Positions 1 through 34,736 of a stretch of DNA of 34,736 nt are shown here, one piece after another. Positions within the stretch are counted from its first letter, which is position 1. Every line of letters begins with the position of its first letter. The notes below the pieces were generated by a model. It was not told where the DNA came from and did not search any database. It saw only the letters and a list, made by a program, of their open reading frames with translations. The DNA lies in the NCBI GenBank assembly GCA_017554455.1, contig JAFZIH010000021.1, positions 1 through 34,736 on the forward strand, read 5' to 3'. The position numbers were made by a program, and so were the translations under genes. Source of the stretch: Clostridia bacterium. Lineage in GTDB: Bacteria > Bacillota > Clostridia > Christensenellales > CAG-138.

Positions 1-1223
1 ACGATCCCGCTCTCGTCACATAGAATCGGCATGGTTCGTTCGAACCGCGGCACCTTCCGATCGGTCAGATAATCGCTCAAAAGCTTTGATCCAGTCATGC
101 CGAGCGGCGTGAAGCGATCGCCCGGTCTCGGATTGCGTGCGAACACTTCGCCCTGCAGCCGGTCTGCGTCGACGTATGCGTCATATCTTCCGCATGGGAT
201 CACGGCCTTTTCGACCCGTTCGACGGAAATCGTTCCGTGTAAAAGCTTTACGCTGCCGGTACCCGGCACGGGCGTCGAATACGGTTCGGTCTCCTCCCTG
301 CCGATGCGAAGATCGGTCGCGTCCAGCCATGCGGTCACACCGTTTTTCAGCGTCGCGACGTCGCCCGTCTGCCCAAGAAGCAGTCCGTCGAGCCGATCAA
401 GATCCGCCGCCGTGAAGTCCGTATACGGAAGCAGATTCCGAAGCACTCTCAGCCGGATCGGACGCGGCAGCGCCGAAAGCTTTTCACGGTTTGTGCCGCA
501 GGATTTTCCCGCGTCGTCCGCGAGCGTGTTCAGATAATCCGAATCCTCCGCGATATGCGCCGCCGCATCGGAAAGCGCCTTTTTTGCCGCCGGATTGACC
601 GTTTCGAGCACCGGCATGACGCTCAGACGGATGCGGTTTCGCGTCGCGTCCGTTTCGAAGTTCGTCTCATCGGTGCAAAAGCGTTGCCCGCGTTCCGATA
701 GATATGCGAGAATCTCGCTTTTGCCGGTATGCAGCAGCGGACGGATCAGCCGCCCGGAGCGAAGCCGCATGCCAACAAGACCGTCGGTGCCGCTTCCGCG
801 CAGAAGATGCAGCAGAAGCGTCTCCGCCTGATCATCCCGATGATGTCCGATCGCAATGCAGTCGAGGTACCGATCCGCTCGGATGCGTTCCAGAAACGCA
901 TATCGCGCGTTCCTTGCGGCAAGCTCCAAAGATACGCCTGTCTCCTTCGCTAGGCGCGGCACGTCGATCCGTTCCGCATGCAGCGGAACGTCGAGCCGTT
1001 CGCAGAGTTCAGCGCAAAACGCTTCGTCCGCGTCCGCGTCCGTTTCGCGGATCGCATGGTTCAGGTGCGCCGCCTCTACGCGAAGGATCTTTCCGTTCTT
1101 TTGAAGCTTAACTAGCTCCAGCAGCAATGCCACGGAGTCCGCGCCGCCCGAAAGCGCAGCGAGCACGCCGTCCCCATCGGAGACGCCGCACGCAGCCCAA
1201 GTCGAATCGGTCCACAGCAACAT
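1..1223 (-). CDS. tilS: tRNA(Ile)-lysidine synthase TilS (C-terminus off the left edge)
   Basis: TilS uses ATP to attach lysine to C34 of tRNA-Ile(CAU), so that the tRNA reads AUA instead of AUG. Translated on the minus strand, residues 25-30 are SGGADS, the PP-loop ATP-binding motif. Further on come GHHRDDQAET, IRPLL, DETN and TRNRIR, all typical of the TilS catalytic core. The last visible residues (RKVPRFERTMPI) fit the C-terminal substrate-binding domain. About 407 codons are visible of a usual 450-480. The ATG at 1223 has a CGGAG ribosome binding site 9 nt upstream and a promoter further up. The gene stays open to the window edge. Confidence 0.93.
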   Translation of the reverse strand, partial: MLLWTDSTWAACGVSDGDGVLAALSGGADSVALLLELVKLQKNGKILRVEAAHLNHAIRETDADADEAFCAELCERLDVPLHAERIDVPRLAKETGVSLELAARNARYAFLERIRADRYLDCIAIGHHRDDQAETLLLHLLRGSGTDGLVGMRLRSGRLIRPLLHTGKSEILAYLSERGQRFCTDETNFETDATRNRIRLSVMPVLETVNPAAKKALSDAAAHIAEDSDYLNTLADDAGKSCGTNREKLSALPRPIRLRVLRNLLPYTDFTAADLDRLDGLLLGQTGDVATLKNGVTAWLDATDLRIGREETEPYSTPVPGTGSVKLLHGTISVERVEKAVIPCGRYDAYVDADRLQGEVFARNPRPGDRFTPLGMTGSKLLSDYLTDRKVPRFERTMPILCDESGI

Positions 1224-1252
1224 GATACACAACTCCGAGAATAGATGGTAAT

Positions 1253-1281
1253 AGTTTACCCCAAAAGCACACCTTTTGCAA
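1253..1281 (-). promoter_or_regulatory. Putative sigma-A promoter of tilS
   Basis: TTGCAA (1276-1281), a 17-bp spacer and TAAACT (1253-1258) on the minus strand, about 30 bp upstream of the tilS start. The -10 box is weak. Confidence 0.5.
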
Positions 1282-1324
1282 GTGGCAATTGTGAATTCGG
1301 CATGGCATTTCCGAAAATACAATG

Positions 1325-1345
1325 AAAAAAGCCCCGAAACGGGGC
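1325..1345 (-). terminator. Rho-independent terminator between the dehydrogenase and tilS
   Basis: Minus strand: GCCCCG-TTT-CGGGGC followed by TTTTTT. It lies about 210 bp beyond the dehydrogenase stop and closes that transcript before the tilS promoter. Confidence 0.75.
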
Positions 1346-1372
1346 ACAGACTGTCGTAAAAGCGGTCAGATC

Positions 1373-1456
1373 GTTTACGGCGAAATGATGTTACAGATTA
1401 TCACGGCATGAAACAAAGGCGATACGCCTTTGCTTATTATTTGGTTCGCCGTAAAC
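1373..1456. repeat. 12-bp inverted repeat enclosing a small hairpin
   Basis: GTTTACGGCGAA (1373-1384) and its exact complement TTCGCCGTAAAC (1445-1456) flank 60 nt that contain AAAGGC-GATAC-GCCTTT (1415-1431). This is the only structured part of the gene-free 3' region 1346-1552. It could be a transcript-end structure or a palindromic repeat element. No ORF is supported here. Confidence 0.5.
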
Positions 1457-1552
1457 TATCCGCGTTTTCGCTCCGTCGCATACCTCAGTATTGCTCAATC
1501 GCGAAGAACGCGAATTCTGTCTCGCTTCCCGACCGCCTGTAAATGGTCAAAT

Positions 1553-2500
1553 TCAACTTACGACGTTTTTCGGATCGCCGTTCAAAAAAGCGGCAAGGTT
1601 CTCCGCGGAAACATCGATAATTTTCTGCCGCATCGGTTTCGGCGTCCACGCGTAATGCGACGTGATGAGACAATTTTTTGCTTTCAACAGCGGATTCCGG
1701 AGCTTGATCGGCTCCTCGCTCGCGACGTCCGCGGCATATCCCGCAAGCTTGCCGGAATTCAGCGCGTCGCATACGTCCGATTCGGAAATCAAGCTTCCGC
1801 GCGACGTATTGATGAGCAGTGCGCCGTCCTTCATCTTTGCGATCGTGTCCTTTCGGATCAGTCCGACCGTGTCCGCTTTTGCGGGACAATGCAAGCTGAT
1901 CACATCAGCTTCACGGAACAGCGTATCGAGCGAAACGTATTCGCCGACGAATCCCGGCTTTTCCTGCGGATTCACGCCGAGCACACGCATGCCCAAAGCG
2001 TCCGCGATCTTCGCGACGCGCGAGCCGATCCGTCCGCAGCCGATGATGCCCATCGTTTTCCCGTACAAAAGCGTCGGCGCGATCTTCCACCACGAGAAAT
2101 CGGGCGAAGCGGTCCAGGCGCCGTTTTTGACGAGCGCGTCGTGATATTCCACGTGCTGACAAAGCCCCAGAAGCAGCGCGATCGCGTGCTGCGCGACGGC
2201 TTCCGTGCTGTATGCGGGCACGTTGGTTACGACGATCCCGCGCTCCCTTGCCGCGTCGACGTCGATCACGTCGTAGCCGGTCGCCAGCACGCCGATAAAC
2301 TTCAGTTGCCGCGCGCCGAAGATGACGTCGCGAGAGAGCTTTACCTTGTTGACAAACACCGCATCCGCGCCTCTCACGCGCTGCGCGACCATATCCGGAT
2401 GCGTGCGGTCATAGACCGAAACCGTTCCGAGACGCTTCAGCGGGCCCCAGTCCACGTCGCCCGGATTGACGCAGAAACCATCCAAAACCACGATCTGCAT
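1553..2500 (-). CDS. D-2-hydroxyacid dehydrogenase (glycerate/hydroxypyruvate reductase type)
   Basis: NAD(P)-dependent enzyme that reversibly reduces a 2-keto acid to a D-2-hydroxy acid in the cytoplasm; 315 aa, normal for the family. The Rossmann motif GIIGCGRIG sits near the middle. The catalytic trio is visible as Arg in NTSRG, Glu in ASEEP and His in ITSHYAW. The best start is the ATG at 2500 (MQIVVLDG), 7 nt after GGAGGG; a GTG two codons upstream is too close to the ribosome binding site. It has its own promoter and a distal terminator. The exact substrate cannot be read from the sequence; glycerate/hydroxypyruvate is the nearest family guess. Confidence 0.88.
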   Translation of the reverse strand: MQIVVLDGFCVNPGDVDWGPLKRLGTVSVYDRTHPDMVAQRVRGADAVFVNKVKLSRDVIFGARQLKFIGVLATGYDVIDVDAARERGIVVTNVPAYSTEAVAQHAIALLLGLCQHVEYHDALVKNGAWTASPDFSWWKIAPTLLYGKTMGIIGCGRIGSRVAKIADALGMRVLGVNPQEKPGFVGEYVSLDTLFREADVISLHCPAKADTVGLIRKDTIAKMKDGALLINTSRGSLISESDVCDALNSGKLAGYAADVASEEPIKLRNPLLKAKNCLITSHYAWTPKPMRQKIIDVSAENLAAFLNGDPKNVVS

Positions 2501-2521
2501 AGCCACTCCCTCCCTGCTTTT

Positions 2522-2550
2522 ATTGTACGCTTTTCAAGGCGGGAAAGCAA
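2522..2550 (-). promoter_or_regulatory. Putative promoter of the hydroxyacid dehydrogenase
   Basis: Minus strand TTGCTT (2545-2550), 17-bp spacer, TACAAT (2522-2527), directly before the ribosome binding site and downstream of the bioY terminator. Confidence 0.6.
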
Positions 2551-2563
2551 ATGAACAAAGTAT

Positions 2564-2587
2564 AAAAAAAGAGGCGCGATGCCTCTT
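2564..2587 (-). terminator. Terminator of bioY
   Basis: Minus strand AAGAGGC-ATCGC-GCCTCTT followed by a run of T. The first stem arm overlaps the bioY stop codon. Confidence 0.8.
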
Positions 2588-3137
2588 ATGAGACCGAAAT
2601 GTATTTTCGCAGCCGCCGTCCGAGTACAAGCGCAAGTACAAGCTTTGCGGCGTCCGGAAGAAGGAACGGCACAACGCAGATCATAAGCGATGAGGCAAAT
2701 CCGCGATCGGCGTTCAGTACGGAGAACCATATCGTCCCAAACAGGTAGCAAAGCAGCAGTCCGCCGATCAGCGAGGCGATCTCTGTCCACAGTTTTATAC
2801 CGAACAGCTTCGTAAAGAACCAATACATTCCTCCGATCAAAAGCATCCCCCAAAGATAACCGCCCGTCATGCCGATGAGCGAGGAAAACCCGCCTTTGCC
2901 TCCGGAAAAGACCGGTATTCCGATTGTGCCGAGCAAAAGATAGACGGCGATTGCAATCGTTCCGTCCCTGCCGCCGAGCAGGACAAGCGAAAAAAATACA
3001 GCGAAGATCTGCATCGTGAACGGCACCGTAAACGGTACGGTAATCCATGCGCAGACCGTTATAAGCGACGCACCGAGCGCGATATAGGCGAGTTCGACGG
3101 TTTTGAACGGAGATTCCCGTTTTGTTTGCTGTTCCAT
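2586..3137 (-). CDS. bioY: Biotin transporter BioY (ECF S-component)
   Basis: Membrane substrate-binding component that captures biotin, alone or with a shared ECF module (EcfA/A'/T). The protein is 183 aa with about six hydrophobic segments, the usual BioY size. Family signatures include VPFTMQIFAV near residue 35, then GTIGIPVFSG, a glycine-rich GGFSSLIGMTGGYLWG stretch and PFLLPDAAK near the C-terminus. The ATG at 3137 has GGAGG 4-5 nt upstream; longer forms would run into the tRNA-Ser terminator. No biotin biosynthesis gene or clear BirA box is visible, so the cell probably imports biotin. It lies downstream of tRNA-Ser on the same strand, separated by a terminator. Confidence 0.9.
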   Translation of the reverse strand: MEQQTKRESPFKTVELAYIALGASLITVCAWITVPFTVPFTMQIFAVFFSLVLLGGRDGTIAIAVYLLLGTIGIPVFSGGKGGFSSLIGMTGGYLWGMLLIGGMYWFFTKLFGIKLWTEIASLIGGLLLCYLFGTIWFSVLNADRGFASSLMICVVPFLLPDAAKLVLALVLGRRLRKYISVS

Positions 3138-3150
3138 ATTTCCTCCGGTA

Positions 3151-3189
3151 CAAAATATCGCCGCTAACGATAACCGTCGGCGGCGATAT
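3151..3189 (-). terminator. Terminator at the 3' end of tRNA-Ser
   Basis: Minus strand ATATCGCCGC (3180-3189), 15-nt loop, GCGGCGATAT (3155-3164), then TTTTG. The first arm touches the tRNA CCA end. Confidence 0.75.
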
Positions 3190-3280
3190 GGCGCAGAGAG
3201 AGGGATTCGAACCCTCGATACCATTCCTGGTATACACGATTTCCAGTCGTGCGCCTTAGACCAAGCTCAGCCATCTCTGC
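3189..3280 (-). tRNA. tRNA-Ser(GGA), intact copy
   Basis: Acceptor GCAGAGA pairs with TCTCTGC; discriminator G and CCA are encoded at the 3' end. The anticodon loop CTGGAAA gives GGA (reads UCC/UCU). There is a long variable arm typical of tRNA-Ser and a T-arm GAGGGTTCGAATCCCTC. Its 5' half (3236-3280) is the integration target of the element to its right, so everything upstream of 3281 on the minus strand is element DNA. Confidence 0.96.
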
Positions 3281-3281
3281 A
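3236..3281. repeat. Left attachment site (46-bp core, inside intact tRNA-Ser)
   Basis: 46 bp identical to 8112-8157. It spans the acceptor 5' strand through the anticodon loop of tRNA-Ser plus one base. Identity stops at both edges (3235 C vs 8111 T; 3282 C vs 8158 A). Confidence 0.9.
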
Positions 3282-3364
3282 CGTGCATCTCAAATCCTTA
3301 GATAATTAGGCACTTCTGCGGTTTCTCTTGTGCTGTCCTCGTGTTCGTATGTCTCTACATCACC

Positions 3365-3400
3365 ACACGATTTCCTTTTTTCTTTAGTGCACACGATTTC
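3365..3400. promoter_or_regulatory. Left-end integrase arm-type sites (two ACACGATTTC copies)
   Basis: ACACGATTTCC at 3365-3375 and ACACGATTTC at 3391-3400, in the same orientation as the core copy at 3234-3244. Direct repeats near the ends of a tyrosine-integrase element are usually binding sites of the integrase N-terminal domain. Confidence 0.5.
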
Positions 3401-3436
3401 ATGCGCCAATTTATCTACTTTTGATTTGCATTGTGC

Positions 3437-3465
3437 ATTATAACGCAATCTTAACAGATTGTCAA
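3437..3465 (-). promoter_or_regulatory. Consensus promoter at the element left end, reading into tRNA-Ser
   Basis: Perfect TTGACA (3460-3465), 17-bp spacer, TATAAT (3437-3442) on the minus strand. No supported gene lies between it and tRNA-Ser 150 bp downstream, so it probably replaces the promoter that integration cut off. Confidence 0.75.
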
Positions 3466-3676
3466 CAAGAATTATCATCTATTTTCAAAGCATTTGCGCC
3501 TTATTTCGATTTAGGTATAGAGTTATACTACCAAAGCTAAAAATACGTAAATTTGCGCTTCTGACGCGCTTAAAACATATAATTCTTTATCCCCCTACCG
3601 AAAAACATATTTTTATATCTAAAAATAATCAAATCTGAACTGTTAGAATATTATGAATTATCAGAAATAAAGAATA

Positions 3677-3691
3677 GGGGTTAGATACCCC
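3677..3691 (-). terminator. Weak hairpin at the end of the serine recombinase gene
   Basis: Minus strand GGGGT-ATCTA-ACCCC followed by TATTCTTTATTT, overlapping the stop codon. Short stem and broken T-run. The rest of 3479-3676 is AT-rich with nothing else I can support. Confidence 0.35.
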
Positions 3692-4358
3692 CATTCAATT
3701 CTTTTTTATATTTATAGTATGTATTGCGTGATATGTCGATTAGTTTCATACATTCATCATCTGAAAGATTACCGTCAAATGATTTTGAATACTTCTTTAT
3801 CATATCCATCTTCTTTTGTTTACTCTTTACCGTATATGTTGAACCTTTCGCGCGTCCGATCTGCTTACCATTTAACCGCGCCGTCTCTATACCTTCCTTT
3901 GTCCTGTCATGCAAGTCTTTTACTTCCTTTTCCGCTTGTTCAAAGGCAATTTTGATTTGTTCGCGCGCAAGTGCCATTAGATACTTATTCACACCTTCAA
4001 GAATGAAGTCAACATTTCCACCAGTCAGTTTAACACTATTGCTAATTGCGCTTTTATAGACCTCTGTGTTTATATGCGGTTCTTTTATAAAGACAAGATT
4101 GACGCCTTTATTAAATAATTCTTCGTATGATGTAAACCCATCTTCCGCGCTTCTGCTCATTCTTGAAACACTATCAAAAATAATAATATCTTGCGCCTTT
4201 ACTTTGCTAATTAGTTTATTCCACTCTTTACGGTTCATACTTGTGCCAGTATATTCTTCTGTTACAATAACGGCACTATTACAATATTGTTTAATGTTTC
4301 TAATCTGTCTTTCGATAGATTGTTTCTTAGTGCTTATTCTTGCATACCCGTAAATCAT
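3681..4358 (-). CDS. Serine recombinase of the resolvase/invertase family
   Basis: Small serine recombinase, 225 aa, that would cut and rejoin DNA through a phosphoserine link (multimer resolution or inversion). The N-terminus MIYGYARIST carries the catalytic serine at residue 9; DSVSRMSRS supplies the conserved arginines near residue 65. Then come the long E-helix and a C-terminal helix-turn-helix region (LSDDECMKLIDISRNTYYKYK). The ATG at 4358 has AAAGGAG 8 nt upstream; an ATG eight codons earlier lacks a good site. It contains no TAG and stops with TAA. It is driven by a perfect consensus promoter. Having a second recombinase beside the tyrosine integrase is unusual for an element this small. 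Confidence 0.88.
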   Translation of the reverse strand: MIYGYARISTKKQSIERQIRNIKQYCNSAVIVTEEYTGTSMNRKEWNKLISKVKAQDIIIFDSVSRMSRSAEDGFTSYEELFNKGVNLVFIKEPHINTEVYKSAISNSVKLTGGNVDFILEGVNKYLMALAREQIKIAFEQAEKEVKDLHDRTKEGIETARLNGKQIGRAKGSTYTVKSKQKKMDMIKKYSKSFDGNLSDDECMKLIDISRNTYYKYKKELNGGI

Positions 4359-4411
4359 TGTTTTATCTCCTTTCAATATCATCTTTGACGTTCGTTATAT
4401 TTGATACTTGT

Positions 4412-4440
4412 ATTATATCATCATATTACATATATGTCAA
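4412..4440 (-). promoter_or_regulatory. Consensus promoter of the serine recombinase, with operator-like repeats
   Basis: TTGACA (4435-4440), 17-bp spacer, TATAAT (4412-4417) on the minus strand. Nearby are two GTATCAAAT copies and the palindrome TCAAATTTGA (4468-4477), possible repressor sites, perhaps for the small HTH protein of the element. Confidence 0.7.
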
Positions 4441-4589
4441 CATAAATTTAATACTTTATAATGATATGTCAAATTTGATACTAAAATGATATAGTGTGAT
4501 ATTGAAATATTTACATTAGAATAGAAAGTAAAGAATAGTATTCTTTTATTATATATGTCCTCTCATTACGTTTTACTTATACTATATGG

Positions 4590-4642
4590 AAAAGGGCGTG
4601 CTAATGTCGTAACTAATAAAACGATTTTTAGCGCGCTCTTTT
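4590..4642. terminator. Bidirectional terminator-like hairpin after the recoded operon
   Basis: AAAAGGGCGTGCTAA (4590-4604) pairs with TTAGCGCGCTCTTTT (4628-4642), 13 of 15 positions, with an inner TCGT/ACGA pairing. It ends in TTTT in both directions and lies 30 bp after the stop of the last recoded gene. The AT-rich rest of 4383-4671 holds only the recombinase promoter. Confidence 0.55.
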
Positions 4643-4671
4643 CTTTTATCTTTTCTTTTGCCTGTGGTGCA

Positions 4672-5031
4672 TCACTTAATCTTTATGTTATGTATCTCAT
4701 TCATTAAAACATTAACAAGAGTATCACTAATATATTTCTATGTCTTACTATCGTAAAATATATCTTTGCAACCATCAATCCCTATTCTAACAATACTGTT
4801 TATATCTTTTGTTAGAACGCCGTGTAACTATGAAATCATATTTTGCCATACTCGCGCGCCGTATTCTTCAATCATCTGCGGCACGATCTTCTATATTGTC
4901 TGTTCTGCTATCTCCTATGCTTCACGATGATGCTGATCGGCTCTACCGCCGTGACCGTCCTGTGTTCGTCTCCATCCTGTAACATGACCGCTATCGTCAA
5001 AAGTATATCCGCTACCGTTTCTTACATACAT
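4672..5031 (-). CDS. TAG-recoded protein of unknown function (119 aa; four in-frame TAG)
   Basis: Minus-strand frame from the ATG at 5031 to TGA at 4672-4674. In-frame TAG falls at codons 39, 47, 68 and 98; no internal TAA or TGA. Read as Gln they give REAQEIAEQTIQKIVPQM, MISQLHGV and SKTQKYISDT, which look like continuous helical protein. The gene starts inside the end of the upstream HTH gene (10-nt overlap) with GAGAGGT 9 nt before the ATG, so it is translationally coupled. It also uses five CAG/CAA Gln codons. The N-terminus is glycine- and charge-rich (residues 1-36); the rest is predicted helical. I do not recognise the family. Confidence 0.78.
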
Positions 5032-5225
5032 AGGTTATATACCTCTCTATAATTCTCTTTAACAAATAGAATAAACTAAACACATTTATTCTATGGTATT
5101 TTTCCGTTTCTATAATTCGTTATTGTCTATTTAGATACACCGAATTTATACGCTATTTCTTCATCTTTAATTCCGTGTAGTTTTAACTGTTCAATCATCT
5201 TTATAATTACTTGTTTATTATCCAT
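5022..5225 (-). CDS. TAG-recoded small helix-turn-helix protein (67 aa; three in-frame TAG)
   Basis: ATG at 5225 with AGAGG 11 nt upstream, TAA at 5022. TAG occurs at codons 33, 45 and 50. The segment DEEIAYKFGVSK-TAG-TITNYRNGKIP (residues 21-44) is a Cro/C1-type helix-turn-helix. In that family the position after VS-x is very often Gln (S-x-Q-T-I), so TAG = Gln fits exactly where a conserved Gln is expected. Likely a DNA-binding regulator of the element; candidate operators lie before the serine recombinase and in 6061-6195. Middle gene of the recoded operon. Confidence 0.83.
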
Positions 5226-5245
5226 AATATTATTTACCTCTTTTG

Positions 5246-5262
5246 TTTGATATGGGCGGCGC
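5246..5262. repeat. 17-bp direct repeat, copy 1 (copy 2 at 8073-8089)
   Basis: TTTGATATGGGCGGCGC occurs identically at 5246-5262 and 8073-8089; a related GAACGGCGGCGCGTATTG lies near 6102. The first copy is between two recoded genes and the second 22 bp inside the right attachment site. Could be a protein-binding or replication repeat. Confidence 0.45.
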
Positions 5263-5337
5263 GTATGTTTTAGGAAATAGGCATTTTATACGAAAATAAA
5301 AGGCGCGCCCCGCATACATACGCTATTTGAAATGATT

Positions 5338-6027
5338 TTATAATCCTAATTTGCGCGCAATTTCTTTTCTTCTTGCTTCTTCATTCTTTGATATATCAAA
5401 TGTATTTTCATCTATTTCTTCTTGCTTCATTATGTCCGAAAAGTCAAAAGCAATTTGTTTCTTTTTACTCGGCGCGGGTTTATATTGTAACTATACAATA
5501 CTATCATTTTCTAACTGCGCGGTCTACCGCGCATGCGCAGTTAGAAAATTATCTGCTTCTTTCTAATTCTAAATATCAATATCTTTATCTATATACTGGT
5601 TTATTTTCTTTTCTTTCTCGGTTTCCGTTTGCGTTTCTTTTTGGTTTTTGGTTTTTGGTTTATCTTTGTATTCTGCCCATCTTGTCTATATTGTTGTTTT
5701 ACTTGCGCCGACAATGTTTCCTATTTCTTCGTTTGTTTTGCCTTGCGCTTTTAATGCCGCAACCTTTTCCATATCAATATCAAGGCGCGGTCTGCCGCCT
5801 TTGCTTCCATTCTCGGCGGCTGTCTCATATTTACGCTATGCCGCTTTTATATTCGGTAATATTGAACCTTTTATAATACCACTTACTAATTTATCTTCTG
5901 TTTTCATTTCTCTGCCTATACCTATTTCTTTTATCTACCAAAGCAATTCCTTTGCCTATTCTAAAGGTAATGCAGAAAGAGTTTCCTCCCACGATCCATA
6001 AAAAACAAAACTTTTATATTCCTCCAT
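5338..6027 (-). CDS. TAG-recoded DUF6291-like protein (229 aa; eight in-frame TAG)
   Basis: ATG at 6027 (MEEYKSFVFYGSW) with TAGGAG about 11 nt upstream, TAA at 5338. In-frame TAG occurs at codons 24, 31, 64, 114, 153, 155, 168 and 179, with no TAA or TGA. With Gln the N-terminus reads PLEQAKELLWQIKEIGIG and IKAAQRKYETAAENGSKGGRP. This resembles the DUF6291 domain of phage and mobile-element proteins, where a helical repeat leads into a Tyr-Glu-x-Gly and Lys-Gly-Gly-Arg-Pro motif. A helix-turn-helix follows (TNEEIGNIVGASKTTI, residues 98-113), then a lysine/glutamate/glutamine-rich linker and a C-terminal REIARKLGL-like helix. Probably DNA-binding, perhaps in replication or control. Eight other Gln are CAA/CAG. 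Confidence 0.82.
5506..5549. repeat. Perfect 15-bp inverted repeat inside the recoded DUF6291-like gene
   Basis: ATTTTCTAACTGCGC (5506-5520) and GCGCAGTTAGAAAAT (5535-5549) enclose 14 nt. A competing perfect hairpin GCGCGG-TCTA-CCGCGC lies at 5517-5532. On the coding strand TAG codon 168 falls in the loop. Far stronger than the surrounding AT-rich DNA could form by chance. Confidence 0.6.
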
Positions 6028-6110
6028 ATTGTTTTACACTCCTATTGCCCTAAATTTGATTTTTGTTGAATTTAGAAATATAATTATAATAGGGCATATA
6101 TGAACGGCGG

Positions 6111-6195
6111 CGCGTATTGTTTCGTTCTTCACTTTTACTCTGAACATATTACATATTCATTGTTTCCATACATTGAACGAAACAAGGAACGCGCT
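6111..6195. repeat. Inverted repeat in the divergent intergenic region of the element
   Basis: TTGTTTCGTTC (6117-6127) and GAACGAAACAA (6175-6185) are exact complements 47 nt apart, extended outward by CGCGT/ACGCG. The region 6028-6370 between the leftward recoded operon and the rightward 75-aa gene contains this, a TATAAT at about 6085 on the minus strand and the promoter at 6253-6281. It may be an operator, a leader hairpin or an origin-like structure. No tRNA is visible. Confidence 0.5.
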
Positions 6196-6252
6196 CACCA
6201 TTCATTTATAAGTGATACTTGTTTTATCATACTCTATAAATTTGGGAAAAAT

Positions 6253-6281
6253 TTGAAAAATTACAAAATTTATGGTATCAT
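6253..6281 (+). promoter_or_regulatory. Promoter of the 75-aa gene
   Basis: TTGAAA (6253-6258), 17-bp spacer, TATCAT (6276-6281), about 90 bp upstream of the start. Confidence 0.6.
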
Positions 6282-6370
6282 ATTATTATGATGAAAAATA
6301 CCTTGCATTTTGATTTTTGTTGTGATATATTAAAAAAGTAAAATTTATACAGAAAGGAAATTAAAGGATT

Positions 6371-6598
6371 ATGGCAATTCAAATTAAATCTGTCAGAAGT
6401 ATCACAAAGGAATTTATGCACGATTACATTGAAAACGAAATGCCGAAAGATAAGAAATGGTTTTATTCTGTCGCTTTCCCCGATGGTAAGTTTAATTATC
6501 AAGAAGCGCGCAAAGCATTTATTAACAGATACGCGCCTGAACTTGCACCAAAGAAAAAAACCGACGCTAAAACACTTTTCGCGGGATGGGATAAATAA
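6371..6598 (+). CDS. Small basic protein of unknown function (75 aa)
   Basis: Only plus-strand gene of the element. The ATG at 6371 follows AAAGGATT with a second GAAAGG upstream; stop TAA; no TAG codons. The sequence is charged and mixed helical (ITKEFMHDYIENEMPKD, then KWFYSVAFPDGKF and a lysine-rich tail ending LFAGWDK). No signal peptide, membrane segment or known motif is visible. Size, position between regulator genes and integrase, and basic tail would suit an excisionase-like or control protein, but nothing in the sequence proves that. Confidence 0.7.
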   Translation: MAIQIKSVRSITKEFMHDYIENEMPKDKKWFYSVAFPDGKFNYQEARKAFINRYAPELAPKKKTDAKTLFAGWDK

Positions 6599-6612
6599 AG
6601 AGTTTATCGAAA

Positions 6613-6632
6613 GGGCGGCTTCAATGCCGCCC
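6613..6632. terminator. Convergent hairpin between the 75-aa gene and the integrase
   Basis: GGGCGGC-TTCAAT-GCCGCCC lies between two converging genes; T-rich on the plus side (ATTATCATTCTTTT), CCCTTT on the minus side. Confidence 0.55.
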
Positions 6633-6636
6633 ATTA

Positions 6637-7896
6637 TCATTCTTTTCTTGCCTTAATCTTCTTACCCGATTTCGTTTTTGTATTCGATAATACCGAATAT
6701 TTCTCGGCTTTCTCTTTTATATCGGACGCATACAGATTAGCATAATGTTGAACCATCTTATTTGACGATTGACCTAACATTTGCTGTAATGATACTATAT
6801 CGCCGCCGTCCATAATCCATTTTTTAGCATAAGTATGTCTAAATAAATGAATTGATGTTTTATTAACTCCTCGACTCTTATTATATGTAGCAATCGCGCG
6901 CTTTAATGCGTTATCTGTCATTTGATTTCCATACTGTGTAACAAATAGATATTCATCGTCTTTGGTATATCCATCTTCATCCGTTCTGAAAAGATATATA
7001 TACTCTCTAAGAATAGAAATCATCTTTTTAACAAGTGAAATTCTATTAACTTTTCCGTTCTTTTGAACATTGATATTAATATATCCTTCTTCTAAGTCCA
7101 CATCTCCGACCTTTATATTAATGATTGTTTGTATTCTATTTCCTGTAGCAAATAAATAGGCAACAATAACCCAATTTCTATACTCTGTGAAATCATCAGT
7201 TTTCGGTTTCTTTAATAGTTTCTCTTTTTCCTTTTCCGTATAACATTCTTTGATCGGCGCGGGTTTATCTTTGATTACAATTCGATACGGTTCAATCCAA
7301 CCGTTTTCCATACAGTAATACATAATCGCGCGGAAATCGCGTAAATAACTTGTTATAGTTTGTTCACTTACTTTTTCAAATACAGAAAGATACTTGATAA
7401 AATGCATTTGAATATCGTTAGTTTCCAATACTGCAATGGGTAATTGCCTACCTATATATTCTCTCGGATTTTCAATATTCGGGTATGCTTCTATAAATTT
7501 TTCTATATCGTTTTCATCTAATGTATCAAAAACAACAAATTCATATAATTTCTTGAATGTTTGTTTATAATGCTTAATAGTATATGCGCTATTACGGCGC
7601 GCAACCTGTTCATTAATAAATAATGTTTCTAATTGAAACATTTTAGTATTATGCTTTTCAATAAAATCGCGCCTTGTTCTATGGATAACGAATTTAGGGA
7701 TGTTTTTATAATCTCTGCTGTTTGCGTTTTCAATTATCTCTTTTGTTGATATGTCGGATGTAACAACAAATTCGGGGGAATATGTTGTTACTTGAATAGG
7801 ATTATTTATATCGGGTTCTTGCGGTATGTCTATTCTTGAAATTATATCGGGATTGTTCTTATTTACTACAACAAAAGAATTATCTTTTTTCTCCAT
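6637..7896 (-). CDS. int: Tyrosine recombinase / integrase
   Basis: Site-specific recombinase that would insert and excise the element at tRNA-Ser; 419 aa. The N-terminal part (to about 110) suits an arm-binding domain, followed by a SAM-like core-binding domain (about 120-215). The catalytic domain shows Arg in ATGNRIQT, Lys in the VQKNGK hairpin, His-x-x-Arg in HLFRHTYAK and the nucleophile in VQHYANLY. The second catalytic His is Gln here (LGQSS instead of LGHSS), a substitution seen in active relatives. Uses only standard codons and stops with TGA. It sits beside the right attachment site and reads inward; its promoter overlaps a candidate arm site, suggesting self-repression. Confidence 0.94.
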   Translation of the reverse strand: MEKKDNSFVVVNKNNPDIISRIDIPQEPDINNPIQVTTYSPEFVVTSDISTKEIIENANSRDYKNIPKFVIHRTRRDFIEKHNTKMFQLETLFINEQVARRNSAYTIKHYKQTFKKLYEFVVFDTLDENDIEKFIEAYPNIENPREYIGRQLPIAVLETNDIQMHFIKYLSVFEKVSEQTITSYLRDFRAIMYYCMENGWIEPYRIVIKDKPAPIKECYTEKEKEKLLKKPKTDDFTEYRNWVIVAYLFATGNRIQTIINIKVGDVDLEEGYININVQKNGKVNRISLVKKMISILREYIYLFRTDEDGYTKDDEYLFVTQYGNQMTDNALKRAIATYNKSRGVNKTSIHLFRHTYAKKWIMDGGDIVSLQQMLGQSSNKMVQHYANLYASDIKEKAEKYSVLSNTKTKSGKKIKARKE

Positions 7897-7922
7897 AGCA
7901 CAAAAAGCCCCTTTTTCTTTAT

Positions 7923-7951
7923 ATGATAATGCAAAGATACACGATTGTCAA
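7923..7951 (-). promoter_or_regulatory. Integrase promoter overlapping an arm-type site
   Basis: TTGACA (7946-7951), 17-bp spacer, TATCAT (7923-7928). The spacer contains the ACACGATT repeat at 7939-7946, so integrase bound there would block RNA polymerase. Confidence 0.7.
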
Positions 7952-7997
7952 CACTTTATAGCAACACGATTTCCGTTTTACAATAGTATACACGATT
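7939..7997. promoter_or_regulatory. Right-end integrase arm-type sites (three ACACGATT copies)
   Basis: ACACGATT at 7939-7946, ACACGATTTCC at 7964-7974 and ACACGATT at 7990-7997, all in the same orientation, about 25 bp apart. Confidence 0.5.
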
Positions 7998-8034
7998 ATG
8001 CATAATAGATATTGTATGCATTTCAAAAGCAAGA

Positions 8035-8059
8035 GAACCGCCCTATTTATGGGCGGTTC
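8035..8059. terminator. Hairpin just inside the right attachment site
   Basis: GAACCGCCC-TATTTAT-GGGCGGTTC, a perfect 9-bp stem. No long T-run. On the minus strand it would be met by transcripts entering from the stranded tRNA-Ser promoter at 8178-8206, so it may insulate the element. Confidence 0.45.
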
Positions 8060-8072
8060 AAGGTTATATAAT

Positions 8073-8089
8073 TTTGATATGGGCGGCGC
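8073..8089. repeat. 17-bp direct repeat, copy 2
   Basis: Identical to 5246-5262 (TTTGATATGGGCGGCGC). It lies between the hairpin and the right attachment core. Confidence 0.45.
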
Positions 8090-8111
8090 AAGATATTCAA
8101 TATACATAACT

Positions 8112-8157
8112 ACGATTTCCAGTCGTGCGCCTTAGACCAAGCTCAGCCATCTCTGCA
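8112..8157 (-). repeat. Right attachment site: orphan 5' half of tRNA-Ser
   Basis: 46 bp identical to 3236-3281, ending in the anticodon loop, so no functional tRNA can be made. It marks the far end of the element; chromosomal sequence resumes at 8158. Confidence 0.9.
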
Positions 8158-8177
8158 AGGCAATTTGGACCTTTGCT

Positions 8178-8206
8178 ATCTTACAACAGTTTGCAAAAAA
8201 AAGCAA
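8178..8206 (-). promoter_or_regulatory. Original tRNA-Ser promoter, separated from its gene by the element
   Basis: TTGCTT (8201-8206), 17-bp spacer, TAAGAT (8178-8183) on the minus strand, about 21 bp upstream of where the tRNA 5' end (8156) would be. After insertion it can transcribe only the orphan half-tRNA. Confidence 0.6.
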
Positions 8207-8246
8207 GATATATTTTCATTCACGCAAAAATATTTTGAAAAACCTC

Positions 8247-8274
8247 TTGCAATTTTATGAAAACCGTGTATAAT
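8247..8274 (+). promoter_or_regulatory. Promoter of tRNA-Ala
   Basis: TTGCAA (8247-8252), 16-bp spacer, TATAAT (8269-8274), 13 bp before the tRNA. Confidence 0.75.
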
Positions 8275-8287
8275 GTTTTCTGTTCGC

Positions 8288-8363
8288 GGGGCATTAGCAC
8301 AGTTGGTAGCGCGCAACGTTCGCAATGTTGAGGTCAGGAGTTCGAATCTCCTATGCTCCACCA
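8288..8363 (+). tRNA. tRNA-Ala(CGC)
   Basis: 76 nt including CCA. Acceptor GGGGCAT pairs with ATGCTCC and has the alanine identity pair G3-U70. The anticodon loop TTCGCAA gives CGC (reads GCG). T-arm CAGGAGTTCGAATCTCCT. Confidence 0.96.
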
Positions 8364-8366
8364 CAT

Positions 8367-8398
8367 GGGTTGCAATTTCGATTGCAACCCCATTTTTA
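8367..8398 (+). terminator. Terminator after tRNA-Ala
   Basis: GGGTTGCAAT-TTCG-ATTGCAACCC followed by CATTTTTAT. Confidence 0.8.
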
Positions 8399-8417
8399 TA
8401 CCGGGGAGGAGAATCTT

Positions 8418-8864
8418 ATGTTGACTTATATCACCCTGCGCGAGCGTCCCGAACTCGAACAAGCTGTCGCGGAATGGTTCCATTCGAAATGGGGCGTACC
8501 GGAAGGAGCGTATCTCGAATGTATGGACGAGTATCTCTCCGGAAAGACCGAATACGGCTGGTACCTGTGTCTCGACGGCACTGAGATCGTGGGCGGTCTC
8601 GGCGTGATCGAGAACGATTTCCACGACCGAAAGGATCTTTATCCGAACGTCTGCGCGGTCTATACCGAGGAAGACTATCGCAAGCAAGGCATCGCGGGCG
8701 CGCTTCTGAACATGGCGGTCGAAGACCTTCGCGCGCACGGCGTCTCCCCCGTCTATCTCGTCACCGACCACACTGGCTTTTATGAGCGCTACGGATGGGA
8801 ATTTCTCTGCATGGTGCAGGGCGACGGCGAACCGGACATGACAAGGATGTATATTCACCGGTGA
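8418..8864 (+). CDS. GNAT-family N-acetyltransferase
   Basis: Predicted acetyl-CoA-dependent acyltransferase of 148 aa; substrate unknown. The acetyl-CoA loop is visible as YRKQGIAGALL (motif A, near residues 93-103) after VCAVYTEED. The C-terminal YLVTDHTGFYERYGWEF is the usual motif B region. The ATG at 8418 follows GGGGAGGAG at 6 nt; the frame remains open upstream through tRNA-Ala but that is not coding. It ends directly against an array of small hairpins and a shared bidirectional terminator. Confidence 0.87.
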   Translation: MLTYITLRERPELEQAVAEWFHSKWGVPEGAYLECMDEYLSGKTEYGWYLCLDGTEIVGGLGVIENDFHDRKDLYPNVCAVYTEEDYRKQGIAGALLNMAVEDLRAHGVSPVYLVTDHTGFYERYGWEFLCMVQGDGEPDMTRMYIHR

Positions 8865-8955
8865 TGCAGCAAAGCTGCAATTCATGCCGCAGGCAATTCA
8901 CGGCGAAGCCAATTCATGCGCCCGAAGGCGCAATTCATGATCGAAGATCAATTCA
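8865..8955. repeat. Hairpin array with ATTCA linkers (five units)
   Basis: Five short palindromes separated by the constant linker ATTCA: TGCAGC-AAA-GCTGCA, TGCC-GCA-GGCA, CGGC-GAA-GCCA, TGCGCC-CGAA-GGCGCA and TGATC-GAA-GATCA. Stems differ while linker and loop style are kept. The array begins at the base after the GNAT stop codon and ends 7 bp before a terminator, so it lies in the 3' UTR. No spacer/repeat structure of a CRISPR array. Confidence 0.75.
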
Positions 8956-8962
8956 TCAAAAC

Positions 8963-8988
8963 GAACCACCGGAGTTTTCCGGTGGTTC
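8963..8988. terminator. Bidirectional terminator between GNAT and pepF
   Basis: GAACCACCGGA-GTTT-TCCGGTGGTTC, an 11-bp stem between converging genes, with T-rich flanks on both strands. Confidence 0.8.
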
Positions 8989-9005
8989 TTGCATTTTGAA
9001 TCCTA

Positions 9006-10817
9006 TTACAGCGTGATCCCGTCGATCTCCTCAGTGAGTTTGATGATCTCCTCGATCACGGAGCCGATATAGTCGATCGTCGCGTTCAGCGGACCGTCCG
9101 TGTTGATATCGATACCCGCAAGCTTCGCCATCTCCGCCGGAGGTACCGAGCCGCCCGCCGCAAGGAAGCGTTTCCAGTCGTTGACGGCGGGTTCGCCTTC
9201 CGCGCGGATGCGCAGCATCGCCTGCGTCGCGACGGTCAGTCCCGCGCTGTATGTGTACGGATACAGGCCCATGTAATAGTGCGGCTGCCGCATCCACGTA
9301 AGCTCCGCGCCCTCCGGGATCTCGACTGCGTCGCCCCAGAACAGCTCGAGGTTTTTGCGGAAGATGTCGCTCAAGATGTCCGCGTTCACGCTGCCGCCCT
9401 CGTCGATGATCTTATAGACCTCGCGCTGATACCACGCCTCACGGAGATGCGTGACGAAGTTATGGTAGTACGTGTTGCTGATCATGCTCGAAAGCACCCA
9501 GCGGCGGAAACGCTTGTCGTCGCTCGTGTTTGCGAGATAATTCGCAAGCAGCAGCTCGTTCATGGTCGACGGCGCCTCGACGAGATACATGGACGGATCG
9601 CAGTCGAAACAGGACTGCGCGGCGTCGCTGTACATGCTCTGCCCCGCGTGTCCGAGCTCGTGCGCGACCGTGAACACGTCCGACATGCGGTCGTTCCAGT
9701 TCAGAAGAATGAACGAATTCCGGCGATACAGCCCGGAGCAGAAGCCGCCCGTGGACTTGCCTTCGTTTTTCGCAAAGTCGATCCAGCGCTCGCGGTAGGC
9801 GCGGTCGATCATGCCGACGTAATCCCCGCCGAGGATCGAAAGCGCGTCGCGCACGTATTTGTGCGATTCCGCGATCGTGACCTTCGGATCGTATTCCGGA
9901 TCCACCGCGATCTTGAGGTCGCCGAACGTCATCTTTTCAAGCCCGTACTTCTTCTGCAGCAGCTTGGCGTAGCGGCGCATATGCGGTGCAAGCCGCTCGG
10001 TGATCACGTCGATCTGACGGTCGTACATCTCGCGCGTGACCTTCTGTTCGAACAGCAGATAGTCGAACACGTCCTTATAGCCGCGCAGCTCCGACATGAC
10101 CTTTTCCTGCGTGACACAGGCGTTGTATGCCGTCGCGGTCGTGTTCTCGTACTTTTTCAGCGTATCGTAGAACGCGCGGAACGCGGCGCGGCGCACCGGC
10201 GTATTCGCTTCCAGCTCGTAATCGTCCTCATACAGCGAATAGCCGAGCGTGTACTCCTTGCCGTCGACGGTGAACGGATCAAACGCGATATCCGCAAGCT
10301 TCAGTGTGTTGTAGACCTCGTACGGGACCTCGAACGAACGGTCCAGCGACGCGAGCACCTTTTCCGTTTCCGGGGACAGCATGTGCTTCTTCTTCGCGAT
10401 CAGATCCTGAAGATATATGCGGCAGCCCTTTGCGAGCGTGACCGCCTTTTCGAGCTCCTCCATCGGCGCAAGCAGGATCTCGCTGTCGACAAACGCCGTA
10501 TCGCTGTACAAGCGCGTCATCACGTCGCCCACCTTTTCGTAACGCTCACGCAGCTTGTTGTCGGTATAGTCCGCTTCGACCGCAAGACCCGAATACTGCC
10601 AGATGCACGAGCTGATCGGCAGGTTCTTTTCGTATTCGTCAAGACAGGCGACGATCTTTTCCGCCGTGGTCAGCTTTCCCTGATACGTTTCGACGAATGT
10701 TTTGGTGTCCGCCTTCAGCTTTTCAAGCGCGTCCCACATCTGCTGTTCTTCCGCGTAGATCAGCGAAAGATCCCACGTCTCGTTCACCGGAACGTCTTTC
10801 CGTGCCATTAAACCCAT
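9006..10817 (-). CDS. pepF: Oligoendopeptidase F, M3B zinc peptidase
   Basis: Cytoplasmic zinc metallopeptidase that cleaves oligopeptides; 603 aa, the usual size. The active-site HEXXH is visible as VAHELGHAGQSMY near residue 385, followed by the third ligand region EAPSTMNELLL about 25 residues later. The substrate-binding HYYMGLYPYTYSAGL near the C-terminus is characteristic of M3B. The start at 10817 has AGAGG 5 nt upstream; an ATG three codons later (MARKDVPV) is possible. Monocistronic, with its own promoter and the shared terminator at 8963-8988. Confidence 0.95.
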   Translation of the reverse strand: MGLMARKDVPVNETWDLSLIYAEEQQMWDALEKLKADTKTFVETYQGKLTTAEKIVACLDEYEKNLPISSCIWQYSGLAVEADYTDNKLRERYEKVGDVMTRLYSDTAFVDSEILLAPMEELEKAVTLAKGCRIYLQDLIAKKKHMLSPETEKVLASLDRSFEVPYEVYNTLKLADIAFDPFTVDGKEYTLGYSLYEDDYELEANTPVRRAAFRAFYDTLKKYENTTATAYNACVTQEKVMSELRGYKDVFDYLLFEQKVTREMYDRQIDVITERLAPHMRRYAKLLQKKYGLEKMTFGDLKIAVDPEYDPKVTIAESHKYVRDALSILGGDYVGMIDRAYRERWIDFAKNEGKSTGGFCSGLYRRNSFILLNWNDRMSDVFTVAHELGHAGQSMYSDAAQSCFDCDPSMYLVEAPSTMNELLLANYLANTSDDKRFRRWVLSSMISNTYYHNFVTHLREAWYQREVYKIIDEGGSVNADILSDIFRKNLELFWGDAVEIPEGAELTWMRQPHYYMGLYPYTYSAGLTVATQAMLRIRAEGEPAVNDWKRFLAAGGSVPPAEMAKLAGIDINTDGPLNATIDYIGSVIEEIIKLTEEIDGITL

Positions 10818-10856
10818 ATCTTCCTCTTTCCGCCGTTCGGCCTTTATTTCGGAATC

Positions 10857-10885
10857 ATCATAACATACAATCCATGCTTACGCAA
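10857..10885 (-). promoter_or_regulatory. Promoter of pepF
   Basis: TTGCGT (10880-10885), 17-bp spacer, TATGAT (10857-10862). Confidence 0.6.
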
Positions 10886-10906
10886 TGTTTCCGCACCATT
10901 TGTACA

Positions 10907-10937
10907 TAAAAAACAGCGCAGCATATCGCTGCGCTGT
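10907..10937 (-). terminator. Terminator of the rplU-prp-rpmA operon
   Basis: Minus strand ACAGCGCAGC-GATAT-GCTGCGCTGT followed by TTTTTT. Confidence 0.85.
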
Positions 10938-10952
10938 TCTGTGTTTTGGTAC

Positions 10953-11246
10953 TTATGCTTCGGCGACTTCTTCGGCGTAGACGCTCACGGTCTTCTTGCC
11001 CGCGTGGCGGACCTCGAAGCGAACGATGCCGTCGATCTTCGCGAACAGCGTATCATCCTTGCCGATGCCGACGTTGGTGCCGGGATGGAAGTGCGTGCCG
11101 CGCTGGCGAACGAGGATGTTGCCAGCGAGAACGAACTGACCGTCCGCACGCTTCGGTCCGAGACGCTTCGATTCGCTGTCTCTGCCGTTACGGGAGGAAC
11201 CGACGCCCTTTTTATGTGCAAAAAGCTGCAGATTCATCTGAAACAT
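10953..11246 (-). CDS. rpmA: 50S ribosomal protein L27
   Basis: Structural protein near the peptidyl-transferase centre; 97 aa. It begins [14 protein letters not shown]: the N-terminal extension ending LFA is the cleavage site of the Prp protease in Firmicutes, giving mature HKKG. Conserved [14 protein letters not shown] and [13 protein letters not shown] follow. GGAGG lies 8 nt before the ATG. It is last in the operon and starts 3 nt after the prp stop, in the same frame. Confidence 0.98.
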
Positions 11247-11249
11247 GAT

Positions 11250-11579
11250 CTAAACCTCCTTGTTCCGAAATTTGAGGGTCTTCGGATACGACGCCTGAAT
11301 GCTCCTGAGTCCCGCGATCATCGTATTCATCACGATGCCCGCGCGCCGGATCTCATCCGGATCCGCATCCTTACTGAGGATACAGGTCGTTTCGCCTTCT
11401 TCGATCGAAACGCCTGCGGAGATGTTGCATACCTCTGTGATCCCGAGGATCGCCGTCTGCACGATCGCGGAAACCGCTGCGCAAACGAGGTCTTCCCCGT
11501 ACTCACCCATATTCGCGTGCCCCGATACTTTGAACCCGACGGGCTCTCCGTTTTCACGGGTCACGGTCACGGTGATCAT
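11250..11579 (-). CDS. prp: Ribosomal-processing cysteine protease Prp
   Basis: Removes the N-terminal extension of L27. 109 aa with the conserved catalytic His in SGHAN (about residue 21) and Cys in DLVCAAVS (about residue 33). It lies between rplU and rpmA, the standard place. It is the only one of 28 chromosomal genes I checked that ends with TAG; that TAG is in frame with rpmA two codons later, so read-through would fuse Prp to L27. Confidence 0.95.
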   Translation of the reverse strand: MITVTVTRENGEPVGFKVSGHANMGEYGEDLVCAAVSAIVQTAILGITEVCNISAGVSIEEGETTCILSKDADPDEIRRAGIVMNTMIAGLRSIQASYPKTLKFRNKEV

Positions 11580-11582
11580 GGA

Positions 11583-11888
11583 TCAGCCGATCGCGGTGAT
11601 CTCAACCTTGGTGAACGGTTGACGATGGCCGCGCTTCTTGCGGATGTTCTTCTTGGGCTTATACTTGAAGACGATGACCTTCTTGCCCTTGCCATGCTCG
11701 AGAACCTTTGCGGTTGCCTTAACGCCTTCCACGACGGGCTTGCCGACCGTGACATTTTCGCCGTCCGCGACGAGCAGAACATCCATGGTGACTTCGGTGC
11801 CGACTTCTGCGTCGAGCTTCTCAACGAGGACCTCGTCGCCGACTTCGACCTTATACTGTTTACCACCGGTCTGAATGATTGCGTACAT
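11583..11888 (-). CDS. rplU: 50S ribosomal protein L21
   Basis: 101 aa 23S rRNA-binding protein. It begins [18 protein letters not shown] and contains [22 protein letters not shown], the conserved rRNA-binding C-terminal region. GGAGG lies upstream of the ATG. First gene of the operon, preceded by a leader with hairpins and a good promoter. Stop TGA, 3 bp before prp. Confidence 0.98.
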
Positions 11889-11977
11889 TGCTTTGTGCTT
11901 CCTCCTTCTTCCCAGACTCGCTCAAATTCGGTGGCGTCCTTAAGGACGCACTTAAATACCGCTCCGAAGCGGCTCAC
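11889..11977 (-). promoter_or_regulatory. Putative L21 leader (autoregulatory 5' UTR)
   Basis: Between the promoter and rplU two hairpins are visible on the minus strand: CCGCT-TCGG-AGCGG and GCGTCC-TTAA-GGACGC. Firmicutes rplU operons often carry an L21-binding leader here; the match to that RNA family is inferred from position and layout only. Confidence 0.5.
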
Positions 11978-11983
11978 CGCATG

Positions 11984-12012
11984 ACTATAACACACGGAAA
12001 TCCCTTTGTCAA
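11984..12012 (-). promoter_or_regulatory. Promoter of rplU-prp-rpmA
   Basis: TTGACA (12007-12012), 17-bp spacer, TATAGT (11984-11989). The -35 box overlaps the stop codon of the upstream glycosyltransferase gene. Confidence 0.8.
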
Positions 12013-13553
12013 CTGATTTTTTCAGATTTTTCGGGGATTTTTTCAGGTTTCACTTCGTCCACTCTGAGTCGGGAAAGAAACGCCATCCCGTCCGTCGACA
12101 CGATCAAAAGGAAAGGCGCAATGTGCACGAGATACCTTGCATTGCATTCCCAGATCAGAAGGAACACGAGAAGTCCGAACACCGAGATCCGCATTGCGGA
12201 AACAACGTCGCCCTCCGGTCTTCGGAACATCCCGATCCCCGAGATCATGACGCCGAACAGAAGCATCAGGTGCACGGTCTGCAGATACATATAAACATAT
12301 CGGAATGACTTGCCCTTTTGCGTGAAGTACTCCCGGAATACGCCGTCTTCCGCCGGTTCTCTGCCGAGATAATACGTCCCGCTCATCGTGCCGTCGCCCC
12401 ATGTGTGCATCATTTTTGTCACGAACACATGCTTGACGGTCCCGGCAAAGCCGCGCTCCTCGAGGAGCTCCTTTGTCTTTTCGACGACGGCGGTTTTTCG
12501 TTCCTCCATCGTATCGAAGGACGCCGTGTATTTCACCATCTTCGCATCGTAGCCGCCGTTTTCTCCGAGGGACATCATCACCCAATGCAGATACGGAAAC
12601 TGGGACTTGTCATACTCCTCTTCGGTAATATGCATCGTCCTGTCGATCCCGAGCTGCAGGGCAAAAGCGGTCAGTACAAGCGCCGCGGTCCCCGAAAGAA
12701 CGAACAGCCATCTCAGCTTCTGCCGGTCAAGCAGCAGAACGACGATCCCGATCGCGATGAAGATAAACACGATGCTCATCTTGATCTTCATGCCGATCGC
12801 ACAGACTATGCCCATAATGCAGAACAGAACAATGTTCCGAACCGTTTTGCCGCTTTTGAGGAACGTGTACAGCAGCAGCGGCAGCACAATGAAGGGCAGT
12901 CCCAGCGTATCCGTGTAATAGATCGGGGAATACAGCCAGAGCGGCGTATAAAGCAGCAGGAACGTTCCGGCAGCGAACGCAAAATGCGTTCCGCGGCTGC
13001 GTTTCAAGGCGCAGAAGGACAGAATGACCGCCGTGAGGATCGCGGCGCAGTTCAAGGCAATCGCCCACTGATTCAGTACTTCTCCCGAGGCGTTCGGCGC
13101 TGTCCGCAGCACAAATCTGAACAGCAAAGACAGGAGCAGATATATAAACTGATTGTTCTTGTACTTTGCATAGTAGCTTAGATTGATATCCTGATTGCCG
13201 CCTGCTTTTTTCGCGGCGTCGATCTGAATACGCGTAAAGTCCCACGTGTCGACGCCGAAGGTCTGCCGCATGCGGTATGAAAAGTACAGCATACCGAAGA
13301 GCGTCACGATGCAGGCAAACGCAAACAGCGTGACCAGTATACGCGCAGGGATGCGGTGATAGATCCTGTCCGCTTTTTTGAAGATGAGCAGAAGGACCGC
13401 CGTCAAGGCAGGCGCCAATGCGATCGGCAAATAATACTGTCTCTGCGCGGATTGCACGACGGCAAGCATCAGCGCCCAGAAAAACAGCATGACAAACAGG
13501 ATCGCAAAGATGCGGAGCAAAACTGCGGAAACGGTCCCTTGCTTCGTCTTCAT
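12009..13553 (-). CDS. Polytopic membrane protein, GT-C type glycosyltransferase-like
   Basis: 514 aa with roughly 12 hydrophobic segments. A long extracytoplasmic loop follows the second or third segment, and a soluble loop (about 310-440) precedes the last membrane helices. The arrangement resembles GT-C/PMT-like lipid-linked sugar transferases, but no catalytic DD/DE motif is certain, so donor and acceptor are unknown. The ATG at 13553 follows GAGGGG at 6 nt; the frame extends upstream into rng but that part is not coding. Starts 13 bp after the rng stop, so it belongs to the rng operon. Confidence 0.7.
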   Translation of the reverse strand: MKTKQGTVSAVLLRIFAILFVMLFFWALMLAVVQSAQRQYYLPIALAPALTAVLLLIFKKADRIYHRIPARILVTLFAFACIVTLFGMLYFSYRMRQTFGVDTWDFTRIQIDAAKKAGGNQDINLSYYAKYKNNQFIYLLLSLLFRFVLRTAPNASGEVLNQWAIALNCAAILTAVILSFCALKRSRGTHFAFAAGTFLLLYTPLWLYSPIYYTDTLGLPFIVLPLLLYTFLKSGKTVRNIVLFCIMGIVCAIGMKIKMSIVFIFIAIGIVVLLLDRQKLRWLFVLSGTAALVLTAFALQLGIDRTMHITEEEYDKSQFPYLHWVMMSLGENGGYDAKMVKYTASFDTMEERKTAVVEKTKELLEERGFAGTVKHVFVTKMMHTWGDGTMSGTYYLGREPAEDGVFREYFTQKGKSFRYVYMYLQTVHLMLLFGVMISGIGMFRRPEGDVVSAMRISVFGLLVFLLIWECNARYLVHIAPFLLIVSTDGMAFLSRLRVDEVKPEKIPEKSEKIS

Positions 13554-13566
13554 AAAAGTCCCCTCT

Positions 13567-15078
13567 TTAATGCAGCACCGTGCAGAGACGCTTTGCTTCC
13601 GCAACTTTCTTGTCCGGCAGCGGGCGCACGACGTACTTTTCGGGATGCAGATTCTCGTTTGCGCGGACGAAGAAGCTGACGTTCTCGACCTCCGGGAACA
13701 GCGTGCCGTTCTTTTTGAACAAGCTCTCCATCGCTTCCTTGACGTCCGGATGTACCTCAATGTACATGCGGCGGATATTCGAACTCTTTAAGATCTGCAG
13801 CGTCTGCTTTCTCAGCTTGTTGAACACCGTATGCGGCGCGAGCACCTTTCCCTCGCCCTCGCAGCACGGGCACGTGATCTTCAGCGTGTCGCCGATGCTT
13901 CTGCCGGTCTTTTTGCGCGTAAGTTCCACGAGCCCGAGCTTTGTGAAGCCAAACACGTGCGAGCGCGTGTGATCTTCGTGCATGGCGTTTTTAAGCGTGG
14001 TGAGCACGAGCTGGCGGTTCGACTCCTTCTCCATGTCGATGAAGTCGATAATGACGATGCCGCCGATGTCGCGCAACCGAAGCTGCAGCGCGATCTCCGT
14101 CGCCGCTTCGCAGTTGGTCGCGGTTATCGTCTTTTCGAGGTTGTCCTTGCCGACGAACTTGCCGGTGTTGACGTCGATGACGGTCAGCGCTTCCGCGCGG
14201 TCGATGATAAGATACCCGCCGCTTTTCAGCCAGACCTTTCTTGCGAGCGCCTTGTCGATCTTGCTCTCCGCTTCGCAGCGCTCGAACAGCGCTTCGCTGT
14301 CCTTAAAGAGGATGCGGGCCTTGAGCTTCGGCGCCATGACGGTCGCGATACTGCAAAGCTCGTTATAGGCGTTCCGGTCGTTGACAAACAGCCGGTCCAC
14401 GTCGCGCATGAGCAGATCGCGTACGGTGCGGTACAGTAAACTTTGCTCCTCATGCAGCAGCTTCGGCGCGCGTACGGACTTCGCCTTTTTCTGAATGTCG
14501 GCGTACAGGAGCTGCAAGCTGTCGAGCTCCTCCTTAAACGCTTCCTTGGTGCGGCCTTCCGAAGCGGTGCGTACAATCACACCCATGCCCTCGGGTTTCA
14601 GCTCCTTGATGAGCTTACGGAGACGCGTGCGCTCCTCTTCCTTTTCGATGCGGCGGCTAACCCCGATATATTCGACGGTCGGCATCAAAACAAGCGACCG
14701 TCCCGCAAGCGTGAGATGCGTCGTCACGCGCGCACCTTTTGTGCCGATCGGGTCCTTTGCGACCTGCACGACGACGTTCTGACCGGGCTTCAACAGCTCG
14801 CTGATCTTGCGCGTTTCCGGGATCTTTTCCAATTCATCGTAAGCGTCGCCGGGCGTAAACACGTCGCCTGCGTACAGGAACGCGTTCTTTTCGAGACCGA
14901 TGTCCACAAACGCCGCCTGCATGCCGGGCAGCACGTTCTGGACCTTTCCGAGATAGATATTGCCGACGAGGCGCTCGCTGCCTTCCTGCTCCACGTAGAG
15001 CTCGACGGGCGTGCCGTCCTCGACGACCGCCACGCGCGTATTGAACGCGTTGGCGTCGACCAAGATTTCTTTATTCAT
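13567..15078 (-). CDS. rng: Ribonuclease E/G family endoribonuclease
   Basis: 503 aa single-strand-specific endoribonuclease acting in rRNA maturation and mRNA decay. An N-terminal S1 RNA-binding region (about 35-120) includes GNIYLGKVQNVLPGMQAAFVD. The catalytic DNase-I-like part shows VIDVNTG near residue 300 and IDFIDM near 345, which carry the two magnesium-binding aspartates. The zinc-link CPCCEGEG follows near 400. It lacks the long C-terminal scaffold of RNase E, so it is of RNase G size. AAGGAAGG precedes the ATG. Located just after TIGR03936, as in many Firmicutes. Confidence 0.96.
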   Translation of the reverse strand: MNKEILVDANAFNTRVAVVEDGTPVELYVEQEGSERLVGNIYLGKVQNVLPGMQAAFVDIGLEKNAFLYAGDVFTPGDAYDELEKIPETRKISELLKPGQNVVVQVAKDPIGTKGARVTTHLTLAGRSLVLMPTVEYIGVSRRIEKEEERTRLRKLIKELKPEGMGVIVRTASEGRTKEAFKEELDSLQLLYADIQKKAKSVRAPKLLHEEQSLLYRTVRDLLMRDVDRLFVNDRNAYNELCSIATVMAPKLKARILFKDSEALFERCEAESKIDKALARKVWLKSGGYLIIDRAEALTVIDVNTGKFVGKDNLEKTITATNCEAATEIALQLRLRDIGGIVIIDFIDMEKESNRQLVLTTLKNAMHEDHTRSHVFGFTKLGLVELTRKKTGRSIGDTLKITCPCCEGEGKVLAPHTVFNKLRKQTLQILKSSNIRRMYIEVHPDVKEAMESLFKKNGTLFPEVENVSFFVRANENLHPEKYVVRPLPDKKVAEAKRLCTVLH

Positions 15079-15090
15079 AAAAACCTTCCT

Positions 15091-15771
15091 TTATCTGAGG
15101 CGCGGAAGTCTGTCGCTTCCTTCAAAGCAGAGCGCGGTTCGATGCGCCGTGAAGCGTCCGTTCACCGAAAGCCGTTCAAAGAGCGCGCGCGCAAAAGTCT
15201 CGGCGCGCAGTCCCCCGGCCGCGTTGAGCGTGCCCACGACCGCAACGATCGCGGTTCCGTCCGAAGCGGAGATCGCTTCCGCCTCCAAAATTTCCGGACG
15301 AATATTCGCGGGGCGTATCCCGCTTTTCGTCTTCTTTTCCACGATCACTTCGTCGCTTTGCATGATCGCATCGACCGCCGCACGTAAATCTTCCGTCGTG
15401 ACCGGCGCGTCGGTATACAGGGTGACGACGTACTTTGCGGCAACGAGCAGCTTGGAGAGCGTCGGAAAGCCGTCTTCCGCAACGAACGCAGATACGAAGC
15501 GCATGCCGCCCGGCAACGCGGCGTTCACCCTTTCCGTAAATTCTTCGGGCGTGAGTTCTTTGTCCAGCTCGACCTCGATCCACTCGCCCGCGCTCGTATA
15601 GCCCGTCGCAAGCGCCGTCGCGAAACTGAGCTTCGGATGCGGGTTGAAGCCCTTCGAAAACGCAAGCGGCAGATTCGCGCGGCGGAACGCGCGCTGCAGC
15701 GTGCGCTGCACGTCGAGGTGCGACGTATAGCTGATCTCTTTCGTCTTTTCAAACGCGGCAATAATCTTCAC
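15091..15771 (-). CDS. TIGR03936/DUF2344 radical SAM-linked protein
   Basis: 226 aa protein that in Clostridia is nearly always encoded next to (or fused with) the TIGR03960 radical SAM protein. It opens KIIAAFEKTKEISYTSHLDVQRTLQRAFRR, and GFNPHPKLSFA and GYTSAGEWIEVEL are family-conserved. Its biochemical role is not established. It starts with GTG at 15771, inside the end of the radical SAM gene (23-bp overlap), implying translational coupling. Confidence 0.93.
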   Translation of the reverse strand: MKIIAAFEKTKEISYTSHLDVQRTLQRAFRRANLPLAFSKGFNPHPKLSFATALATGYTSAGEWIEVELDKELTPEEFTERVNAALPGGMRFVSAFVAEDGFPTLSKLLVAAKYVVTLYTDAPVTTEDLRAAVDAIMQSDEVIVEKKTKSGIRPANIRPEILEAEAISASDGTAIVAVVGTLNAAGGLRAETFARALFERLSVNGRFTAHRTALCFEGSDRLPRLR

Positions 15772-17581
15772 AATGCTCTCCGAAACATCCGTTGCAGCCC
15801 TGTCTGCAGTCCTTCGTGGTCCGCGCTTCCTGTGCGCGTGCCCATTCGCGCTTTAAGTATGCCGGTTTGACGAGCGCGTCGACCGTCTCCCACGGCAGCG
15901 GCTCGTCAATCTCGCGCGTGCGGTGCGCGTACTCATCCATCGTCAATCCGTTACGTTCGAATGCCTCCGCCCAGGCGTCCGGCTTGAAATGCTCCGCCCA
16001 CGAATCAAAGCGGCAGCCGCGTTCGTACGCGTCGATCAGCACGCCCGTCAAGCGCCTGTCGCCGCGGGAAAACACCGCTTCGAGCACGGACAGTACCGAA
16101 GGATGGCAATGCAGTTCCGCGCCGCGTACGCCCTTCAGCGCGGCCTTCAGAAGCTGCTGCTTTCTGACGATCTCCTCCTGCCTGTCCTGCGCGCACCATT
16201 GGAACGCCGTCCACGGCTTCGGTACGAACGTGGACACGGAAACCGTCACGCGGAAGCCCGACCCGCGCTTGTACTTCGGGAGCCGGTAGAACGCGTTCGA
16301 GACCTTTCTCGCAAGCTCCGCAATACCCACGATGTCCTCGTCTGTTTCGGTCGGCAGCCCGATCATGAAGTAGAGCTTCACGCCGCACCAGCCCGCCGTG
16401 AACGCGTCGGTGACTGCGCGCAGAAGGTCCTCCTCCGTCACGTTCTTGTTGATGACGTCGCGCATGCGCTGCGTGCCCGCTTCCGGCGCAAAGGTCAGAC
16501 CGCCCTTGCGTACCGTCTGCATCTTTTCAAGATCGTCCTTCAAAAGCGAGTCGATGCGCAGCGACGGCAGCGACACCGAGACCTTTTGCTCCGCCATGTC
16601 GTCGATGATCCGCGGCAAAAGTTCGTGCAGCTCGGAATAGTCGCCGGTGGACAGCGACAGCAGCGAGACCTCGTCATAGCCGGTGCAGGTCACAAGATCG
16701 CGCGTCTCTGTAAGCAGCGTTTCCTTTCTGCGCTCGCGCACGGGGCGATAGATGTAGCCCGCCTGGCAGAAGCGGCAGCCGCGCGTACAGCCGCGCATGA
16801 CCTCGACGGCGACGCGGTCATGGACGATCTGCATATGCGGCACGAGCTGACGGCCGATGTACTTCGCAGTATCGAGATCGCGCACGACCCGGCGGCGCGG
16901 ATGCTCCGGCGCGTGCGGATCCAGCCGTTCCGTGCGGACGTAGCGGCCGTTTTCGTACACGGGGCGGTAGAACGACGGCACATAGACGCCATCGATCTCT
17001 GCAAGCCGTTCCAAAAGCCCGACCTTTGAAATGCCTTCGCGCTTTGCCGTGCGGACACATTCGACGAGCTCCGGTTCCAGCTCCTCGCCGTCGCCCAAGA
17101 GGATCGCATCGACGATCTCCGCAATGGGTTCGGGATTGACGGTACAGGGACCGCCCGCCACGATCAGCGGATACGATTCGCCGCGCTCCGACGCAAGAAA
17201 CGGGATGCCGGATAGATCGAGCATCGTCAGCACGTTCGTATAGCACATTTCGTAAAGGAGCGAAAACCCGACGATATCAAAATCTTTGAGCGGCGACTTC
17301 GTTTCGAGCGTAAAGAGCGGTTCGCCGAGCTCGCGCAGCGCCTGCTCCATGTCCGTCCACGGGGCATAGCAGCGTTCGCAGTACACGCCCTCCATGTCGT
17401 TCAGCACACGGTACAGGATGCGGCTGCCGAGGTGCGACATGCCGATCTCATACACGTCCGGGAAGCACAGCGCAAAGCGGAAGTCATACGCTTCCTTGCG
17501 TTCCATATTCCATTCGCTGCCGAGGTAGCGCGCGGGCTTTTCGACGCGCGAAAGCAGCAGATCCAGCGTCCGATCGTCCAA
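15749..17581 (-). CDS. TIGR03960-type B12-binding-like radical SAM protein
   Basis: 610 aa. An N-terminal B12-binding-like domain (about 15-190: DVYEIGMSHLGSRILYRVLND, VGFSLLYEMCYTN, GGPCTVNPEP) precedes the radical SAM core with CTRGCRFC around 265, the 4Fe-4S cluster motif. The C-terminal end is cysteine-rich (CRQGCNGCFGEHCEDYC). The reaction of the family is unknown; partner TIGR03936 overlaps downstream. The start is probably TTG at 17579-17581, nine bases after AAAGGAA. Driven by a promoter overlapping the end of spoIVFB. Confidence 0.93.
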   Translation of the reverse strand: MDDRTLDLLLSRVEKPARYLGSEWNMERKEAYDFRFALCFPDVYEIGMSHLGSRILYRVLNDMEGVYCERCYAPWTDMEQALRELGEPLFTLETKSPLKDFDIVGFSLLYEMCYTNVLTMLDLSGIPFLASERGESYPLIVAGGPCTVNPEPIAEIVDAILLGDGEELEPELVECVRTAKREGISKVGLLERLAEIDGVYVPSFYRPVYENGRYVRTERLDPHAPEHPRRRVVRDLDTAKYIGRQLVPHMQIVHDRVAVEVMRGCTRGCRFCQAGYIYRPVRERRKETLLTETRDLVTCTGYDEVSLLSLSTGDYSELHELLPRIIDDMAEQKVSVSLPSLRIDSLLKDDLEKMQTVRKGGLTFAPEAGTQRMRDVINKNVTEEDLLRAVTDAFTAGWCGVKLYFMIGLPTETDEDIVGIAELARKVSNAFYRLPKYKRGSGFRVTVSVSTFVPKPWTAFQWCAQDRQEEIVRKQQLLKAALKGVRGAELHCHPSVLSVLEAVFSRGDRRLTGVLIDAYERGCRFDSWAEHFKPDAWAEAFERNGLTMDEYAHRTREIDEPLPWETVDALVKPAYLKREWARAQEARTTKDCRQGCNGCFGEHCEDYCRV

Positions 17582-17622
17582 AGATTTCGTGTTCCTTTAC
17601 GATTGCATACTTTAACTTATAA

Positions 17623-17651
17623 AGTATAACACGTCATTTCCCATCGGTCAA
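17623..17651 (-). promoter_or_regulatory. Promoter of the radical SAM / rng operon
   Basis: TTGACC (17646-17651), 17-bp spacer, TATACT (17623-17628); the -35 lies inside the 3' end of spoIVFB. Confidence 0.65.
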
Positions 17652-18497
17652 TCGTGAAATTACGGTTTTCAACGGGACCTGCGTGCCGGACAATGCGGCT
17701 GCATCCAACAGTGCGGTCTCGTTCAGTTCGACAAAGCCCGTCCCGCGCTGCACGCGCAGGATTGTAAAGCGTGAACCGGACAGCGTATTAAGCGCAGTCC
17801 CGACGCTTGCGTGATCGGAGATCACGACGATCTGCGCCTTTTGTGCGTTTCCCGCACGCAAAGAAGCACTTCTGTCCATCACACGCGAAACGATCCCCGC
17901 ATCCGGCATGCGCCATTCCGCGATCACGGATGCGATCAGAAACGGCGGAATCGCAAACAGCGTCCATGCGGGCACACCGCGAAAAACGAGATAACCACCG
18001 AGTCCGAGCATGCCGAGCGCGATCAGCGCGGTAAAAACAAACAGCAGCGTCCGCGCGGTACGCGCGCGGACGACGCGGGAAAGCAGCGCGCGAAAGATCC
18101 GCCCGCCGTCCAGCGGAAACGCGGGTAAGAGGTTCAGAAGCGCGATCGCAAGATTCGTTTCGGTCATGCGTCCGATCCATGCGGACGACGGCAAAAGTTT
18201 CAAAAACGCCGCAAAGGTCAGCGAGCCCAAAGGCCCCGCCGCGGCGACGATCCATTCCCCGCGAGTGTCAGAAAGCAGCGCGTCCAGCCGCATGACCGCG
18301 CCGAACGGGTACAGCGTCACGCGCGCGGCAGACAATCCGAGGTTTTTTGCCGCGATCAGATGCGCCGCTTCGTGTATGGCAAACGAGAGCACCGCCGCAA
18401 GGAGCAGCTTGACCTCCCCTGCGACCAACGCAAACAGCGGCAGAAGGATCGCGCCGACCGTAACGCGGATCTCCGTCCTGCCGACGGAAAACGTCAT
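17634..18497 (-). CDS. spoIVFB: SpoIVFB-like M50 intramembrane metalloprotease
   Basis: 287 aa site-2-type protease; the B. subtilis homolog processes pro-sigma-K in the mother cell. HEXXH is in AIHEAAHLIA near residue 42, and the second zinc/DG motif is NLLPAFPLDGGR near 121-132. Multiple hydrophobic segments fill residues 10-190. The C-terminal region (about 200-287) has a CBS-like fold pattern. It begins overlapping the stop of the SpoIVFA-like gene (ATGA), matching the B. subtilis spoIVFA-spoIVFB pair. Confidence 0.9.
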   Translation of the reverse strand: MTFSVGRTEIRVTVGAILLPLFALVAGEVKLLLAAVLSFAIHEAAHLIAAKNLGLSAARVTLYPFGAVMRLDALLSDTRGEWIVAAAGPLGSLTFAAFLKLLPSSAWIGRMTETNLAIALLNLLPAFPLDGGRIFRALLSRVVRARTARTLLFVFTALIALGMLGLGGYLVFRGVPAWTLFAIPPFLIASVIAEWRMPDAGIVSRVMDRSASLRAGNAQKAQIVVISDHASVGTALNTLSGSRFTILRVQRGTGFVELNETALLDAAALSGTQVPLKTVISRLTDGK

Positions 18498-19132
18498 CCG
18501 CGGTTCAGCGACAGATCGACGTACGCGGTCGGATCCTGCGGCGCGCCTTTTTCGAGTACGCGCAGGTATAAGCTTCGTCCCACGCCGACCGTGCCGAGCG
18601 CTTCGCCTGCGCTTACCTCGGCGTTTTCGGCTACCGTGATCGTGTCGAACCCGTAATAGAACGCCTCGCAGTCTGCATCGTTCTGAATTCGGACGTAGCT
18701 GCCGAGCGTTTCATCCGTTCCGACCGCAAGCACCTTACCGTCCATGCACGAAAACACATCCGAAGCGCCCGCGGTAAAGCGCAGAAGCTGTCCTTCGCGC
18801 AAAAGCTCGATGTCGTTCGAACGCACCGGCGCCGCCCATTTTGTGCCGGTCGCGTCGACGTATTTCAGCTTGCCCGGCTGTTCCTCCGTCGTATCTCCTG
18901 CGGTTTCCGTATGTGTCGACGCTTCCGCAACGTCCGTTTTCGGCGCGCCGACGCCGAACGCCCGCACGATAAACGCAAGCGCCAGTACGCCCGCGCAAAG
19001 TCCGATCTTGACCGCGATCCCGGAGACGTCGACCTTCGGCAGCGGCTTTTCCGGTTTCACTTCAAACGACGATTCCTTTGTGAATCCGTCGCGGGTTTTA
19101 TCATACTGTACCTTCATTTCGTCAAGCTTCAT
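18494..19132 (-). CDS. SpoIVFA-like membrane protein with degenerate M23/LytM domain
   Basis: 212 aa: cytoplasmic N-terminus (1-38), one membrane helix (about 40-60), a linker, then a LytM-like beta domain (about 100-205) with the typical G-KVLAVG, LGSYVRI, VSAGEALGTVG and LYLRVLEKG strands. The zinc-binding His-x3-Asp and His-x-His residues of active M23 peptidases are not visible, so it is probably non-catalytic. Overlap with spoIVFB suggests the SpoIVFA role of anchoring and restraining the protease. A distant homolog such as SpoIIQ-like is the alternative. Confidence 0.8.
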   Translation of the reverse strand: MKLDEMKVQYDKTRDGFTKESSFEVKPEKPLPKVDVSGIAVKIGLCAGVLALAFIVRAFGVGAPKTDVAEASTHTETAGDTTEEQPGKLKYVDATGTKWAAPVRSNDIELLREGQLLRFTAGASDVFSCMDGKVLAVGTDETLGSYVRIQNDADCEAFYYGFDTITVAENAEVSAGEALGTVGVGRSLYLRVLEKGAPQDPTAYVDLSLNRG

Positions 19133-19186
19133 TCCGATTCCCCCCTTGCTGTCAAACTTTACGCGAAAGGATCGGAAAACATGACA

Positions 19187-19215
19187 AAAGGTTCCCCACT
19201 TAGTGAGGAACCTTT
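19187..19215 (-). terminator. Terminator of the L,D-transpeptidase gene
   Basis: Minus strand AAAGGTTCC-(TCACTAAGTGG)-GGAACCTTT followed by TTG, with an inner TCAC/GTG pairing. Confidence 0.7.
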
Positions 19216-19230
19216 GAAAGAACCATATGC

Positions 19231-20229
19231 TCAGGACTTCGGCACCGGCGGCTGCGTCGCGTGGACGTACGGCATATCGAGCTTGACGTCATCTATCGTC
19301 CAGTTATCGGTGTACGGCGTATTCGCAACCGAAAGATCCGCGTTGTCCTTCCATGCCGCAAAATGCATCTGCTCGCGGATCGCCTGCATTTCGGCGTCGT
19401 CCTTCGAGCCCTTTCGGATCTCGCACGTCGTGTCGTAACAGATGTTATAGAAGATCCAGCGCGCGTCCGGCACCAGAAGCCGGATGCAGGCGTGCGACGC
19501 TTTGGTTCCGCTCGTGACCGCAAGGTACGAATCCTTGTCGACAGATGTGAGGTCGCGGTACTTCGAATAGATCGTCGAATGGAAATACGTGCGGCTTCTG
19601 ATCAACGACCAGTACTGTGCGGTCTCACCCGTCTTGAAGTTGCCGAAACGCACCTTCGTCGGCTTCATCTGGAACGTGCCCGCCTGCGTCTCCGCGTACT
19701 TGCGGGGATTGCCCGACGCGCATGTCATATAGCGCACGGGAACGGTGTATTCGCCGGTCTCGGGGTCCTTCGTATACGCGATGACGATCTGCCATGTCAA
19801 ATCAACTACCAGTTTGTAGGTGTCAGGCGCGGGATAGCCCTTCGGCATCCAGAACGTATCGTTGCTCTTCGGATTCGATTCGTCAAAGTCCGGAAGCGAG
19901 CCGACAAGCTCTTCAAAGCTCATGTTGACCGTCGGGCAGTAGTATGAGAACGGGATCTCGGTCGGCGGCGGCGTATCGGTCGGTTCCGGCGTCGGGCTCG
20001 GCGTCGGCGTCGGCGGCAGCGTCGGAAGGACCGGCGTTTCGGGCGCTTCGATGACGATCTCCTCGGGGGTAACTTCCGGCGTCGGCGCTGCGGTCGGCTC
20101 CATCGTCACAACCTGCGCCGTGATATCGTCGACCGGCGTCTCGTTCGTTTCGCCGCTGATGCAGGCGACTGCGCAAACGAGCAGCGCAAGGATCATAATC
20201 AAAAACAGAATCTTTATCGAATGTTTCAT
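19231..20229 (-). CDS. Lipoprotein with L,D-transpeptidase (YkuD) domain
   Basis: 332 aa. The N-terminal signal MKHSIKILFLIMILALLVCAVAC ends in a lipobox-like Cys. Next is a threonine/proline/glutamate-rich wall-spanning linker (about 30-100). The YkuD domain (about 130-270) has the catalytic motif SHACIRL in place of SHGCIRL, preceded by GTK; the nucleophile Cys and the His are both present. It likely forms 3-3 peptidoglycan cross-links or attaches proteins to the wall outside the membrane. The ATG at 20229 follows AGAGG at 6 nt. It has its own extended -10 promoter and terminator. Confidence 0.9.
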   Translation of the reverse strand: MKHSIKILFLIMILALLVCAVACISGETNETPVDDITAQVVTMEPTAAPTPEVTPEEIVIEAPETPVLPTLPPTPTPSPTPEPTDTPPPTEIPFSYYCPTVNMSFEELVGSLPDFDESNPKSNDTFWMPKGYPAPDTYKLVVDLTWQIVIAYTKDPETGEYTVPVRYMTCASGNPRKYAETQAGTFQMKPTKVRFGNFKTGETAQYWSLIRSRTYFHSTIYSKYRDLTSVDKDSYLAVTSGTKASHACIRLLVPDARWIFYNICYDTTCEIRKGSKDDAEMQAIREQMHFAAWKDNADLSVANTPYTDNWTIDDVKLDMPYVHATQPPVPKS

Positions 20230-20244
20230 TCCATACCTCTTCAA

Positions 20245-20253
20245 ATTATACCA
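20245..20253 (-). promoter_or_regulatory. Extended -10 promoter of the L,D-transpeptidase gene
   Basis: TGG-TATAAT on the minus strand about 16 bp before the start codon; no good -35 box, so the TGn extension probably compensates. Confidence 0.45.
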
Positions 20254-20332
20254 TAGTCTACCACACATTCCGATCGCGGTAAACCCTGTAATTGCGTCAT
20301 ATTTGCAAATTTTTACAAAACAAAACACAGCA

Positions 20333-20361
20333 AAAAGCGGCGGAACTGCCCCGCCGCTTTC
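20333..20361 (-). terminator. Terminator of the xanthine dehydrogenase-like operon
   Basis: Minus strand AAAGCGGCGG-GGCAGTT-CCGCCGCTTT followed by TTGC, just after the 2Fe-2S subunit stop. Confidence 0.8.
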
Positions 20362-20379
20362 ATTTTCTTTATCGAAAGC

Positions 20380-20871
20380 TTATTCGATCGGCACGCCGAG
20401 ACGGCGCTTCATGGTCTTTTCGACCGCGTTCAGAATGTTCTCATAGCCCGTGCAGCGGCAAAGATGCCCGGAAAGGAGCTTTCGGAGCTCGTCGCGCGTA
20501 TAAAGCTTTTTCGTTTCGAGGATCTCCACGGCGGTCATGATAAAGCCCGGCGTGCAGAAGCCGCATTGGATCGCGCTCTCCTCCATAAACGCCTGCTGGA
20601 TGTCGGAAAGCGAGCCGTCCGGTCCCTGGAGCGATTCCAGCGTGCGGATGTTCTTCCCGTCCGCCCACACCGCGAGATAGATGCACGAGTTGAACGCCTC
20701 GCCGTCGATCAGCACGTTGCACGCGCCGCATTCGCCGACCTCGCAGCCCTTTTTGACCGAGGTCAGATGGTAGTCGTTTCGGAGCATGTCGGTAAGCGAC
20801 GCTCTGACGTCGACCATCTTTTCGACTTCCTTGCCGTTTAGCGTGAACCTTACGAGTTTATACTGTGCCAT
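20380..20871 (-). CDS. xdhC: Xanthine dehydrogenase-type 2Fe-2S subunit
   Basis: Small electron-transfer subunit of a molybdenum hydroxylase, 163 aa as in E. coli XdhC. The plant-type [2Fe-2S] cysteines are in GCEVGECGACNVLIDGEAFNSC (about 42-63). The second cluster is in CGFCTPG near 101-107 and CRCTGY near 140. It passes electrons from the molybdenum site to FAD. The ATG at 20871 overlaps the stop of the FAD subunit by one base (TGATG), with GGAGG 9 nt before it. Last gene of the operon. Confidence 0.94.
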   Translation of the reverse strand: MAQYKLVRFTLNGKEVEKMVDVRASLTDMLRNDYHLTSVKKGCEVGECGACNVLIDGEAFNSCIYLAVWADGKNIRTLESLQGPDGSLSDIQQAFMEESAIQCGFCTPGFIMTAVEILETKKLYTRDELRKLLSGHLCRCTGYENILNAVEKTMKRRLGVPIE

Positions 20872-21758
20872 CAAAGCTCACCTCCCGCAAGTACGATGGA
20901 TTCGAAGAGACAGCGCTTTGCCATTTCGACCGCGATGTGCTGACGGAACGCTTTGCTGGCTCGCCACGAATCGCGCGGGTTGATGTCCTCGAGTACCGCA
21001 AGGCCGAATGCGTCGATCAGGTCCTTACTGATCGGCTGACCGTTTGCGACCGCTTCCGCGTGCGGTGCGCGCATCGGGACGGGCCCCGCGACGCCGTAGG
21101 CGATCCTTGCGCGCTCGATCGTCTTTTTGTCGGAACTCAGCCGCACGTTGACCGAACAGCCGAGCGTCGCGATGTCCATGGCGTTGCGCATCGCGTACTT
21201 GATGTAGTGACCGAACGTGTTCTCGTAAGATTCCTTCGGGATCAGGATCGCGGTCTGGATCTCGCCGTCCTCGACGCGGATGTCGACCTGTCCGGCTTTG
21301 ATATAGAAGTCCTTGATCGGCAGCCGCCGCACGCCGTTTTTGCCGGTAAGCTCCACGATCGCTTCCCATGCGTGCAGTGTGGAAGCCGAGTCCGCGCTCG
21401 TCACGCCGTTGCAGGTGTTCCCGCCGATCGTACCGATGTTTCTTATCTGCGGACCGCCGACCATATCGACCGCCTCGCCCAATACGTTGATGTATTTTTG
21501 AATGATCGGATCTCGCGTGATGTGGGAAAAGCTCGTAAGCGAACCGATACGGATATTTTCATCCGCGTCGATCGAAACGCCGCGCAGCTCGTCCAGTCCG
21601 TAGATCGAAATCAGCTCCTTGCCCGCGCGTTTGCCTTCGCGCATCTGCACCAGCACGTCGCTGCCGCCCGCAATGATCTGCGCTTCGGGATGCTCCAGAC
21701 GAAGTTCGACGGCGTTTTGTACGCTCGTCGCTTCATATAATGCCTTCATATCGTACAT
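20871..21758 (-). CDS. xdhB: Xanthine dehydrogenase-type FAD subunit
   Basis: 295 aa FAD-binding subunit. The flavin-binding motifs AGGSDVLVQM (about 31-40) and TIGGNTCNGVTSADS (about 114-128) are present. The C-terminal CO-dehydrogenase-flavoprotein-type domain ends near AFRQHIAVEMAKRCL. GGAGG lies 8 nt upstream of the ATG; the gene starts 3 bp after the molybdenum subunit stop. Same size and order as E. coli xdhABC. Confidence 0.94.
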   Translation of the reverse strand: MYDMKALYEATSVQNAVELRLEHPEAQIIAGGSDVLVQMREGKRAGKELISIYGLDELRGVSIDADENIRIGSLTSFSHITRDPIIQKYINVLGEAVDMVGGPQIRNIGTIGGNTCNGVTSADSASTLHAWEAIVELTGKNGVRRLPIKDFYIKAGQVDIRVEDGEIQTAILIPKESYENTFGHYIKYAMRNAMDIATLGCSVNVRLSSDKKTIERARIAYGVAGPVPMRAPHAEAVANGQPISKDLIDAFGLAVLEDINPRDSWRASKAFRQHIAVEMAKRCLFESIVLAGGEL

Positions 21759-21761
21759 CGG

Positions 21762-24071
21762 TCAATCCTCCTGCCATTCGTCGTGGATCAGTCCCGCCTC
21801 GGTAAACGCCGAAAAGAGATTGTGCGGGTTCATCGGAAGCTTCCGGAGCGGTACACCGGTCGCGTTGTAGATCGCGTTGCGGATCGCCGGTGCGCCGGAG
21901 CACGCGGGCGGCTCGCCGAGCGCCTTTGTGCCGAACTCGCTCGTGGGCTCGGGGTTTTCGATAAACGCCGCCTCTAAATCCGGATGGTCCATCACGGTCG
22001 AAAGCTTGTAGTCGAGCAGATTGTTGTTCAAAGGTCTACCGGTCTTCTGGTCGAACAGAAGCTGTTCACTTACGCCGTAGCCGATCGCCATCGACATGCC
22101 GCCGTGCACCTGTGCTTCCGCAAGCGCGGGGTTGATGAGGTTCCCGCAGTCGTGGACGTTCACAATGTTTTTCACCGTGACCTTGCACATCGGGATATCG
22201 ACCTCGACCTCCGCGAACGTGCAGCCGAATGAATACGCGTTGTTCTTGATCGTAAACGTGCTTTCCGCCGTGATATGCTCGCTGTCCGCCGGATTGTACT
22301 GCGCAGTCATGGCAAGCTCTTTGAGCGTGATAAGCGGCTTGCCGTCGGACTTACGCACCACGACGCCGTCCTTGATCTCCATATTGTGCTCGGACTGGCG
22401 TGTGAGCTTGTTCGCGTAGGCAAAGATCTTTTGTTTCAGAAGCTCTGCCGTCTGCCGGATCGAGAAGCCAGCGACGTAGGTCTGCCGGGACGCGTACGCG
22501 CCGAGGCCCGTGGGCGTCGTGTCGGTGTCCTGACAGGAGACAACATGCACGTCCTTATAGTTCTTTAACCCGATCGCTTCCGCCGCCATCTGCGCAAACG
22601 CCGTGTCCGCGCCCTGCCCGATCTCCGTCTCGCCGCCCTGCATCGTGACCGTGCCGTCGAGGTTTAAGAGCATGCGGTTCGACGAGGTTTCCAGCGCGAT
22701 CGGCCAGACCGCCGTGTTGTACCAGAACGACGCGCAGCCGATGCCGCGGCGGATCGGACCGGTATCCTTTGCGAATTCTTTGATCTTCTCGTCGTAGCCG
22801 ATCAGATCCTTGCCCTTTGCAAGGCATTCGCGGTGCGAATCGTAGTAGTTGCAGTTTTTGCTGAAGCCGTCGAAATACCCCTGCGGCATGATAAACTTGT
22901 TCCGGTATTCGACCGGGTCCATATGGACCGCGTGCGCGCATTCCTCGATGTTCGAATCGTTTGCGAACGACGCCTGCGGCATGCCGTAGCCGCGCATTGC
23001 GCCCGCCGCCGGGATGTTCGTATAGACGGTGTACGCGTCACATTCCATGTTGTCGCACGGATAGAGCTGCGGGAACGAGCCCATGGCTTTCGCGACGATG
23101 CTGTGTCCGTGGCTTGCGTACGCGCCTTGGTTCGAATAGAGATCGACCTTTCGCGCCGCCATGCTGCCGTCCGGTCGGATCCAGCTTGTGATGTGGAAGC
23201 GGATCGCGTGACGCACGCGATTCGAAACAAACGTCTCCTCGCGCGAACAGTCGACGCGGACCGGTCTGCCGCCCACCTGCGTGCAGCACCAAGCGCAGAG
23301 CGGCTCATAGAGCGCGTCCTGCTTATTGCCGAAGCCGCCGCCGATATAGGGCTTGATGATCTGGATGTCCGCCCAGGGACGACCGATCGCCTGTCCGACC
23401 ACGCGGCGGACGATGTGCGGAATCTGTGTGGAACTGACCACCGTGATCCGCCCGTTCTCCTCATAGGCGAAGCAGCCGTGATTTTCGATGTGGCAATGCT
23501 GCACCGTCGGCGTGTCGTACCAGCCCTCGACCTTGATGAGCCCGGGCTCTTTGATCGCCTCCGCGTAGTTGCCCTTGCGGACGGACGTGTGCTTTAAGAT
23601 GTTGTCCGGGCACGCGTCGTGCAGTACCGGCGCGCCGGCCTCCATCGCCTTCTGCACGTCGAGCACGAACGGAAGCGGCTCGTATTCCACCTTCAGCGCG
23701 CGTACGCCCTGCATGGCCGCAACCTCGTCCTCCGCAATGACGGCCGCGACGTCGTCGCCCCAGTAACGCACGTGCGTGTTTAAAAGCCGACGGTCGGCGA
23801 CGTCCTGATGCTCCGGGTCCATCGACCACGGATGCCCAGCCGTCGGAAAGTCGATCTCCGGCGCGTCGAAGCAGGTCAGAACTTTCACGACGCCCGGGAT
23901 CTTCACGGCTTCCGAGGTGTCGACCGACTTCACGAACCCGTGCGCGATCTCACTGTGCTTGATCCGCACATAGAGCGCGCCCGCGGGCATGCGGTCCTCA
24001 TAGTATTTCGTCCGTCCGGTCGCCTTGTCGAAGGCGTCCACGCGGATCTCGCTTTTCCCGACGATGCTCAT
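21762..24071 (-). CDS. xdhA: Xanthine dehydrogenase-type molybdenum subunit
   Basis: 769 aa catalytic subunit of a molybdopterin hydroxylase that oxidises purines or similar N-heterocycles with water as oxygen donor. Cofactor motifs in order: GGGFGNKQD near 246, AMRGYGMPQ near 358, QGGETEIGQG near 480, and GTKALGEPP near 727, whose Glu is the family's active-site base. Length and order match XdhA of E. coli. AAAGGG precedes the ATG. No molybdenum-cofactor or maturation gene is in the window. Substrate specificity (xanthine, hypoxanthine, nicotinate or other) cannot be fixed here. Confidence 0.94.
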   Translation of the reverse strand: MSIVGKSEIRVDAFDKATGRTKYYEDRMPAGALYVRIKHSEIAHGFVKSVDTSEAVKIPGVVKVLTCFDAPEIDFPTAGHPWSMDPEHQDVADRRLLNTHVRYWGDDVAAVIAEDEVAAMQGVRALKVEYEPLPFVLDVQKAMEAGAPVLHDACPDNILKHTSVRKGNYAEAIKEPGLIKVEGWYDTPTVQHCHIENHGCFAYEENGRITVVSSTQIPHIVRRVVGQAIGRPWADIQIIKPYIGGGFGNKQDALYEPLCAWCCTQVGGRPVRVDCSREETFVSNRVRHAIRFHITSWIRPDGSMAARKVDLYSNQGAYASHGHSIVAKAMGSFPQLYPCDNMECDAYTVYTNIPAAGAMRGYGMPQASFANDSNIEECAHAVHMDPVEYRNKFIMPQGYFDGFSKNCNYYDSHRECLAKGKDLIGYDEKIKEFAKDTGPIRRGIGCASFWYNTAVWPIALETSSNRMLLNLDGTVTMQGGETEIGQGADTAFAQMAAEAIGLKNYKDVHVVSCQDTDTTPTGLGAYASRQTYVAGFSIRQTAELLKQKIFAYANKLTRQSEHNMEIKDGVVVRKSDGKPLITLKELAMTAQYNPADSEHITAESTFTIKNNAYSFGCTFAEVEVDIPMCKVTVKNIVNVHDCGNLINPALAEAQVHGGMSMAIGYGVSEQLLFDQKTGRPLNNNLLDYKLSTVMDHPDLEAAFIENPEPTSEFGTKALGEPPACSGAPAIRNAIYNATGVPLRKLPMNPHNLFSAFTEAGLIHDEWQED

Positions 24072-24097
24072 ACCGTTCCCTTTCGCAATGTATACTT

Positions 24098-24114
24098 ATA
24101 CTTGTATCAAGTAT
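24098..24114. promoter_or_regulatory. Palindromic operator candidate upstream of xdhA
   Basis: ATACTTG-TAT-CAAGTAT, a perfect 7-bp inverted repeat 27 bp before the xdhA start, overlapping a TATACT that could be the -10 box. No strong -35, so the operon may depend on an activator or be repressed here. Confidence 0.5.
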
Positions 24115-24204
24115 AACACCATTCCATCCATTCGAAAAGAGGGAAAATATACATTTCATTATGTTTTTGAGAGAATAACGCATCTGCACGTTTTGCGGAC
24201 ATGC

Positions 24205-24232
24205 AAAAAAGAGACTGTTGACAGTCTCTTTT
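24205..24232. terminator. Terminator of the TIR-RCC1 operon
   Basis: AAAAGAGACT-GTTGAC-AGTCTCTTTT with T/A runs on both sides; on the minus strand it lies about 20 bp after the TIR-RCC1 stop. Confidence 0.8.
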
Positions 24233-24252
24233 CATATGACGCCGTAAAAGGT

Positions 24253-25893
24253 TCAATCCGGCTGTTTGATGTTCTGTATCTCGGAAACATCGCATTGACC
24301 GCTTTCGTTGTTTCCTTCCGCGTAAAGCGTACCGTCGCTTTTCAGACCGACCGCGTGATATCCGCCCGCTGCGATCTCGGTCACCTGCGTCCAGTCGAGT
24401 GACGGGAACGGAACGTCGATTTCCTGACAGCCGCAGACGCGCACTTCGCCGCCCGCCGTCAGACCGACCGTGTAGCCGCCGCCTGCCGCAATGGAAACCA
24501 TATCGGTCCAATCGGTCACATCGCACTGTCCGTACGCGTTTTTACCCGTCGCGACGACCGTGCCGTCTTCGAGAATCGCAACCGTGTGCGCCCAGCCGGC
24601 GCTGATCATTACGACGTTATGCCACTCTGAAACGTTGCATTGCCCGTCCTCGTTTTCGCCGGTCGCGACGACTGTACCGTCCTTCTTCAATCCGACCGAA
24701 TGATGACCGCCCGCTGCGACTGCAACGAGGTCCGTCCATTCGGTCACGTCGCACTGTCCGTAATCGTTCGATCCGCATGCGACGCAGGTCCCGTCTGCGC
24801 GCAGACCGATCGTATGACGGTCACAAGCCGATACGGCGATCAGGTCTTTCCAATCATCTCCGGTCACTTCACACTGTCCGTATTGATTATTGCCTTTCGC
24901 GAGGACAGTCCCGTCCTTCTTTAATCCGACGGTATAATAATACCCTGCTGAAATCGAAACGATATCCTTCCAGTCGTCCAGATCGCATTGCCCATTCGTG
25001 TTGTGTCCGATGCCGCGAAGCGTTCCGTCCTCCTGTATCATGATCGTGTGATAGCGTCCCGCGCTCAATGTGACGTGCTTTTGCGTCTGCGCCGTAAAGG
25101 GCGTCGGTTCCGGCTCGGGCGTCGGTTCCGGTTCGGGCGTCGTCGGATTTTCGGTCTCGGTCGATCCTGCACTTTCCGGCGTTTCGGTCTCTGTCGATAC
25201 CGGTTCTGTCGGCTGTTGCGTCACTGCAGACGTTTCGATCGGCGTCTGATTCTTCCGTCCTTTTCCGAGCAGAATGACAACCGCGATCAATGCCGAAAGA
25301 AGAACGACGCTTCCGACAACCACCGGGATCAGCGGGAATTTTCCGGCCTTTTTTTCGGGTTTCTGCACGGGTTTCCGTTCGGGTTTCTGTACGGGCTTCC
25401 GTTCTGGATTCTGTACGGGTTTCTGCGTTTCCTCACGCACGGGTGCACGTTCCGGTTCCTGCGGCTGAACGGGCTCAGCGGGCTTGTTGACCGAGTACCT
25501 TCCGAGATACTTCTGGATGTCGATGATCATGCGGGAAAGCATGCCGTCGAAGTCGGCGTACGCCATGTATTGCTGAACGTTGCTCAGATAGAAGCGGTAT
25601 TCGCCCGTCAGCGGCGTATTCTCGATGATGAAAGGCATGATCCGCTTTTTTTCGTTGATCGCGATATCGACTTCCTTTGAGACCCAAACAGACGACATCG
25701 AAGCTTTTGAGATCAGAACGATAAAAACCTCCGCGTTATGGATCGCGTTTGGTATCTGCTGCGCGTAGCTCTGTCCGCCCTGGATGCAGTCCGGTGCGAT
25801 CCAGCATGCGACGCCGGCGTTTTCAAGACGTCTGCGCAGCAAATCCGCGGTATTGTATTCTGATGAATGATAGCTGATAAATACGTCGTGCAC
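24253..25893 (-). CDS. TIR domain / transmembrane / RCC1-repeat protein
   Basis: 546 aa from GTG at 25893, six bases after GGAGGTG; upstream ATG frames have poorer sites. Residues 1-130 are a TIR domain (HDVFISYHSSE, the C-terminal SSVWVSKEVDIAI with Glu74 at the position of the NADase catalytic Glu, and MPFII). Residues 137-184 are a repetitive Pro/Lys/Gln linker; 187-210 one membrane helix; then a Thr/Pro/Glu spacer. Residues about 280-546 are seven RCC1-type blades with the repeated pattern AAG-HTVGL-DGTV-A-G-N-GQCDV. The TIR is therefore cytoplasmic and the propeller outside. It could signal, degrade NAD, or bind surface ligands; no function is proven. Last gene of the plsC-gltS-ywaF unit. 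Confidence 0.88.
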   Translation of the reverse strand: MHDVFISYHSSEYNTADLLRRRLENAGVACWIAPDCIQGGQSYAQQIPNAIHNAEVFIVLISKASMSSVWVSKEVDIAINEKKRIMPFIIENTPLTGEYRFYLSNVQQYMAYADFDGMLSRMIIDIQKYLGRYSVNKPAEPVQPQEPERAPVREETQKPVQNPERKPVQKPERKPVQKPEKKAGKFPLIPVVVGSVVLLSALIAVVILLGKGRKNQTPIETSAVTQQPTEPVSTETETPESAGSTETENPTTPEPEPTPEPEPTPFTAQTQKHVTLSAGRYHTIMIQEDGTLRGIGHNTNGQCDLDDWKDIVSISAGYYYTVGLKKDGTVLAKGNNQYGQCEVTGDDWKDLIAVSACDRHTIGLRADGTCVACGSNDYGQCDVTEWTDLVAVAAGGHHSVGLKKDGTVVATGENEDGQCNVSEWHNVVMISAGWAHTVAILEDGTVVATGKNAYGQCDVTDWTDMVSIAAGGGYTVGLTAGGEVRVCGCQEIDVPFPSLDWTQVTEIAAGGYHAVGLKSDGTLYAEGNNESGQCDVSEIQNIKQPD

Positions 25894-25958
25894 CGCCGAC
25901 ACCTCCATATAATCTATATACAGCTTACCATAATCGATTGTGTTCCGCAATCATTTTT

Positions 25959-26750
25959 TCAACAATTCCGGGCTTTTTTCCGTTTGACGCGGTCCGCGAT
26001 CGCGAACGGCGTCGTCACGAGCGACATGTATGCAAGCAGGATCACGGCGCCGGGCAGCAGGTACAGAACCGGCACGGGGATCCAGCTCCAGAAGAGTTTG
26101 AGGATCGAGATGCCCTCGTGCTCCATCGTGAAGAAGTAGTTCGCGCGTTCGTAGAGCCCGGTCTTGATGAGCAGCAGGTTGATCCCGGTGATGACGAGCA
26201 GCAGGATCACGATCGTCAGGATCGTCTTCGGGAAATCCTTGAACTTCGGGCGGTAGAAGCCAAACGTCGCAAGCGCAAGCCCTTCGATGATGATCATGAA
26301 GTGCGTGCCGTAGAAGCCGAGCATGCGCGGCAGAAAGATCGAATAGCCGTCAAAGCCGACCGCGGGAGAAAGCAGCGCCATCAGCGCGCCGAGCGGCGCA
26401 AGGAAGAAACTGAAGCTCTTGACCGGTCTCAAATCGAACGCGACCGCGATCGGGATCAGCATCATGTTGATGTTGCAGAGCTGCAGCGGAAGCTCCGCCC
26501 ACCACGTAAAGCCGCCGCGCGTTTCGATCACGAGTTTGTCGTACTCCGTGTCGATCGACAGGAAGTATTTATAGACGAAGAAACCTGCGAACGTGATGAG
26601 GCACGCCGTGATCAGCACGATCTTTTTCGTCTTTTCGCTGCGGTTTTTCACCAATAAGCTTGCGACGACGAGCAGCGCAATAAACGCCGCAAACGTCGCG
26701 AAGAACAGCGGATTGAACGTGCGCATGATCCAGAATGAATCTTGTGACAT
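25959..26750 (-). CDS. YwaF-like (TIGR02206) integral membrane protein
   Basis: 263 aa with about seven hydrophobic segments. The conserved LPLQLCNINMMLIPIA (about 88-103) and an FYGTHFMIIIEG segment match the uncharacterised YwaF/TIGR02206 family. Function unknown. AAGGAGGG lies upstream of the start, 27 bp after gltS; the TIR-RCC1 gene follows 65 bp downstream. Confidence 0.82.
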   Translation of the reverse strand: MSQDSFWIMRTFNPLFFATFAAFIALLVVASLLVKNRSEKTKKIVLITACLITFAGFFVYKYFLSIDTEYDKLVIETRGGFTWWAELPLQLCNINMMLIPIAVAFDLRPVKSFSFFLAPLGALMALLSPAVGFDGYSIFLPRMLGFYGTHFMIIIEGLALATFGFYRPKFKDFPKTILTIVILLLVITGINLLLIKTGLYERANYFFTMEHEGISILKLFWSWIPVPVLYLLPGAVILLAYMSLVTTPFAIADRVKRKKARNC

Positions 26751-26777
26751 GGAATAGCCCTCCTTATTGATACCGTA

Positions 26778-28193
26778 TTATGCTTCTTTTGTTTCGGCTT
26801 CCGGCTGCTCCTCCGGCTTTTTCTTTCTCCCGAAGATGCGGCTTCTGAACAGGATCACGTTCATCACCGCGAAGAAACCGACGAGGATCAGAAGCGTCAG
26901 GATCGGCTGCTTCGGCGCGAACGTGGCTAAAAGCATCATCGGGAAGCCGAACACGATCGCCGGGAAGTTCTGATAGACAAGGTTATCTGCGGCGGGTGTG
27001 GTGAAGTTGCCGTCGATCTCACGAAGCAGGATGACGCCGGTACTTGCCGTGCCGGTCAGCATGCCGTACATGGCGAGGAACTGCTCCTCCTGGTATTCCG
27101 GGAACAGCGTTTTAGCGACGATACGGTTATAGATATACGTGATGACAAGCCCGACCGCACCCATGATCAGGATGATGCCCCAGTAGTTCTCGAGAACCGA
27201 GAAGCGGATCGCGGCGATACCCGCGACGATCATGAGATCGAAGAAAAAGTTCGACGCGCGCGTCATCAGAAACGCGTCGGCATAGTCCTTTTTCAGTACG
27301 TTCTTTTTGCGAAGCCAGTTCATAAAGAGCTTGACGAGCGTCGCGGTAAGCACGCCGAGCAGGAAGTTGAATCCGAATACAACGGATTTCATGCCCGGCA
27401 GCAGCGCGCCGAGGCCGAACATCAGCAGGTAAGCGAGGAAATACGCCGTAAAGATCAAAGCGATCTGTACGGTGAGCCGGTCGATGCTTTCTTTCATCGG
27501 GAGCTTCCGATCGCCCGCCGCAGCCGCGGTCTTTGCCTGCTCCTCAGGGTTTTCGACCTTGATCTTGCCGCGCTTTTTGAGAATGTTCATATGGATGACG
27601 CCGCCGATGCTCGCGGAAAGGAAGCCGAGCGCCGCGATGGTGAGGCCGAAGCTCTTGCCGCCCGTAAAGCCGTAATCCGCTTCAAAGATGTTGCCGTAGT
27701 TCATCGCCTGACCGGTGCCCTGCCCGTATCCGAACGGCAGCAGAATGCCCGCCGCGTTGAAAAAGCCCTTGACGAGCAGCGCCGCGACGACGGAGATGCC
27801 GAGACCGAAGATGCCCTGTAAGAGGTATGTCGAGACCGTCGTCACGCCGGTGTTGAAGATCTCGCCCGTGCGCTTTTTGGTAAGCTTCCCCTTGGACGGC
27901 TTGAATGCGGACGCGATAAAGCCGAGCGCGAGGCAGTGGTACGTGATGAGCTCGAGCATCGCCGTGCCGTTCTCGCCGAAGAACTTCGTGTCGAACATGT
28001 TCTCATGTGCGAAGAGCTTGTACACGCCCGCGACCGCGATCAGAATGCCGCCGCCAAGCACCGAGGTCGGGATCAACGAATTTTTAAGAAACGGGATCGC
28101 CTTCCGAAGCATGCTCGCCGCGAGCAGACTCAGAAGCAGAACGGCGACGATGTTGACCGTGCTCCACACGTTAAAGTCCCAGAAATTTTCCAT
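26778..28193 (-). CDS. GltS-family sodium:glutamate symporter-like transporter
   Basis: 471 aa with about 10-12 membrane segments. GltS signatures: LLPFGYGQGTGQAMNYG near residue 155 and its inverted-repeat partner AMYGMLTGTASTGVILLRE near 375. The C-terminus is charged (KKKPEEQPEAE). The substrate is likely glutamate or a related dicarboxylate, brought in with Na+. The start lies inside the end of the plsC-like gene (23-bp overlap), so the two are coupled. Confidence 0.86.
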   Translation of the reverse strand: MENFWDFNVWSTVNIVAVLLLSLLAASMLRKAIPFLKNSLIPTSVLGGGILIAVAGVYKLFAHENMFDTKFFGENGTAMLELITYHCLALGFIASAFKPSKGKLTKKRTGEIFNTGVTTVSTYLLQGIFGLGISVVAALLVKGFFNAAGILLPFGYGQGTGQAMNYGNIFEADYGFTGGKSFGLTIAALGFLSASIGGVIHMNILKKRGKIKVENPEEQAKTAAAAGDRKLPMKESIDRLTVQIALIFTAYFLAYLLMFGLGALLPGMKSVVFGFNFLLGVLTATLVKLFMNWLRKKNVLKKDYADAFLMTRASNFFFDLMIVAGIAAIRFSVLENYWGIILIMGAVGLVITYIYNRIVAKTLFPEYQEEQFLAMYGMLTGTASTGVILLREIDGNFTTPAADNLVYQNFPAIVFGFPMMLLATFAPKQPILTLLILVGFFAVMNVILFRSRIFGRKKKPEEQPEAETKEA

Positions 28194-29376
28194 CCTTGTC
28201 TCCCCTGTCGATATTCTTGCTGCTGTAACAGATGTTCACGTATTTCAGCGCGTTGAAACGCTTGTCACCTCTGAGCTGCCAGGTGCGCTCCTGTGCGTAC
28301 AGATTCAGCTTGTTGCGTCCGAGCACCGTCGCCGCGCGAAGCGTTTCAAACGGCAGAACGATCGATTCATCCGCATCGATCTCGGCGCGATCGCCGTAAA
28401 GCCGCAGGGTCACGCCCTTTCGGATCAGTTTCTTTCTGCGGCCGAGCTCGACGTCATACAGATCCGCCGTATCGGTAAAGAGCGGCTTGTCCGTATATGC
28501 GGACAGATCGAGCTTCCCGATGAAATCGCTCTGCGCGTCGTACCATTCCGCCACGGAACCGAACGGGAAATCGAATCCCACGCCGGTCAGCCGCTTGTCC
28601 TCGCCGTAGACGATCCGCCGTCCGCAGGTTTGGCATGCGATCTCGTTTCCGTCGCTCTCGAACTTACTTAGACCGCAGTACGGACACCAATAGACCGCGC
28701 GTTCGAGGTATTCGGCTTTCCGGTCGGAACGGAACGTGCCGCCCGTCGAGCCCTCATTGATATAGAGCCCTTCGCGGATCGCGTTCATCAGCTCGTCGTT
28801 CGACATGGCAGCGGCTTCCTCCGGCTCGATCACGCGCGAAACGTACGAGCGCATTGCGCCTTTTCTCCTCCTGTCGCTCCAGCGCGGCTCAACGCCGTAA
28901 CCGCCCTCGATCCGATAGAGCGCGATCGGCAATCCGAGCTTTTTGGCAAGGGACGCGATCGCGGGATTGATGTATTCCGTCTTGCCGGAATAGGTCCGGT
29001 TCCCCTCCGGCGCGATCGCGATCGTGCCGCCTTCCTTCGCGACGCGGATGCAGGTCTTGACGGCCTTGAGGTCGGTCGTCGATTTCACGATCGGGATCGG
29101 CGCAACGGCAAAGCGCAAGAGCGAGGATGCGAATCCGAGCGAAAAGATATCCTCGGTCGCAACGTAATAGATCGGGCCCGAAAACGACAGGCCGACGAAA
29201 AACTGATCGAACGGCGTCTGGTGGTTATAGAGCACGAGATACGGTCGTTTGCCCTGTTCCTTGAACGGTTCCGGCTTCGCGCGGTACATGCGCCGCGCGA
29301 TCGGTCCGAAGCACACCCGCGCAAGCGCCGTAAAAACGCTGTGCCGTTTTTTGATCCATTTGCTGTCTTTCTTCAT
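28171..29376 (-). CDS. PlsC-like acyltransferase with C-terminal zinc ribbon
   Basis: 401 aa from ATG 29376. The acyltransferase domain (about 25-220) shows NHQTPFD (HX4D) near 51-57, then the PEGNRTYSG block typical of 1-acylglycerol-3-phosphate acyltransferases. Unusual is the extra C-terminal half: a zinc ribbon (CPYC near 255, CQTC near 273) and a beta-rich domain of about 110 residues. Ordinary PlsC is about 240 aa. It would act at the inner membrane face on lysophospholipid or a related acceptor. First gene of a probable four-gene operon. Confidence 0.84.
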   Translation of the reverse strand: MKKDSKWIKKRHSVFTALARVCFGPIARRMYRAKPEPFKEQGKRPYLVLYNHQTPFDQFFVGLSFSGPIYYVATEDIFSLGFASSLLRFAVAPIPIVKSTTDLKAVKTCIRVAKEGGTIAIAPEGNRTYSGKTEYINPAIASLAKKLGLPIALYRIEGGYGVEPRWSDRRRKGAMRSYVSRVIEPEEAAAMSNDELMNAIREGLYINEGSTGGTFRSDRKAEYLERAVYWCPYCGLSKFESDGNEIACQTCGRRIVYGEDKRLTGVGFDFPFGSVAEWYDAQSDFIGKLDLSAYTDKPLFTDTADLYDVELGRRKKLIRKGVTLRLYGDRAEIDADESIVLPFETLRAATVLGRNKLNLYAQERTWQLRGDKRFNALKYVNICYSSKNIDRGDKDGKFLGL

Positions 29377-29409
29377 GTCCGGACACAATCTCCAAATTTT
29401 GCTGTTTAT

Positions 29410-29438
29410 AATATAACATTTTCCGCGCCGGATGGCAA
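29410..29438 (-). promoter_or_regulatory. Promoter of the plsC-gltS-ywaF-TIR unit
   Basis: TTGCCA (29433-29438), 17-bp spacer, TATATT (29410-29415). Confidence 0.6.
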
Positions 29439-29465
29439 TTCTTTTTTTGCGTCCGCAAAAGCAGC

Positions 29466-29497
29466 AAAACCTCCCCTGCCCCGAAAGGCAAAAGAGG
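29466..29497 (-). terminator. Terminator of the 78-aa gene
   Basis: Minus strand CCTCTTTTGCC-TTTC-GGGGCAGGGGAGG (with G-U pairs) then TTTTGC. Very similar to the terminator at 29915-29947. Confidence 0.65.
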
Positions 29498-29571
29498 TTC
29501 CCCGAAGCGAAAGCTTTGCGCCGCACGGTCCCGGCAAAGCGGAATATCCGACTTCGTCCGGAAGATCGGCT

Positions 29572-29808
29572 TTATGTGTTTTTGCGCGCTTCCGCCATCC
29601 AGCGGAGCGCTTCGACTTCATGATCCTCCAGAAGATAATACTCTCTGCAGAAGGAATATGCCGATCCGATGTTGTATTCATGCTCTTCCACGGAATAGTA
29701 TGTTCCGGTTTCGTCTGCGCCGACGGAATAGACGATATGATCGTTATGATCGACATCATAGGTAAACAGAAGCGTAACGCGCCCGTTCGGCGTTCCTGCT
29801 CTTTTCAT
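29572..29808 (-). CDS. Small acidic protein of unknown function (78 aa)
   Basis: The ATG at 29808 follows GGGAGG at 7 nt; stop TAA. It reads as a small soluble alpha/beta protein with an acidic middle (YDVDHNDHIVYSVGADETG) and EHEVEALRWM-like C-terminal helix. No signal, membrane helix or metal motif. I do not recognise it. It has its own promoter and terminator. Confidence 0.7.
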   Translation of the reverse strand: MKRAGTPNGRVTLLFTYDVDHNDHIVYSVGADETGTYYSVEEHEYNIGSAYSFCREYYLLEDHEVEALRWMAEARKNT

Positions 29809-29884
29809 GATCCGTCCTCCCGAAAATGCTGCGTTTTGCGAAAGCGCCGTTACCAAACGACGTCCCGGCCGATCCTTCGGGACG

Positions 29885-29913
29885 ATTATACCACAGCCGG
29901 GTTTTTCCCGCAA
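29885..29913 (-). promoter_or_regulatory. Promoter of the 78-aa gene
   Basis: TTGCGG (29908-29913), 17-bp spacer, TATAAT (29885-29890) preceded by TG (extended -10). Confidence 0.65.
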
Positions 29914-29914
29914 C

Positions 29915-29947
29915 GAAAAAACCTCTCCTGCCCGAAGGCAACAGAGG
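29915..29947 (-). terminator. Terminator downstream of the four-helix-bundle gene
   Basis: Minus strand CCTCTGTTGCC-TTCG-GGCAGGAGAGG then TTTTTT. It overlaps the -35 region of the next promoter by only a few bases. Confidence 0.75.
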
Positions 29948-30033
29948 GTGCTTTGATGTCAAAGGATTATCTGATAATCTGCTTTATGAGTCATTATTGT
30001 TTAATGTTCACCCTTCGGCTGAACACACACGAT

Positions 30034-30396
30034 TCATTGATCCGTGTACGTATTTTGCTTTGCGGTTCTGCACGAAGCGACGAGCATTACGCGAATCGCG
30101 GTGCATTGATCGTTCAGCGCTCTAAAAGCTGATTCGTCAATTAGATTCGTACGGTAAAGAAGCTCAAGCCAGTATCCGGTCTCGCTGGCTTCTTTCAGGG
30201 CAATCTCAAGCTTTGAAATGAAATCCTTCTTACCTTGTGCGTAATTCGCCTCGTAGATATTTGCTCCGATTGACGTACCGCTTCTGCCGATCTGGTTGGC
30301 GATAACAGTTTCATGCTTTTCACGCAAATCTTTAACAAGATGAATGATCTGAACGGAGAAATCCATGGACATCTCGGCAAGCTTATTCTCTTTCAT
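30034..30396 (-). CDS. Four-helix-bundle protein (TIGR02436 / 23S rRNA intervening-sequence type)
   Basis: 120 aa from ATG 30396 with GGAGGT 8 nt upstream. The family pattern is clear: MDFSVQIIHLV near 10, then IANQIGRSGTSIGANIYEANYAQGKKDFISKLEIALKEASETGYWLELL in the middle. These small helical proteins are often encoded in rRNA intervening sequences or near repeats and are sometimes seen as diversity-generating accessory proteins. Function not established. It lies next to the hairpin array at 30453-30625. Confidence 0.88.
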   Translation of the reverse strand: MKENKLAEMSMDFSVQIIHLVKDLREKHETVIANQIGRSGTSIGANIYEANYAQGKKDFISKLEIALKEASETGYWLELLYRTNLIDESAFRALNDQCTAIRVMLVASCRTAKQNTYTDQ

Positions 30397-30452
30397 AAAA
30401 AAATACCTCCATATGATATATAAATATACCATATAAATGATGAGGAATCAAC

Positions 30453-30625
30453 GATGTCGGCGTTATACGCCTTATGATGTTTCTCCGCTTCGCTCCGAAA
30501 TGATGTCGCGTCACTTCGTGCCGCAATGATATGATGTTTGCCCTCCATGTGCCGCAGCACACATCATTGCCGAAGGCAACATCATCAGCGAAGCGGCATC
30601 ATTTGCCCGCCAGGGCAAACATCAT
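30453..30625. repeat. Hairpin array with ATGATG / CATCAT linkers (about seven units)
   Basis: ATGATG at 30474, 30500 and 30531 (partial copies at 30453 and 30526), then CATCAT at 30562, 30580, 30597 and 30620, so linker orientation inverts at the centre. Between them are short palindromes such as GGCG-TTATA-CGCC, TGTGC-CGCA-GCACA, TTGCC-GAA-GGCAA and TTTGCCC-GCCA-GGGCAAA. It occupies the gene-free region 30433-30627 between a terminator and the four-helix-bundle gene. Confidence 0.72.
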
Positions 30626-30627
30626 GC

Positions 30628-30664
30628 AAAAAGCAGTGATTTGATTTACAAATCACTGCTTTTT
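30628..30664 (-). terminator. Terminator of the tRNA-Val / ncRNA / tRNA-Gln unit
   Basis: AAAAAGCAGTGATTTG (30628-30643) pairs perfectly over 16 bp with CAAATCACTGCTTTTT (30649-30664). It starts 3 bp after the tRNA-Gln CCA end. Confidence 0.88.
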
Positions 30665-30666
30665 GA

Positions 30667-30740
30667 TGGCTGCCGAACTAGGATTCGAACCTAGACAATA
30701 CGAGTCAGAGTCGTAGGTGCTACCATTACACAATTCGGCA
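30667..30740 (-). tRNA. tRNA-Gln(CTG)
   Basis: 74 nt with encoded CCA. Acceptor TGCCGAA pairs with TTCGGCA; discriminator G; weak first pair (U1-A72) as usual for glutamine. Anticodon loop CTCTGAC gives CUG (reads CAG). A CUG tRNA-Gln is also the known near-cognate for UAG, which is relevant to the TAG-interrupted genes of the element. Confidence 0.95.
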
Positions 30741-30750
30741 ATATCCCGAG

Positions 30751-30930
30751 AAAATCCCGCCGTGCCGTCCGCTTTGGGGTGATAATACCCGCCACTCGGC
30801 AGGTGGGTACACTGCGGAGCCCGCAATCTTCCCGTCGAAGCGGGCTTGATTTTAGGTCGACCGACGCGTGCTTTCCCGTAATCACTCTGTGGGTTTATCA
30901 CATAAAACGTAACGCACACCGCAGGATTTT
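30751..30930 (-). ncRNA. Candidate 6S RNA (long closed hairpin of 180 nt)
   Basis: The two ends pair: minus-strand AAAATCCTGCGGTG (30930-30917) with CACGGCGGGATTTT (30764-30751), 12 of 14 pairs plus one G-U. Then come a symmetric internal bubble of 14-15 nt per side and a second stem, GTGATAAACCC (30901-30891) with GGGTATTATCAC (30790-30779, one bulge). The apical part contains AGCCCGC/GCGGGCT. Length and rod shape with a central bubble are those of 6S RNA, which binds sigma-A RNA polymerase. It sits between two tRNAs in one transcript. The family assignment is by architecture only. Confidence 0.5.
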
Positions 30931-30936
30931 TGGAAC

Positions 30937-31013
30937 TGGTGGGGTTAGTTGGGCTCGAACCAATGACCTCCACGATGTCAACGTGGCGCTCTAACCAACT
31001 GAGCTATAACCCC
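30937..31013 (-). tRNA. tRNA-Val(GAC)
   Basis: 77 nt with encoded CCA. GGGGTTA pairs with TAACCCC; anticodon loop TTGACAT gives GAC; T-arm TTGGTTCGAGCCCAA. First RNA of a tRNA-Val / ncRNA / tRNA-Gln transcript. Confidence 0.96.
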
Positions 31014-31025
31014 TTGCAAACATGT

Positions 31026-31053
31026 ATTATACACATTCTGAGAAAAAATGCAA
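31026..31053 (-). promoter_or_regulatory. Promoter of the tRNA-Val unit
   Basis: TTGCAT (31048-31053), 16-bp spacer, TATAAT (31026-31031). Confidence 0.75.
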
Positions 31054-31115
31054 GTCTTTTTTTCAAAGTTTCAAAAAAACATTGTTTCGGCGATTCGTTT
31101 ACGGATGAAAATTTC

Positions 31116-31144
31116 TTGCAATCGCGCAAAAATTATACTATAAT
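31116..31144 (+). promoter_or_regulatory. Promoter of the oxoamine synthase operon
   Basis: TTGCAA (31116-31121), 17-bp spacer, TATAAT (31139-31144), divergent from the tRNA-Val promoter. Confidence 0.75.
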
Positions 31145-31178
31145 AGCAGACGGCAATTTTTCAGGAAAGGAGGATCCT

Positions 31179-32354
31179 ATGGATCTGTTCTCCAAATGTC
31201 ACAATGAAACGCTGGATATGATCCGTGCAAAGGACATCTACCCGTATTTCCACGAGCTCGAAAGCATGCAGGCGCCGGAAGTCGTGATGGAAGGCAAGCG
31301 CCGCATCATGCTCGGCTCGAACGGATATCTGGGTCTTGCCACGCATCCGCGCGTGATTCAGGCGGGCGTCGAAGCGATCAAAAAGTTCGGCTCCGGCTGC
31401 GCGGGATCGCGGTTTTTGAACGGCACGCTCGTACTGCACACGCAGCTCGAACGCGAGCTTGCCGCGTTCGTCGGCAAGGAAGCATGCATGACCTTCTCCA
31501 CGGGGTTCCAGTCGAATCTCGGCATCATCAGCGCGATCACGGGACGCGGCGACGTCATCCTGTGCGACCGCGAAAACCACGCGAGCATTTACGACGGCTG
31601 TAAGCTCAGCTACGCCGATATGGTGCGCTATCGCCATAACGACATGGAAGACCTCGAAAAAAAGCTCAGTAACGTCCCCGATAAAGCGGGTCGTTTGATC
31701 GTCACCGACGGCGTGTTCTCGATGGGCGGCGATATCGCAAACCTCCCGGAGATCGTCCGGCTCGCCAAAAAGTACGGCGCGCGCGTCATGGTCGATGACG
31801 CGCACGGGCTCGGCGTGCTCGGTGAAGGCGGCCGCGGCACCGCAAGCCATTTCGGGCTCACCGACGAGGTCGACATCATCATGGGCACGTTCTCGAAATC
31901 GCTCGCCGGCATCGGCGGATTCATGGCCGCCAAGGAAGAGATCGTGGACTTTGTGCGGCACACGTCGCGTCCGTTCATCTTCTGCGCGTCCATCCCCCCC
32001 GCCTCCTGTGCGACCGTCACCGAAGCGCTGCACATCCTCATCGAGCAGCCGGAGCTTCCGAAGCGGCTTATGGACCTTTCCATGTATATGCGGAACGGAC
32101 TGAAGCGCGAAGGCATCGCGATCCGCGAAAGCACGACACCGATCATCCCGCTCTACACGCACGACGTCGAGACCACGCTCCGCGTCGACAAGGCGCTGTT
32201 CGAGCGCGGCGTCTACGTGAACCCGGTCCTGCCGCCCGCCGTGCCGCAGTCGGATTGTCTGCTGCGCACGAGCTACATGGCGACGCACACGGAAGCGCTC
32301 CTCGACGAAGCGCTCGAAATCATCAAAGAGGTGTTCACCGAGTATGGCGTCTGA
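31179..32354 (+). CDS. Alpha-oxoamine synthase (KBL / serine palmitoyltransferase-like), PLP-dependent
   Basis: 391 aa fold-type I enzyme that condenses an amino acid with an acyl-CoA. Visible: LGSNGYLGLATHP near 46; GSGCAGSRFLNGT near 72; ENHASIYDG; DDAHGLGVLG (PLP-contacting Asp and His near 209-212); and TFSKSLAGIGG with the Schiff-base Lys near 243. AAAGGAGG lies 5 nt before the ATG. KBL (glycine + acetyl-CoA) would normally neighbour threonine dehydrogenase. Here the partner is a short-chain dehydrogenase overlapping by 11 bp, an arrangement resembling serine palmitoyltransferase plus ketosphinganine reductase or autoinducer synthases. Acyl donor not resolved. Confidence 0.85.
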   Translation: MDLFSKCHNETLDMIRAKDIYPYFHELESMQAPEVVMEGKRRIMLGSNGYLGLATHPRVIQAGVEAIKKFGSGCAGSRFLNGTLVLHTQLERELAAFVGKEACMTFSTGFQSNLGIISAITGRGDVILCDRENHASIYDGCKLSYADMVRYRHNDMEDLEKKLSNVPDKAGRLIVTDGVFSMGGDIANLPEIVRLAKKYGARVMVDDAHGLGVLGEGGRGTASHFGLTDEVDIIMGTFSKSLAGIGGFMAAKEEIVDFVRHTSRPFIFCASIPPASCATVTEALHILIEQPELPKRLMDLSMYMRNGLKREGIAIRESTTPIIPLYTHDVETTLRVDKALFERGVYVNPVLPPAVPQSDCLLRTSYMATHTEALLDEALEIIKEVFTEYGV

Positions 32355-33135
32355 ACAAAGAATCATCGTCATCACGGGCGCATCGAAAGGCATCGGGAAA
32401 GCGGCAGCCGCCGCTTTTTCGCGTGCAGGCGACCGTGTCTATGACCTATCGAGACGCGGTGAGACGACCGAGAACGCCGTTCACGTCCCGTGCGACGTCA
32501 CGGACGAAACGATGTGCAAAACGGCAATCGAGACGGTCCTGCGCGACGCAGGACGCATCGACGTGCTGATCTTAAACGCCGGCTTCGGCATCTCCGGCCC
32601 CATCGAAACGACGGAGATCACTGCCATGCAGAAGCAGTTCGACGTCTGCCTGTTCGGCGCGATGCGCGTGCTCAAGGCGGCGCTGCCCGCCATGCGGGAA
32701 TCGAAGGGGCACGTGCTCTTCACCTCGTCCGTCGCAGCGGTCACACCGATCCCGTATCAGGCGTTCTATTCCGCGGCGAAAGCGTCGATCAACAGCGTCG
32801 TGATGGCGCTCAGAAACGAATTGAAGGGCACCGGCATCCGCGTCGCGGCGGTCCTGCCGGGCGACGTGAAGACCGATTTTACCGCCATGCGCGAAAAGAA
32901 TCCGGTCAACAAGACGCTGTACCCGAACGAGGTCAAGTCCGTCGCGAAGATGGAGCACGACGAGCAGCACGGCATGTCGCCCGACCGCATCGCCGCCCGC
33001 TTTGTCAAGCTCAGTCGGCAGAAGAATCCGAAGCCGTTCTGCTCCGTCGGGATCGCGTATTCGGCGGTCTGCGTTCTCGTAAAGCTCCTCCCCGCCCGTT
33101 TCGCGAACTGGATTCTGGGAAAGATGTACGCGTAA
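32344..33135 (+). CDS. Short-chain dehydrogenase/reductase
   Basis: 263 aa NAD(P)H-dependent oxidoreductase. Cofactor motif TGASKGIGKA (about 12-21), NAGFG near 80, catalytic Ser in FTSSVAAV near 130 and YSAAKAS (Tyr-x3-Lys) near 142-148. The C-terminal tail is hydrophobic (YSAVCVLVKLLPARFANWILGKM), suggesting membrane association, as in 3-ketosphinganine reductase-like SDRs. Overlaps the oxoamine synthase, so the natural guess is reduction of its 2-amino-ketone product. Confidence 0.86.
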   Translation: MASEQRIIVITGASKGIGKAAAAAFSRAGDRVYDLSRRGETTENAVHVPCDVTDETMCKTAIETVLRDAGRIDVLILNAGFGISGPIETTEITAMQKQFDVCLFGAMRVLKAALPAMRESKGHVLFTSSVAAVTPIPYQAFYSAAKASINSVVMALRNELKGTGIRVAAVLPGDVKTDFTAMREKNPVNKTLYPNEVKSVAKMEHDEQHGMSPDRIAARFVKLSRQKNPKPFCSVGIAYSAVCVLVKLLPARFANWILGKMYA

Positions 33136-33162
33136 ATCCATGCGCATGAAAGGAGATCGGCC

Positions 33163-33492
33163 GTGACCAAAGACAGCGTCGTCATGCTCTGCATCCTCGT
33201 ACCGCTTGCCGCGTTCTTTACCGGCATCGGGATCTTTGCGTGGACGCGCAAAAAGCCGATGTGGTTCTGGTCGGGCAGTACGGTCAAAGAGAGCGAGATC
33301 ACGGACGTTCCCGCCTATAACCGCGCGAACGGGATCATGTGGATCTGTTTCTCGCTGATCTACTGGGTCGCCGCCGTGCTTGGGATCTTCAACGTCAAGG
33401 TTGTCGGCGTCGTCATCGGCGCAGGTACGCTCATCGGCATTGTCGCGCTCATCTTCGTTTACAAAGCGATCTATAACAAATACAGGAGATAA
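33163..33492 (+). CDS. Small membrane protein of unknown function (109 aa)
   Basis: Starts with GTG at 33163, six bases after AAAGGAGA. Three hydrophobic segments (about 6-27, 56-76, 82-103) separated by a soluble loop RKKPMWFWSGSTVKESEITDVPAYN. Resembles DUF3784-type small membrane proteins. Stop TAA overlaps the ribosome binding site of the next gene. No function can be assigned. Confidence 0.78.
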   Translation: MTKDSVVMLCILVPLAAFFTGIGIFAWTRKKPMWFWSGSTVKESEITDVPAYNRANGIMWICFSLIYWVAAVLGIFNVKVVGVVIGAGTLIGIVALIFVYKAIYNKYRR

Positions 33493-33494
33493 CC

Positions 33495-34325
33495 ATGTTC
33501 AACCCCACCCCCGCCATGGCCGGCTGGTTCGGCTACCCGCTGGAACTCGACGACCGCCTGCGGCTCATCAAATCCGCGGGTTTTCAAAGCGTGCTCCTGT
33601 GGTGGGCGACGGAATCGACATATGAGCCGCCCGTGCCGCACAAGATGGAAACGGCCGCAAAGAACGGGCTTCTCGTCGAAAACGCGCATCTGCAGTTTGC
33701 GCATATGAACTCGCTCTGGGAGGACGGATACGAGGGCGAGCACTATGCCGCGGAGCTCATGGGGCTTGTCGCGGAAGCGAGCGTGTACGGCGTCAAAACG
33801 CTTGTCGTGCATCTCACGCGCCGCAAGGATCCCCCTCCGTTTTCGGAGATCGGTTTCTCCCGCTTTCTCCGTCTCTGCGAGGTCGCGGAGCGCGCGAACG
33901 TGGACCTTGCGTTCGAGAATCTCCGTGCGCCGGAATACCTTTACGAATTTATGCGGCGCGTCGATTCCCCGCGTGTCGGCGTGTGCTTCGACGCCGGGCA
34001 CAACCATTTCGTCTGCCCGGAGCGAAACATTCTCCGCGACTTTTCCAACCGTGTCAAAGCGGTGCATCTGCACGACAATTTCGGCGATTTCGACGCGCAC
34101 AACATCCCGGGCGACGGCACGATCGACTGGAAAGCGCTCCGGCGCGATCTGATCGAATCTGCCTATACCGGCGCTTGGTCCCTTGAGATCGAGCACGCGC
34201 AGACCTCGGAATTCGGCAAATCCCTTTTGTCCGAACAGGACGATCCCTACTTCGGCATGGGCCCCGAGGAATACCTCGCCCGTGCATTTCAAGCCCATCA
34301 GAAGCTCATTCAAGGCGAACTGTGA
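33495..34325 (+). CDS. Sugar phosphate isomerase/epimerase-type TIM barrel
   Basis: 276 aa xylose-isomerase-like/AP-endonuclease-2 fold. Candidate divalent-metal ligands in order: Glu in AFENL near 140, Asp-x-x-His in CFDAGHNH near 165-170, His in AVHLHDN near 190, Glu in SLEIEHA near 230. IPGDGTIDW is the usual loop before the last strands. Cytoplasmic; substrate unknown (many act on ketoses or inositols). AGGAGATAACC precedes the ATG; last gene of the operon, followed by a terminator. Confidence 0.87.
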   Translation: MFNPTPAMAGWFGYPLELDDRLRLIKSAGFQSVLLWWATESTYEPPVPHKMETAAKNGLLVENAHLQFAHMNSLWEDGYEGEHYAAELMGLVAEASVYGVKTLVVHLTRRKDPPPFSEIGFSRFLRLCEVAERANVDLAFENLRAPEYLYEFMRRVDSPRVGVCFDAGHNHFVCPERNILRDFSNRVKAVHLHDNFGDFDAHNIPGDGTIDWKALRRDLIESAYTGAWSLEIEHAQTSEFGKSLLSEQDDPYFGMGPEEYLARAFQAHQKLIQGEL

Positions 34326-34330
34326 ACGAA

Positions 34331-34356
34331 AGACGCACCGGAAACCCGATGCGTCT
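34331..34356. terminator. Terminator between the isomerase and the YD-repeat gene
   Basis: AGACGCA-(12 nt)-TGCGTCT followed by TTTTTC on the plus strand; it can also serve the converging minus-strand gene. Confidence 0.75.
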
Positions 34357-34397
34357 TTTTCTTTATGCTTTGTACCCGTCCGTTCGCGCCGATACGG

Positions 34398-34736
34398 TCA
34401 ATAGGCGTTGTATTTTCCGGTCTTCGGCGCGTTTTCAAAGAACGCCCACTCGTATTCGATCCGCTCGTTTTCGGTGTCCTCGAAAATGCTGGAATACATT
34501 TCCGAGATCTTGTTGCCGTTTTCGTCGTACGCGTATTCGCTCTGCTCCAGGATCGTTCCGGTTGCGTAATACCTCGTATATCTGATCTTGTTCCCGTTTG
34601 CGTCGTACTCGTACTCGTTCCGGTGTTCAAGCTTGTCCTCGCTGTCGTACCGCAATGCCCGGATCCGATTCCCATTCGCGTCGTATTCGTATTCGATCCG
34701 AAAGTCCAAGCTGCCGTCGACGTTGAAATACGTTTC
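34398..34736 (-). CDS. YD-repeat (RHS-type) protein, C-terminal part; N-terminus off the right edge
   Basis: The frame is open to the window edge, so the TTG at 34709 is not the true start. Three 26-residue repeats begin EYEYDANGNRI, EYEYDANGNKI and EYAYDENGNKI, the YD signature of RHS/teneurin-like extracellular proteins. The protein ends with a short unique tail (FFENAPKTGKYNAY). No toxin domain is present at this end, so it is more like a short cell-surface repeat protein than a polymorphic toxin. Stop TGA at 34398. Confidence 0.8.
   Translation of the reverse strand, partial: ETYFNVDGSLDFRIEYEYDANGNRIRALRYDSEDKLEHRNEYEYDANGNKIRYTRYYATGTILEQSEYAYDENGNKISEMYSSIFEDTENERIEYEWAFFENAPKTGKYNAY

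Follow-up and report, generated by a model that had tools for sequence, protein, structure and literature searches.

A plasmid-like integrative element of a Clostridia bacterium with a three-gene operon in which TAG appears to be read as sense

Recoding of stop codons is known from phages. Translation table 15 is the predicted code of 715 phage genomes (PMC11210395), and metaproteomics has verified the use of this code in two crAss-like phages (PMC9523058). Code-15 phages of gut viromes carry Sup-CTA tRNAs (PMC11210395, PMC9523058), although such a tRNA is detectable in 52% of the predicted code-15 phages and not in the remaining 48% (PMC11210395), so that about half of them have a detectable suppressor tRNA of their own. 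Divergent suppressor tRNAs have also been noted in work on the zeta crAss phages (PMC12386605). For phages, recoding has been proposed to hold back late genes for as long as the suppressor tRNA has not yet been produced, and in one model the hosts of recoded phages are Bacillota (PMC10879173). A search of the literature, confined for the most part to journals outside subscription, found no recoded satellite, plasmid or integrative element.

The stretch of DNA analyzed here, referred to as the window, comprises positions 1 to 34,736 (34,736 nt) of contig JAFZIH010000021.1, from the metagenome-assembled genome (MAG) of a Clostridia bacterium (GCA_017554455.1). Most host genes of the window terminate at TGA or TAA, and one at TAG. 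The window also encodes a protein (24253-25950, minus strand) which by eye appears to combine an N-terminal TIR-type domain with RCC1-like repeats after it and is a possible signaling or defence protein, as well as a 6S RNA (SsrS; 30750-30930, minus strand) flanked by tRNA-Val and tRNA-Gln genes.

Within the window lies a complete integrative element with intact ends, which has a GC content of approximately 0.33 compared to approximately 0.55 for the host (Table 1). It possesses a tyrosine integrase and is bounded by exact direct repeats at a tRNA gene. The TTGATACTTGT repeat that overlaps the promoter match of the resolvase recurs near position 6212, between the divergent promoters, and is a candidate operator. 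What the two ends share is the tRNA-Ser 5′ half, and because of this the intact gene is now transcribed from the element side. This use of a tRNA 5′ half as the attachment site, with the element's own -35/-10 match in front of the reconstituted gene (3189-3465), is the reverse of the commoner attachment at the 3′ end of a tRNA gene.

Table 1. Features of the integrative element and of the tRNA gene at which it is inserted (positions are those of the window).
Feature	Position	Strand	Details
Integrative element	3236..8157		4,876 bp repeat-to-repeat
Intact tRNA-Ser(GGA) gene	3280-3189	-	
Attachment-site copy	3236..3281	-	46-nt direct repeat; 5′ half of intact tRNA-Ser(GGA)
Candidate integrase arm sites	3365..3401	+	two ACACGATT repeats, 26 bp apart
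Promoter match into reconstituted tRNA-Ser	3437..3465	-	perfect TTGACA-17-TATAAT match within element
Serine recombinase (plasmid-type resolvase)	3681..4382	-	233 aa, no in-frame TAG
Promoter match before resolvase	4412..4440	-	perfect TTGACA-17-TATAAT match; overlaps TTGATACTTGT repeat
TAG gene 3 (rare family, N-terminal DGHGGR..HH motif)	4672..5031	-	119 codons, 4 in-frame TAG, ATG start, stop TGA
TAG gene 2 (small HTH protein)	5022..5225	-	67 codons, 3 in-frame TAG, ATG start, stop TAA
TAG gene 1 (DUF6291 + HTH protein)	5338..6027	-	229 codons, 8 in-frame TAG, ATG start, stop TAA
75-aa ORF, divergent from TAG genes	6371..6598	+	no TAG
Tyrosine integrase	6637..7896	-	419 aa, no in-frame TAG; Phage_integrase E 1e-24
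Candidate integrase arm sites	7939..8000	+	three ACACGATT repeats, 25-26 bp apart
Second attachment-site copy	8112..8157	-	46/46 identical; truncated tRNA-Ser 5′ half at other element end

The most fitting description of the element is that of a plasmid-like integrative element. Its resolvase is of the plasmid type, as expected of an integrated plasmid, and shares 66-67% identity with the resolvases of plasmids pRGI00071 and pRGI00069 (a rat-gut origin being read from the plasmid names, with the records stating an uncultured bacterium) and 54-59% with those of Clostridia plasmids (related plasmids being pTVTCOM2 and pRUMAL03). Domain searches of the element proteins identified no relaxase or known Rep family, with gene 1 as a candidate only. 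The first-pass annotation, made from the sequence before this analysis, had the element belong to, or derive from, a lineage of recoded gut phages, an interpretation that is not upheld. No phage structural, packaging or lysis domains were detected in any element protein, the element DNA had no match among 50,697 phage records, and the only trace in those records was a weak DUF6291 match in two Riemerella phages. Scans of IMG/VR with gene 1, gene 3, the integrase, two alignments and a TAG-containing gene of a related element (L065, see below) also returned no relatives. By these tests the element is not a phage, and a phage origin is not supported, the nearest kin of the resolvase being found on plasmids.

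The cargo of the element is formed by three minus-strand genes with in-frame TAG codons. Each ATG is preceded by a purine-rich, ribosome-binding-like stretch, in agreement with the ribosome binding sites described in the first-pass annotation, and a recount returned the same coordinates, ATG starts, terminal stops and TAG counts, along with 15 CAA/CAG codons in the three genes. There is a 10-nt overlap between genes 2 and 3, and all three genes are presumably co-transcribed as an operon. Across their 415 codons there are 15 in-frame TAGs and no internal TAA or TGA, so that TAG stands in frame as sense while TAA and TGA terminate, as in code 15. Given the local frequencies of stop triplets on the minus strand (174 TAA, 79 TAG, 89 TGA), the probability that all 15 in-frame stops would be TAG is 2.8e-10. 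Frameshifts are likewise absent, and the earlier statement that the frames do not have the appearance of random decay is borne out. The off-frames are rich in both TAA and TGA, an example being frame +2 of gene 1 with nine of each.

In 2,000 Markov shuffles of the element, no frame as long and as TAG-rich as gene 1 was produced, while frames like gene 3 arose 0.02 times and frames like gene 2 0.4 times per element. Gene 2 by itself is therefore not significant, and the case for it rests on its company and on a weak HTH similarity. With the TAG-free genes of the element as the reference for codon usage, the gene frame was the best of the six for each TAG gene, clearly so for genes 1 and 3 and marginally for gene 2. 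The distribution of TAG is also uneven, as all 15 lie within these 415 of the element's 1,142 codons (P 2.2e-7), with none in the 727 codons of the integrase, resolvase and 75-aa ORF. The table-11 ORF list has only off-frame ORFs here, consistent with the earlier remark that standard gene callers would leave the region as non-coding, and the TAG-interrupted genes of such elements would be missed in general.

For genes 1 and 3, protein similarity continues through the TAG codons. When these were translated, gene 1 matched DUF6291 above the cut-off (E 9e-11) over residues 6-81, a region spanning three TAGs. With X at the TAG positions, its residues 2-113 align in tblastn to a gene of L056, a locus in a genome of the same order (37%, E 8e-13). 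Gene 2 has a match to HTH_3 that is below the curated cut-off (E 4e-4), and gene 3 aligns to three homologues across all four of its TAGs. DUF6291 genes are present in 49 of 297 genomes of the order and only the copy in the window is interrupted by TAG. There is also a second DUF6291 gene in the same host genome (L124; contig C89, 36987-37172), and as this is without TAG, the host lineage also carries standard-code relatives.

The family of gene 3 is very rare, being found in four Clostridia genomes including the source genome (up to 396 genomes per search). Its AlphaFold model is mostly helical and of low confidence (pLDDT 64), too weak for a fold search. DNA and protein searches with genes 1 and 3 against phages and plasmids gave nothing useful. 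Matches of gene 1 in the PDB to pentatricopeptide and designed-repeat proteins were discarded as repeat artefacts, and a degenerate DNA pattern for the DGHGGRA motif had 41 matches, all by chance and with no real relative among them. Replication or control is the probable role of gene 1 (DUF6291 and HTH) and gene 2 (HTH), and the cargo operon as a whole probably functions in replication or regulation. Gene 1 also contains a strong hairpin (5503-5552, minus strand), an inverted repeat with a 15-bp stem whose apex region includes a TAG codon (z -3.7). It may represent a site for protein binding or an origin-like structure within the coding sequence.

Sibling elements were identified in other Clostridia MAGs. 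L056 (1-3766), which adjoins a tmRNA gene, has the same gene order as the element, with a DUF6291 gene, a divergent small ORF and an integrase. Its DUF6291 gene has no TAG, and its small ORF is a weak relative, in the same position, of the 75-aa ORF (32% over 72 aa, E 0.005 pairwise). The homologues of gene 3 differ in their use of TAG. That of L057/L064 has none, in L058/L066 TAG is the terminal stop, and in L065 there is one in-frame TAG. L065 (1-2662) is from a Clostridia MAG of water-deer cecum, sits beside a tRNA-Arg gene and is cut off by the contig end. Its gene 3 homologue adjoins another gene which also has one in-frame TAG, while its first gene (48-605) has none. This second TAG-interrupted element supports the reading of TAG as sense, two TAGs being few. 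In L058 the gene 3 homologue adjoins a replication-initiator-like gene (phrog_270, E 1e-6), and L057 looks like a remnant. Recoding in the gene 3 family is accordingly patchy, as only two of its four members have in-frame TAGs and L058 ends at one.

On the frame statistics, the homology, the intact ends and the evidence of L065, it is very likely that TAG is read as a sense codon in genes 1-3, and this part of the first-pass claim of TAG-to-glutamine recoding is well supported. Glutamine as the residue, however, was not demonstrated, and the accompanying statement that TAG sits where Gln suits best proved wrong for most of the columns that could be tested. In the three homologues of gene 3, the four TAG columns hold R, R, R; R, Y, K; R, R, D; and K, K, R, with 10 of 12 residues basic (Arg or Lys) and no Gln. 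As a comparison, the columns of gene 3's own Gln residues are 27% basic and those of its own Lys/Arg residues approximately 30%. The TAG columns of gene 1 have L, A, K and R in its closest homologue, again without Gln. Only gene 2 agrees with the earlier expectation, column 33 in its HTH being mostly Gln in a sample that is biased, as the query carried Q.

A tree-based likelihood for the four gene 3 columns against background gave +6.9 ln units for Arg, +3.6 for Lys and +0.1 for Gln. The profile score pooled over 15 columns, several of them poorly aligned, was +5.4 bits for Arg, +5.0 for Lys and -6.5 for Gln. The result is driven by four columns and three homologues, with many of the columns of genes 1 and 2 being poorly aligned. 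By our own estimate, a hand-weighted tally with one vote per column reduces the preference for Arg or Lys to no more than several-fold. Gln and Lys are the residues with which amber suppressors of many origins are charged, which makes Lys biochemically reasonable at TAG. Precedent and the HTH column of gene 2 favour Gln, which we consider the probable residue; Lys or Arg, which fits one protein family better, is possible but appreciably less likely. The residue also matters for the question of whether all natural reassignments of TAG in mobile elements of the gut are to Gln.

No TAG-reading tRNA was found in the element with ARAGORN and Rfam, including with permissive settings; the permissive ARAGORN hits were noise, with no CTA anticodon in the bacterial tRNA mode. 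The host MAG (2.29 Mb, 88% complete) has 45 tRNAs with a broad anticodon set, among which the anticodons CTA, TTA and TCA are absent, and thus no Sup-CTA tRNA was detected alongside the TAG genes in the element or in this set. There was also none among the tRNAs examined in the genome of L065, where several weaker hits were left out, and no candidate helper that could supply a suppressor tRNA was found. Since 48% of the predicted code-15 phages have no detectable Sup-CTA, the absence of this tRNA is weak evidence. It would mean that the tRNA is supplied in trans, that it lies in unrecovered sequence, or that the operon is stranded.

For the element as a whole, we propose a plasmid-like integrative element whose TAG-containing cargo operon depends on a suppressor tRNA provided in trans and which otherwise stays quietly integrated, an explanation to which we give an even chance. 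For an element that has since been stranded, this dependence would lie in the past. The tyrosine integrase would insert the element into the 5′ half of tRNA-Ser in a Clostridia-type gut bacterium of standard code. It is accompanied by the plasmid-type serine resolvase, and as the recombination genes have no TAG, they could be produced in the host at any time. The cargo operon (the DUF6291/HTH protein, the small HTH protein and the rare helical protein) would have its 15 TAGs read as an amino acid, and be translated only once a suppressor tRNA arrives, for example from a TAG-recoded phage or a co-resident mobile element. With no TAG-reading tRNA in the element or the recovered host genome, translation would appear to depend on an outside suppressor tRNA. 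Such a supply in trans is judged from absence and is about evenly balanced. The delay logic proposed for phages would here act across two elements.

The most serious rival to this proposal is that the operon evolved with TAG as a sense codon and was recently parted from its tRNA, leaving intact frames that are silent. The lack of a TAG-reading tRNA in the element or MAG agrees with this, as do the patchy recoding of the gene 3 family and the remnant-like state of L057. Against it, the 415 codons have acquired no frameshift, TAA or TGA, and the element retains intact attachment sites, arm-like repeats, promoters and recombinases. As there are no close copies in which selection could be measured, a recently stranded element would look alike, and we hold this explanation to be unlikely but a real contender.

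Somewhat less likely again is that the host itself has a TAG-reading tRNA, either within the 12% that the MAG lacks or with a sequence so divergent as to escape recognition, for example in another prophage, with the operon then being constitutive or prophage-induced. The incomplete MAG leaves room for this, and both the many code-15 phages without a detectable Sup-CTA (PMC11210395) and the divergent suppressors (PMC12386605) provide precedents, but none of the 45 tRNAs with their broad anticodon set reads stops and one host gene in the window still terminates at TAG. A version of our main proposal in which TAG is Lys or Arg, the element has no tRNA of its own and the foreign code locks the cargo until an amber suppressor tRNA comes from a phage or a second element in the cell, is improbable.

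Ordinary decay or non-coding DNA, with the TAGs as true stops in dead genes, is strongly disfavoured and very improbable. The ORFs are short, their relatives are rare and gene 2 alone is within chance, but the exclusive occurrence of TAG without frameshifts, and the homology and codon bias continuing past it, oppose such a reading. Finally, TAG as pyrrolysine, a lysine derivative that would suit the basic residues at the gene 3 columns, is rejected, given that PylS in the host MAG reaches 18.8 bits versus a cut-off of 178, indicating no pyrrolysyl-tRNA synthetase, and that no tRNA-Pyl is present in the element or among the host tRNAs.

A complete non-phage element of 4.9 kb with standard-code recombination genes, TAG-dense cargo and no tRNA of its own would extend recoding to minimal mobile elements, and would suggest that the genetic code could serve as a dependence or sensing device between mobile elements. 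Plasmids pRGI00071 and pRGI00069, like the element, have a small HTH gene. Unlike the element, they and the related Clostridia plasmids show no TAG recoding, and they have no match to its three TAG genes or integrase.

The code-15 gut phages, crAss-like and others, resemble the element in their dense in-frame TAG with TAA and TGA as stops (PMC9523058, PMC11210395, PMC10607447) and in their standard-code gut hosts. The TAG-free recombinase genes beside TAG-rich ones are also similar to the split between always-on and late genes proposed for these phages. The element differs from them in its size, in having a plasmid-type resolvase, and in having neither structural or packaging genes nor a suppressor tRNA; Gln is moreover not established as its decoded residue.

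With PICI-like phage satellites, the element shares its small size, its integration at a tRNA gene, its combination of integrase and regulators, and a possible dependence on a co-infecting phage. In contrast to these satellites, no primase, terminase, capsid-remodelling or packaging gene was found in it, nor were genes that hijack the packaging or capsid assembly of a helper found among its proteins. The dependence of the element on a helper, unlike that of the PICI-like satellites, would instead act through the genetic code.
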